Shown here one piece after another: positions 1 to 64,000 of a DNA stretch of 64,000 bases. The DNA is from Planctomycetota bacterium. Lineage in GTDB: Bacteria > Planctomycetota > Planctomycetia > Pirellulales > Pirellulaceae. Position 1 is the first letter of the stretch; the number at the start of each line of letters is the position of its first letter. The notes under the pieces were generated by a model. That model saw only the letters and a program-made list of their open reading frames with translations. It was not told the origin of the DNA and searched no databases. Both the position numbers and the translations under genes were made by a program. The stretch spans positions 404,716 through 468,715 of the forward strand of contig JABAAE010000003.1 in the NCBI GenBank assembly GCA_014238905.1. The letters run 5' to 3'.

Positions 1-354
1 GTCCTGCACAGACGCTGGAAAATGCTTCCGGGAATGTACCAAAAACTGGAAAACCAATACTCCATGTTTTCCAACGCAATTCGAAAAAGCGGAATCAAGG
101 CCAACTGGACTGTTACCCGTTTACACATGGGCGGTGATTTTATGACCTATCAGGAATCTCTGTCGTTCGACAGGCTAAGCGATACCTTGTTGGGTGGGGA
201 TGTGTGGCAAGCAGCTTTCGAGGATGCCAACGGCGAGGGATCCTGGAAAAAACACCTGGAAGAGCATGCGAAAATCATGCAGCCCAATGCCGAAGTAATC
301 GCCGAATTATGGACACTTCAGCCTAATTTGGGAAATTCATCCTTTGGCCAATAA
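1..354 (+). CDS. C-terminal part of an unrecognised protein (5' end outside window)
   Basis: The frame is open from the first base of the window, so the visible 117 codons are probably the end of a longer gene rather than a gene starting at the ATG at 22. The segment is soluble-looking, with helical stretches and no membrane segment. A central TVTRLHMGGDF stretch gives way to an acidic, Trp-containing tail. I recognise no family. The gene ends at TAA and is followed by about 235 bases without a gene. Confidence 0.5.
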   Translation, partial: VLHRRWKMLPGMYQKLENQYSMFSNAIRKSGIKANWTVTRLHMGGDFMTYQESLSFDRLSDTLLGGDVWQAAFEDANGEGSWKKHLEEHAKIMQPNAEVIAELWTLQPNLGNSSFGQ

Positions 355-590
355 CTGCCGGCACCTTGAATGGCCGATTTCTGGTCCCGGACAATCAAGT
401 CAGTGATGATTGATTCGAACTGCCCGGATGCAAACCAAGCCAAATCCGCCATTGGAGACACACTATTGATAAACAGTTTTTCGAATCCAGAGGAAGTCCT
501 CTGCGTTTCTCGAAGACGTGCTTCACGAGGTGTTTTTTGATGAAGACAATTGAAAACTCACTTGATCGTATTTTTTACAAGGAATCCAAA

Positions 591-1217
591 ATGAGAATTA
601 CCCCTTTTCTGCTGCTGTGTTTCACCCTGCAGTGGGTCGCCGGTGGTCACCAACAAGCCATGGCCCAGGAGAAAAAGCCCGAATCCTGGCAGGAGTTTAT
701 TGCATTCCACCAAACCATCGGTAGCTTCGGAACGTTTACCCACGAAAGTGAGACCAAGGATTTATGGGAAGGAATCGATGCCGGACAAAAGTATACCGGT
801 ACCGACACGCTCCAACTCGCTGCAGACGGAAAGTCAATTCACTCGTCCCACCGGATGGAAACAGAAAATGGTGATGTCATCTCTTTGGGAGTCGGCATGT
901 CTTACTGGGATGCAAGGACGAAAACCATCAAATCCAGCAATTCAGGTTTTGACCAGGGCAAGTTGTATACCGGGTCCTCAGAACTGCAAAGTATCGATCT
1001 GGACAAAAAAACCATCAAGTGGCTCTATACCGAAACCAGTCAAGGGAAAACGACCAGATACAAATCAGAGTTCACTCAGGTTTCTCCAAACCGAACAAAA
1101 CGTGTGGTGCAAAAAGAAAGCGGTGGTGAAGCTTGGGTAGAAGAAACCAATCGCGTAGGATGTTGCAACCCAACCGCTCCACGCTACAGAATTTTTCCAA
1201 GATTACTGGGGCGTTAG
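591..1217 (+). CDS. Exported protein of unknown function
   Basis: Start chosen at ATG 591, preceded by an AAGGAA stretch, because it begins a clean signal peptide (MRITPFLLLCFTLQWVAGG, then Ala-Gln processing region). The ATG codons at 537/540 would add 18 polar residues before it. The mature part (WQEFIAFHQTIGSFGTF...) is beta-rich and resembles small planctomycete secreted proteins that open with a WxxFxxYHxxIGxF-like block and end near a WVEETNR motif. I know no biochemical role. The last residues after WVEETNRV (GCCNPTAPRYRIF...) look unlike the rest, and another frame stays open to 1380, so the 3' end may be altered. Function unknown. Confidence 0.6.
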   Translation: MRITPFLLLCFTLQWVAGGHQQAMAQEKKPESWQEFIAFHQTIGSFGTFTHESETKDLWEGIDAGQKYTGTDTLQLAADGKSIHSSHRMETENGDVISLGVGMSYWDARTKTIKSSNSGFDQGKLYTGSSELQSIDLDKKTIKWLYTETSQGKTTRYKSEFTQVSPNRTKRVVQKESGGEAWVEETNRVGCCNPTAPRYRIFPRLLGR

Positions 1218-1380
1218 ATTTAAATGGCTATCGATGCGGGTCCATCCTGTTTCAGGACTCGCATCGCCTTATCCAGTCCACGGCCGCTTTGCAGTTGGTG
1301 ACCGCTTCCAACTGGTAACGATGACACCGGCGAAGCGGGGACCGTCGCTGGCTAGCGACATCACGTTTACAATTATCTAA

Positions 1381-1425
1381 ACTGGGTCACCGAAAACTGG
1401 GTCACCGAAAACTGGGTCACCGAAA
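1381..1425. repeat. Three perfect 15-bp tandem repeats
   Basis: The unit ACTGGGTCACCGAAA occurs three times head to tail, followed by a partial fourth (ACTG). It lies in the gap between the exported protein and the small minus-strand membrane ORF. It is outside any coding frame I support and resembles other short intergenic tandem repeats in this window (1881-1912, 24197-24310). Confidence 0.9.
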
Positions 1426-1473
1426 ACTGTGGGAAATTGAAGACTGTAGAAAACAAAACGATCGGTTCGAAGG

Positions 1474-1620
1474 TCACTGATGCTTTTCTTTTTTTCTGGT
1501 CCAGCGATAAACCTGGATTCCTAAGATCAGGACTAAACAGGGAATCCAGACAAACCAGGTCGCCAAAAGGACAATCCAGATGAAATAGAGGGCGGCCAAC
1601 AGCATTTCAAACAAATTCAT
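1474..1620 (-). CDS. Small hydrophobic protein, 48 residues
   Basis: Reading the minus strand from ATG at 1620 gives 48 residues starting MNLFEMLLAALYFIWIVLL, almost entirely hydrophobic through residue 37 and ending with a basic tail (RWTRKKEKHQ). This fits a small single- or two-pass inner-membrane protein with its positive end in the cytoplasm. A GAGAAG stretch lies about 7 bases upstream of the start. It stands alone between two intergenic regions. No family recognised. The hydrophobic/basic pattern is the only evidence that it is a gene. Confidence 0.4.
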   Translation of the reverse strand: MNLFEMLLAALYFIWIVLLATWFVWIPCLVLILGIQVYRWTRKKEKHQ

Positions 1621-2147
1621 TTTAATCGCTTCTCATTCTCTATCGGCAATACGAGTTTCACCGAAGGATCTCGTAGGTCAGATGGGTGACGCCCCCCGAA
1701 GGCGGTCTGGCGAGCCAAATAGCGGACGCTGTTCGATTTGCTCTCTGGTACTGGGCCGCTGGGTGAATTAAAACCGATTCCGAAGTCAAGTGGAAGGTCT
1801 CGCACTCTGTTCGAAACGTCACGGTTTCTTCTACCAACTCCTGGGCTAGCCTCGTCGCCGCGTTGGATTGTCTTTTTGATGCCCACTTTTTTTGTTGCCC
1901 ACTTTTTTTGTTGCCAAGGGTTGACCTTGAGCACATTGCTAATATGTCGCACAATCTATAAAAAACCGCAGCGCTGAATAGATTATCAAGAGATTATTTT
2001 CGCCGTTTTTCGGCAACTTTCCTAACAGGACAACCTCATCCACCTCACTTCAAAAGTCATACAAACCCAAGCCTGTTTTCAGCTGCGGTCGCTTGGATCA
2101 CCGAGACTCCCTTTCCCTGAGATGCTCCACCTCGAATAGGTCGATCT
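1621..2147. other. Long intergenic region, no convincing gene
   Basis: Several overlapping frames are open on both strands, but none has a signal peptide, a family motif or a plausible ribosome binding site. The stretch contains a pair of 16-bp direct repeats (1881-1912). The last 150 bases probably carry the promoter and leader of the TolB-like gene at 2148. Confidence 0.5.
1881..1912. repeat. Two perfect 16-bp tandem repeats
   Basis: The unit GCCCACTTTTTTTGTT occurs twice in direct tandem, followed by GCC. It is intergenic. The T7 run in each unit suggests replication slippage as the origin. Confidence 0.85.
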
Positions 2148-3170
2148 ATGAATCTTACTCCTTTGCTATCGCTGGTCATTTCATCGTTAGTCATGGTGAA
2201 CTGCCCCGACCCCGGTCTGGCCAAGCCGAAGTTACAAGAAGATCAGAAACAAACCCGCATCGCTGCCGAACAACAAAAGGATTACCCGGAATTAAAAAAC
2301 AACACCATTGCTTACTTCAATCCAATCGACAAAAGCATTTATTTACTTACCGATTTTTCTCAAAAGAAAAAGCTGGTGACGGTAGAGGATGGAACAGCCA
2401 CTTGGCCGATCTTTTCACCCGATGGCAAGAAGATCGCTTTTACGGGTAGTGTAAAAGGAGTGGTGGCAACTTACGTGATGGATTCCCAAACCGGAAAAAA
2501 CATAAAACAGGTCACCACCCCTGAAGGGGATTTGCCGGAGGGAGTATTGGACTGGCACTCTGATGGTCGGTTAGTTTGCGTGACAAAAAATCGCGAAGGA
2601 AATGCGGAAATCTACCTGGTGAAAGACCGTCGCAACATGACCAACCTAACCCAGCACAAACATTGGGACTTCTTTCCCTTGAGCCACCCCAATGGATTAA
2701 TATCATTCTGGACGTCTCGCGATGATCCCAGGGCCGAGACAAGGGAATACGATTACCAATCGGTGTATACGGTCAAACCGGATGGAACCCAGTTAAGGAA
2801 AAGATTTCAAATCAAACAAATGACTAATAAAAGTGTCGGCAGCGGAATTTTCCCCGCTATTTCGCCCAAAGGGAACACTTATGTGTTCATGATGAATCTG
2901 GATTTATTCAAAATCAAAATGGATGGTACGGGCCTCACCAATTTGACGAACACCAAAGAGACACCAGACATGTTCCCGTTCTTTTCGGGCGCAAAAAACG
3001 ATCGTGTCTACTTCGTCTCCCAAAAGAAGGGCTCGACCTTCAATATTTTTTCGGTAGACCTGAACAGTAACCAGAGAAAACAGCATACCTTTTTTAAGAA
3101 TGAAATCCTTCTTTACCCGAAGTTCAGCCCCACCCAAAAATCCTGCCCGCCTAACGGGCTCTCAAAGTAG
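2148..3170 (+). CDS. TolB-like beta-propeller exported protein
   Basis: 340 residues with an N-terminal hydrophobic signal (LLSLVISSLVMVN) and then PD40/WD40-like blades. These include WPIFSPDGKKIAFTGS, VLDWHSDGRLVCVTKNREG, FPAISPKGNTYVFMMN and DMFPFFSGAKNDRVYFVS. The repeated xxFSPDGxxIxF pattern is typical of the TolB C-terminal propeller, a periplasmic protein-protein interaction scaffold. No N-terminal TolB domain, Tol-Pal genes or enzymatic domain is present, so I do not call it tolB. It stands alone between two gaps. Function is probably binding or scaffolding in the envelope. Confidence 0.75.
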   Translation: MNLTPLLSLVISSLVMVNCPDPGLAKPKLQEDQKQTRIAAEQQKDYPELKNNTIAYFNPIDKSIYLLTDFSQKKKLVTVEDGTATWPIFSPDGKKIAFTGSVKGVVATYVMDSQTGKNIKQVTTPEGDLPEGVLDWHSDGRLVCVTKNREGNAEIYLVKDRRNMTNLTQHKHWDFFPLSHPNGLISFWTSRDDPRAETREYDYQSVYTVKPDGTQLRKRFQIKQMTNKSVGSGIFPAISPKGNTYVFMMNLDLFKIKMDGTGLTNLTNTKETPDMFPFFSGAKNDRVYFVSQKKGSTFNIFSVDLNSNQRKQHTFFKNEILLYPKFSPTQKSCPPNGLSK

Positions 3171-3341
3171 GCTGAAGTAAAAAGAGGAGGGAACCCACTT
3201 TCTTAGATTGTATGCTGCCCTCCCCCGACTGAATCCTGTTAAAATCATTTTGATTCGGCAACCGGACACCCCGTTATCTGCTCGCACTTTATCTACTCGC
3301 ACCAGGCCACGACGGCCCATTTCCCGATCGGCAACCCGTCC

Positions 3342-3806
3342 ATGCGTATCGATATCCATCAACTGCCAGACGAAGCTAAAACTAAATTCAGAAAGGCGAT
3401 CGTCGAGGATCGAAAACTGGACGCCGTTAAGATCCTTCGCGATGCAACGCAAGCCAAACTGAAGGAGTGCAAGGTGATCGTGGAGCAGGCGATCAAGGAT
3501 CATCAAATTGGCTCATCAGGGGAACCTGGCGTAGTGAATGCCGATGAAACCGTTGATGCCATGAAAACCGTCAAGGACCACATTTTTTCGCATGAAAAAA
3601 TACAGGCGGTCAAAGTCTATACAGCTTCGACAGGGGCGACTTTGGCAGAGGGCAAGATTTTTGTTGAAAATTTGATCCGACAATTAGAGACCGAATGCCC
3701 GGAACGATTCAAAGAATCTGCCCCCAATCAGTCTGGCTGTCTCTTGCTGACATTGGTTTTCGCGGCGATCGTTTGCCTATTGTTGGTTCAGTTTTTCGTT
3801 AAGTAA
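3342..3806 (+). CDS. Tail-anchored protein with two L7/L12 C-terminal-like repeats
   Basis: 154 residues. Two helical segments (about 20-50, KLDAVKILRDATQAKLKEC..., and 83-115, KIQAVKVYTASTGATLAEG...) match the pattern of the ribosomal protein L7/L12 C-terminal domain, K-hyd-x-hyd-hyd-K...T...L-x-E-x-K-x-hyd-V-E. A hydrophobic segment follows at about 131-152 (CLLLTLVFAAIVCLLLVQFF) and ends FVK, so the protein is likely anchored to the membrane by its C-terminus with the repeats in the cytoplasm. It is not a ribosomal protein: the L7/L12 N-terminal dimerisation domain is absent. Role unknown. Confidence 0.65.
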   Translation: MRIDIHQLPDEAKTKFRKAIVEDRKLDAVKILRDATQAKLKECKVIVEQAIKDHQIGSSGEPGVVNADETVDAMKTVKDHIFSHEKIQAVKVYTASTGATLAEGKIFVENLIRQLETECPERFKESAPNQSGCLLLTLVFAAIVCLLLVQFFVK

Positions 3807-4040
3807 TGAATTAAAATTCACCGCTTCGGAATCCTCGTCGCCAGTCGAACCGATCCCGACACCGGGCGACGTGCAGATCCAATCCAGGCCGTCCCATTGG
3901 TTTATCGCCTCCCTTTTCGGTTCCAAACGCCCTGCCGCCTCTCTCTTTTTCTCGGTAGCTGATCCCCTATCCTCATGCGTTTGGCGATGTCCTCGCGGTG
4001 ACTTGAATCGCTTGGCCCAGAACTGGCCGACGGGATCCCG

Positions 4041-4928
4041 TTGACTGTGTTCGTCGAAATATCCGATCGAGGTTGCCTGAAAAAGGCCGACTGTCGATTT
4101 TGGCCAAAAGACCAATGGGCAGGATTGTGGGAAATCCTGTATCATTTCAAGCAAACCGGCTTTATTGAAATCAAGGGCATGAAATACATTTCACGATGGC
4201 GATACTGGAATCGATCCCGCAGGTTCGCCAAGAAAAGGGAAACTCAGGAATGCCTATTTGTTTCCAATTTTTTGAAAGAGGGTGACACCGCTGTTGACAT
4301 TGGTGCCAACAAGGGCGCCTTCACTTATCTTTTCAGTCACCTGGTAGGTCGAAGTGGCGCCGTTTATGCATTCGAGCCTCAACCTGAGATGATCACCGAA
4401 TTAACCAAGATGGCAGCAGCCGTTCGATTTAAGAACATCTCCGTCCACCCGATTGCACTTTCAGATTCACCCGGCGAAGCCTTGCTGCACGTCCCCAGTG
4501 ACCACACCTGTGGATCACTCGAAACACAACACGCCGGTCAAAAACTGACAGTCCGACTGGAACGACTTGACGAATACCTGGATTCATTTCAACCTGGTGG
4601 TCCGATCGATTTTATTAAATGTGACGTAGAGGGCCATGAATTGCCGGTGTTCCAAGGAGCCATTCAAACGCTACAGCAGCACCGACCCCTACTCCTTTTT
4701 GAGTCATTTTCTTCCAATAAAAATCAACGTTTTGCTAATCCGGTCTTTGATTTGCTGCTGGAACAGGGATACGAAGGGTTTGCATTCTGTGGACAAGAAT
4801 TAAAAAAGCTGGATTCACTGGGCGTCCAAGACGACTGTTACAACTTTGTATTCCTGCACCGTCAACGCCACAGCCTCCTGTCCCTTTCGCCACCCTACGG
4901 CGTCCAACCACCTCGGCGGTTATCCTGA
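4041..4928 (+). CDS. FkbM-family SAM-dependent methyltransferase
   Basis: The SAM-binding motif I (TAVDIGANKGAFTYLF) and the later DFIKCDVEGHELPVFQGA block are signatures of FkbM-type methyltransferases, which O-methylate sugars, polyketides or lipids. The specific substrate cannot be read from sequence. Following blocks (YAFEPQPEMITEL, IALSDSPGEALLHVP) fit the Rossmann fold order. The start is uncertain. TTG at 4041 is preceded by CGGGAT and gives 83 residues before motif I. ATG at 4179 would give 37. The C-terminal tail (RQRHSLLSLSPPYGVQPPRRLS) looks extended. serC follows 53 bases downstream but need not be related. Confidence 0.8.
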   Translation: MTVFVEISDRGCLKKADCRFWPKDQWAGLWEILYHFKQTGFIEIKGMKYISRWRYWNRSRRFAKKRETQECLFVSNFLKEGDTAVDIGANKGAFTYLFSHLVGRSGAVYAFEPQPEMITELTKMAAAVRFKNISVHPIALSDSPGEALLHVPSDHTCGSLETQHAGQKLTVRLERLDEYLDSFQPGGPIDFIKCDVEGHELPVFQGAIQTLQQHRPLLLFESFSSNKNQRFANPVFDLLLEQGYEGFAFCGQELKKLDSLGVQDDCYNFVFLHRQRHSLLSLSPPYGVQPPRRLS

Positions 4929-4981
4929 CTGGTTTTCCAGTCTAAAATCAAGCACTCAACTCCCATCCTATTTGAGCGGAC

Positions 4982-6091
4982 ATGCAACCCCCTCCATCCA
5001 ACAACCGTATCTTTAATTTTTCACCTGGCCCAGCGACCCTCCCCGAATCTGTCCTGCAAAAAGCGGCTTCGGAACTGGTAGCTCTTCCCGGTGTTGGAAG
5101 CTCCATACTGGAAGTCAGCCACCGAGGTCCGGTTTTTACAAAATACATGAACGTGGCCCGTGATGGATTACGGACGCTGTTGGCAGTTCCAGAGGATTAT
5201 GAAATCCTTTTCCTCCAGGGCGGGTCGCGACTGCAATTTGCGATGATTCCCATGAACTTCCAACGCCCTCAGGAGAAACCTGCAGCTTACGCCATCACTG
5301 GGTCCTGGGGAAAGAAGGCCTTTAGCGAAGCTCAAGTTACGGGAAACGCAACTGCCGTCTGGGACGGTGGTGCCGACCACTATAGGTCGCTCCCGGAACA
5401 GCCCTTTAACCTGGATCCCAATCAGTATTCCTACTGTTACTATGTTTCCAACGAGACGATCCAAGGGGTTCAGTTCGCCGATGAACCCGACAGCGGCAAG
5501 ATCCCTTTGGTCTGTGATGCTTCGTCGGATTTCCTCCATAAGCCGTTGGACATATCCAAGTATGCCTTACTGTACGCCTGCGCCCAAAAGAACGCCGGTG
5601 CAGCGGGTGTCACCATTGTCATCGTCCGAAAAGACTTCGTCGAATCCGCCCGCCCCGAACTACCCGGTTATCTTTCGTTCGGTTCTCATGTTGAAAACCA
5701 GTCCCTCTACAACACTCCGCCCACTTTCGCGATTTACATTCTGGCACTCATCGTCCAATGGCTCATCGAGGACGTCGGCGGGTTGAAAAAAATGCATAGT
5801 CAAAATCTCGCCAAAGCCCAACGGCTCTACGAGGTGATCGACCAATACCAAGGACTCTATACGGGTCATGCAGAGCCACACTGCCGATCGTTAATGAATG
5901 TTGTTTTCCGTTTGAAGAACGAGAGCCTTCTTGATCTTTTCCTCAAGGAGGCCGAGCAAAACGGTCTTGCTTCACTCGCTGGTCATCGCAGCGTTGGTGG
6001 TATCCGAGCTTCGATTTACAACGCGATGCCAGTCGCTGGTGTTCATCACTTGGCCGAGTACATGGCCGATTTTGCCGCGAAACACGCCTAG
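4982..6091 (+). CDS. serC: Phosphoserine aminotransferase
   Basis: 369 residues, the usual length of SerC. It transfers the amino group of glutamate to 3-phosphohydroxypyruvate to give phosphoserine, and also serves the pyridoxal phosphate pathway in many bacteria. Family landmarks are NFSPGPATLPESVL at the N-terminus, EVSHRGPVF, LQGGSRLQFAMIPMN, and the PLP-binding lysine in ACAQKNAGAAGV (Lys203), with DASSDFLHKPLD ahead of it. The C-terminal SVGGIRASIYNAM block binds the substrate carboxylate and phosphate. The gene stands alone on the plus strand; serA and serB are not in the window. Confidence 0.95.
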   Translation: MQPPPSNNRIFNFSPGPATLPESVLQKAASELVALPGVGSSILEVSHRGPVFTKYMNVARDGLRTLLAVPEDYEILFLQGGSRLQFAMIPMNFQRPQEKPAAYAITGSWGKKAFSEAQVTGNATAVWDGGADHYRSLPEQPFNLDPNQYSYCYYVSNETIQGVQFADEPDSGKIPLVCDASSDFLHKPLDISKYALLYACAQKNAGAAGVTIVIVRKDFVESARPELPGYLSFGSHVENQSLYNTPPTFAIYILALIVQWLIEDVGGLKKMHSQNLAKAQRLYEVIDQYQGLYTGHAEPHCRSLMNVVFRLKNESLLDLFLKEAEQNGLASLAGHRSVGGIRASIYNAMPVAGVHHLAEYMADFAAKHA

Positions 6092-6228
6092 TTAAAACTC
6101 CCGCTTCGGTCGACCCCGGCGGTCGTTCCCACCCTGCCTTTTAGCAAGTCAATTCGCCAGGTGTTTTTGAGGAATAAACCATAAGAAACCGGCAGACCTG
6201 CCTCGCCTCAATCCACTCATCAGGCCAA

Positions 6229-6951
6229 CTAATATCTGGGCCAAGAGGTCGCCCGGGAAGCTGTGCGGTTGGAATAAACGGGAGAACTGGCAGGGCTCAC
6301 TCGATTGTTCAACCGAAGTTGAGCAACGCGGTTTGAAAGCCCCGGTTGCATCGGGTTAATCTGCAACGATCTCTGGTAATCCAGTAATGCTTGCTGCGTC
6401 TCACCGGACTGCTCTCTCAATGCGCCGATGGCGCGCAGAGCCCGGTCGTTATCAAAATCGATGGCCAAAGCATCACTTAGCAACTGGGTAGCGGTGGAGT
6501 TGTTTCCAAACTCAGAATAAAGCCGGGCTAATTCAATCCTGGGCTCCGCAGAATCCGGCCGTATCTGCATCCATCCCTGCACTAAAGCAAACGCCTCCTG
6601 ACCTCGTTTATTTTCCGCCATCAGGACCGATAGACCACGGTAGGAGGGTTGATGGACCGGATTTAATCGAAGTGCCTGACGGTAAGCGACTTCGGCTTGC
6701 TGGATCAGGTTTTTGTTATTCCCATCGTTACCCATCTGATGCAATGTTCTGGCAATGTTGTAATGGGAATCGGGATTAGCCGGATCGTTTTGCAAAGCTA
6801 AATAAAAACTCTGTAATGCGTCGCGATGCTGGCCCAGTTCAAACCTTCGTTTACCATCAAGATTTTGGCGATTAGTGGCAAGATTACATCCCGCCGAAAG
6901 GAGCAACACCCACAACAACAGAATACGTACCGGAAAGAGTCTAAAAATCAT
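6229..6951 (-). CDS. TPR-repeat lipoprotein
   Basis: Start chosen at the ATG at 6951, which opens a lipoprotein signal (MIFRLFPVRILLLWVLLLSAGC). Cys22 is the predicted lipidation site. The upstream ATG at 6996 would add 15 basic residues. Several tetratricopeptide units follow (for example RRFELGQHRDALQSFYLALQ, HYNIARTLHQMG, ALLDYQRSLQINP), so the mature protein is a helical protein-interaction scaffold held at a membrane face. The C-terminal 35 residues are Ser/Arg-rich and disordered. The partner is unknown. Confidence 0.75.
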   Translation of the reverse strand: MIFRLFPVRILLLWVLLLSAGCNLATNRQNLDGKRRFELGQHRDALQSFYLALQNDPANPDSHYNIARTLHQMGNDGNNKNLIQQAEVAYRQALRLNPVHQPSYRGLSVLMAENKRGQEAFALVQGWMQIRPDSAEPRIELARLYSEFGNNSTATQLLSDALAIDFDNDRALRAIGALREQSGETQQALLDYQRSLQINPMQPGLSNRVAQLRLNNRVSPASSPVYSNRTASRATSWPRY

Positions 6952-7088
6952 TTTCACCAGCGCTTTGTTTGGCAAACGGAACCGCTTCAACCCCACCGGG
7001 AATCAAAAGAACGGCTGAAGGCCCGAAAACGTCTCGGTACCAACAAGGAAATGATTTACTTTTTTTATGACTTTTTCACAAGTCCAAC

Positions 7089-7123
7089 AAAAAATCCGAA
7101 TCAGGATTGGCTCCTGATTCGGA
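7089..7123 (-). terminator. Rho-independent terminator
   Basis: A perfect 12-bp inverted repeat (TCCGAATCAGGA, 7095-7106, and its complement 7112-7123) with a 5-base loop. On the minus strand it is followed by TTTTTTGTTG. It lies 64 bases beyond the stop of the acidic protein gene at 7187-7660 and before the TPR lipoprotein gene, so it ends the former's transcript. Confidence 0.85.
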
Positions 7124-7186
7124 CGATTGGTCATACGTTATTACTTTAAAGCCAACGCAACCTTGCAGTCATTGGCGTGACAGCAC

Positions 7187-7660
7187 TCACTCGTCGTCGA
7201 AGTCGTCTCCGAACTCTTCTTCTCCTTCGTCTTCAAATGAATCTTCATATTCACCGTAGGTTTCGAGGTCGCTTGCATCGATGTCTTTGGCAATTTCTTC
7301 ATTGGTTCGAACGGGAGCTTGTTCCTGTTCCTCAAAATTGGCTGGCTCCACCGTCACATCAGCTTCCGGCATTTCGACCCGGACATAACCCATATCGCGC
7401 ACGACTTCCAGTATTTCACTGCATGTGGGGAACATTCGGCCGCTGCGCCGCTTGTATTCGTCCATGGCCTGCATGAATTCGATTTCGTCATTCGAATAGT
7501 CACGCTCACATGTGGTTGGATCAATCAGCCGACGCCGTTGCACTTTTCGACGGTCATTGACGACCGGTTGGGCATCCTGCCGACGGTCAAGTCCCGTCTG
7601 TCTCAAACCCGTCTCGTTCAATTCTTCTAAATTCGCATTTTCTTCCGTTGTTACTTCCAC
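7187..7660 (-). CDS. Conserved planctomycete acidic protein
   Basis: 157 residues. The centre ([20 protein letters not shown], then [20 protein letters not shown]) is a block I associate with a small conserved protein found across planctomycetes, of unknown function. It is preceded by a very basic linker ([12 protein letters not shown]). The last 50 residues are almost all Glu/Asp with Phe and Tyr ([17 protein letters not shown]). The basic linker and acidic tail suggest binding to nucleic acid or to a basic partner. It is monocistronic, closed by the terminator at 7089-7123. Confidence 0.75.
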
Positions 7661-7849
7661 TTGAATCCCCCAAAAATGGTCGTGCTAAGATGGAGAGGCT
7701 GCGGCAACCTTTCCGATTGACGGAATCATACACACTGATTAGCAACAATCTAGGTAAACGGGGAAAAGAATGCCGAATCTGACGGCATAGGTAGAAAAGA
7801 TTGCTGATTGTAACAGTCGTCCGATTATCAGGGAAAACCTACCTTATCA

Positions 7850-8452
7850 TTAGGTAGCTCGAACCCATAAAAGGGCACTTTGCTTCAGGATAGGAACCCA
7901 ATAATCGTCATCCTGAATCGTTTCCCATACCGAACTGAGCGATCTGCCGACCCTCGTCATTTCATCCAAGTTGGTACGACTGGAATCATCGATCACCTTC
8001 TGTAGGTGATCCAGATTGATAACCGGTTTCAAACCAGTATCCTGCCAAAACTCAAGCCGCCTGACCTTTTTAACCTGTTCGGCCGGAAGTTTCATCACCG
8101 GCTCGTTGACTTGCCGAGGAGAAACCGCCAATGCCGCATCCATCCTGACCAGATTTTTATTCTCGTCCTCCGAGAAAAAGATTTCACCAACGGGTGTCAG
8201 GCAGATCAGTAACACCGCCGCAGCCACCGAAAGCCCCAACGCGACGAAACTGAAGGAAGCCGCCGTTTTAGAATCGTTCGATACGACGGTCGGCGCCGAT
8301 TCAATTTCACCAAAACAGGCCGAGTAAAAATACAGATCTTCACAACAGGAGGGACACACCTCGGCGTGACCCTGTAAACGGCCACTCTCCCTGGGGTCCA
8401 CTCGTTGGTCAATGAGCGTATTTAATTCTTCCGAGAATACCTGACAATCCAT
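7850..8452 (-). CDS. Membrane-anchored anti-sigma factor with zinc finger
   Basis: 200 residues. The N-terminal cytoplasmic part has the zinc-binding anti-sigma (ZAS) motif in the form GHAEVCPSC (His29, Cys33, Cys36). A single transmembrane helix at about 66-88 (FSFVALGLSVAAAVLLICL) leads to an extracytoplasmic sensor-like part ending in RAT. Its ATG follows immediately after the TGA of the sigma-factor gene (TGAATG), with a GAGGA site inside the end of that gene, so the two are translationally coupled. It presumably holds the adjacent ECF sigma factor inactive until an envelope signal is sensed. Confidence 0.8.
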   Translation of the reverse strand: MDCQVFSEELNTLIDQRVDPRESGRLQGHAEVCPSCCEDLYFYSACFGEIESAPTVVSNDSKTAASFSFVALGLSVAAAVLLICLTPVGEIFFSEDENKNLVRMDAALAVSPRQVNEPVMKLPAEQVKKVRRLEFWQDTGLKPVINLDHLQKVIDDSSRTNLDEMTRVGRSLSSVWETIQDDDYWVPILKQSALLWVRAT

Positions 8453-8992
8453 TCAGCATTCCTCCAATACGTTGCGGCGTCTCAATTGCTCCACAACCTG
8501 TCGCCGCGCTCTGTGAACCCATGTTTTGATTGTCCCGACGGGAGCCTTCATCCTCGTGGCAATTTCAAGATAAGAACATTGTGATTTGTGGAAGAGCTCA
8601 AATGCCTGTCGATGCTCACCATTGAGTCTCACAACGGCGTTCTGAATTTCCTCCGATAATCCCGTGGCATGATTTTTATTGCAGGCGACATCCATTTCTT
8701 CTGAGAGCTGAATTTCTTTTCGCCGATTCCTTTTCTGCAACCGGGTTCGACAACGATTCCCTGCAATCGTAAACAGCCAAGGCTCAAATTTTCTTTCAGG
8801 ATCCCAGCGGTGCAAATTATTCATGACCCGGATGAATGTTTCCTGAGTCGCATCCTCAGCGTCTTCACGTTGTCCGAGCATTCGAAAACAAAGACCAAAA
8901 ACTCGATCTCTAAACTGAGTAATGAGTGTCGCAGACGCATCGGGAACGCCCTGAAGACAGTTAACAACCAATTGAGTGGTATCGCTGGACAT
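8453..8992 (-). CDS. ECF-family RNA polymerase sigma factor
   Basis: 179 residues, typical for an ECF sigma factor. Region 2 is recognisable in FGLCFRMLGQREDAEDATQE and NLHRWDPERKFEPWLFTIA. Region 4 is a helix-turn-helix (CSYLEIATRMKAPVGTIKTW). It redirects RNA polymerase to a dedicated promoter set and is coupled to the zinc-finger anti-sigma gene downstream. ECF genes commonly control their own promoter, which would lie in the roughly 100-base gap up to 9092, but I see no obvious autoregulatory box. Confidence 0.9.
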   Translation of the reverse strand: MSSDTTQLVVNCLQGVPDASATLITQFRDRVFGLCFRMLGQREDAEDATQETFIRVMNNLHRWDPERKFEPWLFTIAGNRCRTRLQKRNRRKEIQLSEEMDVACNKNHATGLSEEIQNAVVRLNGEHRQAFELFHKSQCSYLEIATRMKAPVGTIKTWVHRARRQVVEQLRRRNVLEEC

Positions 8993-9092
8993 CGAGATGA
9001 AGTCTAACCTTGGGGGCGAGTGACCAAAGTATTTCGAGGATCAACAGTTTAACTTGTAAAGAAAATCCGAAAAACAGCAAATTTCAGAAATC

Positions 9093-9791
9093 TTATCTTC
9101 GGTTGAAAAATTTCCGCAGCATGTCTGTCGCCGCATTTTTTGAGTCGGTCGAGTCACTTCGTGGTCGATTTGGCAACTTCCCGGGCTTTTTAGATTTCTT
9201 TTCCCTACCCATGTCCACGTCGGTGCCACTGTCCTCTTGTGTCTCGCCGGTTTCTGCATCGGCCATCTCGGCTGACATATCTGCATCGACGATGCCGTCC
9301 AAAACGACGTTATCAGTTTCATCGATTCGAAACTGACGGGTTTCCAAGGACGTTAAACGGGTTGATTTTTCCGACTTTTCGGCTTCAAAGAGCCAATCGG
9401 TGATACTGTCTTCATCCAGATTTGCACCACCCTCAGCGGTTCGTTGAGCGGCGTCCTTAATACTGGTCACACGAGGTTTTTTGCGACCTGGTGAACCATG
9501 ATCTATCAAAACCTCGAATTGAAGCCGACCAACACGAAGTCGATCACCAACCTGCATTTTGACTTTGCCGCTAATTCGCTCACCGTTGAGGTGAGTCCCG
9601 TTACGACTTTCAAGATCCTTGATGAAGGCTTGGCCGTCCTCCAGGATGACCGCACAATGATGACGACTGATCAAATCACTTTTGGGACGGAGGTTGACCC
9701 CATCGCCTCGACCGATCAGGAATTCAGGAACCTTGATTTCAAGTTCCTTACCGTCATTTTTTCCACCAATAACCCGCAGTTTTACTTGCAT
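9093..9791 (-). CDS. FHA-domain protein
   Basis: 232 residues. The first 95 residues form a forkhead-associated domain, which binds phosphothreonine peptides: LIGRGDGVNLRP, SDLISRHHCAVI (the conserved Ser-x-x-His), LESRNGTHLNGERI. The remainder is a low-complexity charged region ending in a conserved-looking DMLRKFFNRR helix. A link to Ser/Thr kinase signalling is expected from the domain, and one such kinase is encoded at 34244-35905. The gene lies just upstream of the sigma/anti-sigma pair on the same strand. Confidence 0.85.
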   Translation of the reverse strand: MQVKLRVIGGKNDGKELEIKVPEFLIGRGDGVNLRPKSDLISRHHCAVILEDGQAFIKDLESRNGTHLNGERISGKVKMQVGDRLRVGRLQFEVLIDHGSPGRKKPRVTSIKDAAQRTAEGGANLDEDSITDWLFEAEKSEKSTRLTSLETRQFRIDETDNVVLDGIVDADMSAEMADAETGETQEDSGTDVDMGREKKSKKPGKLPNRPRSDSTDSKNAATDMLRKFFNRR

Positions 9792-9912
9792 GTGCTGTCC
9801 TCAGCAAATCATTCTCAGACGAGAGGTTGATTAGGAATGATTAAACTAGATTGCGCGGAGCGTCTCTACCAAGGCAAATATACCAAGCCCAGTCAAATAA
9901 GTCAAAAGATGA

Positions 9913-10677
9913 TCACCGACGTTGATTCCACTTAACGGTTCCAAACTTGCCCTTTTGGAGCCTTTGAGCATCAAATTCCTCACAATCGGTCAATTCTGCC
10001 TCCTGAAAATGGATCCCCAATCGGCTCGATATCGCCTCTTTCCACCCCTTCAATACCTCCATTCGCTCCAATCGGATGCCGGAAATGACCTCTGTACCGA
10101 TGATTTGCGGTGCAGCGGCAGAGGACCCGAGAACCAAACTGCCATGCTGAGAGATTGCCTGATTTTTTTTTCTTTGCGCACTGCCACAAATTTTATGTCC
10201 ACCCAAAAGCACGTCATTGACGGCACGGCGTTGAAAGCAAAGGAATTCCGACTCCAACCCCGGCTGATGTGTTGGGTTGATTTCGGCCTGAATACCAAAT
10301 CCCGACAAAGCATCCAGAAGGCTCAGATGGACCTCCTGATAAAGCGAGGAAGACCGATCGGTACCAGAACCAGAAGTCGTGGCAGGCACGCTGAGAGAAT
10401 AGGTCAACTCGTCGTCGTGCAAAATGGCGCCTCCGCCAGAGTTGCGGCGGACAACCGAACAAGACTGGCTCTCAGCATGCTGGACGCGAGACCTATAATT
10501 CTGAAAATAGCCCAAAGACAGGGTCGGCTGTTGCCACTGATAAAACCTCAGCGTCAATACGTTCAGCTCGAAAGCCCGCATCATGATCGCTTCATCAACA
10601 GCCATGTTCCGGGATCCCTCCTGAGGTCTGTCAATAATCAGTCGACCATCCATTCTCAAGTTCGATTTACTCCCCAT
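9913..10677 (-). CDS. lipM: Octanoyltransferase / lipoate-protein ligase (LipM-like)
   Basis: 254 residues of the BPL/LplA/LipB superfamily. VVRRNSGGGAILHDDELTYS (75-94) is the RRxxGGGAVxH motif that binds the lipoyl/octanoyl adenylate or thioester. GGHKICGSAQRKKNQAISQHGSLVL (Lys162) is the second signature. Cys147 in SEFLCFQRRA sits where LipM enzymes carry their catalytic cysteine, favouring octanoyl transfer from acyl carrier protein over ATP-dependent lipoate ligation. It follows gcvT and gcvH on the same strand, so the likely target is the GcvH lysine. The symbol is tentative; an LplA-type activity is possible. Confidence 0.7.
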   Translation of the reverse strand: MGSKSNLRMDGRLIIDRPQEGSRNMAVDEAIMMRAFELNVLTLRFYQWQQPTLSLGYFQNYRSRVQHAESQSCSVVRRNSGGGAILHDDELTYSLSVPATTSGSGTDRSSSLYQEVHLSLLDALSGFGIQAEINPTHQPGLESEFLCFQRRAVNDVLLGGHKICGSAQRKKNQAISQHGSLVLGSSAAAPQIIGTEVISGIRLERMEVLKGWKEAISSRLGIHFQEAELTDCEEFDAQRLQKGKFGTVKWNQRR

Positions 10678-10928
10678 ATTGCGTTCACCTCGATGGTCTC
10701 ACCCGTAGTCCAACCGGAATCAAGACTAGAAGGAGTCCGTAAAACCTCCTCCATTATCGATCCCAAGCAACAACAGCATCGATTTCTCATTCAACCATCA
10801 CCGGCGGCCCCTACCTGGCCTTCGGGCTGGCAGAAGGGTATTGCTTCTCCAAACTCTCCATCGACAACGATCACACTCGCGAAACCAAACCGTCGGATAT
10901 CCAGGGTCCCATTCCCAACGACCTTGCT

Positions 10929-11324
10929 TCAACCATCTTCCCCGCACTGTTTTTGGTAGGTCGTGTAATCCGCTAATTTGGAAAGCGAGGAGTCATCGGT
11001 CACCTTGGCTTTCAGAATCCAACCCGCACCATAGGGGTCTTCATTAAGGATTTCCAATGAATCTGGTAGATCGGTGTTGACCTGAATGACTTCACCATCG
11101 ATCGGGCTATAAAGCGAACTGACGGCTTTGACGGACTCGACTTCGCCAAACTCGCTGCCACTTTCGATCATTGAACCGATCTCCGGCAACTCCATAAAAA
11201 CCAGATCCGTCAATTGTTCGACGGCAAAGGCAGAAATACCGACGGTGGCTATCTTGTCGCCATTCACTTCTTCAATGAACGCCCATTCATGCGATTCAGC
11301 ATACAGAAATTCTTCAGGTTTCAT
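10929..11324 (-). CDS. gcvH: Glycine cleavage system H protein
   Basis: 131 residues, the full length of GcvH. It carries the lipoyl arm of the glycine cleavage complex and shuttles the aminomethyl group between P, T and L proteins. The lipoylated lysine is Lys66 in GEVESVKAVSSLYSP. The N-terminal SHEWAFIEEVNG and the C-terminal NEDPYGAGWILK blocks are typical. It starts 5 bases after the gcvT stop, in one operon. The C-terminal 15 residues (LADYTTYQKQCGEDG) match normal GcvH ends. Confidence 0.95.
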   Translation of the reverse strand: MKPEEFLYAESHEWAFIEEVNGDKIATVGISAFAVEQLTDLVFMELPEIGSMIESGSEFGEVESVKAVSSLYSPIDGEVIQVNTDLPDSLEILNEDPYGAGWILKAKVTDDSSLSKLADYTTYQKQCGEDG

Positions 11325-11329
11325 TTTTT

Positions 11330-12436
11330 TTACTTTCGTTTGTAAAAAGGAAGATCAACCAGTTTGGCTGGAATTTTCTTTCCACGAATATCAACTACAA
11401 GTTCATTATTTCCGGCGACTATTTCTCGGGGAAGATAGGCCATCGCAATCGGTTGTTGCAAAGTCGGTGAAAACGTACCGCTGGTCACACAACCCACCAG
11501 CTTCTCTCCAAGAAAAACCTCCGCGTCTTGCCGCGCTGCCCGACGCCCCTCTAAAACCAATCCGACTCGGACGGGCAAAGACTCGTCCGACATCGCCGTT
11601 AAAACGGCTTCTTTCCCAACAAAATCACGATCCTTCAAACTCATGGCAAAACGCATCGATGTTTGCCAAGGATTGATTTCTTCGGTCAACTCGTGGCCGT
11701 AGAGTGGCATGCCCGATTCAAGCCTCAAAGTATCTCTCGCTCCCAGTCCAGCCGCAGACACCGCTTCATTTAACAGCAATTCTTCCCAAACCCGGGCTGC
11801 AAACTCATTGGTGACCACCAATTCGCAACCATCCTCTCCGGTGTAACCGGTCCGGCTCACCGTCAGCGGAATATCATGAAACCGGGCATGACGACCGGAA
11901 AAATATTTCATCGAACTCAAATCGAAACCCAAGGGACCATTGACAATCTCCAACGCCCTTGGCCCCTGCACCGCGATCATCGCCGTGCCCTCGGTCTGAT
12001 CTGTGATTGCTACATCCAAACCGGCAACCTGACTGTGAAACCAGGTCCAGAGTTTCTCGCGGTTACTGGCATTGACGACCATCGAAAACTGGTCGTTTCC
12101 CTCGACCGTGCCTAGTCGGTAGACCAAAACGTCGTCGAGAATACCGCCATCTTCCCGGCAAACCAGCGAATAGCGAATCCCACCTTGGGGCATCCCGGTA
12201 ATCTTCCGCGTCATCATGCGATCGAGAAATTCCTCGACCTGACCACCGGAAAAGAAAAATCGACCCATGTGGGATACGTCAAAAAGGGTAGCCGACTGGC
12301 GGGTGGCGTGATGCTCTTCGATAATGGAAGCATACTGGATTGGCATCTGCCAGCCTGCGAAATCGACCATTCGTCCAGCATGATCAACATGCCACTGATA
12401 CAACGCCGTTTTGGAATCTTGTGGCTGAATTGTCAT
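11330..12436 (-). CDS. gcvT: Glycine cleavage system T protein (aminomethyltransferase)
   Basis: 368 residues from the ATG at 12436, which has AAGGA about 8 bases upstream; a GTG at 12442 is the alternative. GcvT releases ammonia from the aminomethyl group on lipoyl-GcvH and makes 5,10-methylene-tetrahydrofolate. Landmarks are MVDFAGWQMPIQY, LFDVSHMGRFFFSG, GYTGEDGCELVV and the C-terminal barrel VTSGTFSPTLQQPIAMAYL. It leads the gcvT-gcvH-octanoyltransferase cluster. The glycine decarboxylase subunits (gcvPA/gcvPB) that usually follow in this order are not here. Confidence 0.95.
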   Translation of the reverse strand: MTIQPQDSKTALYQWHVDHAGRMVDFAGWQMPIQYASIIEEHHATRQSATLFDVSHMGRFFFSGGQVEEFLDRMMTRKITGMPQGGIRYSLVCREDGGILDDVLVYRLGTVEGNDQFSMVVNASNREKLWTWFHSQVAGLDVAITDQTEGTAMIAVQGPRALEIVNGPLGFDLSSMKYFSGRHARFHDIPLTVSRTGYTGEDGCELVVTNEFAARVWEELLLNEAVSAAGLGARDTLRLESGMPLYGHELTEEINPWQTSMRFAMSLKDRDFVGKEAVLTAMSDESLPVRVGLVLEGRRAARQDAEVFLGEKLVGCVTSGTFSPTLQQPIAMAYLPREIVAGNNELVVDIRGKKIPAKLVDLPFYKRK

Positions 12437-13162
12437 TTTCACATTCCTTAAACATCGCAGAAAAGCAACCGTGGCCTTGAATGCCGTTTGGACATTCGAT
12501 CTCTCATCATCCAGCCGACGTCAGCCAAAATTCGAAGCCAACGCCTGAACCTTTGGCCAATTTCTTTCCCCCAGCTCTAAACTCTCATTCCGTATTGTAT
12601 TGATTCGTAAACTCAGGAACAGGACACGGCCCGCAGAACCTAGGTAAACACCGTAGCCCATGTCGTCAACGCACAGGATCCAGGATACTGTCCCCTCAAA
12701 CTCCCCTCCGCCTCAACCGACCAACTACATCGATTTGCCCGCAAAAACAATTCATAGCCCCGGACACCGTGAATTGGGACCACCAGCGATTTTGTTGATC
12801 GAATCTTATGGCCAGCTATCAAACGGGAGAGAAAATCCCAAGATACCGATACCCTGTCAGGGGCATCCCTAAGAATCGCTGGAATTCAAATTGAATGACG
12901 ACCCGAAACTTCTTAGGAATCTCAGGGCGATAAGATCTCCAACGTTCCCTCAGCAGAGCAAATATCGGAAACACCGAATATCACGACGACTGCCCTCAGC
13001 ATTGCGATTAGACCGAGCCAACGCAATCGTGCGCCCAATCATTTCCAGCCCACCAGGACGTTTCGTAACAATCCAAATCGCGGCAGACTGGCAAAAAAAC
13101 CAAAGATTGTCAAAAAGGACTCTCGAATCCTTTACCGATACTCGATTCGACGATTGATCGCA
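12437..13162. other. Intergenic region of about 720 bases, no gene supported
   Basis: It lies between divergent-facing ends: the gcvT start on one side and the stop of the lipoprotein gene at 13163 on the other. Open frames exist on both strands (for example 12660-12872 and 12891-13157), but they have no recognisable motif and poor codon character. The bases adjoining 12437 should hold the gcvT promoter. I see no RNA gene or clear terminator. Confidence 0.5.
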
Positions 13163-13591
13163 TCAGTCCCTGTACTCAACCTCGAAGTTCGCGGTGTTCT
13201 TTTTTGCTTCCACCGTAAACGTCAAAGGCGTCGTTTTTCGATCGGCAAACTTGACACTCACATCACCCCCGTGACTATGCTGGTGCTCCGGTACTTTGTC
13301 GTAAAAAATGAATTGCTTAACGACGACAGTGAATTGCCCTTCGCATGCTCCGTCATCACTATCGATGGTAGTGAGGCTGAAGGTCCCGTCAGAATTGATA
13401 CTTGCGGTTGCGGTCAGATTGCCGTTTTCTGGAATAAACTCAACAACTCCAGTTCGGACTGGCTCACCATCCGAAAAAGCAACCGTTCCGCTTACCTGGA
13501 AACGGGGTGGGTGTTTGTCTTTTTTGCAACCTACAAACAACGCCGAGAAAAGAGCAGCAACAATAAAAGCTGCTTTAATTGAATCCGTCAT
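13163..13591 (-). CDS. Lipoprotein with carboxypeptidase-regulatory-like fold
   Basis: 142 residues with a lipoprotein signal (AALFSALFVGCKKDK; Cys22). The mature part reads VSGTVAFSDGEPVRTGVVEFIP...ASINSDGTFSLTT, the beta-sandwich pattern of planctomycete carboxypeptidase-regulatory-like proteins, commonly paired with DUF1559 genes. A segment KVPEHQHSHGGDVSVKF adds an HxHxH cluster that could bind metal. Its start overlaps the end of the upstream DUF1559 gene by 17 bases, so the two form one operon. It is an envelope protein with no known biochemical role. Confidence 0.75.
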   Translation of the reverse strand: MTDSIKAAFIVAALFSALFVGCKKDKHPPRFQVSGTVAFSDGEPVRTGVVEFIPENGNLTATASINSDGTFSLTTIDSDDGACEGQFTVVVKQFIFYDKVPEHQHSHGGDVSVKFADRKTTPLTFTVEAKKNTANFEVEYRD

Positions 13592-14558
13592 AGCCTATTA
13601 TCTCACTGTCTGAACGATTGCAGAGTCGCCCCAATGTAATTGTGTCAATCGTATTGAAAATCGCCTGCACGCTCCCATCCGCCATGGCAAAATTGCAAAT
13701 CTGTGGATGGTAACTACCAAACTGAAAAACCAACGGCGTATCCTGAAACTTGTTGCGAACGATAGGAACACCTGGTCCTCCGACGCGGGCAATCGCGGAA
13801 AACTCCAGCCCCGAATAAATGGGGCCATCTATCGGCGACACTTTGAATTTGTTTGGAGGAATGTGCGCTTCGCCGACGAGAAAGGTGTTGCTGGTACCGT
13901 CGGTCAGGCTTGCGAATTTGATTTTATCAATCCATCCAGTCGGTGCACCGTTTTTACAAATTGGGCGGACGCTTATCAAAGATCCTGTTCCATTTCCGGC
14001 ATAGTAGAAGTCGGAACTCTCACCGATGGCCCCAGCAGAAACGTCTCCGTGGTTAGCTGCATAATCCCCAAGAGCTCCGCCTGGAATACGAGCGGTCGTA
14101 CCGCCACACCCACAAGGGGCCCGTTGTTCTACTACGGTTTCTTCGGATACCGCAGTTTCATGATTTCGGCGACTAGGACAGACGAACATCGGTAATGATT
14201 GTTTGATCGAATCCATCGGAGCTGACTCAAAACTCTGAAAAATGTCGAAATCATCGTATAGGTTTGACTGTTCTAAATAAGGCATTATGTGAACAAACCA
14301 AGACGGTTGATCCTTGGCGCAACTGTGTTCGACGGGTTCCCCAGGTCGTGTAGCGAAGCGGGCAGGAGGAAGAAACTTCCTGACATCGTGATAAATGACC
14401 ACCGACAGGGCCATTTGTTTCAAATTGTTCTGACAATTGATTCGATTGGCAGATTCTCTTGCCGACTGGACGGCAGGCAGTAATAAAGCAATTAAAACAC
14501 CAATGATGGCGATAACCACCAAGAGCTCAACTAAAGTAAATGCTTGTCTTGACTTCAT
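13575..14558 (-). CDS. DUF1559 pseudopilin-like protein
   Basis: 327 residues from ATG 14558; the TTG two codons upstream is less likely. The N-terminus [19 protein letters not shown] is a type IV prepilin-like cleavage and membrane helix. The C-terminus has the H-X9-DG motif (SYHPQICNFAMADGSVQAI). Between them is the DUF1559 domain, one of the most expanded families in planctomycetes, thought to form envelope or pilus-like structures but uncharacterised. Cysteine pairs (FVCPS, APCGCGG) may form disulfides. It is co-transcribed with the lipoprotein gene and divergent from the His-rich protein gene at 14801. Confidence 0.9.
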   Translation of the reverse strand: MKSRQAFTLVELLVVIAIIGVLIALLLPAVQSARESANRINCQNNLKQMALSVVIYHDVRKFLPPARFATRPGEPVEHSCAKDQPSWFVHIMPYLEQSNLYDDFDIFQSFESAPMDSIKQSLPMFVCPSRRNHETAVSEETVVEQRAPCGCGGTTARIPGGALGDYAANHGDVSAGAIGESSDFYYAGNGTGSLISVRPICKNGAPTGWIDKIKFASLTDGTSNTFLVGEAHIPPNKFKVSPIDGPIYSGLEFSAIARVGGPGVPIVRNKFQDTPLVFQFGSYHPQICNFAMADGSVQAIFNTIDTITLGRLCNRSDSEIIGYDGFN

Positions 14559-14800
14559 TTCCAACTCTAAGATAGAGTAATGGCGAAGCCGAGGATTTTG
14601 CTATGATGATAGGAAATTATTATTTTCTTTCCAATCGCGGCACGAAATTTTGCTGAAAAAGTTGAAAATATTTAAGATGTTGAGCCAATTATTAAGTTGA
14701 TAAAGATTTGAACTTTTCGCCCTTGTCTTGCGTCTAGCCTAATAAGAAAAGTCAAATTTGCATCAGCCGAAAGTGAATCAGTTTCCTGCTTTTTAAAAAA
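14559..14800. promoter_or_regulatory. AT-rich divergent intergenic region
   Basis: About 240 bases separate a minus-strand DUF1559/lipoprotein operon from a plus-strand His-rich protein gene. The stretch is visibly richer in A and T than its flanks (for example around 14610-14720). It must carry two divergent promoters, so both arms may answer to one regulator. I can see a loose inverted repeat, GGAAATTATTATTTTC, near 14611-14626, but no convincing match to a known metal-regulator box. Confidence 0.4.
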
Positions 14801-15196
14801 ATGACGATCAAGCGAGCATTTTCTTCTGTTCTCCTTTTTGCATTTGCTGTCTTTTCAGCGGGTGGTTCGGGATTACATTATGCGCCGTTTTTTGGTCACC
14901 ATCATTTTCATGAAACTGAAAGTCAGGAGGAAATTGTTCCGAGTTGTTGTGGACATGTTCACCACTCCGAACCAGACGACAGCGCTTCTAGATTAGCGTC
15001 AAATCACGATCAATCAGATAACTGTGATGGACACTGCTTAATCTGCGAATTTTTCTCTAGTATTACATTGGAATGCATTACGGAGAGTTCTTTCCGTTTG
15101 GACGTCACAGCGGTCCAAGCAATTACCGGTCAAGCAAAGTCGGTTGACATTGACTTGATACCGGTCTTCTATCAGCGTGGCCCGCCTCTAGCATAG
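14801..15196 (+). CDS. Small exported His/Cys-rich protein (copy A)
   Basis: 131 residues with a signal peptide (SVLLFAFAVFSAGGSG). The mature chain has three candidate metal-binding clusters: FFGHHHFHETES, CCGHVHHSEPDD and CDGHCLICEFFSS. It ends in a hydrophobic stretch and a terminal RGPPLA. The CxxCxFF core and RGPP end recall the small DUF2946-type proteins found near heavy-metal genes, although I cannot confirm membership. A paralogue with the same cluster order and RGPPLS end lies at 16323-16721, on the other side of the DUF1559 gene. Likely role: periplasmic metal binding or sensing (inference). Confidence 0.7.
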   Translation: MTIKRAFSSVLLFAFAVFSAGGSGLHYAPFFGHHHFHETESQEEIVPSCCGHVHHSEPDDSASRLASNHDQSDNCDGHCLICEFFSSITLECITESSFRLDVTAVQAITGQAKSVDIDLIPVFYQRGPPLA

Positions 15197-15359
15197 CCGA
15201 TTCCCTGTTTTTCCAACGAATTGAATGGATACGAATGCGATCCGTCATTCCGTTGTTTGAAGCTGTAAGCGAGAAAACCTGAGTCTCGCGGTAGATCAAA
15301 TGCTTTAGACCATGACAATCAATTCGCGCGAACGAATGCGCGCTGAAAGAAGATATCAA

Positions 15360-16271
15360 ATGACCAGAAAGAACAAAAGGCTCGCTTTCACCCTCGTAGA
15401 GTTATTGGTCGTAATCGCGATCATTGGGATCTTGATCGCGTTACTGCTCCCTGCCGTGCAAGCCGCTCGTGAAGCAGCAAGAAGAACTCAATGCCATAAT
15501 AATTTGAAACAAATCGGACTCGCGATTCATAATTACAACGATACGTTGAAAACACTTCCACCGGGTTGGCTTGCAGACGAACCGCTAGGGGAACCCGGCT
15601 GGGGATTACTGGCGTACAGCCTCCCTTTTATGGAGTATGGCAATATCCACGACCAAATCGAATTCAGTTTTGGCATTGGTGAAGAAATTAACGAGGACGT
15701 CAGGATGACTCAATTTCCAATTTTTAAATGCCCCTCCGACTTGCCGGACGACATTTTCGAATTGGGACATCTTCCAGGCTACGACGATGATCATGATCAC
15801 AACTCTGGCTTTGGATTATTGGACAATCATGATCATGATCATGATGATGAGCCCGTCTTGGTTTCCAAATGCAATTATTCAGGCGTTTTTGGTGATACCG
15901 AAATCGATGAAACGCCAGCGAGTGGTCGCGGATTGTTTTACTTTCGCAGCCGCCACCGCCTCGCAGACATCCATGATGGATTGAGCAATACTTTTTTAAT
16001 GGGAGAAAGAAATATAGCATTGGGGCCTGTGACCTGGGTCGGGGTGCATCACGACGCCGACGCACCATTCGCGAGGCATATCGGATCTTGCGACCATGTA
16101 CCCAACTCGCCGGTAGGACATTTTGAAGATTTCCGAAGCTACCACCCTCTCGGAGCAAACTTTTTAATGGGTGACGGTAGCGTGCACTTGATTCCGGAAT
16201 ACATTGACGCTGCGGTATACCAAGGTTTTTCGACCAGAAACAACGGAGAAACGGTAAATCTGCCCCAATAA
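15360..16271 (+). CDS. DUF1559 pseudopilin-like protein with His/Asp repeat insert
   Basis: 303 residues from ATG 15360; the frame is open from 15312, but that start puts 16 charged residues before the prepilin signal. [20 protein letters not shown] is the prepilin-like helix, and [20 protein letters not shown] is the H-X9-DG motif. Between them, at about residues 141-164, is an unusual insert with YDDDHDHN and [10 protein letters not shown], encoded by repeated GATCATGATCAT. Further His pairs ([16 protein letters not shown]) follow. Such acidic His runs bind zinc, nickel or copper in other proteins. The two flanking genes encode His/Cys-rich exported proteins. Confidence 0.9.
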
Positions 16272-16322
16272 GAATTTGGCAGTTGCCTTTTTTGCCTAGC
16301 GAAAAATCATGCGAGCGGACCA

Positions 16323-16721
16323 ATGAATTCAAAATTAATATCAGTTTGGATACTAACAACATACTTGGCAGTTCTGCTGAGTTGGGGCGATGCATTGCAT
16401 CGTTTGCCATGCTTTGGACATCATCACTCAACGATTGAAAAAGCCAGTGTTGCCGATACCGATAATCTCTGTTGCGGTCATCATCACCTGAGGTGCCATC
16501 AGAGCGAGAATCCAAAACCGCCAGCCGAATTTTGCGAATCCGCATCATCAGAAGATGGACCTTGCCTAATTTGCGAGTTCTTCGCGAAATACCATGCCAG
16601 CGTTGGTACATTCGAGCTGGCGAAAACTGCCGATCCCCATCGTGCGCAAGTCTACCCCGATCACCGGGCTGCCAATTCAGCGATCATTCCGCCTGCCGCA
16701 CGTGGGCCGCCGCTTTCTTAA
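16323..16721 (+). CDS. Small exported His/Cys-rich protein (copy B)
   Basis: 132 residues, paralogous to the protein at 14801. It has a signal peptide (LISVWILTTYLAVLLSWGDA), then CFGHHHSTIEK, CCGHHHLRCHQSE and GPCLICEFFAK, and a terminal RGPPLS. The shared order HHH cluster, CCGH cluster, CLICEFF and RGPPL, with little identity between, indicates an old duplication under selection on the putative ligands. It follows the DUF1559 gene by 51 bases. Role inferred as extracytoplasmic metal binding. Confidence 0.7.
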   Translation: MNSKLISVWILTTYLAVLLSWGDALHRLPCFGHHHSTIEKASVADTDNLCCGHHHLRCHQSENPKPPAEFCESASSEDGPCLICEFFAKYHASVGTFELAKTADPHRAQVYPDHRAANSAIIPPAARGPPLS

Positions 16722-16895
16722 TGTCTCAATCTCTTCGAAGAGTTTGATACCTAAACACAAACTTCCATTAGTCCTTGATGCTCAGAGTTTCAATAAACCG
16801 TTGAAGCGAAGAGGTATCAGGCGTCGTTGAAGTTCTCTTAAGGTGGATTCCAAGTTATTGGCTTAGGCATCTCACATCATGATTAAGGTGCGCTA

Positions 16896-16911
16896 GTTTC
16901 GTCAACGAAAC
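16896..16911. promoter_or_regulatory. Candidate palindromic operator
   Basis: GTTTCGT-CA-ACGAAAC is a perfect 7-bp inverted repeat with a 2-base centre. It sits about 100 bases upstream of the DUF58-led operon, in a 288-base gap with no gene. The spacing suits a dimeric repressor site better than an RNA hairpin. No other copy was noticed in this window. Confidence 0.35.
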
Positions 16912-17009
16912 AGCGACAAACCATATTCAATAGATCACTCATCGGGTTACCACAAAGTGACTGGTAAACGATTCCGGAGCGATCAACCAGATAGATGGAT
17001 AGGGACAAA

Positions 17010-18329
17010 ATGAAAACACTTGCAGAGATCTCTTTTGGAGCGAAATCTTTTCTGAATTCCCTTCTGAATCACAACATCTTGCCCATCGCCGATCCTCTTC
17101 TGAGCTGGCTTAAACAGCCGGTAGGCTGGGTTGTTTGTGCGACGATTTCATCATTGATGATTGGTTTGTGCATTGGGCCACAAGGATTCGTTCTCATGTG
17201 GTCATTTATCTCTCTTCTGGTCATCGGCTTTATTTGGCCGTGGGTTAGCATCCAGGCAATTAGCTCTGAATTGGTCTTCAAGGAGCGTAGAACGTCAGAG
17301 GGAAAGGAAACCCTCGCCATTCTCAAAATCAAGAATCGTTTTCCGGTGTTTATCCATGGGCTAACCGTGGAAGGCAGCTTTTTACAGGAAATCATCGATG
17401 AAGAGGATCTCGTGGTCGCCGGGTTGGAAAGGGTACCCGGATGGAGCGTTTCGGAATTCAAGTGGAAATTGACGCCAAATAAACGGGGGCAATTGCCTGC
17501 TACGCCACCAAAATTGGTGACTGGATTCCCCTTTGGAATTATCAGGTGTTCAAAAGACTTGATCGTTCAAAACAAGGTAATCGTTTGGCCTGCCAGTCAT
17601 TCGCTTCAAGGAAAACCTAAGTCATCCGCCTACAAGCTAGGGGCAAACGAAATCGCGGATTTGAAACCCGGAAAAAATGGAGAGACAAATGGCGTTCGAG
17701 AGTTTCGACAAGGTGATTCATTCAGAGACGTGCATTGGGCCAAAACCGCTCAAAACAGTCGATTGGTGGTCAAAGAGTTTCAATCAACTTCCCATAATTC
17801 AGTTCATATCATCCTGGATTTGTCATATTCGAGTCACTCCGGTTCTGGTGGCCAAAGTAGTTTTGAGTGGGCAATTCGAACCACTGCGTCAATCTGCCAA
17901 CAACTAGACAGCCATCGTTTTCTAATTCACTTAGAGTGTGTTGGATTGCCAAAATCTGCCTCTCGTTTTGCATCCAATGCAAAAGAGATATCAGATTTAC
18001 TCGATTTCCTTGCCTTGCTGCCGGAATTCGGATTTTACCAATCCAAAGAAAAAATCATCTTTTCTCGATCTCAAAAACAATCCTATTCACGCGCGGGTTT
18101 TACGTTTTTGGTATGCACCGATCGGTCATTTCTTCAACAGGGAATTTCACCAGAAGTCAAAAAAATTGAAATTGGATGTGATCTTTTTGACGCAGAGGCC
18201 AGCCCACCGGTTGGCCCTCGGAAAATCGACACCAAAGACAATCCCCAATCACTTTTCTTGAATTCGCCAACAACGGCAGCCTCAGACCTTTACAAGGGGT
18301 GGAAATCCCAATTCAGCTATGAGACCTAA
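17010..18329 (+). CDS. DUF58 membrane protein
   Basis: 439 residues from ATG 17010, chosen because AGGGA lies 5 bases upstream; ATG 16995 has no such site. Two membrane helices near the N-terminus (VGWVVCATISSLMIGLCIGP, LMWSFISLLVIGFIWPWVS) precede the DUF58 domain, whose signature REFRQGDSFRDVHWAKTA is at about 229-246, followed by a von-Willebrand-like segment (VHIILDLSYSSHS). DUF58 proteins work with MoxR AAA ATPases and transglutaminase-like membrane proteins in poorly understood envelope assembly. It opens a run of tightly packed genes to 23792. Confidence 0.9.
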   Translation: MKTLAEISFGAKSFLNSLLNHNILPIADPLLSWLKQPVGWVVCATISSLMIGLCIGPQGFVLMWSFISLLVIGFIWPWVSIQAISSELVFKERRTSEGKETLAILKIKNRFPVFIHGLTVEGSFLQEIIDEEDLVVAGLERVPGWSVSEFKWKLTPNKRGQLPATPPKLVTGFPFGIIRCSKDLIVQNKVIVWPASHSLQGKPKSSAYKLGANEIADLKPGKNGETNGVREFRQGDSFRDVHWAKTAQNSRLVVKEFQSTSHNSVHIILDLSYSSHSGSGGQSSFEWAIRTTASICQQLDSHRFLIHLECVGLPKSASRFASNAKEISDLLDFLALLPEFGFYQSKEKIIFSRSQKQSYSRAGFTFLVCTDRSFLQQGISPEVKKIEIGCDLFDAEASPPVGPRKIDTKDNPQSLFLNSPTTAASDLYKGWKSQFSYET

Positions 18330-20664
18330 ACCACCAATCCTTTTGAGCCGAATCCTTGGCAATCTCCCCCGCAGCACTCAGATTGCGATAGGCATTCTGG
18401 CATTTGCGGTGGTGCAATTGTTTCGCCCTCCTAACACACCGATGTTTTTATTGTCGTTGGAGTGCCTGTTCTACTTGGGAGCGCCGATTTTAATACTGGC
18501 GGCATTTCGCTCATCGCAAGGAACCTCGCATGAAATAAAACGTGGAAACCGCACCTTACGATTTCAGTTAATGGGAATCGCGTTCACTTGCAGTCCGTTG
18601 GTTGTACAAATTGGACTCAGGGCAATGAATTTTGGCGATGCCTACGAAGTTGTCGCAATTATGGCTGTACTAAATCTCGCTTGGTATTGCACCATTTTAT
18701 CTAAAGTTGCCAATTGCCAGAATGTCGCCTTCTTTCTAAATAGTTCTGTAGTGCTCTTTGTCTGCTTCGCAACACAAGATTCGATCGTCTATTCCGCTGC
18801 ATTTGCCTATTCGTTGACAGCCCTGTGGTGGATGCTTGAAAACTACTGGAACCGCCTGCTACCTACGAAACTCGGTGCTGAAACAACAGCTCTTCCCATT
18901 CGTGGTCTTGCATTTGTATGTTCGATTTTTATTTTGCTTTCGGTTGGCATTGTTGCCATCGCAGCCGGCCCGATTAGCAACGTTATAGCACTGCCAAGTT
19001 TGATGCCGTCATCCGGTGGCGAGCAAGGATTTGATGACATGTACGCCCGCTCGGGAGTAGGCGATGGTGAAATGTTAACAACCGGCGACAATGCAAAATC
19101 AGTCGGTGCGGTCGATACGGATCAATTCATCGAAGGTCAACAACCTTCCATCTACGACGTTGTATCTGAAAAATTCGACGGCCCGACAAAGATTCGCAAG
19201 AAGATGACTTCTGCACAGTCCCTATCTGAGATTGCAAAACACATTCACGAAGTCAAACAGGCCGAACAGTCAGGTCGAACTTTTCGGACCGTGAGAAACT
19301 CCCAAAAGACAATTACCAGAAAACTCGAAGACCGCATCTCCGACGCGCTTTTTTACGTTACGGGAAAAGTGCCAGTTCGATTCCGTGTAGATTGTTTCCA
19401 TGAATTCGACGGATGGGATTGGACGAAATCCCAAAGCCAAATCAGTACCCACCACCGGCCCAAGATAAATATGGAGGTCCATAATGGCAATTCCTGGTTT
19501 GTGCTTGACTTTCTACTCCCCAAATTTCTAAAGGGCGACTTACATCATCAAATCCAAATCCTTCGGCTGGATTCTGCTGCTTTACCATCGACACCGTTTA
19601 TCAAGGCCTGGCACATTGCCAAAGTAAACCAAAAAAATCTCTTTAAATGGGATCCTTCCAATTTAATTAGTATCCGAAGCGATACGATTGCTTCTCAAAC
19701 GGTGATCGACGTCATCAGTCACCGGGCCAACCTGTTCGATTTGCGAGCGATCCACCCGAGTTGCTTTCGCAAACATGAAGATCCCATTCTGACGCAACTA
19801 CCGATCAACGCCAATTCAACAAAAATCAGGAACCTAGCCGATTCCTTGACACAAGATGTAGAGCCGGGATGGCAGCAGGTCGAAGCCATTACCCGATACT
19901 TGAAAACTCATTTTGAACTTATTGAAGACGCGGCCCCGGATGATGAGTGTGACGATACTGTCGGCTGGTTTCTGAAAAATGGAGGCGGCCCTTCCTATCT
20001 GTTCGCAACGACCGCTGTTGAACTGCTAAGGTCGGCCGGCTATCAAACGAGACTGGCAACAGGTTTTGTGGTTAAAAAAAAGGACTACGTGCGAAAGCTT
20101 GGTCGGTCGATCGTCACACATGAAAACTATCACGTTTGGCCAGAAATCTGTTTTGATGGTTGCCATTGGATTCCGGTGGAACCAACTCCTGGCTTCGAGG
20201 AGCCTATTGGTTATCTGACTTTTTGGCAACGTGCCTTGATCCTGTACAAAACTCTCGTTGGGTGGGTGATTTCTCACCCCTTCCAGTCTGCCTGCGTACT
20301 CGTTTCGACATCGCTACTGTGCTACCTCCGCCGTTATTGGATAGCTTTTTTCATGTGGTGCCTATGGAAAGCATTTGCGTGGGGGTTACCAAGTACAAGA
20401 CTACGTATGACTCGCCAGTTGATTGATGCAAGGCTTTGGTTGTTCGGCGTTCCCAGACCAACCTACATCGCAATCCGCGACTGGTTTGGGAAAATCGACA
20501 AAAACCTCGGGGACGAATTTTTTGACTGTTGGAATCGAATGCAGTTTTGTGAGTCAATCCGTGAAATCATCCCGCGTAAGCAGGTTGAAATAGCATGCCG
20601 CAACATCGTCTCGCAATTAAGCCTCGCAAAAATAAGAAAGTATGGGCAACAAAAAAATGATTGA
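18319..20664 (+). CDS. Transglutaminase-like membrane protein, catalytic Cys replaced
   Basis: 781 residues. Five or so N-terminal membrane helices, an extracytoplasmic transglutaminase-like domain (about 480-625), then another helix and a cytoplasmic tail: the TgpA/YebA architecture. In active enzymes the triad is Cys (GxCxxFA), His and Asp. Here the motif is GGGPSYLFATT, so position 559 is Ser. His605 (NYHVWPEI) is kept, and the Asp position is Glu621 (VEPTPG). The domain is therefore likely non-catalytic or altered, a binding module rather than a protease. It overlaps the DUF58 gene by 11 bases and the MoxR gene by 23. Confidence 0.85.
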   Translation: MRPKPPILLSRILGNLPRSTQIAIGILAFAVVQLFRPPNTPMFLLSLECLFYLGAPILILAAFRSSQGTSHEIKRGNRTLRFQLMGIAFTCSPLVVQIGLRAMNFGDAYEVVAIMAVLNLAWYCTILSKVANCQNVAFFLNSSVVLFVCFATQDSIVYSAAFAYSLTALWWMLENYWNRLLPTKLGAETTALPIRGLAFVCSIFILLSVGIVAIAAGPISNVIALPSLMPSSGGEQGFDDMYARSGVGDGEMLTTGDNAKSVGAVDTDQFIEGQQPSIYDVVSEKFDGPTKIRKKMTSAQSLSEIAKHIHEVKQAEQSGRTFRTVRNSQKTITRKLEDRISDALFYVTGKVPVRFRVDCFHEFDGWDWTKSQSQISTHHRPKINMEVHNGNSWFVLDFLLPKFLKGDLHHQIQILRLDSAALPSTPFIKAWHIAKVNQKNLFKWDPSNLISIRSDTIASQTVIDVISHRANLFDLRAIHPSCFRKHEDPILTQLPINANSTKIRNLADSLTQDVEPGWQQVEAITRYLKTHFELIEDAAPDDECDDTVGWFLKNGGGPSYLFATTAVELLRSAGYQTRLATGFVVKKKDYVRKLGRSIVTHENYHVWPEICFDGCHWIPVEPTPGFEEPIGYLTFWQRALILYKTLVGWVISHPFQSACVLVSTSLLCYLRRYWIAFFMWCLWKAFAWGLPSTRLRMTRQLIDARLWLFGVPRPTYIAIRDWFGKIDKNLGDEFFDCWNRMQFCESIREIIPRKQVEIACRNIVSQLSLAKIRKYGQQKND

Positions 20665-21619
20665 TACGTCTTCGACAGCAGACATTTCGACTGTTGGGCC
20701 AAAATTGAGTTCATTGCGGAAGCAGTTGAATGAAGTTCTGATCGGCAAAAGCGATGTCGTGGAAATGATCATCACCTGCCTGATCGCCAACGGGCACCTG
20801 CTTTTCGACGATTTACCGGGCCTCGGTAAAACCACTGTCGCCAAAGCATTAGCCCAATCGATGGGAGGCAGGTTCTCCAGAGTGCAATGTACTCCGGATT
20901 TGCTGCCGACGGATATTACTGGATTCAACATACTTGATCAGGAAACCCAAACTTTCGAATTCCAGAAAGGCCCCGTCTTTTCTGATTTTTTACTGGCTGA
21001 CGAGATCAATCGTGCTACGCCCAGAACCCAAAGTGCCTTATTTGAGGCAATGGCAGAACGGCAGGTTACCGTCGACAACCGGACGATTCCGTTACCTGAT
21101 TCTTTTATGGTAATCGCGACGCAAAACCCGGTTGAAAGCCACGGCGCGTATCCACTGCCGGAGGCTCAATTGGACCGGTTTGCGATGAAGTTAAACATTG
21201 GGTACCCGCAAAGGTCGGACGAGATCATGATGCTCGGCAATTCAGTTGGCAATCAGACGGACACCTCGCCGGTTTACCCAGTTCTCGATTTAAAAGACCT
21301 TAAATCCATTCAAGCGGCCGTCGCAAACGTCGAAGTTTGTGAAGCGGTTAGGGGATATCTGGTTGATCTTGGTGCGGCAACTCGTCAACATCCCGAAGTC
21401 GAACTAGGACTAAGCCCTCGGGGATTGTTGCTCTGGCTTCGCGTCGCCCAAGCGTGGGCTTCGTTGGACAATCGAAGCTACGTCATTCCAGAGGATGTTC
21501 AGGCTATGTTTTTTCCTGTTTTGCGGGTGCGAGTAGCAGGTCAACAACCCGCAACAGATGCCATTCTCCAAGAAATAATTGAATCCGTACCAGTCCCAAA
21601 TGAAAGGATGCAAAAGTGA
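20642..21619 (+). CDS. MoxR-family AAA+ ATPase
   Basis: 325 residues. Walker A is DDLPGLGKTTVAKALA (about 57-72). Walker B is FLLADEINRATPRTQSALFE, followed by the MoxR sensor stretch VIATQNPVESHGAYPLPEAQ. The C-terminal lid has LGLSPRGLLLWLRVAQAWA. MoxR ATPases act as chaperones that remodel or insert metal cofactors into partner proteins, and they usually pair with DUF58 and von-Willebrand proteins. Here the gene comes third, after DUF58 and the transglutaminase-like gene, whereas MoxR usually leads. Its stop overlaps the GTG start of the next gene. Confidence 0.95.
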   Translation: MGNKKMIDTSSTADISTVGPKLSSLRKQLNEVLIGKSDVVEMIITCLIANGHLLFDDLPGLGKTTVAKALAQSMGGRFSRVQCTPDLLPTDITGFNILDQETQTFEFQKGPVFSDFLLADEINRATPRTQSALFEAMAERQVTVDNRTIPLPDSFMVIATQNPVESHGAYPLPEAQLDRFAMKLNIGYPQRSDEIMMLGNSVGNQTDTSPVYPVLDLKDLKSIQAAVANVEVCEAVRGYLVDLGAATRQHPEVELGLSPRGLLLWLRVAQAWASLDNRSYVIPEDVQAMFFPVLRVRVAGQQPATDAILQEIIESVPVPNERMQK

Positions 21620-22254
21620 AGATTCGAATGAGTTCCCCCTCGCGAAGTTACCGAATGGTACCTTCGTGCCTGTTCGTCGTCGTGCTCGAATTGTGTTTCG
21701 CCGGCTGCTCTCACGACACGGCCATCAACTTTTCTGAAAGACACGTACAAACATTAAGGAAGATGAAATTTCATCGTCCGGAAAACGCCAAGTTGGCCAC
21801 AATGCGGATGCGACAAATCCATAATGTGCTCAATTCTGAAACTGAAACCCCTGATCCGATTCAGTTTTCCATTGTGGAAGTCATACATGGGGAGGGAGGG
21901 GATTCTCATTCGCATTTCTACCTAGAATCGAAATGGAATCCAGAATTTGATGATGATCATGGGGGCATGAAAACGACAGTGAAAACACATCAACATCGTG
22001 TAGACATTTTCACCGAGTTGCTCGACATCGTCGCCTGGATGCCAAACATAGCGGCGGCTTCCAACCTGACGGAGGAAGAGTGGAACGCCGTCATATCTGC
22101 TTGTAATTCCATCGAGAAAATAATCGGACAAAAACTAAACAAAGACATTTCCACAACTGAGAAACGAGCCGCCTTTAAGCTGTTCGCAAGCCAGATAGAA
22201 CATCTTCTCTGTCAGCTGGAATCGATGTTCCCCCTAGCCAATGTAGATAAGTAG
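21616..22254 (+). CDS. His-rich lipoprotein of unknown function
   Basis: 212 residues from GTG 21616, which overlaps the MoxR stop as GTGA. The lipobox is VVLELCFAGCSHD (Cys31). A central segment has HGEGGDSHSHFYL, FDDDHGGMKTT and KTHQHRVDIF, dense in His and Asp. The C-terminal half is helical (ASNLTEEEWNAVISACNSIE). It lies 8 bases before the permease gene and in the same frame of overlapping genes, so it may be a substrate-binding or gatekeeping partner of that permease. No family recognised. Confidence 0.7.
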   Translation: MKIRMSSPSRSYRMVPSCLFVVVLELCFAGCSHDTAINFSERHVQTLRKMKFHRPENAKLATMRMRQIHNVLNSETETPDPIQFSIVEVIHGEGGDSHSHFYLESKWNPEFDDDHGGMKTTVKTHQHRVDIFTELLDIVAWMPNIAAASNLTEEEWNAVISACNSIEKIIGQKLNKDISTTEKRAAFKLFASQIEHLLCQLESMFPLANVDK

Positions 22255-22262
22255 GAATCCCG

Positions 22263-23792
22263 ATGCTTGAGCATTATTACTCGTGCGTTTTCCTTAGAGG
22301 ATCGCAAGTTGTTATTAACGCGGCGATTTGGATTGCCATCGGTTGTTTTGTCGCTAATGTATTTAGACAAATGCTGGGACCATCTAAAACGCGATTGCTT
22401 TTCGGCGAGGGAACTCGATTCGGACTCTTCATCGGTTGGTTGGTTGGCATGCTTTTGCCTGTCTGCTCTCTTGGAGTCATACCGGTTGTTCGTGAGATGC
22501 ATCGAGTTGGTATTAAGGGTGGCACGATCATCGCCTTTGGATTAACGGCTCCTTTGTTTAATCCCATTTCCGTTTTGTACGGCCTCACACTATCCGATCC
22601 GATTGCGATCATCGTTTTTACGTTTTCTGCGTTAGTCATTGTTTCATTGCTTGGATTTTTATGGGACCTGCTCTTCCCAATAAAAGAAAAATACATCGAA
22701 GATCCAGAACTGCCTACTGCCGGCATTCAACGGTCGGTGGCTTTGCTGGATAAGACAAGTCGAGAACTGATCGGACCTTCCATGGGCTACATTTTGATTG
22801 GCATCTGTGGTTCGGTACTGCTGATGACGTTGGTTCCAAAGGGAGCTCTTCAAGCTGAGGCGGAGCCTGACAAAATGTTCGCGCCAGTATTGATGGGTTT
22901 CGTAATGACGCCGGTTTACGCGACTCCGCTCCAGGCAATGGGGCAAATCGGAAGCATGTTTCAACACGGAAACTCAATCGGCGCCGCGTTTTCGCTTTTG
23001 ATCCTCGGTGCTGGCGTTAACATCGGAATTCTGATCTGGTTTGCCTCGGCGTTTGGTATCAAACGCGTTCTCGTCTTTTTCACGCTCCTGATGTCACTCA
23101 CCATAGGACTGGCCTATGCAATGAACAAACCGCTTTCTCCAAGAGGCGTACAGCCTTCGGGCCATACCCACGCTTTTGATATCTACACTCACCCCTATCA
23201 TCCGGCCCAAAAAGATCAATTTTCAACGGCAAGAGCAGATGTAAAGGAGTTTCGTCAAAAAAACGATTTTGGCGTAAGCTACCTGATCCTCACCATGATG
23301 GGGATTGCCATCCTGTTTACATTGATTGGCTACCTGGTGGACCTTGAATCATGGTATACAGCGAAGAAGGAATCCAGGAATAGATTGGATATTTCTTTAC
23401 CCGGGTGGTTCCTCGGAGGCCTGGCGATCGTGGCATTGATTATCAGCAGCCTGATTGGAACCTATCTTTATTATCCTCCCGCGAATCACCTCTTGTCTGA
23501 GTTGCGAGAAATCAATGCGAACTGCGTGATTGCCGCAAAATCCAAAGATTGGGAAGGTGTCAGAAAATGGGTGCCCTATTGTGAAGACCTTTCTCGTCGG
23601 CTGGAAGTTGGAGTCTTTCTTAGAGAAGGTAGCGTTTCTGATTATCGATCAACGATTGCGGAACTTTATCGAGACAACCTGGACACCCTGCGAGATGCTG
23701 TGGAAGTTCAAAATTACCATCGCAGCGACGAATTTTCTCAAAACGTCGCCAATGCCTATATGCGGCTCAGCAAAGCGTACAGAGAGGATTGA
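22263..23792 (+). CDS. ArsP/DUF318-type permease with His-rich loop
   Basis: 509 residues. About eight membrane helices in two halves, with the ArsP_1 (predicted permease, DUF318) signature MLLPVCSLGVIPVVREMHR and GLTAPLFNPISV. Members export organoarsenicals or are of unknown substrate. The usual CSCG element is CSLG here, so one of the two cysteines is missing. The loop between halves (around 300-315) reads GHTHAFDIYTHPYHPAQ. A last helix at about 375-400 is followed by a roughly 100-residue soluble helical tail. It closes the overlapping operon. Confidence 0.85.
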   Translation: MLEHYYSCVFLRGSQVVINAAIWIAIGCFVANVFRQMLGPSKTRLLFGEGTRFGLFIGWLVGMLLPVCSLGVIPVVREMHRVGIKGGTIIAFGLTAPLFNPISVLYGLTLSDPIAIIVFTFSALVIVSLLGFLWDLLFPIKEKYIEDPELPTAGIQRSVALLDKTSRELIGPSMGYILIGICGSVLLMTLVPKGALQAEAEPDKMFAPVLMGFVMTPVYATPLQAMGQIGSMFQHGNSIGAAFSLLILGAGVNIGILIWFASAFGIKRVLVFFTLLMSLTIGLAYAMNKPLSPRGVQPSGHTHAFDIYTHPYHPAQKDQFSTARADVKEFRQKNDFGVSYLILTMMGIAILFTLIGYLVDLESWYTAKKESRNRLDISLPGWFLGGLAIVALIISSLIGTYLYYPPANHLLSELREINANCVIAAKSKDWEGVRKWVPYCEDLSRRLEVGVFLREGSVSDYRSTIAELYRDNLDTLRDAVEVQNYHRSDEFSQNVANAYMRLSKAYRED

Positions 23793-24103
23793 CCAAAGAC
23801 CTGAAATTCTTTTCCAGTACCGCTGAGAAAAGTTCACTCGATAAGACAGAACCATTCTCTCCGCTGTTTCAACTAGGTTTTGTTCTCATCGCATCAACAG
23901 CTTGGCGTGACGGTTTATTGGGTGCGTCTAAAGAGTTGATGTGCCTTGGGACGCCTCTCTTAAATTTTTTGATTTTTTGAAACCGGGGAACCATGCTAAC
24001 CGTTGCAAAAGCAGGAAGAACGGGTATCATCTTCAATTCAACGACAACTATTCCATTTTTTCATTTCTCAACTCAAATTTGATTTGAAACGTTAAAAACA
24101 ATA
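23793..24103. other. Intergenic region before the tRNA gene
   Basis: About 310 bases. No convincing gene: the frame 23789-23980 has hydrophobic residues but no signal, motif or ribosome binding site. It should hold the end of the permease transcript and the tRNA promoter. Confidence 0.4.
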
Positions 24104-24192
24104 GGACGGATGGCTGAGTCTGGTTGAAGGCACCGGTTTTGAAAACCGGCGTACGGGAAACCGTACCGGGGGTTCGAATCCCTCTCCGTCCG
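24104..24192 (+). tRNA. tRNA-Ser (anticodon UGA)
   Basis: The acceptor stem pairs GGACGGA (24104-24110) with TCCGTCC (24185-24191), plus discriminator G. The anticodon stem-loop CCGGTTTTGAAAACCGG has the loop TTTGAAA, giving anticodon TGA, which reads UCA/UCN serine codons. A long variable arm (TACGGGAAACCGTA), typical of class II serine tRNAs, and the T arm GGGGGTTCGAATCCCTC follow. The 3' CCA is not encoded and must be added. Confidence 0.95.
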
Positions 24193-24196
24193 CTAT

Positions 24197-24310
24197 TTGA
24201 TCACTGCGGTAAGACTTGATCACTGCGGTAAGACTTGATCACTGCGGTAAGACTTGATCACTGCGGTAAGACTTGATCACTGCGGTAAGACTTGATCACT
24301 GCGGTAAGAT
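24197..24310. repeat. Six 19-bp tandem repeats next to the tRNA gene
   Basis: The unit TTGATCACTGCGGTAAGAC occurs six times in exact head-to-tail order, the last copy ending in T instead of C. It begins 4 bases after the tRNA-Ser gene and ends in a gene-free stretch. Each unit contains the palindrome TGATCA. The absence of unique spacers rules out a CRISPR array. Confidence 0.95.
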
Positions 24311-24950
24311 GCGTTTAGCAATAGTCTGACTGATTGCTTCCCCTAATAATGGTTCGCACTGACATCCTTGGGGTCGTTCCCAGAGGCCTTCCAACGACGA
24401 TTTGCACCGAGATGACGCTTTCGCTGCGATTTGCTTTGAAATCCAACAAACCACCTCAAAAAGTTGGGGACAAGCGGCTTTATCAAACTCTTGGGGATTG
24501 ACGAATCCTTTTCTGCCGACGGCAAGCGGAATCGATTTGAAGTTGAAGCCCGGGAAAATTCAACTTCTCAAAAAACAGACGTATTGCGGTGGACCCTCTG
24601 CTGACCCGCCACGATGTACTGCGCAAAGCGGCGGAATCTGAAACGGGAATGAGTCAATTCTGCAGTTAAATCGATTGACAATTACCATCGCCCACCAGTA
24701 GCCTTGCTAATTCGCTCATCCGAATGCAGTTCAATTGAGGCTAACTCTCTTCCCGAGCGAAAATTGTCCAACGCAAGAAATTGGTCGAGAGCTGAAAGTG
24801 TTCCTAATTGGTAACCATTGGACCCGAAGGGCCAAGCCAAGACCGGCTCTGCCGCACCAGCACTAAGCCTCAAATTCGAAAACTAGTTTTATTGACAACT
24901 TTTTCTAACGCTGATTTGAGCTGAAACAGTCCAAATCACAGGCCTTTCCC
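24311..24950. other. Gene-free stretch of about 640 bases
   Basis: Short frames occur on both strands (24402-24641 plus; 24682-24873 minus), but none shows a motif or a ribosome binding site. The position just after a tRNA gene and tandem repeats is where integrated elements often decay, but I find no integrase remnant or copy of the tRNA 3' end. The segment before 24951 should hold the promoter of the NYN gene. Confidence 0.45.
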
Positions 24951-25424
24951 ATGAATAAAATTGCAATTTTTGTTGATGTTCAGAATATCTACTACACCAC
25001 TCGGCAGGCGTTTGGCCGGCAGTTTAATTATCGACGTTTCTGGGAAAAAGTGACCGACGGCAAGAACGTCGTTGCAGCCTTTGCGTATGCGATCGAACGC
25101 AACGACGCCAAACAAAAAGGCTTTCAGCAGATCCTGCGAGACATCGGATTCGAGGTTAAGCTAAAAAACTTCATCCAACGTGGAGACGGTTCCGCCAAAG
25201 GTGATTGGGATGTGGGAATTACTTTGGATATGGTAGAGCAGGCCGAGCGAGTAGACCAAATCGTGTTGGCTTCTGGCGACGGTGATTTCGATCTGGCATT
25301 GGACCGAATCCGTGTTCGCTATCAGGTCCCCACGGCGGTTTACGGTGTGCAAGAGTTAACGGCGGGCTCCCTTGTCCGGGCCGCGACTTGTTTCACCCCG
25401 ATAGAAGGAGACTTGCTACTCTAA
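24951..25424 (+). CDS. NYN-domain (LabA/DUF88-like) putative ribonuclease
   Basis: 157 residues, essentially one NYN/PIN-like domain. Conserved acidic residues are visible in IAIFVDVQNIYY at the N-terminus, AIERNDAKQKGFQQIL, GDWDVGITLDMVEQ and VLASGDGDF (the Asp-Gly-Asp-Phe near residue 107). Together they form the metal-binding nuclease centre. NYN proteins act on RNA; the target here is unknown. It stands alone with clear gaps on both sides. Confidence 0.85.
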   Translation: MNKIAIFVDVQNIYYTTRQAFGRQFNYRRFWEKVTDGKNVVAAFAYAIERNDAKQKGFQQILRDIGFEVKLKNFIQRGDGSAKGDWDVGITLDMVEQAERVDQIVLASGDGDFDLALDRIRVRYQVPTAVYGVQELTAGSLVRAATCFTPIEGDLLL

Positions 25425-25654
25425 CCCACCTTTGCCGAAAATCGATCGACACCAGCGTCACGTTGGGCATCAACAATCGGCAGTCAATAAGCCGCAATCA
25501 ATAAGCCCGGGCGGACTGGAGTCCTCCTCTACTGCCAAAAATCGACGGTGTGCAGCTCCCGTTGCCTACCCAGATGGTTTTGACGGTTTGTCGTCACCGT
25601 TTAGCCATTGGCAAAAGGGATCTTGGTTGGTCGGACGACGACCCCCTGGGGACC

Positions 25655-26671
25655 TTACGCCTGTTTTTTACCGAATGATTTCCGGAGGGTTGCCAAGCTT
25701 TCAGGGACTGCAATCGCTGCCTCTTCTTTGCCTTCAAATTCAAGCGAAATGTATCCGCGATAATTGGCCGCCTGGCACAAACGGGCGATTCGGTCATAGT
25801 CGAGATCGATTGTGTAATAGACCCCGCCGCCGTAATAGGTTTTCGCCTGAACGAATACGGCATGGGGAGCCAACATCTCCAACTGCTGATAATGTCTTTC
25901 AAAAAAGTTGCCGGTGTCCATGGTTACCTGCAGCCATGGAGAATCGATCGCTTTGACAATCCTGAGAACCCCTTCGGCAGTGCGTCCCAGACCCCAATGG
26001 TTCTCCAACCCCAAGACCACTCCACATCGTTCGGCCGTTTTCAAGCACTCTTCCAGAGAATCAATCACCCACCGGAACCCCTGTTCGTCGGTACAATTGG
26101 GCAGACGTGGCTCAATACCCTTGTTTTTCATCAACTCCTCAAAACTTCTGGAGGTACCCCAGCGGCCAGTGTTCACCCGAATCGTCGGAATACCAAGGTC
26201 GTAAGCCATTTCAATTTGGCTAATGGTCTTGGCAATGTTTTTTTGACGATACTCCTTGTCGGGCCGCAAAAATCCCTGATGGGTGGACATACCACATAGA
26301 TCCAACCCATTCACAAACGCCTGACGTTTTAGTTTCTGCAAAGCACCCTTGGAGGTATCTTCCATTTGCACCTGTAACAACTCCACTCCATCGAATCCCA
26401 TTCGAGCGGCCGTATCGATGCACTCGGGCATCGTTAATTTGGAGCCATCCCTGAATGTAAAAAAGGAATAAGTTGAGACGGCGATTCGATTAGGCACAAA
26501 CGGTTGGTGATCGACCGGATTCCTGCCAGCCCCGGAGGGGATCTCTCCTCTTTTTAAGGAACGCCCAGGTAGCAGTAAACGGTTCGAACTGGCTCCGGTC
26601 GACGAGGACGTCGCCACTGAAAGAGAAGCGCCCGCAACGGCGGTTTGGGCAAGGAATTTTCTTCGATTCAT
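25655..26671 (-). CDS. Exported sugar phosphate isomerase/epimerase-like TIM barrel
   Basis: 338 residues. The N-terminus MNRRKFLAQTAVAGASL is a twin-arginine (RRxFL) signal, so the folded enzyme is likely exported. The rest is an AP-endonuclease-2/xylose-isomerase-like barrel: MGFDGVELLQVQM, LGIPTIRVNTGRWG, GVVLGLENHWGLG, LQVTMDTGNFFE and ISLEFEGKEEAA carry the expected metal-binding Glu, His and Asp. In planctomycetes such proteins accompany carbohydrate breakdown genes. The substrate is not predictable. Confidence 0.85.
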   Translation of the reverse strand: MNRRKFLAQTAVAGASLSVATSSSTGASSNRLLLPGRSLKRGEIPSGAGRNPVDHQPFVPNRIAVSTYSFFTFRDGSKLTMPECIDTAARMGFDGVELLQVQMEDTSKGALQKLKRQAFVNGLDLCGMSTHQGFLRPDKEYRQKNIAKTISQIEMAYDLGIPTIRVNTGRWGTSRSFEELMKNKGIEPRLPNCTDEQGFRWVIDSLEECLKTAERCGVVLGLENHWGLGRTAEGVLRIVKAIDSPWLQVTMDTGNFFERHYQQLEMLAPHAVFVQAKTYYGGGVYYTIDLDYDRIARLCQAANYRGYISLEFEGKEEAAIAVPESLATLRKSFGKKQA

Positions 26672-26949
26672 AATCGCTGGCTCGCTGGCTGGGGCTCAAT
26701 GTCATTTTTCCGCAGTTCGTGATTCTACCAGCACCGGGCATTCCAACCAAATCAACCCTCGTAAAAAAACAAAAACCAATACTCCCTACATCATTCCAGG
26801 TTTTCCCTTCACCGTCGCGGTATGCAAAAGGTAGGAAAGCCGAAAAAGAACAATCCATTTCCAGAGGAACCAATCGCAGGGTCCTTGGTTAAAAAATCCC
26901 CCTTGCCGCAAGTGCATCAAGGGCCATCTGGAAAATGCTATCTTCCATG

Positions 26950-27447
26950 TTAGATCACTTTAACATTGACTGCATTCAGTCCTTTTTTACCTTCTTTCAT
27001 TTCGTAGCTTACCTCGTCCCCGGCTTGGATCTCATCGTTGAGTCCATTTGCATCTATCAAGACTCCTCTCCCCCCATCTTCTGGAGTAATGACTCCAAAG
27101 CCCATTTCTTCGTTGAAAAAAATTACTGTTCCGTATTGAATTTTAGCGTCGGAGGTTGGCTTGGCTAACGCTTTTAATTCGTTCGCATCCTGCTTTCTCC
27201 ATGTTGCGGCCTCACTGAAAAGATCAATCATTCCCAACGTGACTTGAGTCACCGGACCGCCTATGCAACCCGCTACCTTCTTGAAAAGATCTTCTATTTC
27301 AAACGTACAACCACCGGTTGGGCCATCTCGAGTGGTGCGGACGTCCGAAGCGTGTGATATATCTATTTTTTCTTGCGCAATGATTGACGAAGGCAAGACT
27401 GAACAGCTTAAGCCGAGTGCCAAAGAAAAGAGTAAAAAACGCGACAT
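26950..27447 (-). CDS. Secreted protein with a C-terminal cold-shock-like domain
   Basis: 165 residues from ATG 27447, which has GGAG 8 bases upstream. The N-terminus MSRFLLFSLALGLSCSVLPS is a signal peptide. Residues 100-165 read like a cold-shock (CSD) OB-fold: GTVIFFNEEMGFGVITPEDG, GVLIDANGL, VSYEMKEGKKGLNAVNVKVI, the same order as CspA. RNP1 (KGFGFI) is degenerate as MGFGVI, and RNP2 (VFVHFS) as VLIDAN. A cysteine pair (GGCTFEI, AGCIGG) could form a disulfide. Nucleic-acid binding outside the cytoplasm would be unusual. Confidence 0.75.
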   Translation of the reverse strand: MSRFLLFSLALGLSCSVLPSSIIAQEKIDISHASDVRTTRDGPTGGCTFEIEDLFKKVAGCIGGPVTQVTLGMIDLFSEAATWRKQDANELKALAKPTSDAKIQYGTVIFFNEEMGFGVITPEDGGRGVLIDANGLNDEIQAGDEVSYEMKEGKKGLNAVNVKVI

Positions 27448-27779
27448 GATGAAACTCCAATTAAATTGAAAGAGGGATACCCGGGCACTAGGTAAAGCAA
27501 AACTCGTACCAACCAGCAAAACATCGGTTTGGTCAATGATTCCGATACGAATCCAAAAAGACCCGAATCAATTTGAGACAAAAGTGTATTTTTGAGACGG
27601 GGCCACCAGTTCTAAAAGAAGGAACCGGAAAAGAGCTTAATCAATATTTATTAGCCTAATACGGTCATTTCTTATCAAAATAGCTCAGTAGGATGCAAAG
27701 ACAGCTTCCAATTCCTATGATGGACCGTAGCAGGCGACCCCGCCTTGCCCATTCATTCCATTGACGACGAGATCCTACT
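27448..27779. other. Divergent intergenic region
   Basis: About 330 bases between the minus-strand cold-shock-like gene and the plus-strand sulfatase. It must hold both promoters. I see no RNA gene, repeat or terminator. A minus-strand frame reaching 27847 is a shadow of the sulfatase start. Confidence 0.45.
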
Positions 27780-29372
27780 ATGCAACTTGAGATTTTTCGG
27801 CACTCTCGATTCGTTCTGTTTTTTCTTAACCGCAATGCCTTCGTCATTCTGCTGATGGTGATGGCATGGGGCCACCCTGGGTTATGTCAGGCCCTCCAAA
27901 CCCCAGCGGATTCCCGTCCCAACGTCATCGTGATCATGGCTGATGACTTGGGCATAGGTGACGTGTCACCAACCAACCCAGAATGCAAAATCAAAACACC
28001 CAACCTGAAAAAGATGGCCCAGCAGGGAATGACTTTTTTGGACGCCCACACTCCGAGCTCGGTTTGCACACCGACTCGGTATGGACTACTGACGGGTCGC
28101 TACAATTGGAGATCTCGTTTAGCAAAAGGCGTTCTCTCCGGACGAAGCGAGCATCTCATTCCAGCCGACCGACCAACGCTGGGTCACTTGATGCAGAAAG
28201 CGGATTACCATACGGCGATGATTGGCAAATGGCATCTCGGTTGGGATTGGCATCAAACCAAGGGTAAGATTGATTTCACCCAACCAGTCGCCAACGGTCC
28301 CGACACCAACGGATTTGACCAATACTACGCTCATTGTGGATCCCTCGACATGCCTCCCTATGTCTGGGTTGATACGGGGAACGTCACAGCGGTTCCGGAT
28401 CGGGAAGAAGGGGTCACCAAGGCTCAAGACCGATATGGCTGGTACCGCAAAGGACCGATCGGCGCCGACTTTCATATTGATCAAGTCCTCCCTCATTTAT
28501 TTGAGAAGTCGATTGAATATGTCAATCAACGAACCGAGGCGGCCCAATCCGGCAATCCTTTCTTTCTCTACTTGGCACTGCCGGCTCCCCATACCCCGAT
28601 TGTTCCAGTCCCACCCTTTAAAGATGCCAGCGGCATGAACCCCTATGCCGACTTTGTCATGCAGGTCGATCATCACGTTGGCGAATTGCTAAGCACCCTC
28701 ACCAAAAACAAACTCGATAAAAACACATTGGTGATTTTCACCAGCGACAACGGTTGTTCCCCTGAGGGAAACTTCGATCTCCTGAAGACCTTCGGCCACG
28801 ATCCAAGCGCAGGCTATCGAGGCCATAAAGCCGACATCTATGAGGGAGGCCACCGAGTCCCCTTCATTGCCCGTTGGCCCACCAAAATCAAGGGAAATTC
28901 AACGAACCGAGCACTGGCCTGCCTGACAGACATCTACCCCACCCTGGAGGCCATCTCAGGGCAAACCCCCAACCCAAAAGGTGGGGAAGATGGATTCAGC
29001 CTCGCTCCTGTTTTTGGGGGTAAATCATCCTCCAGTCGCGATTCACTGATCAGCCATTCCATCGGAGGATCGTTCGCCATTCGAAAAGGAAAGTGGAAGC
29101 TTTGCCTCTCTGCTGGCAGTGGTGGATGGAGTGGTCCGCGTGAAAACGTGGCCAAGAAAAATGGCCTGCCGCCGCTTCAGTTGTTTGATTTGGAGAACGA
29201 TCCCGGTGAAAGGAAAAACCTTCTCAATGAGAATCTTGGACTGGTTAACGAGCTATTAGAACTGTTGGCCACGCACGTTGAAAATGGACGTTCTACACCC
29301 GGGAAAAAGCTGCCCAATGATCGCAAAGTCTCCTTTCTACCGGCTGGTGTCAAAATCCCGTACGCCCAGTAA
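27780..29372 (+). CDS. Sulfatase (arylsulfatase family)
   Basis: 530 residues. A hydrophobic export signal (FVILLMVMAWGHPGLCQA) is followed by RPNVIVIMADDLGIGD (metal-binding Asp55-Asp56). Then comes the formylglycine signature CTPTR (96-100), in which Cys96 is oxidised to the catalytic residue by a maturase encoded elsewhere. IGKWHLGW and TIVIFTSDNG-type blocks (LVIFTSDNGCSPEG) complete the active site. It hydrolyses sulfate esters, probably of algal polysaccharides. The C-terminus (QLFDLENDPGERKNL) is the usual sulfatase ending. Confidence 0.95.
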   Translation: MQLEIFRHSRFVLFFLNRNAFVILLMVMAWGHPGLCQALQTPADSRPNVIVIMADDLGIGDVSPTNPECKIKTPNLKKMAQQGMTFLDAHTPSSVCTPTRYGLLTGRYNWRSRLAKGVLSGRSEHLIPADRPTLGHLMQKADYHTAMIGKWHLGWDWHQTKGKIDFTQPVANGPDTNGFDQYYAHCGSLDMPPYVWVDTGNVTAVPDREEGVTKAQDRYGWYRKGPIGADFHIDQVLPHLFEKSIEYVNQRTEAAQSGNPFFLYLALPAPHTPIVPVPPFKDASGMNPYADFVMQVDHHVGELLSTLTKNKLDKNTLVIFTSDNGCSPEGNFDLLKTFGHDPSAGYRGHKADIYEGGHRVPFIARWPTKIKGNSTNRALACLTDIYPTLEAISGQTPNPKGGEDGFSLAPVFGGKSSSSRDSLISHSIGGSFAIRKGKWKLCLSAGSGGWSGPRENVAKKNGLPPLQLFDLENDPGERKNLLNENLGLVNELLELLATHVENGRSTPGKKLPNDRKVSFLPAGVKIPYAQ

Positions 29373-29757
29373 AAAATCGGGCCGGGGAACCCTGAAACCG
29401 AGCTAACCAGGCTGCCTCAAACCGAACCCTAAGCTGTCACAACTGACCGGCACAACTGACCGGTATCGCTAATTGGCATCGATGATCGACGCTAATCGCC
29501 GGCAGCTCCGGTACATCTGGCATTTCGCCTGCATGGGTCAGTTTGATGCGGCCTGCGTTCCGGATCGTCACCCTTTGGCTTGATGATTTTCGTTTTTCCT
29601 CCCGATACGGCGATTCCGAGAAAAAAATCTATTTGACTGCGATGGAAAACGCCCTCTCAATCTGGACTGATCTTTTCAAGACTACCTGATGAAAAACTGC
29701 TTGAGGCAATGAATTCTCGCCCCACAACGGTTAAAATAAAAGTCTCCCAGTCATCCC
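29373..29757. other. Intergenic region with a 13-bp direct repeat
   Basis: About 385 bases without a supported gene. CACAACTGACCGG is repeated twice in tandem at 29438-29463. The rest contains no motif I recognise; the promoter of the ceramidase-like gene should lie in its last part. Confidence 0.45.
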
Positions 29758-31386
29758 ATGATTCCTCAAATCGGTTCCAGAACGTTGAATCCATCCTCGC
29801 ACTCGTCATTCCCAACCCATTGGTTGTCCAGCTTGTTATTCTGCCTGTCGGTTGTGGCTAATCTGAACGTTGCAGCGGGTGCGGACCAGTTGCTCGCTGG
29901 AACCGCCAAAAGAGATATCACTGACTACCAGGCGGGACCGGTGAATGATCCGTTGTTTGTAAAAGCCCTGGTGATGACCTCCTCCAGCACCACCGCAGTC
30001 ATCGTTACCGTGGATGCGGTCGCGATCGGCGAGATTGGTCGAATCGATCACACCTTCCTGCCGTCCGTTCGTCAACAAATTGAAAAGGATCTAAAAATTC
30101 CGGGGATCAACATCGTGGTCAATGCCAGCCATTGTCACGGAATTGTTTTACCGGACATCACTCAAAAAACTGTCCAAGCCATTAAGGAAGCTTGGAATCG
30201 GCGTGAACCCGTTCGGGTTGGCTGTGGTGTGGGGTTTGAAAACCGAATCATGGAAAATCGGCGCCTTCGTCTAAAAAATGGGGACGAAATTGACGTCAGG
30301 CATGCTTATTCGCTTCCACCGGATGTCGAGGTTGCTGGGGTTGGCCCGATCGACCCACAGATTGGAATCTTACGATTGGACAGGCTCAATGGAGATCCCC
30401 TGGCGTTGGTTTATCAATTTGCCTGCCACCCGATCCAAGGTATTCCGGGAGGAGGCAATACTGCCGACCTGGTGGGCTTTGCCTCCAAGGTCATCGAAGA
30501 AAACTTGGGGCTTGCTAATCCTCCTGACACACTCGGCAATCCCTCCAACGAGAACCGAACAAGCCAACCCAAAAAACCTGGAATCCTTGCGTTCTTCCTG
30601 CAGGGCTGCGGGGGAGACATCAACCCGATCGACTACAAGGATGTTCACCACCCAAGAAATGCCGAGATCCTTGGAAACCGCCTCGGTTTGAGCACTTTAA
30701 AAGCAGCCCGCCAAATCCAATGCACCGAGTCAAAAGATCTGATCATCCTTAGTGAAAAGATCAACCTTCCTCGCGGAGACCGAGATGAACGAATTCGATC
30801 CTTGAAAGCGGAGCGGCAGCGACAGGTAGCATCCCTTCGGGGAACCAGTCTGAATCTGAAAAACTTCATGGTGCTGAGCAGCAAGTACAAACTCTCTCCC
30901 GAATATCCCTCAGCCAATGCCCATCGATATTTACAGGAAGAGGCCATGGGAACCCATCACCTGCAAAGTCTCGATAGCGAGAATCGTAAAAACATCGCCG
31001 CCTATCTACGTAACGTCCGAACGATGGAGAACATTACCCGGTTAAATACAAACCTGAATTTGCTTGAGAAGCACCAAGGGAGCCTGATTGCTTCTGGAAA
31101 ACGGGTCATTGAAGTCGAGCTATCGGCGATCCGAATCGGGGAATTTCGACTGGTGACATTTCCTGGCGAACTGACTGTACAACTTGGCTTGAACTTCAAA
31201 AAGAATTCAAAATCTCCCAACGCATTTCTCTCCGGCTACACCAATGGCTATATCTATTACGCTCCAACCGCTGCTCAACTTCGTAATCCGGGAAACGCAC
31301 AAGAAGACTGTGATTCTGTTTTATCCCCCCAATGGGAGTCGATTTTCGAGAAAAAGTCGATCGAACTCCTTCAGCGTCTGAACTAG
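29758..31386 (+). CDS. Neutral/alkaline ceramidase N-domain-like exported protein
   Basis: 542 residues with a signal region (SSLLFCLSVVANLNVAAGA). LLAGTAKRDITDYQAGP matches the opening AGxAKxDITP of neutral-ceramidase-like proteins. INIVVNASHCHG and VYQFACHPIQG supply His residues matching the zinc-binding pattern, and FFLQGCGGDINPIDY matches the later conserved block. True ceramidases cleave the amide of ceramide; in planctomycetes these proteins are numerous and likely act on other amide or ester substrates. It is followed 28 bases later by an oxidoreductase gene. Confidence 0.85.
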   Translation: MIPQIGSRTLNPSSHSSFPTHWLSSLLFCLSVVANLNVAAGADQLLAGTAKRDITDYQAGPVNDPLFVKALVMTSSSTTAVIVTVDAVAIGEIGRIDHTFLPSVRQQIEKDLKIPGINIVVNASHCHGIVLPDITQKTVQAIKEAWNRREPVRVGCGVGFENRIMENRRLRLKNGDEIDVRHAYSLPPDVEVAGVGPIDPQIGILRLDRLNGDPLALVYQFACHPIQGIPGGGNTADLVGFASKVIEENLGLANPPDTLGNPSNENRTSQPKKPGILAFFLQGCGGDINPIDYKDVHHPRNAEILGNRLGLSTLKAARQIQCTESKDLIILSEKINLPRGDRDERIRSLKAERQRQVASLRGTSLNLKNFMVLSSKYKLSPEYPSANAHRYLQEEAMGTHHLQSLDSENRKNIAAYLRNVRTMENITRLNTNLNLLEKHQGSLIASGKRVIEVELSAIRIGEFRLVTFPGELTVQLGLNFKKNSKSPNAFLSGYTNGYIYYAPTAAQLRNPGNAQEDCDSVLSPQWESIFEKKSIELLQRLN

Positions 31387-31414
31387 CCATCCCCCAACTC
31401 CGAATTGTTGCCTG

Positions 31415-32524
31415 ATGATCAATCGCCATTCCAATCGAAGAAAGTTTTTCGGTAACGTAGGAGCCGTGGGGTCGAGTCTCACTCTCGCCAACGTCGCCAG
31501 CGGATCGCTAACTACCTTTTCCGGACCGCCCGGATCCAAGCCAAAAAGAAAAATCAAAATTGGTCAGATCGGTGTTGGGCATGCTCATGCCAATAAGCTT
31601 TCGGTCTATCGGCAACTGCCGGATTACGAGATCGTCGGAATCGTAGAAGCCGATCCAAAGCTTCAAAGTCGGGCCAAGAACCAGAAACCGTTCCAGGATC
31701 TGACCTGGATGACGCAAGAACAACTCCTGAATGTCCCAGGGCTCGATGCGGTATTGGTGGAAACACGGGTGCGTGATTCGTTACTTGCCGCCAAAGCGTG
31801 CATTGCCGCCGGGAAGCACATCCATTTGGATAAGCCGGCCGGTTCGTCATTTCAAGAGCTAAAGGCCATCATGACGTCGGCGGAACGCCAGCAACTACTG
31901 GTGCAAATGGGTTACATGTACCGATACAACCCAGCGATTCTGCTGTTAGGTGACTTCCTGCGTCGCGGCTGGTTAGGAGAAGTGTTCGAAGTCCATACCG
32001 TCATGAGTAAGACCATCAACGCTTCTGAAAGAAAAGCCTTGGCTACCTATCCCGGCGGAATGATGTTTGAACTCGGTTGCCATATCCTCGATTTGGTGAT
32101 CAAAATTTTGGGGCAACCCGATCAGGTAACCGGTTTCAATCGACATTCATCACCACAGCAAGATCAGCTCATTGACAATATGTTAACTGTTTTGGAATAT
32201 CCCAAGGCGACCGCGACCGTCAAAGCAAGTGCGCAGGAGGTCGAGGGATTCGCTCGCAGGCATCTTGTCGTTTGTGGTAACGAAGGCACTTTTCATATCC
32301 AACCGCTCGATCGGCCTACAGCGAAAATTGCTTTAGCCAAAAATCGTGGAATCTACAAAGCGGGGGTCCAGCAGGTCGATTTTTCAGGCTATGCCCGTTA
32401 CGTGGAAGATGCTCGAGACATGGCCCGAATCATCCGCCATGAAAAAAAATCCGATTTTAACTATGCACATGATCTCACCGTCCAAAAGTCGCTGCTAACG
32501 GCCTGTGGATTACCGTTGGAGTGA
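31415..32524 (+). CDS. Gfo/Idh/MocA-family oxidoreductase with Tat-like signal
   Basis: 369 residues. The first 30 residues (HSNRRKFFGNVGAVGSSLTL) resemble a twin-arginine signal. The Rossmann motif IGQIGVGHAHANKLS binds NAD(P). HIHLDKPAGSSFQELK carries the Lys-Pro pair, and LVQMGYMYRYNPAIL is typical of the family. The C-terminal domain provides a His (ELGCHILDLVI). Substrates are cyclic polyols or sugars. It likely forms a unit with the ceramidase-like gene upstream. Confidence 0.9.
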   Translation: MINRHSNRRKFFGNVGAVGSSLTLANVASGSLTTFSGPPGSKPKRKIKIGQIGVGHAHANKLSVYRQLPDYEIVGIVEADPKLQSRAKNQKPFQDLTWMTQEQLLNVPGLDAVLVETRVRDSLLAAKACIAAGKHIHLDKPAGSSFQELKAIMTSAERQQLLVQMGYMYRYNPAILLLGDFLRRGWLGEVFEVHTVMSKTINASERKALATYPGGMMFELGCHILDLVIKILGQPDQVTGFNRHSSPQQDQLIDNMLTVLEYPKATATVKASAQEVEGFARRHLVVCGNEGTFHIQPLDRPTAKIALAKNRGIYKAGVQQVDFSGYARYVEDARDMARIIRHEKKSDFNYAHDLTVQKSLLTACGLPLE

Positions 32525-32624
32525 TTTTGTTTGGTCGAGCCAGACATCATCCTGACCGGTGAAAAGCTATTGGGCAGCGGTTACTTTTATCATCTCAAGG
32601 CTGCTGTAATGGACCGATGTCCAC

Positions 32625-33425
32625 TTACCCTGGCGACTCGAAAGTCTCACTCTTTGGCAAATCGTCTAGCGAATCCAGCCCGAACAATTCCAGGAAACGC
32701 TCCGTTGTTCGATAAAGCGTATTTGTTTTTTCGTTTGTGTCTTTCACGCGTTCCATCTGGATCAGTCGACGACGAATTAACTGCCTGAGCATCGAACCGC
32801 ACGGCTTTAATTTTTTCGATTCAACGACCGCCTTGGAAACCGGTTGCAGGTAAGCAACCAGACTCAAAACATCAAGAACCCCTTGCGAGAGTTGGGCTGG
32901 TTTTTCCGCCCGGTAAAACTTCTGTCGAGTGGGCTCGAATTCCGGCCTCAAATCCATCCGGTAGCCTCCCTTTTCCTCGACAATTTGGTAGGGGGCCTGC
33001 TGTTGGCTATAGGCAGCATTAAGTTCGGTAACCAGACGATCAACGTCCTCTTCGGATACCCCTCTCATTAAAGCCGCCATTTCTTTGGCCAAAAACGACC
33101 GGTTGTCCGAATTCCCAACAAACAGCATCGATTCCAGGATACTGGCAGGATTCACATCAAACAAATCTTCTTCGTCTTCCCAGTCTTCCAACGTCGGCAA
33201 GCTCGCCGATTCCGAGCCGGTTCCCCGGTCCGATCGAACTGTAATCAACGATGCTTCAGAGGCATCTCCCGCTTCTCTTCGGTTCTCGGCGTTGGCGAGG
33301 TCCAAAACTGGATCCAATGCGTCGTCCCCTTGCTGAGAATCGGCCAATGCCTCCATTTCGAAATTTTCATCGAAAAACCCCGCGTCGTCGGGGCTCTCCG
33401 TATTTTGAGGGGGATCGTCTGCCAT
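32625..33425 (-). CDS. scpB: Segregation and condensation protein B-like
   Basis: 266 residues. The C-terminal half (about 100-255) has the paired winged-helix pattern of ScpB: ILESMLFVGN, VDRLVTELNAAY, YQIVEEKGGYRM, QGVLDVLSLVAYLQPVSKAVVE, LIRRRLIQM and RTTERFLELFGL. ScpB is the kleisin-associated subunit of the bacterial SMC condensin and works with ScpA, which is not encoded nearby. The N-terminal 100 residues are an acidic, disordered extension not found in typical ScpB, making the protein longer than usual. Confidence 0.85.
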   Translation of the reverse strand: MADDPPQNTESPDDAGFFDENFEMEALADSQQGDDALDPVLDLANAENRREAGDASEASLITVRSDRGTGSESASLPTLEDWEDEEDLFDVNPASILESMLFVGNSDNRSFLAKEMAALMRGVSEEDVDRLVTELNAAYSQQQAPYQIVEEKGGYRMDLRPEFEPTRQKFYRAEKPAQLSQGVLDVLSLVAYLQPVSKAVVESKKLKPCGSMLRQLIRRRLIQMERVKDTNEKTNTLYRTTERFLELFGLDSLDDLPKSETFESPG

Positions 33426-33572
33426 GGCGTCCTTTATAAACCAGCCACCGTTCTTAAAAAAGACGAATCATTACCGAGATTGCCACTTGGATTCGAATTT
33501 CTTTAAATCCTATTTGGAAAATCAAGCGAATGAATTAACAGAAGCCATGAATTGTTAACTTTGCCGAAAAAG

Positions 33573-34244
33573 ATGAAGATGATGATGATGCAACGAAAAG
33601 ACGGAATCGTTCCGGAATCCGACCAGACACAGGAATTGCTCAACGGGGCCGCTGACGGAAACCCGGAGGCCATCAACCAGCTCATGGATCGGCATCGAAC
33701 CGCGCTGTCCCGGATGGTCCGAATGCGTATGGATCAAAAGTTGATGCGGAGAGTCGACGTCAGTGACGTGGTTCAAGATGTTCTCGTTGAGGCCAATCGA
33801 CGGCTTTCCAGCTATCTCAAGAAACCCAAAATGGCGTTTCATCTGTGGCTACGTCACATTGCCCGGGATCGGATTATCGATGCCCACCGGAGACACCGCG
33901 TTTCAGCGAAACGAAGTCTCGACAGGGAGCAGCCCATGACCGGCCGGTCGGGAGACAAAAGCTCGATTCTTCTGGCCAACCAACTGAAGGATTCCCAGTT
34001 AACCCCCGAAGCAGCCGCGACTCAGAAAGAGATTGCCGAGCAAGTTGAATTGGGAATTTCCAAGTTGGACGATCGCGATGCCGAAATCATCATCTTACGG
34101 CTCTATGAACAGCTTTCAAACCAAGAGGTCGCCAGTGCCCTTTCCTTGTCCGAACCCGCTGCCAGCATGAGATACTTGCGGGCTATTCGCCGACTCAAGG
34201 AGATTCTCGTCGAAGCACCGGGAGAATCCAACGGGCTGGATTAA
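33573..34244 (+). CDS. ECF-type sigma factor, paired with a Ser/Thr kinase
   Basis: About 223 residues from the ATG at 33573; the frame is open from a TTG at 33552, and three further ATGs follow, so the start is uncertain. Region 2 is VDVSDVVQDVLVEANRRLSSY and AFHLWLRHIARDRIIDAHRRH. Region 4 is SKLDDRDAEIIILRLYEQ followed by NQEVASALSLSEPAASMRYL. This is the planctomycete sigma type that sits beside Ser/Thr kinases. Its stop overlaps the kinase start (TAATG), implying co-translation and probable regulation by phosphorylation. Confidence 0.9.
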   Translation: MKMMMMQRKDGIVPESDQTQELLNGAADGNPEAINQLMDRHRTALSRMVRMRMDQKLMRRVDVSDVVQDVLVEANRRLSSYLKKPKMAFHLWLRHIARDRIIDAHRRHRVSAKRSLDREQPMTGRSGDKSSILLANQLKDSQLTPEAAATQKEIAEQVELGISKLDDRDAEIIILRLYEQLSNQEVASALSLSEPAASMRYLRAIRRLKEILVEAPGESNGLD

Positions 34245-35905
34245 TGAATGCACTGCGAGACGGGGCGAACGAAAAAGAAGATGACCTGCTGGCGGCAATC
34301 CTCTGCGAAATGACCGATCGGCAAAATCGGGGAGACCGGGTAGACGTCCATGAGTACTGTCGCCAAAATCCGTCATTGAGCGATGAAATAAGGCAACTTT
34401 TTGCCGCCGTGGTGGTGACCGAGAATGCCGGCAAGCAGGTCCCTTTGTCCAGAGATCTGGTTGAGTCCAACGAGCCTTTTGACGCGGGCATGGAGTGTCC
34501 CTGTCCCTTCGGCGAGTTTGAGCTGCTGGGGGAACTAGGCCGGGGCGGCATGGGTGTTGTCTTCAAGGCTCGACACCTCCGTTTGGGTCGTCTGATTGCT
34601 GTAAAAATGATCCTGCAGGGAGAAATGGCATCGGTAGAGGATCGCCAGCGGTTTATGGCCGAGGCCAAGGCGGCAGCTAAATTACAGCATGATTCCATCG
34701 TTTCGGTCTATGAAGTCGGACAGCATCAGGGCAGGCTCTATTTTTGCATGGAGCTGATCACTGGCATGACGCTTCTGGAAGAATTGGCTGACCGGCCCTG
34801 CTCTCCCCATCGGGCCGCCACGATTCTGCGGCAGTTGGCCGACGCGATGTCCTACGCCCATTCGCAGGGTATACTCCACCGGGATTTGAAACCCTCCAAC
34901 ATCCTGATCACCGAACAAGGTGATGCAAAAATTTCCGATTTTGGATTAGCCAAACAGGTCACCGATCCGTCGCTGAAGTTAGCAGAGATGACTCTCACGG
35001 GTGCGATCATTGGCACCCCATCGTATATGTCCCCTGAGCAGGCAGCCGGTGCCAGAGGAGAAGTCGGCCCTTCCAGCGACATTTACGGACTGGGCTCAAT
35101 CCTTTACCACATGCTGACCGGTCGCGCCCCCTTTCAAGCCGATTCACCCGTGGACACGCTGCTGATGGTGATGGATCAAGATCCTGTTCCGCCAAGATCC
35201 CTCAACCGCAGCGCCAATCGCGACCTCGAGTCAATTGCCATGCGATGCCTTCAAAAGCCAACACAACTGAGATACGCCACCGCGGCCAGTTTAAGTAGCG
35301 ATTTGACAGCCTTTCTGGACGACGAACCGATCTCCGCTCGATCCGGTCGAATCTCCCAGTTGTGGTCCCGGATGTTTCGAGAAACCCATAATGTCAACAT
35401 TCTGGAAAACTGGGGACTGCTGTGGATGTGGCACAGCTTGGTTCTTCTGATTGCCAGTATCGCGACCAATGTCTTGAGCCTGATGGAATTCGATGGCATT
35501 TACCAGTATCCCATCCTGTGGATCGTCGGCCTCGGAGCGTGGGCGGCTGTTTTCTGGTATTTACGACGGCGAATGGGGCCGGTCACCTTCGTCGAGCGTC
35601 AAATAGCTCACATCTGGGCAGCGAGCATGATTTGCGTCGCGGGACTTTTCCCGATCGAAGTTCTTCTCGGTTTAGCCCCCCTGTCACTGTCTCCCTGCCT
35701 TGGTCTGATCGCTGGTATGACCTTTGTCGTGAAGGGAGGCATATTATCGGGCAGTTTCTATGTCCAGGCTTTCGCGATGTTTGTCACGGCCTTGCTTATG
35801 GCCGCTTTCCACGACTACGCCCATTTTATTTTTGGGGTAGTGGCCAGCCTCTGTTTTTTCATCCCGGGTCTAAAGTACTACCGCCGACGCCAATCCCGCC
35901 AATAG
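34244..35905 (+). CDS. Membrane-anchored Ser/Thr protein kinase
   Basis: 553 residues. The first 80 residues are an acidic region (VHEYCRQNPSLSDEIRQLF). The kinase domain (about 90-360) has the glycine loop LGELGRGGMGVVFKA, Lys in LIAVKMIL, catalytic loop HRDLKPSN (His212, Asp214), DFG (ISDFGLAK) and GTPSYMSPEQAAG. The C-terminal part has four to five hydrophobic helices, so the kinase lies in the cytoplasm and is tethered. It is coupled to the sigma gene upstream, which is a plausible substrate. No extracellular sensor domain is visible. Confidence 0.95.
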   Translation: MNALRDGANEKEDDLLAAILCEMTDRQNRGDRVDVHEYCRQNPSLSDEIRQLFAAVVVTENAGKQVPLSRDLVESNEPFDAGMECPCPFGEFELLGELGRGGMGVVFKARHLRLGRLIAVKMILQGEMASVEDRQRFMAEAKAAAKLQHDSIVSVYEVGQHQGRLYFCMELITGMTLLEELADRPCSPHRAATILRQLADAMSYAHSQGILHRDLKPSNILITEQGDAKISDFGLAKQVTDPSLKLAEMTLTGAIIGTPSYMSPEQAAGARGEVGPSSDIYGLGSILYHMLTGRAPFQADSPVDTLLMVMDQDPVPPRSLNRSANRDLESIAMRCLQKPTQLRYATAASLSSDLTAFLDDEPISARSGRISQLWSRMFRETHNVNILENWGLLWMWHSLVLLIASIATNVLSLMEFDGIYQYPILWIVGLGAWAAVFWYLRRRMGPVTFVERQIAHIWAASMICVAGLFPIEVLLGLAPLSLSPCLGLIAGMTFVVKGGILSGSFYVQAFAMFVTALLMAAFHDYAHFIFGVVASLCFFIPGLKYYRRRQSRQ

Positions 35906-36123
35906 GTATAAACCTTGCAAACCACCAATTGGTTTGCAAGACCCGTCTGTTCAGTAATACTGAATCTTCCCAAATGGCTTTGCCCGTGGTCCGTTGGAAC
36001 GCAGAGCAAATGTCCAGGAAAACGAGACAGGTGCTGGAAAATGATTTCGGGCCGCTGTTAATGACTTCCTCGGTCGCAAACCAGTGCACCCTGGAATATC
36101 CTCAGAAACGAGCTGAATATTTG

Positions 36124-38004
36124 ATGATGGTACGTCGACTTTTAACCTGCCTGCTCAGCCTGTCATCGGTGGCCTTCCCTTGCGCTGCTTTCGGCCAAAA
36201 CGTCACCATTGTTGGTGTTCGAAATTTAACCGGTACGGTCGAATCGATCTCCGGAAATACGCTCCGAATGGTCAACGCCGACGGTGCCCAGGAGGTTCTC
36301 TTTGCCAAACCGGACAAACCGAGTATCGCCTTGAAAAAGGGTGGAATCAATCTCCGCTTTACCACTCGGATCATGGTCAGTGGAAAGGTTTCGGCGACCA
36401 CTCTGCAACCGGGCCAGACGATTCGATTTACCGCGAACATTTCCAAGCCTGGTAGAATTCAGGGCACAGCCGATAAACTTCAATTACTGGGCGACCCGGA
36501 TGCTATTCTGGAGGTGCATCCGTCTCGAACCGCGACCAACTCGACTGACTTTGTTGCCTGCGATGTCACAGCAAAAGTATCATTACTGAGAGGTTCAAAT
36601 TTAAATCTCGCCGTCAAACGACAACCATTCGCACCAACAGGCAAGCTACGATTACGCCTTGAAAAAAACTGTTTGTTGTCCGTTACCGAAAAATCACTCG
36701 ACCGGGTCGCCAAAGGAGATCAGGTCGTCGCCATCCGGATTGCTGACCTAAATACAGGAGATTCTGTAGCGGAATCGATCGACATAAAATTATTGGCCAA
36801 GAATTCAGTCACAACGACATCCTCGCCAAGCCGATCCAAAACGACCGCGAAAGCCGATCGTTTTGATCCCAGTCACTACCTGAAATACTCGGACCAACCT
36901 GGTAAACCGCGGGATCTCAGATCCGAAAACTTCCTCCTTCATACGGATTTATCGGACCGCTCCGCCAAAATCTTGTTGGACAAACTGGAATACATGGGCG
37001 GGATGATCGCAAGGTATTACGGACGCAGGCAGCAAGGTCTGGTCGAGTGTTACGTTGTCAAACGTCTCGACCTTTGGAAGGACATTTCGCTGGAACCCGC
37101 CGGGGTTGCCAAAATTCGAGAACGAGCCGGTGTCACAATCTCCCGATCGCTGGGAAAAAAAAGAAAGTCAATCGTCTATGCCTGCGATGACCATGGGGTG
37201 GTTCAGCACGAAGCCGTGCACGCATTTTGCTCACAGACTTTCGGAGGTACCGGACCAACTTGGTATTCAGAGGGGATGGCAGAAATGGGTCAGTATTGGA
37301 AAAAAGACAACCTCGCTGTGGAGATCCAACCGGCCGTCATTGGTTATCTCACCAGCTCCCAACCCAAATCGATGTTGAATATTGTGGCAGCGGGTCAAAT
37401 CACCGGCGATTCGTGGCAAGCCTATGCATGGCGATGGGCGCTCTGCCATCTCTTGGCTAACAATCCCAATTATGCTGCCCGATTTAAAGCGCTGGGACTT
37501 AACATGATGTCCGGCGGTAGCGCGACCTTTAAAACGGTCTACGGTGACGTCGCTCCTCAAATCTCGTTTGAATATGACCAGTTTGTGAAACATTTTGGCA
37601 ATGGCTACCGGGTCGATTTATGTGTTTGGGATTGGAATACCCAAGCCAAGCCTCTCTCTGGACCTCGTAAAAACCGTTGTACCGTAGATGCGCAAAAAGG
37701 CTGGCAAGCTACCGGTCTACGAGTCAAAGCTGGCCAGTCGTATTCCTACCAATCCGCCGGGCAATGGACCACCTCCAAATCGGCCGGGGCGTGTAACGCC
37801 GGAGGCAACCCATCAGGCGAAGGCAAGTTAATTGGAGTCGTTTTCAATAATTTCCGATTGTCAGACGTGATCCAGTTGGGCGACCGAGGAAAATGGCAAG
37901 CCGAAGTCGACGGGCATCTGTTCGTTCGTTGCCAAGATGAATTTGTCCGCCTAGCTGACAATAGTGGAAAGATCGCCTTGGAGTTTACTCGATCATCCGA
38001 TTAA
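36124..38004 (+). CDS. Secreted gluzincin metallopeptidase with lectin-like domain
   Basis: 626 residues from ATG 36124 (ATG 36127 equally possible). The frame is open far upstream over the kinase gene, but that is a shadow. Signal peptide: RRLLTCLLSLSSVAFPCAAFG. Domain 1 (to about 260) is beta-rich with no family I know. The peptidase domain has the zinc motif QHEAVHAF (His362, Glu363, His366) and the downstream Glu383 in WYSEGMAEMG, the peptidase-MA (gluzincin) pattern. The last 125 residues (VDAQKGWQATGLRVKAGQ, SAGQWTTS) resemble a LecA-type galactose-binding sandwich. It probably acts on extracellular protein. Confidence 0.8.
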   Translation: MMVRRLLTCLLSLSSVAFPCAAFGQNVTIVGVRNLTGTVESISGNTLRMVNADGAQEVLFAKPDKPSIALKKGGINLRFTTRIMVSGKVSATTLQPGQTIRFTANISKPGRIQGTADKLQLLGDPDAILEVHPSRTATNSTDFVACDVTAKVSLLRGSNLNLAVKRQPFAPTGKLRLRLEKNCLLSVTEKSLDRVAKGDQVVAIRIADLNTGDSVAESIDIKLLAKNSVTTTSSPSRSKTTAKADRFDPSHYLKYSDQPGKPRDLRSENFLLHTDLSDRSAKILLDKLEYMGGMIARYYGRRQQGLVECYVVKRLDLWKDISLEPAGVAKIRERAGVTISRSLGKKRKSIVYACDDHGVVQHEAVHAFCSQTFGGTGPTWYSEGMAEMGQYWKKDNLAVEIQPAVIGYLTSSQPKSMLNIVAAGQITGDSWQAYAWRWALCHLLANNPNYAARFKALGLNMMSGGSATFKTVYGDVAPQISFEYDQFVKHFGNGYRVDLCVWDWNTQAKPLSGPRKNRCTVDAQKGWQATGLRVKAGQSYSYQSAGQWTTSKSAGACNAGGNPSGEGKLIGVVFNNFRLSDVIQLGDRGKWQAEVDGHLFVRCQDEFVRLADNSGKIALEFTRSSD

Positions 38005-38341
38005 CGGGGACAGTAGGAGCCTCTTTTAACTGGACTGACCAGATCCATCAGGTCTGGTGACAGGTTGATATCCAAGCCAAACTCGGCGTTCGAAAAACCA
38101 CCGCGACCGGGGTGGTTCAGCATTCAAATCCATCTTGCCGGCAGTGGAACACTTAGCGAAATCCTGGCCTTTGGAACAAAATAAAATCCTCCCAGATCGC
38201 CTGTCTGCGGAGAGCATTGATTTCCGAATGGAGTCTGCCGGGATCCGCGGGAGTGATTTCCCCAGGGAGCGGCTAGATTAATACGACAATGGGCAACCTA
38301 TCCTGGATCGCTGGGGTCAGCGTGCGATCATTGCCAAACAA
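38005..38341. other. Convergent intergenic region
   Basis: About 335 bases between the end of the plus-strand peptidase gene and the end of the minus-strand pilus operon. It contains one hairpin with a T run on the minus strand (38093-38117). No gene is supported. Confidence 0.5.
38093..38117 (-). terminator. Possible terminator of the pilus operon
   Basis: A 7-bp stem (AACCACC/GGTGGTT) with an 8-base loop; on the minus strand GGTGGTT runs into TTTTC. It lies about 225 bases past the stop of the last gene of the minus-strand operon. The stem is short, so efficiency is uncertain. Confidence 0.4.
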
Positions 38342-39058
38342 TCACCGCTCAGCAAAAGGGCAAGTCGAATCGGCCTCCAAGGCATTGACCACGACCGTTC
38401 CATTTTCAGTGATCGCCGTCACACGAACCCCGTCAAATTCATCATTAACACGAACAGTCCGATCGCCGATCACCGCCACTCGTTCTTTTCCGTTGATATA
38501 GATCATCTTCACGCCCGATTTTTGCATTCTCTCGATCGCCATTCGGACTTGCTGTTTTTTCCGGTCCTTTTCCTTCTGCAATTTGGCTTCTTTCTCAGCC
38601 TGAGCTTTTTGGCGATCTTCTTCAAGTTGAGCCAACCGAATCCGTTCAATTTCCTCTGGAACTCCAAACGGACTCACGCTTTCCATTTCTGAAACCGTGA
38701 TTTGGGCCCAGGGGATGCTACCACCAACGGAATCGACATTCGCCAAATCCCCGTCCTCTTTGCCACTCTCTTTGCCGGCGACCTTGTGACTGCGAAATTT
38801 GACGCCACGTCCCTTTTTTAAATTTTCATTTTTTATTTTGGTAGACTTTTTTGCTGCCGATTTCGCGGGACTGGCCAAAGCACGTTTTGTGGATTTCACC
38901 TCTCTCGAAAGATCGCTGGCAAGCGTCTCGTTGCTGGCGCGATTATCACCAGAAAAGTTGACAGCCAATACCACGACCAGCGTTACAGCAAGGGTAACAA
39001 TTAATGCCAATTTGAATGGCGTAACACCAATCCGCGAAAAAAAGTCTGGGTTGTTCAT
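38342..39058 (-). CDS. PilP/GspC-like pilus inner-membrane protein
   Basis: 238 residues. One N-terminal helix (FKLALIVTLAVTLVVVLAV), then a Lys/Glu-rich coiled-coil-like linker (QKAQAEKEAKLQKEKDRKK). A C-terminal beta domain (KMIYINGKERVAVIGDRTVR, NDEFDGVRVTAITENGTVVV) has the pattern of the PilP/GspC homology region, which contacts the secretin. As the last gene of the PilM-N-O-P-ordered operon, position supports the assignment. No secretin gene follows, so the partner must be encoded elsewhere. Confidence 0.65.
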   Translation of the reverse strand: MNNPDFFSRIGVTPFKLALIVTLAVTLVVVLAVNFSGDNRASNETLASDLSREVKSTKRALASPAKSAAKKSTKIKNENLKKGRGVKFRSHKVAGKESGKEDGDLANVDSVGGSIPWAQITVSEMESVSPFGVPEEIERIRLAQLEEDRQKAQAEKEAKLQKEKDRKKQQVRMAIERMQKSGVKMIYINGKERVAVIGDRTVRVNDEFDGVRVTAITENGTVVVNALEADSTCPFAER

Positions 39059-39067
39059 GGGATCACC

Positions 39068-39655
39068 CTAGGGAATTAACAGTTCTGATGCCTGATTTTT
39101 GTCGTCTTGCAATTCAATGTCCGCAAGGTCGACTTCGAAATCCGCTTCGACCTCACATTGATCACTACCTTCCATTCCGGTCAACCGGAAGTTCATCACC
39201 CTGACATTACGGGGCAACTTATCCACCCTTAGAATTACCTGGCATAATTCTTCAAAACCGGACTTGTAAGAAAATCGAAATAATAATTTCTCGTCGCCAG
39301 GGCGCTGAATCGTCCTGAATTGCCCATTGCCAACATTCACTTTACCGAGGAGATACTTGATTCGGTTGGCCATGTCTTCTTCAGATCGAACCAACAGTGG
39401 GACACCAGGATCGAGTCCATCGAGGTCGATCTTTTTACTGAGTTCACTCAGGGCGATTTCATACCGTTTCATAATCGAATCTCGTTCGGCAAGAACGTTT
39501 CTCAGCTCTTCAGATTTCAGAACTCGTTCCCGAATTCGGTTCTCAATGGGGAAGTAATAGTATTGAATCGTCAGCCAGGAAATACTGGCCAAACAAACCA
39601 AGCCTAAAACCTGACAGCCTTTCATGACGACTCGTGCATTGGAGAAATCGATCAT
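39068..39655 (-). CDS. PilO/GspM-like protein
   Basis: 195 residues. A single N-terminal membrane helix (GCQVLGLVCLASISWLTIQYYYF), a coiled-coil segment and a ferredoxin-like C-terminal domain (LLFRFSYKSGFEELCQVILR, VRVMNFRLTG), as in PilO. In type IV pilus and type II secretion machines it forms the periplasmic alignment subcomplex with PilN/GspL. It lies 6 bases after pilN and 9 before the PilP-like gene. Confidence 0.7.
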   Translation of the reverse strand: MIDFSNARVVMKGCQVLGLVCLASISWLTIQYYYFPIENRIRERVLKSEELRNVLAERDSIMKRYEIALSELSKKIDLDGLDPGVPLLVRSEEDMANRIKYLLGKVNVGNGQFRTIQRPGDEKLLFRFSYKSGFEELCQVILRVDKLPRNVRVMNFRLTGMEGSDQCEVEADFEVDLADIELQDDKNQASELLIP

Positions 39656-39661
39656 CGGATC

Positions 39662-40216
39662 CTATTTTGCTCCTTCAATTTCGAATTCAAAGACATCCAC
39701 CCCGCCGATCTTGCGACGTGAATGGCTGTTAAGCTTGATTTTTGAGAAAAGCCGACTCGCCTGAAGATTCCAGAGGAATGCCTCAACGTTTTGCCGAGAA
39801 ATAGCTATCCCGGTGATGAAAACCACCGCGGTTTGACGCGATTCGTCGTGGGCATAGGTCATCCTGGAAACACTCAGCTTGTCAGAATCCCGCGCATTGG
39901 CCGATGCGATGGCGCCCACAAGCCTTAACATCGAGGGACGAATTGAGCCATCCGATTGGAATCCCCCCTTCATCCTCGCCAGCTCATTTTCAACCGCAGA
40001 GGTTTTTAACGTCATGAATTCAACGGGTTCGATTTGATGTTGTAAGAGAACCAGCTGATTCTCGATATTTTCCAGTCTCTTTTGTTGAATCTTCAATACC
40101 GTTACCCATCCCAGGAAAAAGAGGGTTGCCAGAAGCACCCATTTCCCCCTGAAACGTCGAATGGCATTTTTACGGTTAAATTTTTTCGGTAATAAATTCA
40201 GATGTCTTTTGTTCAC
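39662..40216 (-). CDS. pilN: PilN-like pilus assembly protein
   Basis: 184 residues from GTG 40216, which overlaps the pilM stop as GTGA. This start yields NKRHLNLLPKKFNRKN, the N-terminal NLLP motif by which PilN binds PilM, whereas longer starts run into pilM. A membrane helix follows (GKWVLLATLFFLGWVTVL), then a coiled coil (QQKRLENIENQLVLLQHQIE) and a ferredoxin-like domain. Function: inner-membrane ring that transmits force from the motor. Confidence 0.8.
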   Translation of the reverse strand: MNKRHLNLLPKKFNRKNAIRRFRGKWVLLATLFFLGWVTVLKIQQKRLENIENQLVLLQHQIEPVEFMTLKTSAVENELARMKGGFQSDGSIRPSMLRLVGAIASANARDSDKLSVSRMTYAHDESRQTAVVFITGIAISRQNVEAFLWNLQASRLFSKIKLNSHSRRKIGGVDVFEFEIEGAK

Positions 40217-41463
40217 CGATCCCCCGCTTCCAGCTCTTTCAGGGAGAGCAAAGACATGGCAATCGCATTTGCAAACGTTGGAGACGCTGATTCGAGTCCG
40301 GCCAGGTTGGTCATTTGCGGATTCCACGGTTCAACCGGGATTCCAAATTTTTCACTAAAGAGCGATGAGATATTCCTGATCAATGCCCCGCCACCGAGGA
40401 GCACCATTTGGGTTGGTAAAAGTGTTTGTTGCTGGAGCTCAAGGAAGCCGAGTGTTCTCTGGACTTCCAACGCCACCTCATCAATTCGGTCGATGATCAG
40501 GTCAGCAACAGTATTCTGTATTTCTCGAAATCCACCTCCAAGGTCCCGGCATTCATCGCAAATCTCGTCTTGAGCTGCGTTGCTGGGACTGACTGCCCCT
40601 GACTCCATTGCGATCCTCCCCATCGGAAGTTCAACCTGATGACTACCTTTTTCATGTTGGTGCCGCGTCTTTAATTCTGCGGCATCCCGAGCTGAAAGGT
40701 CGACATCACAGGCAATGTGATTTGGCAAACCATATTTCCCCAGGACTTGTCCGGCCTCGGGGAGATCCAACCCAAACCCCTCTACTAATTCCTGCAAGAC
40801 GTTGACAAGACCTGATTTGCGAAGCATTCGCACGAATCGTGGTTTACCATTTTGCACCACCGTCAGGGTGGCGCGACTGTATCCCCAATCCAGAAGAGCC
40901 ACCGGTTCCGGGGAATCGGAAAATCCACTGTAAGCTCGTGTCATTGCAAACGGAACTCCGTCCACAATCTCACAATCCATACCAATCCTTGATACATCGG
41001 CAGCTAATTGACCAATCCAGTTTCCAGGTGTTGATAAAACGTGTATTCCAGTTGTTTGATCCAGGCCCTGCAGATCATCCTGCCAAAAATCCAACTGGCG
41101 AGAACTATTCCTGAAACGATCAACTCCGGAAAGTTCATCGGTAACAAATTGTTCGGTTGATTTCAAATCCTTCGGCATCGCCAGTCGGCGGACATCACAG
41201 GCGGCCATTGAGATCGTTGCTGCCGCCTTGTAGCCGAAAAAACTGGAACACAAGGTCGTCGCCACCGTTAATTCTTCTTCAGAGGAAAAGGGGATTTGAA
41301 GCTGTGAAAGATCATCCGGCCATGGGGTTTGGCGGGGTATAGAAATAGCCTGTCGCAGCTGAATCTCGCCCTCCACCTCAGCTACCTGCGCAAGCTTGAC
41401 AGAATGGCTGCCGACATCGACTCCAATCCATCCAGTTCTAGATTTTGATTTCAAAATCTTCAT
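40213..41463 (-). CDS. pilM: PilM-like actin-fold assembly protein
   Basis: 416 residues. WIGVDVGSHSVKLAQVAEV and VALLDWGYSRATLTVV are the phosphate loops of the actin/FtsA fold, and VLLGGGALIRNISSLF the adenosine motif. PilM is cytoplasmic and binds the NLLP peptide of PilN. It is about 60 residues longer than typical PilM (around 350), due to a loop at about 270-310 (RHQHEKGSHQVEL...). It lies 36 bases after pilC. Confidence 0.85.
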   Translation of the reverse strand: MKILKSKSRTGWIGVDVGSHSVKLAQVAEVEGEIQLRQAISIPRQTPWPDDLSQLQIPFSSEEELTVATTLCSSFFGYKAAATISMAACDVRRLAMPKDLKSTEQFVTDELSGVDRFRNSSRQLDFWQDDLQGLDQTTGIHVLSTPGNWIGQLAADVSRIGMDCEIVDGVPFAMTRAYSGFSDSPEPVALLDWGYSRATLTVVQNGKPRFVRMLRKSGLVNVLQELVEGFGLDLPEAGQVLGKYGLPNHIACDVDLSARDAAELKTRHQHEKGSHQVELPMGRIAMESGAVSPSNAAQDEICDECRDLGGGFREIQNTVADLIIDRIDEVALEVQRTLGFLELQQQTLLPTQMVLLGGGALIRNISSLFSEKFGIPVEPWNPQMTNLAGLESASPTFANAIAMSLLSLKELEAGDR

Positions 41464-41499
41464 TGCTTTCCGTTGATCAACCTTCCGTCGAATTTTTAA

Positions 41500-42666
41500 T
41501 TATTTAGCCAGCGTGACCATATCAAACATGGGCAAGGCAACCGCCATCACAATAGTCGCTACGACAACCCCCATCACGATCGTAATAACGGGTTCCAGGT
41601 AAGCCGTCAGGTTCCGCAATTTTTCTTCACCCTGTTCAGCGTAATGCGATCCTACTAACTGAGTGACATCGGCAATGGAACCTGTTTTTTCAGCCGTCAT
41701 GATCATTTCGGCAGCAGACCGTGGCACAAAATCAGCTTGGGTCAAGAAGTTCCCCAATCCATTGCCAATCAGGACGCTTTCCTCCAGGTCCTCAAATAGT
41801 TTTCGGTAGCGGCGATTGCTAACCGATTGTCGGACAAGGCCGAGGCTCTCCAATAGCGGAACACCACTTTCTATCAGCAAGCCCAACAGACGACTGGTTT
41901 GACCAATCAATAATGATCTCGATACATCTTTCAGGAGAAACGAATCCAGAACAAATTGGTCCCATGCACGTTTTCCAAACTCCGAAACCATCAGTTTCAT
42001 CGCAGCAAATAGGACTAATCCAAAGAGCGGCAACCAAAGCCAAAACCGATTTGTCAGCTCCGATGAAAATCCGAGCAAAACTCTGGTCACCAGAGGAAGC
42101 TCAACGTCATAGGTATCGAATATCTTTGCAAACTGCGGTAGAACACCGAACATCAAGGCCAATACAACGATGCCTGAGATTGACGTCAAGGCAATCGGAT
42201 AAGCCATCATGGTTTTGACTTTTTGCTTCAGTTTCAGAGTATTTCCTCGCAGGTTGGCCAACTGTTGCAGCACCGGCCACATTTTCCCGGATGCCTCGCC
42301 AGCAGAGACGCTGGCCACATAAGATCGACCAAAAATGAACTCAAACCGACTGAGCCCTTCTGAAAACGAACGGCCACTCATTACATCATCATGAATGGCT
42401 AGCAAGACCTCTTTCACCTGATCCTGCTCAACCTGGCGTGCCAGTGATTCCAACGCCGATGTCAAATCCACGCCCGACCGTAGCATGATTGCCAACTGGG
42501 TGGTGAGCTGAACAATTTCCGCTTGGGAAATCTTGGGCAATCGCTGTGATCCGAACAGGGTAATCCGAGAACCCGGAATAACATCAGACCGCAACGAACC
42601 GGACGTCTGAAAATCTTCCCTGCCGCTCTTGGTCGGCTTGGATTCGGCAAAAAGTGTGACTGCCAT
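41500..42666 (-). CDS. pilC: PilC/GspF-type inner-membrane platform protein
   Basis: 388 residues with two GspF domains. The first half has ITQ-less LTTQLAIMLRSGVDLTSALE and GRSFSEGLSRFEFIF; the second has TSRLLGLLIESGVPLLESLG and EMIMTAEKTGSIADV. There are three membrane helices (LTSISGIVVLALMFGVLPQF, NRFWLWLPLFGLVLFAAM, EPVITIVMGVVVATIVMAVA). It is the platform rotated or pushed by the assembly ATPase. Gene order between the ATPase and PilM is the usual one. Confidence 0.9.
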   Translation of the reverse strand: MAVTLFAESKPTKSGREDFQTSGSLRSDVIPGSRITLFGSQRLPKISQAEIVQLTTQLAIMLRSGVDLTSALESLARQVEQDQVKEVLLAIHDDVMSGRSFSEGLSRFEFIFGRSYVASVSAGEASGKMWPVLQQLANLRGNTLKLKQKVKTMMAYPIALTSISGIVVLALMFGVLPQFAKIFDTYDVELPLVTRVLLGFSSELTNRFWLWLPLFGLVLFAAMKLMVSEFGKRAWDQFVLDSFLLKDVSRSLLIGQTSRLLGLLIESGVPLLESLGLVRQSVSNRRYRKLFEDLEESVLIGNGLGNFLTQADFVPRSAAEMIMTAEKTGSIADVTQLVGSHYAEQGEEKLRNLTAYLEPVITIVMGVVVATIVMAVALPMFDMVTLAK

Positions 42667-42677
42667 TGTGAATTACC

Positions 42678-44477
42678 TCAATCCAGGAAAACGGTTCGGG
42701 CAATTTCATCCAGGCTGGTAACCTCCTGCTCAGCCAACTTGATTCCTGCATCCAACAGATTATTTCCGCCGGTCTTTTTGAACCACTTGCGGATCGTTTC
42801 GGTGTTGATATCCGATACCATCATCTCCCGCAATTGTTCATCAACAGTCATCACTTCATAAATACCCGCTCGTCCCTTGAAGCCGGTGTCAAAACAATTC
42901 CTGCATCCTTCGCCTTTCGAAAAGCTGCGCCGCATTTCGCCAGCGTAATTCAAGGCAGCGAGATACTCCGCTGGCGGATAATAAATGGTTCGACAGTCAA
43001 GACAGATCTTTCTCACCAACCGCTGAGCGATCACACCAATCAGGGATGCTGCCGCCTTGTAGGGCTCAACCCCCATATCCATTAATCGGGTTATCGCGCC
43101 GGCGGCATCGTTTGTGTGCAGGGTGCTGAGCACAAGATGACCCGTTAACGCCGCCTGAACGGCCATTGCGGCGGTTTCCGCGTCTCGAATTTCACCCACC
43201 ATGATGACGTCCGGATCCTGTCGAAGAATCGACCGCAACGCTGCCGCGAAGCTCAACGAGCGAGTTTTATCGGCTTGGACCTGGTTGATCTGTTCCAACT
43301 GGTACTCGACGGGATCTTCGACAGTAATGATATTGCTGTGTACAGATTTAATAAGTTCCAACGCAGAGTAAAGCGTCGTGGTCTTACCGCTTCCTGTCGG
43401 GCCGGTTACCAACAGCAAACCATAAGGTTTTTTCAGCAGGCTCCTGACCTTTGGCAATTCCCCTGGGTCCATTCCAAGATCATCAAGATTAAATGAAAGA
43501 CGTGATCGATCCAGAATTCGAATCACTGCTTTTTCACCAATGATGGTTGGCAGGGTCGAAATTCTTAAATCAACCTCTTTTCCTTCTACAGATACCTGGC
43601 ACCGTCCATCTTGAGGCGCCCGCTGCTCTGCAATATCCAGTTTCCCCATGACTTTGATCCGGGAAATAATCGCACCATGCATCTGCGATTTAGGTCTCAG
43701 GGATTCCACTAACTGGCCGTCTACCCTGTAGCGAACCGAGGTATTGTTTCGTCCCGGTTCAATGTGAATGTCACTTGCTCCCTGGCGAAGTGACTGCACG
43801 ATGACGAAGTTCACCAGGTTGACCGTGGGACTCCCATCAGACAACTGTTCCAGTGAAGGGACGCAGAGCCCCTCGTTACCCGATGAGATTTCGACCGCCG
43901 AATCTTCCATGTCGGCAGTCACTTCATCAACGGAAAAATCTTTTTCATAGCACCGGCCCGCAATCCGGCTAATCGTGGCACCAAAAGCAAAAACGGGGAT
44001 GACATTCAAGCCGGTCATCCGTTCAATGTCGTCAATCTGCTGAAGGTTGGCAGGTTCTGCCATTGCGACAGTAAGATTATTTCGGACGCAAAACATTCCC
44101 AACACTTTTTCCCGTACAGCGAATTCATGCGGTATCAACTGAACAGCCTTGGGATCGACTACGCCTTCTCGAATCCGCACCGCCTTCGCCCCCAGCCGTT
44201 TTCCAATAAACGGGAGCAACTGTTCTTCGGAGATGACACCGAGTTCCAACAAGGTCTCACCCAGCTTCTGACCTTTTTGCGATTGTAATTGCAATGCCGC
44301 TTCCAGATCTGATTCGGTAATCAGGTTGGCGTCCAGCAACTGTTGGCCGAAAGGAAGAAAAGAAAGGGCCTCTTGCCGCTGCTTTTCAGCCTCATCCACT
44401 TTATCTGGCGTGAGAACTGACTTCTCATCAGCCTTGACAGGACTTCGCTCTTCGATATCAACCCATGTCTCATTCAC
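42678..44477 (-). CDS. pilB: PilB/GspE-type assembly ATPase with MshEN domain
   Basis: 599 residues. The N-terminal part (45-145: LITESDLEAALQLQSQ, KLGETLLELGVISEEQLLPF) is an MshEN/GspE-N domain, a family whose members often bind cyclic di-GMP. The ATPase core has Walker A GPTGSGKTTT (359-368), Walker B DPDVIMVGEIRD (421-432), the Asp and His boxes, and zinc-binding cysteines 492, 495, 525 and 528. It powers pilus or pseudopilus extension. Its ATG overlaps the STAS gene stop as ATGA. Confidence 0.95.
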   Translation of the reverse strand: MNETWVDIEERSPVKADEKSVLTPDKVDEAEKQRQEALSFLPFGQQLLDANLITESDLEAALQLQSQKGQKLGETLLELGVISEEQLLPFIGKRLGAKAVRIREGVVDPKAVQLIPHEFAVREKVLGMFCVRNNLTVAMAEPANLQQIDDIERMTGLNVIPVFAFGATISRIAGRCYEKDFSVDEVTADMEDSAVEISSGNEGLCVPSLEQLSDGSPTVNLVNFVIVQSLRQGASDIHIEPGRNNTSVRYRVDGQLVESLRPKSQMHGAIISRIKVMGKLDIAEQRAPQDGRCQVSVEGKEVDLRISTLPTIIGEKAVIRILDRSRLSFNLDDLGMDPGELPKVRSLLKKPYGLLLVTGPTGSGKTTTLYSALELIKSVHSNIITVEDPVEYQLEQINQVQADKTRSLSFAAALRSILRQDPDVIMVGEIRDAETAAMAVQAALTGHLVLSTLHTNDAAGAITRLMDMGVEPYKAAASLIGVIAQRLVRKICLDCRTIYYPPAEYLAALNYAGEMRRSFSKGEGCRNCFDTGFKGRAGIYEVMTVDEQLREMMVSDINTETIRKWFKKTGGNNLLDAGIKLAEQEVTSLDEIARTVFLD

Positions 44478-44809
44478 TTGACAAAGCTCCCGACCGCATC
44501 AATCAATCGGTCAAATACCTCGAAGCGTTCCTCGACGTTGGTCACCCGCAAGATGTCACTGCACAAAGGATTCGCTGCAGCTAGTTTCAGGCAACCACCC
44601 CGGCGATAGAACTTGTCCTGCAAATCCATCAGCATTTCCAAACCTTCGCTATCGATCAGTGATATCCCCGACATATCCAGAACGGACATCGGCTGACCAA
44701 TCGTCAGCAAGTCTTCGAAGGACTCCATGAATTCCAGCAGGAAATCTTCTTTGAGTGGCGAGTCTCCCGAAATAATGCTAACCGCACCTTGGGTCGTTGT
44801 CTCAAACAT
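44474..44809 (-). CDS. STAS-domain protein (anti-anti-sigma type)
   Basis: 111 residues, one STAS domain: MSVLDMSGISLIDSEGLEML holds the phosphorylatable serine at the DSxG position, followed by RGGCLKLAAANPLCSDILRV. STAS proteins of this size switch partners by Ser phosphorylation. It is sandwiched between the sensor kinase (overlap 8 bases) and the assembly ATPase (overlap 4 bases), so it should act in control of this pilus operon. No matching Ser kinase (HATPase RsbW type) is seen nearby. Confidence 0.85.
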   Translation of the reverse strand: MFETTTQGAVSIISGDSPLKEDFLLEFMESFEDLLTIGQPMSVLDMSGISLIDSEGLEMLMDLQDKFYRRGGCLKLAAANPLCSDILRVTNVEERFEVFDRLIDAVGSFVK

Positions 44810-46634
44810 GATGCCGATCCCTTGAAATATTAAGTGTCAGCGCAAATGTGCTTCCCTCACCAAGGTTGCTTTCGACCGACAACTTCGCGTCATGAAGCTT
44901 GGCGACTTCCCTCACGAATGCCAGTCCTAAACCGGTTCCGTTTTGATCTCTAACCTCGTCATTGTCACTACGGTAAAACTTGTCAAATATTTTCGTCTGA
45001 TCTTCTTCGGATATCCCAATTCCGTCATCAGTCACGGTGATAATCAACTGATTATTGTTAACAATCGCCTTGAACTGGATATGGCCATTATCAGGGGTAT
45101 ATTTGGCCGCGTTACCAAGAAGGTTGATCAAACAGGTGGAAAACTTTTCTTTGTCCAGAGGAAGTTCCGGCAGGCGGTCACCAAGCATCACCTCCAACTG
45201 GATCCCCTTTTGTTTCATCTGCGGTTGCACTTTGGCAACTACGTCTTCCAGCAATCGGAGAATCTCGACTTTCTGCATTTTGATATGCAACGAACCAGCC
45301 TCGATGCTGCTCACGTCAAGCAATTCATCAATAAACCTAGAAAGGCGTGTCGCCTCGGAGTTGATGATATTGCAAAACTCTTTTTGCTGTTCAACGTCGA
45401 TGACCTCATCCAATGACAAGGTCTCCGCGTAAGCTCTAATGTTGGCCAGAGGAGTACGCAATTCATGCGTTGCCGAATTCAAGAAATCATCTTTGGCCTT
45501 GTCAGCAAGTTTCTGCTGGGTCACATCTCGGATAGACCAAGCCTGACCCGCCTTGACATCATCGGACGTCGTCAGGATCGGATGGCGTGCAACCCGCAGA
45601 ACCCTTTCTCCCAAAGACGTTTGCCGTTCTATTTCCTTGACAACCGAGCGCGACCGAAAACCGGGAGCAAACAGTTCCTGACACTGCTCCACGCCGCCCA
45701 GTCCCTGCAAGCAACTCTCTAATGTCGACCCGAGGACATCTAACTTTTCATCTCCGCCCAACAGGGCGGTCATGGCGTTGTTGATAAATGTAATCTGCCC
45801 ATCCACGTCCGTTTCCGCAATACCGTCAGGTAGACTATCGACCGTCGTTTCAACACGATCCCGGCGTCTCATGGCAACAACCCTGGCTAAACGACTTTCA
45901 AGTTCTATCTTTCCTTCGGCCGGATTAATTTTTTCCTGAAGACGGTTCCAACCAACCGACATTGCATCCCGGAAAGGTATTTTTGTAAATTCTGCCATCG
46001 GCAATGATGGGGTCCTGGCAAACTCCGCCAGTTGAGAATAAGCGTTCCCCATCGGTTGCACCTTCCGGTAAACCACAACACCCCCCAAGAGCAACAGCCC
46101 GATAGGCAGGGGAAGTACAAATGCCAATAGACCGGACATGTTTTCCAGGCTGACCCAAGGTTGTCGACCCGTCAGAATCACGACAAACACTTCGGCCAAG
46201 TCGTGTCCCAGACGACCAGACAGTTCTACATAATTTGAATTCTCTGACCGAAATTCCACGACGTCGACATTTTCAAGTCGTCGATGGTGACCCTCGACGA
46301 AAACTCGACTTCGACCGATTTCCTCTGGTTGATTGTGGGCAAGACATGTCCCATCAGGACCGTATACGGCGCAGGATTCTCCTCTGAACTCCCGCGAAAA
46401 CTGCTGACATAGCTCCAACAGCCGGTCTGAATTTTTCGCTTGTGCCGCCAGGGATGCAAGCGAATGTTGTTTTCGAAACTGGTTAAGACTGATCAGGTCA
46501 AACTGCCTGCGATCAGAAAACTCGTTCAACAGGACAATCCCGATGACAAGTGCCACCATTGCCAACAGGGAATACAGAATGTAATTGGCGCAGACGAGCC
46601 GGGGCAATTCATGCGAAAGTTTTTTTCTAATCAT
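44802..46634 (-). CDS. Membrane sensor histidine kinase with PAS domain
   Basis: 610 residues. Two membrane helices (19-37 and about 167-190) flank an extracytoplasmic sensor part with the segment CAVYGPDGTCLAHNQPEE. A PAS domain (about 260-375: VDSLPDGIAETDVDGQITFI) precedes the HisKA box FLNSATHELRTPLANIR (His390) and the HATPase with NLLGNAAKYTPDNG, VTDDGIGISEE and GTGLGLAFVREVA. It phosphorylates a receiver, most simply the one encoded 59 bases upstream. Placement inside the pilus operon recalls PilS, but the architecture is different. Confidence 0.9.
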   Translation of the reverse strand: MIRKKLSHELPRLVCANYILYSLLAMVALVIGIVLLNEFSDRRQFDLISLNQFRKQHSLASLAAQAKNSDRLLELCQQFSREFRGESCAVYGPDGTCLAHNQPEEIGRSRVFVEGHHRRLENVDVVEFRSENSNYVELSGRLGHDLAEVFVVILTGRQPWVSLENMSGLLAFVLPLPIGLLLLGGVVVYRKVQPMGNAYSQLAEFARTPSLPMAEFTKIPFRDAMSVGWNRLQEKINPAEGKIELESRLARVVAMRRRDRVETTVDSLPDGIAETDVDGQITFINNAMTALLGGDEKLDVLGSTLESCLQGLGGVEQCQELFAPGFRSRSVVKEIERQTSLGERVLRVARHPILTTSDDVKAGQAWSIRDVTQQKLADKAKDDFLNSATHELRTPLANIRAYAETLSLDEVIDVEQQKEFCNIINSEATRLSRFIDELLDVSSIEAGSLHIKMQKVEILRLLEDVVAKVQPQMKQKGIQLEVMLGDRLPELPLDKEKFSTCLINLLGNAAKYTPDNGHIQFKAIVNNNQLIITVTDDGIGISEEDQTKIFDKFYRSDNDEVRDQNGTGLGLAFVREVAKLHDAKLSVESNLGEGSTFALTLNISRDRHHV

Positions 46635-46693
46635 AGATCAAACCCACCCCGTTCGAATTTCATGGCCACCAGCGATCCTTAGCGTAATCGCAT

Positions 46694-47077
46694 CTAGGTA
46701 GCCGATGCCAAAACACCGTTGACAAAGTCAATGATTGAAGAAGGACTGAACGGTTTCTCAATCACGGTCTCAATCTGGTATTTTCTGGCCAGTTCCTCGG
46801 AATCCAACTCGAAAGCTTTCGCTGTCAGTAAAATAAAGGGAACATTGGCATTGCGGCTGGAACCCCGAATAAACTGGCAGAGTTCAAGCCCTGACATGCG
46901 TGGCATTTGTTCGTCCGAAACGATCAGATCAAAGTCCTCACGACTGGCCATATCAGCCGCGACTTCGCCATTCTTTGCAATCTGAACTTCATACCCGGCA
47001 CGCTCCAAATTGAAACGGAGAATCGCTGCCAAAGCAGCGTTATCATCGGCTATCAACAACTTGGATTTTCCACTCAT
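46694..47077 (-). CDS. Single-domain response regulator (receiver)
   Basis: 127 residues, a CheY-like receiver only. Asp11-Asp12 (LIADDN), the phosphoacceptor Asp55 (LIVSDEQMPRMSG), Thr in FILLTAKAF and Lys in VIEKPFSPSS are all present. No output domain, so it must act by binding, perhaps as phosphate relay to the STAS protein or the ATPase. It precedes the sensor kinase gene in the same operon. Confidence 0.9.
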   Translation of the reverse strand: MSGKSKLLIADDNAALAAILRFNLERAGYEVQIAKNGEVAADMASREDFDLIVSDEQMPRMSGLELCQFIRGSSRNANVPFILLTAKAFELDSEELARKYQIETVIEKPFSPSSIIDFVNGVLASAT

Positions 47078-47100
47078 TAACTTCTACTCCAGTAATTAGA

Positions 47101-47131
47101 GCGAGTCGAAAACGTCATGTTTCCGACTCGC
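47101..47131 (-). terminator. Strong hairpin between pseudopilin and receiver genes
   Basis: GCGAGTCG pairs with CGACTCGC (8 bp), extended past one mismatch by AAAC/GTTT around a 5-base loop. There is no U run after it on the minus strand. It likely attenuates transcription or protects the 3' end of the abundant pseudopilin message, lowering expression of the downstream operon relative to the pilin. Confidence 0.6.
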
Positions 47132-47162
47132 AGTTGTTCAGCAAAACACTGTCCGAAGACCT

Positions 47163-47594
47163 CTAGAATTGGTCGTATTGCACAGTTGCATCTGATTTGG
47201 AAGCACCGTTGAAATTAATAATAAATTCACCGGTCGTCTTGTTGTAATGCCATCCCATTGCCGGGGTTGCCTCGCCTGTTATCGAGCCAGCAGCATCAGT
47301 GTATTTAACGCCATCAGCAGTCACCGCATTACCTACATCACATTTTGGAAAAGATCCCCGGACATAGTCGATCAGATCACCTGGCAAATCATCGGTACTG
47401 CCTGGCAGCGCGCCGGTTTCGGCGTTGTAAAGTTCAATCGCATTACGAATGGTGGTCAACGATGTTCGCAGACCATTGTCGGTTGCCATTCCAGATGTCG
47501 AAAATAGTTTTGGCACGGCGATGGCTGCCAAAATTCCCAGAATGAGAATAACAACCACCAACTCGACAAGAGTAAAACCTTTTTTCTTCAGCAT
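47163..47594 (-). CDS. Major pseudopilin (GspG/PilA-like)
   Basis: 143 residues from ATG 47594, which has GGAG 6 bases upstream; the TTG at 47606 is an unlikely start. MLKKKGFTLVELVVVILILG is a classical prepilin signal (cleavage after Gly6, Glu at +5), followed by the helix and a C-terminal domain with a cysteine, ending VQYDQF. It lies first in the minus-strand operon and is followed by a strong hairpin, as expected for the most expressed subunit. Confidence 0.9.
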   Translation of the reverse strand: MLKKKGFTLVELVVVILILGILAAIAVPKLFSTSGMATDNGLRTSLTTIRNAIELYNAETGALPGSTDDLPGDLIDYVRGSFPKCDVGNAVTADGVKYTDAAGSITGEATPAMGWHYNKTTGEFIINFNGASKSDATVQYDQF

Positions 47595-47997
47595 TTTCGT
47601 CTCCAATAAATGTGCTTTGCTTACTCACCAACTACTGCAGGAATCATGCCGATGCTGCGTCTCTGTAGATGGCATTTCGAATGGAGCTTAGGTCAAGGTT
47701 GTCGCGTCAACGGGTAAATGGGAATATTTTTACGAAATTTTACCGCTGCGGGATTTTCTGCTTCTTTGATTATTTCTGTCAACTCGCCGAGGGTGACCTA
47801 CATTTGACCTCCCGTTTGAATTCGCTTCTCGCTCGAATTTCTGGAGAAATGGCGGCATTGAATCCAAACAGCAGGCAGCTGGATCTCCGAGTTTTCTTGG
47901 GACCGGCCATTGGCATATGGGAAGGCAACACCGTTGGCAGGGTCTGATCATCCTGACCAGTCGCTACAAGTCCCATAACCCTCATCAGGAATCAACG
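47595..47997. promoter_or_regulatory. Divergent control region of the pilus locus
   Basis: About 400 bases between the major pseudopilin gene (minus) and the HD-GYP gene (plus). Both arms must start here. No coding frame is convincing; an open frame upstream of 47998 lacks a binding site. I could not define -35/-10 boxes or a GG-N10-GC sigma-54 site with confidence. Confidence 0.45.
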
Positions 47998-49629
47998 ATG
48001 AATCAACTCACGACACAGGAAAACCATTTGGATGTCGCCGCAAGCGGTGGTCTCCGATTTTGGGAACTGGTCGAAAAAACGTTGAGTAGTCGGTGTGAAC
48101 TTTGGGACGTTGATTCCAAACAGCGGGTCTCGCAACCGGACGCTGATCCGGATGCTGTTAAAGACGTGGTTCCTGCCACGATGATCATCAATCTTCTGGG
48201 AAAGAACATCCCGACTGAAGTGATGAGCACTTATTCCATGGGAGCGAACCAATGGCTCCTGGTGATTCCATTTCATGACAACCTCTACCACCCCTACCTC
48301 GTCGTCACCCAGGTAGAAAACGACCAACTGTCCAATGCCTGCCGAATCGCGGAACTCTGCATCGATCAACTTGAGCTCCAAAAAGAAGTCAACGACTTAA
48401 GAATGGAATGCAATCAATTCCTACGGCAATCCACTTCTGACATGGAGGAATTGACTTTTTTCCGCCAGCTGTGCACCTTTCTCGAACTACAAAATCAGGA
48501 TCAAGACCTGAAATGCTTTCTGGAAAAAATTGCTTTGCAAATCAAGGCTGAGTGGATTGTCTTTCTTCCCAACGAGCAAATCGGCAAAAGCTCAGGGTTT
48601 GAAACCCCACTGAATTATCAGTCCTATGAAAACCCGCTACAAAGCAGCGGCTTCGATCTGGAAAAAACGCTTTCATTGGAGTCCGACTGCGAAATCGCCA
48701 AACAGTTAGTCACCAGCTACCCTGAAAAATTCCGACAGATTGTTGACAACTCCATACATCAAAACCATGCATTCCCGGGAATCCAGGAATTGTTGATCTG
48801 CCCGGTAATCAAAGCTGATCGTTCCCTGGGTTGGTTATTTGGAATCAACCGAATCCAGTATCCTCCCAACACGATTTCCTCCGAAATCGGCGTTGGAAAA
48901 ATTGAATTTGGAACAGTCGAATCCGGGTTGTTAATGTCTGCTTCGGCCATGCTGGCAACACACATCTCCAATCTTGAACTCCTTTCAGCCAATCGTGAGC
49001 TTGTACTTGACGTGGTGCGATGCCTGGTTTCGGCCATTGATTCCAAAGACGCTTATACCCGTGGCCACAGCGAACGGGTCGCCCAATACGGCCGCAAGCT
49101 AGGTGAAAAACTCGGAATGGATCCCAACAGCCTCGAACGTCTTTACTTAAGTGGACTACTTCATGACATCGGAAAAATCGGCATATCAGATTCAGTCCTT
49201 GCCAAAACTGGAAAACTGACCAAGGAAGAATTTGCAGAAATCATGAGGCATCCCGAAGAGGGTTGGAAAATCCTACAAGGTTTAAGGCAACTTGAAAATG
49301 TACTCGACGGCGTCCTCTTCCACCACGAGCGAGTTGATGGAGACGGCTATCCTGATGGACTTCTCGGCAGCAGCATCCCGCTGGATGGCAGGATACTGGC
49401 GGTGGCCGATTCATTCGATGCAATGACTAGCGACCGGCCCTATCGAAACGGGATGCAGGTTGAAAAAGCGTATCAAATCCTGAAAGAGGGATCCGGGACT
49501 CAATGGGATTCCAAAATCATTGACGCGTTTCTGGAAATCTCAAATGACATTGAACAGATAAAATCCAAATACAACCACCTCCCTTGCCCCCAACGCAAAA
49601 ACAACACGACGCAGAGGGAACTCCAATGA
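47998..49629 (+). CDS. HD-GYP domain cyclic-di-GMP phosphodiesterase
   Basis: 543 residues from ATG 47998 (AGGA upstream; the frame is open from 47917). The N-terminal two thirds have no clear membrane segment and contain a GAF-like portion (about 150-320). The HD-GYP domain follows: YTRGHSERVAQYGRKLGEKL, LLHDIGKIGI (His389-Asp390), HHERVDGDGYPDGL and VADSFDAMTSDRPYR, with metal ligands and GYP signature intact. It should cleave cyclic di-GMP. It is the first gene of the minor-pilin arm, overlapping the next gene as ATGA, and faces an MshEN-containing ATPase. Confidence 0.9.
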   Translation: MNQLTTQENHLDVAASGGLRFWELVEKTLSSRCELWDVDSKQRVSQPDADPDAVKDVVPATMIINLLGKNIPTEVMSTYSMGANQWLLVIPFHDNLYHPYLVVTQVENDQLSNACRIAELCIDQLELQKEVNDLRMECNQFLRQSTSDMEELTFFRQLCTFLELQNQDQDLKCFLEKIALQIKAEWIVFLPNEQIGKSSGFETPLNYQSYENPLQSSGFDLEKTLSLESDCEIAKQLVTSYPEKFRQIVDNSIHQNHAFPGIQELLICPVIKADRSLGWLFGINRIQYPPNTISSEIGVGKIEFGTVESGLLMSASAMLATHISNLELLSANRELVLDVVRCLVSAIDSKDAYTRGHSERVAQYGRKLGEKLGMDPNSLERLYLSGLLHDIGKIGISDSVLAKTGKLTKEEFAEIMRHPEEGWKILQGLRQLENVLDGVLFHHERVDGDGYPDGLLGSSIPLDGRILAVADSFDAMTSDRPYRNGMQVEKAYQILKEGSGTQWDSKIIDAFLEISNDIEQIKSKYNHLPCPQRKNNTTQRELQ

Positions 49630-50129
49630 TCAACAGGGGAAATGCAAAAGCAAGCGTCTGGAAACGATCCGCGACTACTTCGGCGAAGAAAACCGCAGGA
49701 TTTACATTAATTGAAATCATGATCACCGTATTGATCATCGGGATCTTGGCAAGTATCGCTTTGCCAAAATATCGGTCTTGGCTCCAGACTCATCGCCTGT
49801 CTCTGGCCGCGAGGGTACTCCAAGCAGATTTACGCCGAGTGTCGGCGATTGCACGAACAACCGGCAATTCGGCATCCATCAGATTTTTCGAGACCTCTAA
49901 TAGTTATTCTTTTGAACAACAAGCCTTCGCGGATGACGCCAACGAGGTTGTCAACGTCCATCTTGGCAGTTCACCCTATTGGACAGATATTCAGTCCACT
50001 CCCACCATCATTACCTTTAACCATTTTGGAATGGCGACCTCCACCGAATCTTGGGTACTGAGTTCAATTGACGGCGATCCTGTCACACTGACGATTCGGG
50101 CTTCAACTAACGAGGTAACGATCCAATGA
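49626..50129 (+). CDS. GspH/FimT-type minor pseudopilin
   Basis: 167 residues from ATG 49626 (overlap ATGA with the HD-GYP stop; a longer start at 49584 lies inside that gene). After a 24-residue leader, TAGFTLIEIMITVLIIGILASIALP is the prepilin signal; RLSLAARVLQADLRRVSAIA is the GspH-like continuation of the helix. The C-terminal beta domain (ITFNHFGMATST) matches FimT/GspH, a tip-complex component. The stop overlaps the start of the next gene (ATGA). Confidence 0.85.
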   Translation: MINRGNAKASVWKRSATTSAKKTAGFTLIEIMITVLIIGILASIALPKYRSWLQTHRLSLAARVLQADLRRVSAIARTTGNSASIRFFETSNSYSFEQQAFADDANEVVNVHLGSSPYWTDIQSTPTIITFNHFGMATSTESWVLSSIDGDPVTLTIRASTNEVTIQ

Positions 50130-52258
50130 TCCCCAACCTCGTTCAACACGGCAAGCTATCGACTCAAACGAAATCTCGGGTGGGGCGTTACGGTTACTCT
50201 TTACTTGAACTGCTGGTGGTGGTGTCCGTTTTCGGAATCTTGGCGGTCTCGCTGGGATCCGTCATGCTGGTGTCCACCAAGACACTCTCCATTACGACCA
50301 GCTCAGCGGCTCAGGTGTCGGACTCTGCCAAAATCAGTTCGTTGATTTCCAGCGAAATCTCATTGGCAATTCAGTTTTTCGAACAATCTGATGAGGCCAT
50401 CGAATTTTCTGTTACTGATCGTGATGGCGATCAAGAGCCGGAAATCATTCGGTACGAATACACCGGCCCTCCGCAAGGCACATTATCCCAATCCATCTGG
50501 TTTAGCGAGACCAAGACGACAGTCACCTCAATGATCGCACGGGATCTGGCTCATTTTCAATTCATCCCTCGACAGTCCTCCACCCCCGCCATATCAGTCG
50601 GCAAATACATCTCAGGGATTGATCAGTTACTTTTTCACAGGGAAACCGAATGCGAAGAACTATCTTCCAAAACAGGTCTCTTGATCACCCGAAATCAGAC
50701 CAGTCAAACCACCGAAGAAACAACCATAACGTCCTTCATGCAGTCATTCGGCATGACCGTCAATAGGATATCCCAGTCCAGCAGCCACAGCGAATTCCAG
50801 ACAGCTATCGCTACTGCTGATCTTGTTTATATACCCTCGAACCTCACTTCCTTTTTGTTAGAGGGAAAGCTAGACAACATCACGATTGGAATAGTCAATG
50901 CCAACATCAACATGGCTGAGCAGCTTGGAATTGGCAATTCTGACAGTTCTCTAGCGACATCCTCCACGCTGGAAATTTCCGCCGATTCAAACCAACTGGC
51001 GGACGGTCATACGATTGGAATTTTGCCGCTATTCAGCGAACCGAAGCTACTGAGCACCTTGTCTTCCGATCCACTCCACCTCTCTCCCGATTTCAAGACT
51101 GTTGGAGGATTCAATGGATCGACCGCCCTTGGTTACCTTGATGCTCACCAGCGGAAGTACAACAGTGCTGATAATTCCGAAACCGTACTTGGCAACACTG
51201 CATTAACCATCGATGGTGAAGTTCCGGTGGTTGGAGAAAACCACCACGCGACCAAAACAACCCTCGCGACGGAAGCAGATTTCAGGTATCTCACGGTCTA
51301 CCTGGCGGGAGACGACACACTGAATAGCTCCGTAAGATTTGGAATTTATCAGGACGACAATGGCGTCCCGGCGGAACTGCTGGCCGAGACTGAAGTGGGC
51401 CAACTTACCGGAAGTCATTCGCGTTGGTATAGCCTTTCTTTCCCAGAAACCCTATCGCTGGAGGAAGGCAACTACTGGATTGCTGCGTCGACAAGCGGTC
51501 CCATTTCGTTCTATTACCAGGCCGGTGGCAGTCGTCGCCAGGCCGTCTCCCAGTCCCCCCCTTCAGTTGGCTTGATGGATCCTTGGCCGGAGGACTCCAT
51601 TGTTGGCTCAGATTCTAGCCTGCTTATGCATGCCAGTCTGACAGAACTGAAATACACACAAGGCAAAAGGATTCAAGTTCCGTTTAATGATCAAACCCTG
51701 TCCGTCAATGATCCGACTACAAAAGGCCTGAACCTATTACGAACCGCGTTTCGATGGGCAACAACACCATCGACGGCTCCCTTTGAGGCAACTGAGTCTG
51801 TAAGCAACAGCCAATCTGTTGGACAGTTTTTTTGTCCGGAACTCCCGTCGGATCAAGAGGGTTGGTACCCCACTCGTATCGCATTGAAAGTCAGGCCCCT
51901 GCACTCGGCATCCAACGCAAGGTTCCGTCTAAGTCTCTACCAGGCCAGTGAAGCTGGATTACCCCTGCAATTACTGGAACGGACACCATGGATCAATCTG
52001 GATGTTCTTTTTGGAGACACGTTTCGATGGCACACGATGCGGGTTAAAAATCGCGTCAAACAACCCAGCGGAAGCGGCATTTGCATAACCTTGGAGGCAG
52101 ATTCAGATGAAAACGCCATGCAAGTCATCTGTGAGCAGATGATCGGTTCTCCGCAATCCCATTTTATGAGGAAACAAACAGCAGAAAACTGGTCTCCATC
52201 TGGCGAAGACGAACAGATGAGCATTTACGTCTTTGGGAGAACCTATCAAACCAGGTAA
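50126..52258 (+). CDS. Very large minor pseudopilin with added extracellular domains
   Basis: 710 residues; GspJ-like pseudopilins are about 200. GRYGYSLLELLVVVSVFGIL at residue 18 onward is the prepilin signal, and residues to about 180 resemble GspJ. Residues 184-300 (LLITRNQ..., ATADLVYIPSNLTS, IGIVNANINMAEQLG) form an alpha/beta, Rossmann-like unit. Two related beta-sandwich units follow (about 388-480, VRFGIYQDDNGVPAELLAET; about 580-700, ARFRLSLYQASEAGLPLQLL). The fusion suggests a tip subunit with binding domains. Gene is flanked by pseudopilin genes. Confidence 0.8.
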   Translation: MIPNLVQHGKLSTQTKSRVGRYGYSLLELLVVVSVFGILAVSLGSVMLVSTKTLSITTSSAAQVSDSAKISSLISSEISLAIQFFEQSDEAIEFSVTDRDGDQEPEIIRYEYTGPPQGTLSQSIWFSETKTTVTSMIARDLAHFQFIPRQSSTPAISVGKYISGIDQLLFHRETECEELSSKTGLLITRNQTSQTTEETTITSFMQSFGMTVNRISQSSSHSEFQTAIATADLVYIPSNLTSFLLEGKLDNITIGIVNANINMAEQLGIGNSDSSLATSSTLEISADSNQLADGHTIGILPLFSEPKLLSTLSSDPLHLSPDFKTVGGFNGSTALGYLDAHQRKYNSADNSETVLGNTALTIDGEVPVVGENHHATKTTLATEADFRYLTVYLAGDDTLNSSVRFGIYQDDNGVPAELLAETEVGQLTGSHSRWYSLSFPETLSLEEGNYWIAASTSGPISFYYQAGGSRRQAVSQSPPSVGLMDPWPEDSIVGSDSSLLMHASLTELKYTQGKRIQVPFNDQTLSVNDPTTKGLNLLRTAFRWATTPSTAPFEATESVSNSQSVGQFFCPELPSDQEGWYPTRIALKVRPLHSASNARFRLSLYQASEAGLPLQLLERTPWINLDVLFGDTFRWHTMRVKNRVKQPSGSGICITLEADSDENAMQVICEQMIGSPQSHFMRKQTAENWSPSGEDEQMSIYVFGRTYQTR

Positions 52259-52267
52259 TGTGAACCC

Positions 52268-52915
52268 ATGATCCCAAAACGAAAAAAAAAGGGCGGCTCA
52301 CTCGTCGAAGTCATGATTGCCACGATCATTACGGGTGTTGCCCTGATACCAGTTCTCCGCATGCTGGCTTTCACCGCTACATCCTATAACACTCGTGCTC
52401 AAAGAGACATTGCTGAAATGTTGGCAACTGAGCTTCTGGTTGAGATCTCCTCCAAAGAGTTCGAAGATCCATCAGGTGAAAACCTGGTCTTTGGCCCGGA
52501 CCTAGGCGAAACTGGCCGATTCGATTTTGATGATATCGATGACTATCACCTGCTTAACGAGTCTCCACCATTGCATCTCGATGGAACTCTGATCAATGGT
52601 CGCAACAACTACCGAAGAACCGTCTCGATCGCTTTTGTGGACCCTAACCATCCCACGTCGTATGCACCCTTGGAATCCCAATCACTCTCCACCGAATTAC
52701 TAAAGCACGTTACGGTCAACATATTCTGGAAAAATGAATTAGTATGCTCGAGGCAAACCATTTCCTCAGGCTGTCGGGATCCAAAACACTCGCTTGAGAT
52801 CCAGGGCACCTCAACGCCGGAGGTTTCCCTGAAAATCCGTTATGGCAATCAGGTCCACACGTCCAATACCAGCGCGACGATTCTCAATCAAACGCCAAGA
52901 GAGATTGGGCCATGA
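52268..52915 (+). CDS. GspI/PilV-type minor pseudopilin
   Basis: 215 residues. The basic leader MIPKRKKKGGSLVEVMIATI is a prepilin signal with Gly-Ser at the cleavage site and Glu at +5; the helix continues ITGVALIPVLRMLAF. The C-terminal domain (VNIFWKNELVCSRQTI) fits GspI/PilV. It overlaps the next gene by 4 bases and lies 9 bases after the large pseudopilin. Confidence 0.85.
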   Translation: MIPKRKKKGGSLVEVMIATIITGVALIPVLRMLAFTATSYNTRAQRDIAEMLATELLVEISSKEFEDPSGENLVFGPDLGETGRFDFDDIDDYHLLNESPPLHLDGTLINGRNNYRRTVSIAFVDPNHPTSYAPLESQSLSTELLKHVTVNIFWKNELVCSRQTISSGCRDPKHSLEIQGTSTPEVSLKIRYGNQVHTSNTSATILNQTPREIGP

Positions 52916-54654
52916 CTACCACCAACCACATCCGCTTACATCGATCCCGGGGATCTGTATCTGTGGTGGTCATTTCGGTCCTGACGGTGGCCGCCCTGGT
53001 CGCGGCAGCTTGTCTGACCATTGGCAATTCACATCGGCGAGTATGCGAATTGGAATCCGACTTTTCGCAAGCTCAGGTTTATGCGGTTGCTGCCATCGAG
53101 GCCGCTGCCGCACAGTTGCGTTCCGATGAAAACTGGCGGACAAACTTCGTTAATTACCAGAACCGGGAATCCGTTTTTTCGAAAACTTTCGGCGACGATC
53201 AGTTGTCCTGGTTTCTCAAAGACGACGTCGACGACACCATCTTCAATAATCGAACGGACCCATTCCGGATCCATGGACGTGGTGTATTGGGGACCTGCCG
53301 ACGAGAGTTAAGTGTACTTGCATTTCCAATTGGTCAACCGATTGAAGCTCTTCGTTCAACCCTCCATGCCACCGGGACTATACAACTATCTGACTCGGTC
53401 ATTTCTGGTCATGGACCGATTTCCTCCAGCCTGCAAATTCACGGAAACAACCATATTGTCCATGGTTCCATCGAAGCGCCCGTCTGGACCAATACCATCA
53501 TCACCGCCGGAAAAGCGACCTCGACATCGGGAAAGTATTTTCCTGGAAAATCAGTATTTGACGCGTACCGAACACTGGCAACCGAGGTCGATACCAGTAG
53601 CATGCCCTCGACATGGCAAATTAGCGACCAGGTGATCAACCGGGATACTCCCCCGACACCGACCACGGCAAAAAATGCCAATGGTGTTTATTTCGTCAAT
53701 GTCCCGTCAATGACAAAACTCTGGATCAACAACTGTAAAATTACCGGAACATTAATCGTCAACTTAGGCGAGCCGAGCTCTGATTTCCAGATTGGAGAAG
53801 GCGTCGTCTGGAATCCACAAAGTGACCATCTACCATCGCTAATCGTGTATGCGGCAGCAGGAAATAATCAGGTAGATTTGCAATGTTCTGGCCGGATGAC
53901 CGCCACTGACCAGAACACCGAGGCAGGTCTGAACGGCTTATTCCACATCATTCGAGCCCAAGCCAGCGGCCCGAGCTCACCCTTTGCTATTTTCACTCGT
54001 TTAAGTGGTAACAACCCAATACGGGGTACCATCCTGGTGGACGGAGGCATCAACATAAGTTCCAGCTGCAGATTGCTGGCAGACCCGAAATTGCTCGCCA
54101 GACCACCACTGGGATATTGCCAAGAACCAGACTCCAACGGTCTGCTTGAAAATGGTGATTTTGATTCTCAAATCAGTCCGTGGTATTCACTCGGTTCCAC
54201 CGATAGCCGGGGAGGAACACAAATTCACCGGGATACCGATGCCCAGGCAGGCTCCCACAGTCTACTCGTCTCAAACCGTCCCGGAGCCTCATTTGGGGCC
54301 GCGCAGGATGTGACAAAATACCTAGCAAGAGAAAATCTTTATACCGGCGTGGTCTATGCAAAAATGGTCGAGGCTTCCGATAATATTCAAATCACGCTCG
54401 AACTGGAGAGCGATTCCGGAATCGACTCTCATATCGTTGGCTCTCAACAAGTCGATTCACAGTGGACACCCATCACGTGTTCCATCTCTGCGACTTGGGA
54501 GGGAAACCTGAAAGCCGCGAGGATCGTTATTTCGTCGGTGGCCACCAGCGGAGACTTTCTTATCGACACAGCGGAATTGATGCCCCCAGTACCCAGTCCT
54601 CGTGCCAACATCGCAGTCTTTCCAACCACATTTCGTTTGGAACCAGGCAATTAG
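52912..54654 (+). CDS. PilX/GspK-like minor pilin with C-terminal carbohydrate-binding-like domain
   Basis: 580 residues. The N-terminus SRGSVSVVVISVLTVAALVA, with FSQAQVYAVAAIEAAAAQLR, matches PilX/GspK proteins. The middle (to about 400) is beta-rich with repeated short strands (IQLSDSVISGHGPISSSLQI), like polymer-forming or beta-helix proteins. From about residue 410, LLENGDFDSQISPWYSLGS and the following strands resemble a CBM4/9 carbohydrate-binding module, ending FRLEPGN. It closes the minor-pilin operon and may sit at the pilus tip. Confidence 0.75.
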   Translation: MTTTNHIRLHRSRGSVSVVVISVLTVAALVAAACLTIGNSHRRVCELESDFSQAQVYAVAAIEAAAAQLRSDENWRTNFVNYQNRESVFSKTFGDDQLSWFLKDDVDDTIFNNRTDPFRIHGRGVLGTCRRELSVLAFPIGQPIEALRSTLHATGTIQLSDSVISGHGPISSSLQIHGNNHIVHGSIEAPVWTNTIITAGKATSTSGKYFPGKSVFDAYRTLATEVDTSSMPSTWQISDQVINRDTPPTPTTAKNANGVYFVNVPSMTKLWINNCKITGTLIVNLGEPSSDFQIGEGVVWNPQSDHLPSLIVYAAAGNNQVDLQCSGRMTATDQNTEAGLNGLFHIIRAQASGPSSPFAIFTRLSGNNPIRGTILVDGGINISSSCRLLADPKLLARPPLGYCQEPDSNGLLENGDFDSQISPWYSLGSTDSRGGTQIHRDTDAQAGSHSLLVSNRPGASFGAAQDVTKYLARENLYTGVVYAKMVEASDNIQITLELESDSGIDSHIVGSQQVDSQWTPITCSISATWEGNLKAARIVISSVATSGDFLIDTAELMPPVPSPRANIAVFPTTFRLEPGN

Positions 54655-54734
54655 CCCGCTTGCTTGGGTTCCTGCCGGGGGGGATAGATTCCCCGATCCA
54701 GAGACTTTGGCAAAAGTGAAAAAGTCCAGTCCAA

Positions 54735-55934
54735 TCACTGCGGTGCATTCTCGAACAGACCCCCAAGGGTGATCAGACCAACTTCGGGAGGACAATTCAG
54801 CCGGATCGGTTCCTCACCAGATATTCCTCGACTCACGATCATGACCTGACCATCCCGCTCGAAAATACCGGAGGCATATTTCACTCCATGTCGACTCGGT
54901 GAAATGATGGGCCCAACCACTGGTAACCGAATTTGTCCTCCGTGCGTATGACCGGCCAATGTTAATTGAAACCCCAATCGTCTGGCCCACGACCACTGGT
55001 CGGGCGAGTGCGTCAGCAACACACATAGATCATCATCATTTGCATTGTCTGGAAGCGACCTGACTTGGTCTATCGCTTTTCCAAACCAGGGAAGTTCGTT
55101 TCCAGCCAAGTGAATACGACTTTCGCCAATAGGAATGGTGCGCCATCGATCCGCAACGCATTGAAATCCAATAGCCCCCAAAGCCTCCCGTAAGCGATCG
55201 GTATCCTTTATTTTTCGATCATGATTCCCCAAAACATAATAGATTCCCCGCGGCGCCCTCAGGCGAGCAAGAACGGATTGAATCCATTCCCAGCACTCCT
55301 CAGCATCAATAATATCGCCGGTCAATACGACAATGTCTGCCGAGAGGCGATTGACCTGATCGATGACTTTCTGAAAATAATCTCGGCAAACACGTCCGTT
55401 AAAGTGAGTGTCACTCAGATGGGCAATCGAAATCCCTTGCAAATCGTGATGTAAGCCAGGAAGATTCAACTCTCTTTTTTCGATTCGACAACGATAAATC
55501 TGGTTGCCCGGAATCCGTTTAAACAGTGACGGGGCTGAATCGTTTTTAACGCGACTGACCGAACCAAAATCAAAATCTTCACTGGAAGAGCTAAGCAATG
55601 CACGAGGGTTTTGGTGATCGATCCTTTTTCGAAAAAGCCAGACCGCCACCGTGACGACTGCAAAGACCAGACAGATGGGAATATAAATCAATAACCCAAT
55701 AGGCAATTGCCCAAACGACTCCGGCCAAAACGCTGTCCGCCAGTCATTCTTTCCCGAAAACACAACTAACAGCAACGGAAGATTCATCAGCGCAAGGCCC
55801 ACCAGCAGGTAGGAGACCTTTCTGAGCAAGACCGGCGTGTTGGTAGCATGAAGGCGATTAAAGAGAGCAATCCACAACGCCATGTGTCCCAGCAGGGCCA
55901 AGGGATAGACCGCAATCCAGATTCCTGTATTCAT
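54735..55934 (-). CDS. Membrane metallophosphoesterase
   Basis: 399 residues. About four N-terminal membrane helices are followed by a calcineurin-like domain with all ligands: LSDTHFNGR, VVLTGDIIDAEE, VLGNHDRK, VLLTHSPDQW and LAGHTHGGQIRLP. It hydrolyses phosphoester or pyrophosphate bonds; homologues of this layout act on lipid or UDP-sugar substrates. It converges with the minor-pilin operon (80 bases between stops). Confidence 0.9.
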   Translation of the reverse strand: MNTGIWIAVYPLALLGHMALWIALFNRLHATNTPVLLRKVSYLLVGLALMNLPLLLVVFSGKNDWRTAFWPESFGQLPIGLLIYIPICLVFAVVTVAVWLFRKRIDHQNPRALLSSSSEDFDFGSVSRVKNDSAPSLFKRIPGNQIYRCRIEKRELNLPGLHHDLQGISIAHLSDTHFNGRVCRDYFQKVIDQVNRLSADIVVLTGDIIDAEECWEWIQSVLARLRAPRGIYYVLGNHDRKIKDTDRLREALGAIGFQCVADRWRTIPIGESRIHLAGNELPWFGKAIDQVRSLPDNANDDDLCVLLTHSPDQWSWARRLGFQLTLAGHTHGGQIRLPVVGPIISPSRHGVKYASGIFERDGQVMIVSRGISGEEPIRLNCPPEVGLITLGGLFENAPQ

Positions 55935-56049
55935 CGCTTAATTTGCGGCTATCGCCCTTGGATGAGGAGAGATGCTTCGGACTCCTGATAAAAAGATAGG
56001 CGATCGCCTCTTTTGATCGCCCTTGGCAATCATGAACGATCGTTCACCG

Positions 56050-57771
56050 CTATGCAAATGAATCCGCCCGTATCCTGAATTCTACCGTAGAGATCAACTG
56101 ATCCACTCGGAACGGCTTATAGAGAAACGCTTCCGGCGGTAATCCCGCCTGGCGGGCCTTCACAATCTGATGCCCTGGGTCATATCCAAAACCGGTCATC
56201 AGGATCAATGGAGGTTCTTCCAAAAAATCTTTCATTTTCAGCAACAGATCGTATCCACCCAAATCTGGCAAGCGAACATCCGAAATAATGGCATCATATT
56301 TCTCGTTGCAATTCTGAAGAATCAACAGCGCCTGGCTTCCTTGATAAGCGGTCTCGACAATACAACCTTGTCTTTCAAGGATCCGATGCGCGTCACTGCG
56401 AACCGATTCGTCTGCATCGATCACCAGAACGTGACGACCAGCCAATAAGTCATTGGCACCGACACGACAGGCTCCTGGAACATCATTGGTTGGAGCCATC
56501 TCCTGTTCAACATTCTTGATCAAGCGTTTGATTTTCAACGCGTTATTAATCACTTCTCGGAGTTGTTCCTTCACCGCCGTATCATGACCAATAAAGTTGT
56601 CCATGACATTGACCGTTTGATTCAGAATTTCATCGATCGGCTTGCCGACAGCAGTATTGATCGCCTGCGTGTTTCGGTAGGCCGTATTGGCATTCTGAGC
56701 AGCCAAAAGGTCGAGCGTGTTGAGGGCCATGGCAATATCTCGGGCAAAAATCTCGAGAAATTGCAAATCTCCTTCGGTGAATGCATTCGTCTTTTCACTC
56801 TCGACATTAAAAGACCCAATGACCTCATCATGCAGAATCAGGGGAACGGTCAGGCTACTCAGCGCTCCTTCAAGCCCCTCAATGTAGAGTGGGTCTTGGG
56901 CGGTGTCTTCACAAAGGTAACTCTTACCGGTTGCCGCCACGAACCCGGTAACACCATTTCCGTTAGCCCGCGCAAACAGCTCCATCTTCGAAGCTTCACT
57001 ATTGATTCCCTCGGACAACAGTCTTTCCAGACGACCGGTCTGGTTATTGATCAATCTGACTTCAATCACCTTGAAGTTCAGCAGGTCACTGGTGTAGTGA
57101 ATAATATTGGACTTCAGTAGGTCGACCCTCTCATCGACCCCCATTTCAAAAACTTCTTCCGGCTTGAGGTCCGCCAATTCCAGACCCGCTCGGTGGATCG
57201 CCTCCAGTTTTTGAGCTTGTGTCCGTTCTTCGGTCACGTCTCTCAAAGTCACAATCAGGTAGTCCGCATCTGAATCGGCTTCACTGACCGGAGCAGAATG
57301 CAGTTGGTAATACTTGTTTTCCCCGGTTTTCAAATAGGTACGACTCGAAACACCGTCGGAAAAAACTGACTTGAAGGGATAGAAATCAGGCCCAATAATC
57401 TCAAGTTGTTCAAACAGTTCGTTGAATGTCAGACCCACGGGGTTCTCTGAACCGCACCAGCCCTGAAAGCACTGATTAAACCAACGAACTTTCCTGCTAC
57501 GATCCAAAAGCACCACACCATCGGGCATACTTTGTAGGATCTGCTGATTTCGAAAGAGATTGACGAATTGGTCTGTGGAAACACAATCCCCGTCAGAATC
57601 GACCAAAATGGCATCAAAATCGTTTGCATTGATCAATTCAATCGCCAATGAGGAAGAATGGCAATCAAAAAACTCAGTGGAGGGCTGGGAAAGATCGTCA
57701 GAAGCAGTCGGTGAGCCACCGCTGGTGTGAAAGCGCAGGATTTTTTTGATCCTGGTCAAAACAAACTCCAT
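56050..57771 (-). CDS. PAS-GAF-receiver signalling protein without kinase domain
   Basis: 573 residues from ATG 57771 (TTG at 57789 is the alternative). A PAS domain (about 85-185: SMPDGVVLLDRSRKVRWFNQ) and a GAF domain (about 210-355: GVTGFVAATGKSYLCEDTA) are followed by a helical bundle of about 80 residues with no HisKA or HATPase motif. The C-terminal receiver has Asp in YDAIISDVRLPDLGGYDLLL, and FLYKPFRVDQL. Without an output or catalytic domain it probably integrates signals for a separate kinase. It stands alone. Confidence 0.85.
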   Translation of the reverse strand: MEFVLTRIKKILRFHTSGGSPTASDDLSQPSTEFFDCHSSSLAIELINANDFDAILVDSDGDCVSTDQFVNLFRNQQILQSMPDGVVLLDRSRKVRWFNQCFQGWCGSENPVGLTFNELFEQLEIIGPDFYPFKSVFSDGVSSRTYLKTGENKYYQLHSAPVSEADSDADYLIVTLRDVTEERTQAQKLEAIHRAGLELADLKPEEVFEMGVDERVDLLKSNIIHYTSDLLNFKVIEVRLINNQTGRLERLLSEGINSEASKMELFARANGNGVTGFVAATGKSYLCEDTAQDPLYIEGLEGALSSLTVPLILHDEVIGSFNVESEKTNAFTEGDLQFLEIFARDIAMALNTLDLLAAQNANTAYRNTQAINTAVGKPIDEILNQTVNVMDNFIGHDTAVKEQLREVINNALKIKRLIKNVEQEMAPTNDVPGACRVGANDLLAGRHVLVIDADESVRSDAHRILERQGCIVETAYQGSQALLILQNCNEKYDAIISDVRLPDLGGYDLLLKMKDFLEEPPLILMTGFGYDPGHQIVKARQAGLPPEAFLYKPFRVDQLISTVEFRIRADSFA

Positions 57772-58104
57772 CGTGGGAAGGTCATTCAATTATAGAATGG
57801 AGTTGGCCGGCGACAAATGTCGAAGGTCATCGTTTGTTTTCGGCCCACAATGACCGAGCGGTTGATCAAATCCATCTAACCGACCCGAAAAGGGGCCAAT
57901 TCACAAGAAAAACGCAACTCTTCCTAGACTAATTTGAACTAGGTCGGTTTGAATAGATGGAATCTCTGCAAAGATTTGCCAAAACCTGAACTTCAACTTT
58001 CGCCTTGTGGATTGAATCCAAAGCAACCTTCGGTTCAAATCCACTACCGATCTTTAAAGGCGTTGATTCCGCAACAATACCTGCACCTCGGCTTATTTAC
58101 CTCT
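57772..58104. other. Divergent intergenic region
   Basis: About 330 bases between the PAS-GAF-receiver gene and rsgA. The frame of rsgA is open upstream to 57949, but the residues there do not look like an RsgA extension. It should contain two divergent promoters. No RNA gene seen. Confidence 0.45.
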
Positions 58105-59301
58105 ATGGCCAAAAGAAAAAAAAATCAAAAAATCCGGACAAATTTCAAACACGGATACGAAAGTCGGACGCGTAAAAACGATTTAACACGACAGTTCGAC
58201 GAAACTCGATTTTCGGAAGACGATGTCCAATTCAAAGAACGCGTCAGCGGAAAGGGCGATCTGGCGAAAAAACGCACCATCCGTGGCCAAGAGGTGCAGA
58301 CCGAGACCGGAACCGACTTTTTACTGGAAATAGATGAGGAAAACTGCCTCCCAGGTCAGGTTCTCAGTGTCCATGGATTAAATAGTTTTGTCGAGGATAA
58401 ACAGGGCTATATCTACCAGTGTGCCACGCGAAAGCTATTAAAGACCTTAAGTACCGATCAACGCCATATCGTGGTCGCCGGTGACCAGGTCCAATTTCGT
58501 CCGGTTCAAACCCGAGGTGCCAAGGAAAACGACTCGCAAACCAGCAGCTCACCACCAACCCATTTCCGCGAGGGGCTTATTGTCCGGGTAGAACCTCGGT
58601 TTGGGACCATTAGCCGTACCAGTCGTAACCGACAACATGTCATTGCCACCAATATTGATCAGATCATCATCGTCAGCAGTGCCGCGATGCCAGACCTGAA
58701 ACCCCATCTGATCGACCGCCTTTTATTGACCGCAGAAAAATCGAGGATTCGGCCGATCATCTGCATCAACAAAGTGGATCTAGTCGATCCTGCTCTGCTT
58801 CAAGCGGTGGTGGGTCTTTATGCCCAACTCGGATACGACGTTTGGCTGATATCCGTGGTCACAGGGCTCAACCTCAATCGCTTGAGAACCTTGATGACCA
58901 ACAAACGGACCGTCGTCGTCGGCCAAAGCGGTGTAGGAAAATCGTCATTACTGAATGCGATTCAGCCCGAACTGGGCCTCCGCGTCGGTCACGTTAGTAG
59001 TGAAAATCAGAAAGGTCGACACACGACCACCTCGGCACAGTTACTGAAACTTGATTTTGGTGGCTATATCGTCGACACCCCAGGAATTCGCCAATTTGAA
59101 CTGTGGGACGTCATCGCTGAAGAAGTAGCCGGTTTTTTTCCAGAACTCAGACCATTTTCACAAAAATGCCGGTTTCCAAATTGTACTCATACTCATGAAA
59201 TTGAATGCCGCGTCAAAGACGCCGTTGCCGACGGAGATCTTGACCTTCGTCGATATGAAAGCTTTCGGCAGATTTGTGATGATGCTGCCACTGGCTCTTG
59301 A
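58105..59301 (+). CDS. rsgA: Ribosome small-subunit-dependent GTPase A
   Basis: 398 residues from ATG 58105, giving the usual basic start MAKRKKNQKIRTNFKHGYES. RsgA checks maturation of the 30S subunit. The GTPase motifs are circularly permuted as expected: NKVD (from about residue 222), then GQSGVGKSSLLN (from 273), then DTPGIRQFELWDV. An OB-fold precedes and a zinc knuckle follows (CRFPNCTHTHEIEC). Planctomycete RsgA commonly has this charged N-terminal extension. Ends at TGA 59299-59301, immediately followed by the broken cytochrome gene on the other strand. Confidence 0.95.
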   Translation: MAKRKKNQKIRTNFKHGYESRTRKNDLTRQFDETRFSEDDVQFKERVSGKGDLAKKRTIRGQEVQTETGTDFLLEIDEENCLPGQVLSVHGLNSFVEDKQGYIYQCATRKLLKTLSTDQRHIVVAGDQVQFRPVQTRGAKENDSQTSSSPPTHFREGLIVRVEPRFGTISRTSRNRQHVIATNIDQIIIVSSAAMPDLKPHLIDRLLLTAEKSRIRPIICINKVDLVDPALLQAVVGLYAQLGYDVWLISVVTGLNLNRLRTLMTNKRTVVVGQSGVGKSSLLNAIQPELGLRVGHVSSENQKGRHTTTSAQLLKLDFGGYIVDTPGIRQFELWDVIAEEVAGFFPELRPFSQKCRFPNCTHTHEIECRVKDAVADGDLDLRRYESFRQICDDAATGS

Positions 59302-59772
59302 GGAACATCCCGAAGTCATAAAAGAACTCACCGCTATCCTCAGCAGGTCAGGCAACACCGGATAGCCTTCCATCGCCCGTTCGATCATTTGTTCAAGCGC
59401 ATCTGCATAGAGCTTGAGGTATGAAGGCGAAAGATCGAGTTCTGTCTGACGGGAAAAACCATGCTTATCAATCGGGTCGCCGATGAACTGGTCCGCAATA
59501 TGCTCGTGCCTTTTTTTATAGATTCTGAAGACTATGTGCGATCTGATTATTAGTCAGTTGCGTCAAGGCGTCCCGCACGCTCTGCGCATCTTCATTGGGC
59601 TGTTTGGCATCCTTGGCGGCATGTCACCCCGCTGGATGTTAGGTATAGGCTCTTGCCACACTTCGTGGTTCTCGTCAGTCACACGCAAAGCGAGCTGGTC
59701 CAGCCGAACATCGCCCTTATCCTTTTCTGCGTTGTGGCACTGCACGCAATAATTGTCAAGAAACGAAAACAT
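59302..59772 (-). pseudogene. Remnant of a PVC-type DUF1592 cytochrome-like gene
   Basis: From 59772 the minus strand encodes FLDNYCVQCHNAEKDKGDVR, the N-terminal CxxCH heme-binding (PSCyt1) domain of DUF1587/1592-type proteins, then EVWQEPIPNIQRGDMPP. There the frame stops, and the sequence continues one frame over (KQPNEDAQSVRDALTQLTNN), so one base seems lost. Next to it, a third part reads HEHIADQFIGDPIDKHGFSR, which belongs to the middle of such proteins, so most of the roughly 800-residue gene has been deleted. Not functional. It lies downstream of the intact heme protein gene. Confidence 0.75.
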
Positions 59773-59808
59773 TCATGACACTTTCGTGTTTTAGCATGTC
59801 TGCTTTCC

Positions 59809-62800
59809 TCATTTCCTTTCCAATTCAGATTTGTTTTTACCTGGCTTGAGACTCGCAAGATAAGAGATAAGATCGCGGAGTTCTTTGCGGGTCAAGGAGT
59901 TGGTGAATCCGGACGGCATGGCGGTGCCCTTGGTGATGCGTTCTTCGATTGTTTCGCTAGGAATTTCGCGGATTTTGCCGGTAGCGAGATCGCGCAGGCC
60001 GACGATGCCATTTTTTTCTGAAGTCAAATAGCCGGAAAATGTTAGACCATCGTCGGTGAGGATCGTCGTCATCTCGTAGCCTTCTTTGATCTGACGCTTC
60101 GGCCAGATGACCGATTCGATGATCAGCTCCAGTTGTAAACCTGCGGCGACTGCTGTCAGGTCGGGCCCCTTGGGAAAAGCCCCTTCAGGCGGTGCGACTT
60201 GCTGAACCCGGTGGCACGCGGTGCAATTCGCCAGTGATGACAGAATGACTTTCTTGCCCGCGGCTGAGTCGCCGGACTGGCGTACTTCCTCGGCCAGCGA
60301 TCGTACCAGCGATACGTCGTAGGGAACTGCCTGGCCAGGTCTGATTCCCATGCGTGCCTTCAACGCGTTGACAAGCTCCGCATTGTCTTGACCGGCGGCG
60401 CTGAGCCAGCGGCTGATGAGTTTCGCGTCGTCGACTGAAACATCCGCTTGCTTTAACACGCGAGCCATAGCCTGGGCCCCTCCGCGGCGGTTCATGATCG
60501 TACTTAATACAGGACCGAACGATTCGGCATCGTCAAGTTCGGTTAGTAACTTCAGCCCGGCGAGCGCGGCTGTGTTGATGTCCTGTTGGCCAACGGCTTC
60601 AAGAGCGGCAAGCACCACCGGCTGAGTCTGTTTCTTTGCGATGAAAGGCTGGAGCTCTTTGACTGCCAAATCCGGCGAGAGTTCACCAAACGAACGGATC
60701 GTGGCGGCTAGAATCAGATCGTCGTCTACTTTAAGCATAGGCACCAGCAAGGGGATAAGTTGACGCTGATTCCATAGGCCGGCAAGCCGTGCTGCTGCTG
60801 CACGAACGGTGGCACTTTCGTGGGTGAGCAGAATTGCCAAATTGTCATGGACGCTGCCCGACGGTATGAGCCGCCGTCCCTGGGCAATCGCTGGAAGCAA
60901 TTCAAGTAGCTTCGGATCTCGCATAGCATGACTGAAGACGTTTTGTACATCGTTAGCGTTACCAACCCGAGCAAGTAGTGCGAGTAGCTGGCGGCGACCA
61001 GTTGCCGTGATGGCATCTGACAAGATCAAACTTCGGACTTGACCGGCGACATCCTTGCCGCCATACGCTCGCAGGACGTAGATCAGACCGGACGGGTCGT
61101 CAAAATCGAGTTGCCCTTGACTCAGAGCGGGTTGCCAATACGGAGCCAAAGCGTGGACCGTTTGCGTGAGTGCGTGGGTTGTAAAGCGGTCCATCGGCTG
61201 GTCCGTCGCTTTTGCAGCAATCGCCATTGACTGAGCCGAATGAATGTCGCTGCAGGCGACAATTGCCTCCAGTCGGACTCGCGGATTTTCATCAACAACA
61301 CTTTGATTGAGCAAGTCAAGCGGTGACTCAAGGCGGTCATGCCAGCGTCCGGCAACACGTGTTGCATATGCTCGCGCTCGATAGTCTTTGGCCTTGAGTA
61401 GGCGTTCCAATAATGGCTGGTTAATAACTTCGTGTGATTCAAAGACACCGATCGCTTCGTAGAGATGATGCTCAATGTTGGTGCCATTTTTATCGAGTGC
61501 ATCGACCCACTTGGTGATGACCGGGATGATTTCATGCTTGGGCAAATTCGCCAGTCGACGTTTCGCTTGATAGCGATTATAGCGCCAGTCCGATTTCAGT
61601 TGTTCGCATAGCTCGGCGGTTGTCATCTTCGACAGATCGGGAGCCTTCGCCAGAGGACGCTTGTTAGCCGTGATCCGCCAGATGCGACCGTGAGTCTTGT
61701 CGCGATCCGGGTGTCGGAACGAAGCTTGATAGTGGCCGATGATCGGATTGAACCAATCCGCGATGTAGATGGCTCCGTCGGGTCCGATGCGTATATCGAC
61801 CGGGCGAAACGCGCTGTGAGAAGAGACCATCAGGTTGGGCTTTGGCGTCAAGCGATGGCCGGCGCCAACCGGCTCCCAGCCGAATCGATTCACATCGCGG
61901 GCAAAGTAGCCGGCGATCAACATCTCGCCTTGAATGTCGTCGGGAAGATGCGGCGACTCGGCGAACTCGATGATCATCGACTTGATCCGCGTCTGCCCGA
62001 TCGTCATTTCGCGGCCCCAAAAGCTGGCGATTCGCTCCGTACTCACCATGCCGGGGAGCAACTCGAATACACCTTGACCGTTGCCCTTAACAAACGGCTC
62101 GCCCCAGTTCCCAAAGGCAATTCCCCACGGATTTCCGTCTCCGCCGGACCGGCGGAAACCGTCGAGCTGCAGCCGCCGAGGACGCAATCGCCAGGAACCG
62201 TGCTCGTCCAACCGGCGAATGCCCCACGGTGTTTCGACTCGCGAGAAGGCATGCAATCCTTGACAGAAAAGCAGTTCACCACCAGGGCTCCAAGTGAAGG
62301 AATTGATATTCTGATGCGTGTCACCCGTGCCGAAACCAGTGAGCAGCACGCGGCGCTGGTCGGCTTTGTCATCGCCATCAGTGTCTTCAAGATGGATTAG
62401 ATCGTTGCCCTGGCCGATATAAGCTCCACCATTTCCCAGAGCAAACCCCGTCGGCATGTTCAAGCCGTCGGCAAAGACGATTGTCTCGTCGGCACGACCA
62501 TCGCCGTTGGTATCTGTAAGGATTAACAGCTTGTCATCAGGTTTGTCGACCGGATTGAGCTGCGGGTAAACCGCCGTCACCAAAACCCAAAGCCGTCCCG
62601 CTGGATCCCAGGACATGCAGACCGGATTGGCGACACCGTCCGTTTCGTCAGCGAACAAGTTTGCTTCATAACCATCTGCCAAAGCGAACGACTTTAGTTC
62701 GGCCTCGACCGAGTTGTCTGCTTCAGGCTTTGAGACGGACAGTGGGTTTTGGGCAACGGCGATTGAGGCGACGGAAACGGCGCTGAAGGCCGCCAGTGCG

Positions 62801-62877
62801 ATTCGCATGGAGTGCGTGAACCAGTTTACGTGTTCCGTCCGGCTTCGATGGCAAATTGTCATTTGAGTTATCTTCAT
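59809..62877 (-). CDS. PVC-type CxxCH heme-binding protein with membrane-bound-dehydrogenase-like propeller
   Basis: About 1020 residues. The start is uncertain (62937, 62877 or 62808); the residues before the hydrophobic MRIALAAFSAVSVASIAVAQ vary accordingly, and the last gives the cleanest signal peptide. A six-bladed propeller follows (GYEANLFADETDGVANPVCM, LLILTDTNGDGRADETIVFA, RPVDIRIGPDGAIYIADWF), then HEAT-like helical repeats (about 440-860), then a cytochrome-type heme site LANCTACHRVQQVAP. These giant periplasmic proteins are planctomycete-specific and are thought to act in oxidation of sugars. The DUF1501 gene lies upstream on the same strand. Confidence 0.9.
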   Translation of the reverse strand: MKITQMTICHRSRTEHVNWFTHSMRIALAAFSAVSVASIAVAQNPLSVSKPEADNSVEAELKSFALADGYEANLFADETDGVANPVCMSWDPAGRLWVLVTAVYPQLNPVDKPDDKLLILTDTNGDGRADETIVFADGLNMPTGFALGNGGAYIGQGNDLIHLEDTDGDDKADQRRVLLTGFGTGDTHQNINSFTWSPGGELLFCQGLHAFSRVETPWGIRRLDEHGSWRLRPRRLQLDGFRRSGGDGNPWGIAFGNWGEPFVKGNGQGVFELLPGMVSTERIASFWGREMTIGQTRIKSMIIEFAESPHLPDDIQGEMLIAGYFARDVNRFGWEPVGAGHRLTPKPNLMVSSHSAFRPVDIRIGPDGAIYIADWFNPIIGHYQASFRHPDRDKTHGRIWRITANKRPLAKAPDLSKMTTAELCEQLKSDWRYNRYQAKRRLANLPKHEIIPVITKWVDALDKNGTNIEHHLYEAIGVFESHEVINQPLLERLLKAKDYRARAYATRVAGRWHDRLESPLDLLNQSVVDENPRVRLEAIVACSDIHSAQSMAIAAKATDQPMDRFTTHALTQTVHALAPYWQPALSQGQLDFDDPSGLIYVLRAYGGKDVAGQVRSLILSDAITATGRRQLLALLARVGNANDVQNVFSHAMRDPKLLELLPAIAQGRRLIPSGSVHDNLAILLTHESATVRAAAARLAGLWNQRQLIPLLVPMLKVDDDLILAATIRSFGELSPDLAVKELQPFIAKKQTQPVVLAALEAVGQQDINTAALAGLKLLTELDDAESFGPVLSTIMNRRGGAQAMARVLKQADVSVDDAKLISRWLSAAGQDNAELVNALKARMGIRPGQAVPYDVSLVRSLAEEVRQSGDSAAGKKVILSSLANCTACHRVQQVAPPEGAFPKGPDLTAVAAGLQLELIIESVIWPKRQIKEGYEMTTILTDDGLTFSGYLTSEKNGIVGLRDLATGKIREIPSETIEERITKGTAMPSGFTNSLTRKELRDLISYLASLKPGKNKSELERK

Positions 62878-62956
62878 TGAGTTGATTAGTTGTACTGAGT
62901 TTCCTGTGTCCTGCTTGGATTCGAGACTGCCGGGCATCGCGACAAGAGCGTTGAGT

Positions 62957-64000
62957 TTAGAGTTTGGGCGTGTTCAGAATCGCTCTAATCACCCTTGCTC
63001 CTTCGACACCCGTGAGTTTGACGTCGAGTCCATTGATGCTGTAGGAAAGCTGGTCATGGTTCACTCCAAGTTGATGCAGAATGGTTGCATGCAGGTCATG
63101 GATCGTGACTTTGTTTACCGTTGCTTTCAGCCCGAGTTCATCGGTTTCGCCATAACTGACGCCACCCCGGACACCGCCGCCAGCAAACCAGGTTGTGAAC
63201 GCATTGGGGTTGTGGTCGCGTCCAGGTTTAGACTCGATCTGAGCAATGGGCAATCGGCCGAACTCGCCGCCGCACACGACGAGCGTCTCGGCGAGCATTC
63301 CGCGCTGCTTGAGATCGGCCAACAACGCGGCAATAGGCTGGTCAACCTCGTCCGCAAAGCCACGATGATTTCCTTCGATATCCATGTGTCCATCCCAGCT
63401 CTTCTGATTCTCCGTGCCGCCACTGTAAAGCTGGACGAAGCGAACACCGCTTTCCACCAAACGTCTGGCGGTGAGGCACTGCCGCCCGAAATGAGCACAA
63501 CGCTTATCGTCGAGACCGTACATGCTGTGCGTCGACGGCGACTCGCGTTTTAGATCGAAGACTTCAGGAGCCGCTGTCTGCATTCGATATGCGAGTTGAA
63601 AGCTTCGGATGCGTGCTTCGAGCGCGGCGTTGGTGTCGCGGGTCTTTTGATGCTCCCGGTTAAGCGTATTGATGAAGTCGAGTTGCCGGCGCTGTTGCCG
63701 ACCAGAGATGTTTTTGCTGCGAGTCAGATCGTTGATAGGCTGACCACTATTATTGAGCGCTGTTCCCTGAAACGAGCCGGGGAGAAATCCGGCGCCCCAG
63801 TTTTGAGCCTGCCCTTTTGGAAGACCTCTACCCTGGGGGTCAGTCATCACGACAAAAGACGGCAGATTCTTGTTCTCGCTGCCCAGTCCGTAGGTGACCC
63901 ACGATCCGACACACGGATACCCCATACGGCTGACTCCGGTATTCAACGTAAACAGAGCAGGCGAATGATTGTTGGACTTGCCGTGGCAGGAATGCACGAA
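62957..64000 (-). CDS. DUF1501 protein, N-terminus beyond window
   Basis: The frame is open to the last base of the window, so the first part of the gene is missing; 347 residues are visible. Blocks MHSCHGKSNNHSPALF, LVESGVRFVQLYSGGTENQ, SWDGHMDIEGNH, VVCGGEFGRLP and GRDHNPNAFTTWFAGGGVRG match DUF1501, related to the alkaline-phosphatase/sulfatase fold with a metal site (Asp/His). DUF1501 genes are usually paired with CxxCH heme proteins, as here. The likely role is in periplasmic breakdown of sulfated or phosphorylated compounds, unproven. Confidence 0.9.
   Translation of the reverse strand, partial: FVHSCHGKSNNHSPALFTLNTGVSRMGYPCVGSWVTYGLGSENKNLPSFVVMTDPQGRGLPKGQAQNWGAGFLPGSFQGTALNNSGQPINDLTRSKNISGRQQRRQLDFINTLNREHQKTRDTNAALEARIRSFQLAYRMQTAAPEVFDLKRESPSTHSMYGLDDKRCAHFGRQCLTARRLVESGVRFVQLYSGGTENQKSWDGHMDIEGNHRGFADEVDQPIAALLADLKQRGMLAETLVVCGGEFGRLPIAQIESKPGRDHNPNAFTTWFAGGGVRGGVSYGETDELGLKATVNKVTIHDLHATILHQLGVNHDQLSYSINGLDVKLTGVEGARVIRAILNTPKL

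Follow-up and report, generated by a model that had tools for sequence, protein, structure and literature searches.

Two putative metal-sensing arrest leaders precede a prepilin-type DUF1559 gene and a DUF58 operon in a Pirellulaceae genome

The closest characterised systems to the small proteins considered here are CruR of Bordetella pertussis and CutF of Rhodobacter capsulatus, both described as sensing copper (PMC9426467, PMC9973294). CruR is a DUF2946 (PF11162) protein whose gene precedes that of a TonB receptor, with an intergenic gap of 162 nt; copper sensed through its CxxC lifts the arrest at RAPP, and the transcript is terminated by Rho (PMC9426467). Both CxxC and RAPP are needed, and they lie 45 residues apart, a distance conserved within one or two residues (PMC9426467). 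CutF has the opposite sign, in that metal prolongs stalling and the downstream genes are induced, and the CutF paper argues that such leaders are not all copper-specific (PMC9973294). Fujiwara et al. (PMC12992588) rank RGPP and RAPP as the most robust of the arrest cores; they report a strong exclusion of RAPP-like motifs from the proteomes of bacteria, a tendency of RAPP and RGPP to sit near the ends of small exported proteins, and such leaders ahead of sec, DsbA and thioredoxin-like genes as well. For Planctomycetes, a few CruR homologues have already been noted (PMC9426467) and LPPP uORFs have been mentioned (PMC10987492). The main text of PMC12992588 holds 'Planctomyc' once, in a figure legend, and contains neither 'pilin', 'prepilin' nor 'DUF'; the class may be listed in its figures or supplements. 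A literature search, covering the main text in the case of PMC12992588, found nothing on DUF1559 together with such leaders.

We analysed a window, that is, the whole 64,000-nucleotide stretch of DNA under study, in which a DUF1559 gene is flanked on the same strand by two small ORFs, S1 of 131 codons and S2 of 132 codons. The features of this part of the window are as follows.

14801..15196, + strand: S1, small Cys/His-rich ORF, proposed as a metal-sensing leader of arrest type for the DUF1559 gene; CLIC at 15035-15046, RGPP codons at 15176-15187, then 2 residues and the stop; CxxC-RGPP spacing 43
15197..15359, + strand: leader region from S1 to the DUF1559 start, 163 nt
15325-15342, + strand: hairpin CGCGC/GCGCG, close to the SD-like AGAAG
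15360..16271, + strand: DUF1559 (PF07596) prepilin-type gene of the GHFEDF-signature subfamily; longest ORF from 15312
15780..15851, + strand: His/Asp-rich insert of the DUF1559 protein, a predicted disordered loop between two strands
15780-15803 and 15822-15851, + strand: the His/Asp runs of the insert, YDDDHDHN and a second run
16323..16721, + strand: S2, small Cys/His-rich ORF, proposed as a leader of arrest type for the DUF58 operon; CLIC at 16563-16574, RGPP codons at 16701-16712, then 2 residues and the stop; CxxC-RGPP spacing 42
16722..16994, + strand: leader region from S2 to the DUF58 gene, 273 nt

S1 and S2 have in common GHHH, a CCGH cluster, CLICEFF and a terminal RGPPLA or RGPPLS, with His clusters beside the CxxC. 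A preliminary description of this DNA had reported twin ORFs sharing HHH, CCGH, CLICEFF and terminal RGPPL around a DUF1559 protein with YDDDHDHN and a second His/Asp run, and we could confirm all of these elements in the sequence. The two ORFs are homologous, since a search with S2 returned S1 in its own genome at E = 6e-10; in the protein database, S2 had four homologues at E<=1e-3, S2 itself among them. Their N-termini look signal-like by eye, and both proteins would on this basis be exported. Like CruR, S1 and S2 are small, predicted exported first ORFs that contain a CxxC and, a few residues from their stop, an R[A/G]PP, and that are separated by a long gap from a same-strand target; the spacing of 42-46 in their family compares with 45 in CruR. 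Unlike CruR, they possess extra His clusters and fall below the Pfam cut-off, and the targets are DUF1559 or Flp pilin-like proteins and DUF58-transglutaminase-MoxR operons instead of TonB receptors or copper chaperones. With CutF, as described in its report, they share the make-up of an exported leader with a Cys motif and a Pro-rich C-terminus ahead of a (here putative) extracytoplasmic metal protein; however, CutF has CxxxC, a poly-Pro end and a stem-loop over the target SD, whereas S1 and S2 have CxxC and RGPP, and S1 shows no clear stem-loop. The C-terminal RGPP, the small exported proteins and the diverse downstream genes also resemble the RAPP/RGPP arrest peptides as Fujiwara et al. present them (PMC12992588).

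To describe the family, we searched a profile of 15 sequences (S1, S2 and 13 relatives) across 241 genomes of the window's family and found matches in 84 of them, while a phylum-wide search matched in 4 of 294 genomes, two of which belong to the window's family. The family search yielded 116 rows, including S1 and S2 and with two rows representing one gene (in the same-genus genome G001); the 84 leaders that were read comprise S1, S2 and 82 from among the 114 rows that lie outside the window, and 31 further stretches were added afterwards. In the alignment of the 15 sequences, mean column identity is 23%, and six columns are invariant, namely both Cys of CxxC and the R, G, P and P. Conservation of only CxxC and RGPP is what is expected of a nascent-chain sensor and not of a stable metal store. 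R[GA]PP followed by 1-12 residues forms the C-terminal end in 83 of the 84 leaders read, the lone exception (L086) ending in REPP, and in each of these 83 a CxxC precedes it by 42-46 residues; four of them (L062, L074, L079 and L113) contain a later CxxC at 5, 30, 30 and 15 residues besides the earlier one at 42, 42, 42 and 44. We then assembled a set of 149 distinct leaders, defined as ORFs of at least 80 aa with at least 3 His, an R[AG]PP that is trailed by no more than 14 residues and preceded by a CxxC at a distance of 38-50 residues, a set which includes S1, S2 and 83 of the 84 leaders read (not L086). The spacing was 42-46 in 149 of 149, although the selection allowed 38-50, and was distributed as 42 (n=43), 43 (n=53), 44 (n=37), 45 (n=1) and 46 (n=15). 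Specificity of the motif was tested on 6170 ORFs of at least 80 aa from the fetched loci L040-L229 and the window, many of these loci having been picked for holding such an ORF: R[AG]PP occurred within 14 residues of the stop in 152 of the 6170, and in 151 of the 152 a CxxC lay 38-50 residues upstream. Among 11 permuted motifs, 7 gave 0-1 such ORFs, and the remaining 4, whose hits may overlap with R[AG]PP within one and the same ORF, gave 4-27. The motif hardly occurs in ORFs otherwise, and the pattern of S1 and S2 is not due to chance. As a side observation, the L193 locus contains, around 2100-2700, a leader with some 45 residues after RAPP, reflecting either loss of a stop codon or a sequence error.

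We also compared the family with DUF2946 (PF11162). S1 and S2 gave no match to this model, nor was there any in G000 at E<=1, and because they lie below the cut-off we do not file them as DUF2946 members. The model detected 4 of the 15 profile members at E<=10 (best 0.88). Matches over the cut-off occurred in 30 of the 241 family genomes, leaders of the S1/S2 family among them; at E<=1 the model also matched 9 of 14 control genomes, exceeding the cut-off in 1. The L027 leader, which heads a DUF1559 gene, reached 25.1 bits against a cut-off of 23.7. Profile-profile comparison of the 15-leader profile with 10 DUF2946 matches (2 from Bradyrhizobium and 8 from the window's family, all picked for having both motifs) gave 97.4% with E 1e-11. 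Judging from these comparisons, S1 and S2 probably work like CruR and share ancestry with it.

DUF1559 proteins are a large, uncharacterised planctomycete group, with 74 genes reported in Rhodopirellula baltica (PMC2754498). The window protein matches PF07596 (SBP_bac_10/DUF1559) with 182.3 bits (cut-off 23.3) and N_methyl with 28.8 bits (cut-off 21.2), and its gene likely starts at 15360 rather than 15312, as an SD-like AGAAG can be seen by eye upstream. Like other DUF1559 or H-X9-DG proteins (PF07596, TIGR04294) it has the prepilin signal, the DUF1559 domain and the HX9DG end. Unlike DUF1559 proteins at large, it belongs to a subfamily with an invariant DHxxN before GHFEDF and a His/Asp/Glu loop after CPSD; Asp245, His246 and Asn249 do not vary among the 53 orthologues and lie beside the GHFEDF by which these were selected, and the three residues may form a second metal site. 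In the orthologues the insert sits between CPSD and the next strand and is rich in His, Asp and Glu, with 1-11 His in all and at least 4 His in 38 of 52. The richest 25-residue stretch of the window protein holds 15 His, Asp or Glu residues, versus at most 9 in the nine other readable DUF1559 proteins of the genome. An AlphaFold model of the protein (mean pLDDT 76) has a long N-terminal helix and a globular head, and the insert (model residues 139-161) has a pLDDT under 50, which is consistent with a flexible loop. A structure search with this model returned no PDB match at E<=0.001, the best being a type IVb pilus chain at E 0.6. The His/Asp loop is a probable metal-binding segment.

To find these genes by a route independent of the leaders, we searched the 241 genomes with DNA encoding GHFEDF, which lies outside the insert and takes no account of the small proteins or the loop, and obtained 75 matches in 69 genomes, as compared with 1 for the reversed control. 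Of 73 distinct GHFEDF ORFs, 20 were dropped for want of a readable prepilin motif (locus or contig ends, unrelated frames), leaving 53, of which 51 have at least 600 nt and 52 at least 590 nt of upstream sequence. We found a leader within 800 nt upstream in 38 of the 51 orthologues, and L193 has another, longer-tailed one. When the locus with 591 nt upstream is counted, this DUF1559-first set comprises 39 leaders; all 39 show a spacing of 42-46 (35-50 allowed), 32 of them of 43, and the gap between leader and DUF1559 gene is 36-475 nt across these loci. The 12 of 51 orthologues without a leader are 8 from one genus (g11) together with L166, L191, L005 and L223, and their inserts contain 2-3 His in g11 and 1-2 in L166 and L191 and are His-rich in L005 and L223. 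In the window's genome there are 20 DUF1559 matches, 10 of them, including the window's own, with a readable start; a leader precedes none of the other nine, and presence in only 1 of 10 indicates that the leader does not serve a general control of pilins. We considered whether leader and His-rich insert are correlated beyond shared descent. By count the association is strong (36/4/2/10, Fisher 3.5e-6); on the tree it comes down to just 5 changes and 4-5 independent pairs, which deprives the pairs test of power, and the association may follow phylogeny. In genus g11 (L179, L181-L187), the DUF1559 insert is Glu-rich and His-poor and no leader lies within about 750 nt.

S2 stands ahead of a different unit, the genes of which are the following.

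16995..18329, + strand: DUF58 protein, first gene of the S2 unit
18319..20664, + strand: transglutaminase-core protein
20642..21619, + strand: MoxR-type AAA ATPase
21616..22254, + strand: lipoprotein-like protein with the His-rich segments GDSHSHF, DDDHGG and HQH
22263..23792, + strand: ArsP_1 permease (PF03773) with a His-rich loop

Some other S2-type operons encode a homologue of the His-rich lipoprotein-like protein at the equivalent position, and the permease resembles efflux transporters below the cut-off (SaoE, 66.8 of 325 bits; SO_0444 Cu/Zn, 49.4 of 300). When the nearest gene recognised in the 720 nt behind a leader was taken as its target, using blastp against a small reference set, the 149 leaders were found to head DUF1559 in 90 cases (45 with HFEDF), DUF58 in 35, Flp pilin in 12, MoxR in 1 and other genes in 11. 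Among the 84 leaders read, 23, S2 included, have DUF58 within 720 nt, followed by a transglutaminase gene in 22 and MoxR in 21, and a His-rich lipoprotein or ArsP permease occurs in 7 of the 23 units within the 6 kb examined. On the tree of the 149 leaders, target class requires 37 changes versus 81.3 after shuffling, a clustering to which near-copies contribute. In this tree, S1 and the leader of the corresponding DUF1559 gene in G001 form one group (support 98/76), and S2 falls within leaders of DUF58 and of other DUF1559 genes. Motifs, spacing, gene order and conservation of the leaders can all be read directly from these loci.

The preliminary description had taken the three genes for one metal-binding pilin-like system with S1 and S2 as structural partners of the pilin-like protein, and proposed their co-occurrence as a test. 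The metal link and an insert conserved in position across orthologues are retained, as is the pairing of S1 with the DUF1559 gene seen in 38 of 51 orthologues, but for S2 the co-occurrence fails: its relatives head other units, and of 52 loci (49 with at least 500 nt downstream) the window is the sole one in which a GHFEDF DUF1559 gene is followed by another leader. Moreover, the S1-type and S2-type units of G001 lie on different contigs (L133, L096). Thus, we rejected the three-gene system and conclude that the twins are two leaders of two units, each belonging to the genes downstream of it, which happen to lie next to each other here. It is very improbable that S1 and S2 are stable periplasmic proteins working with a metal-binding DUF1559 polymer; the signal-like N-termini, the His/Cys clusters and the His/Asp insert would fit such a role, yet so little is conserved outside CxxC and RGPP, none of the 51 other loci has the second leader, RAPP-like motifs are as strongly excluded from proteomes as mentioned above (PMC12992588), and CruR and CutF themselves were not detected and are thought to be quickly degraded (PMC9426467, PMC9973294).

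Because a CxxC, 42-43 residues, an RGPP and a stop come together in ORFs that lie upstream of separate units, each of the two is likely to be a metal-sensing leader. We consider it fairly probable that S1 and S2 are metal-sensing, translation-arresting leaders, S1 controlling the DUF1559 gene and S2 the DUF58-transglutaminase-MoxR-lipoprotein-ArsP unit. For S1 and S2 we infer the stalling, the metal and the sign of control from the analogy with CruR: when metal is scarce, the ribosome would stall at RGPP in the growing peptide, and the genes behind the leader would be transcribed and translated; metal bound by the CxxC and the neighbouring His/Cys clusters as these leave the ribosome would relieve the arrest, and expression would fall. 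On this model, the pilin-like protein behind S1 would serve as a scavenger at the surface or in the periplasm. An alternative is that these arrest-type leaders monitor export or the redox state of the envelope in the manner of SecM or VemP, with CxxC as a disulfide switch and metal incidental, so that pilin-like cargo would be made only once the export and folding machinery is ready. That 102 of the 149 leaders lie ahead of pilin-like genes (90 DUF1559, 12 Flp) and 35 ahead of DUF58 would suit this alternative, as would the sec, DsbA and thioredoxin-like genes behind RAPP/RGPP leaders cited above (PMC12992588). We nevertheless regard it as improbable, in view of the CruR-like spacing, the His clusters beside CxxC, the His/Asp insert that targets in the S1 group carry, the ZIP/Fur neighbours at 4 of 52 loci, the His-rich lipoprotein neighbours and the restriction of the leader to 1 of the 10 readable DUF1559 genes of the genome.

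The direction of control bears on a further alternative, in which the same leaders act with the sign of CutF, metal prolonging the stalling and inducing metal-binding or metal-exporting products. CutF itself works in this way according to its report (PMC9973294), the S2 unit ends in an ArsP-type permease weakly similar to efflux families, and the S2 stop-to-start region folds more stably than shuffled sequences (z -2.55). On the other side, the leaders have CxxC, RGPP and CruR-like spacing instead of the CxxxC and poly-Pro end of CutF, and ZIP importers neighbour part of the S1 group, so that we find this sign unlikely though worth weighing against the CruR-like one. The region behind S1 folds no more stably than shuffles (z -0.6), and a CutF-like hairpin sequestering the SD is not significant there. 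We also looked for other RNA elements. Rfam gave no match, riboswitch or other element, at E<=1 within 14000-17300. C exceeds G in 85% of the 149 leaders in an 80-nt window at the leader end, a weak excess as a signature of Rho and one confounded by the Pro codons of RGPP, which contribute to it.

As to the metal that S1 and S2 would sense, zinc is our preference over copper, weakly held at somewhat under an even chance, with copper, which CruR and CutF sense, ranking second as a possibility to be taken seriously. A ZIP transporter and a Fur-family gene lie directly upstream at 4 of 52 DUF1559 loci, a lower bound since for 41 of the 52 the available upstream sequence is shorter than 3 kb; the ZIP at L001 matches PF02535 with 100 bits, and SodC is present at one of the 52 loci. 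A palindrome near TTGCAATTCGATTGCAA was found in the ZIP/Fur intergenic regions of L067, L078 and L094 and in the Fur/MerC region of L086, and was absent near the Fur genes next to leaders at L070, L077 and L089, in a scan that did not cover L221. With at most one mismatch, it occurs 10 times before 9 of the 149 leaders, where 0.22 would be expected from a first-order model or 1.6 from its density in all fetched loci, these sites included. None of the 9 carriers heads a GHFEDF DUF1559 gene, and the window contains no such Fur-type palindrome with up to 2 mismatches. The palindrome perhaps points to a Fur-family, maybe zinc, regulon for some leaders. The incomplete genome of the window has no match to the L001 Fur protein, and a ZIP relative is present elsewhere in it. 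A form TTGCAATTCxATTGCAA, seen in the ZIP/Fur and Fur/MerC regions of L001, L003, L094 and L086 and likewise ahead of some leaders, is a candidate Fur-family operator of planctomycetes. In Verrucomicrobiales, L009:69-3086 has in a row a Fur-like gene, an HDHDHD-rich lipoprotein, MerC and a prepilin-type gene, where no RGPP leader was seen; this locus was probably brought in by its DNHDHDHD pattern and is not independent evidence.

What is new in our proposal is a class of arrest-type leaders dedicated to pilin-like proteins, by which leader control of the arrest type would take in, besides copper and secretion genes, pilin-like proteins and an operon of DUF58, transglutaminase and MoxR genes. 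As a conserved leader with a testable ligand, S1 would give the condition under which one DUF1559 subfamily is made, and hence a handle on its function. In its most specific form, in which Pirellulaceae nascent-chain metal sensors lead pilin-like genes, the S1-branch leader reads zinc and switches on a surface pilin that captures zinc with its His/Asp loop, and a Zur-like repressor and a ZIP importer stand beside that leader in some lineages, the proposal is rather unlikely to hold in full; if true, no zinc-responsive arrest peptide would precede it, and a DUF1559 subfamily would have a function for the first time.

Some further arrangements were seen around the leaders. An Flp-type pilin gene (KKGQGLVEYG or similar) begins about 340-460 nt behind twelve leaders (L087, L093, L102, L104, L110, L112, L119, L123, L127, L136, L147 and L154). 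At L132 and L118, a His-rich lipoprotein-like or exported protein is encoded behind the leader, in keeping with a metal link. Within the window, a second DUF1559 gene and a carboxypeptidase-regulatory-like protein gene lie at 13163-14564 on the - strand, divergent from S1, and the same pair is found upstream of leaders in L057, L058 and L065. Finally, L250, L256, L257 and L258 contain divergent pairs of RGPP leaders that point away from each other.
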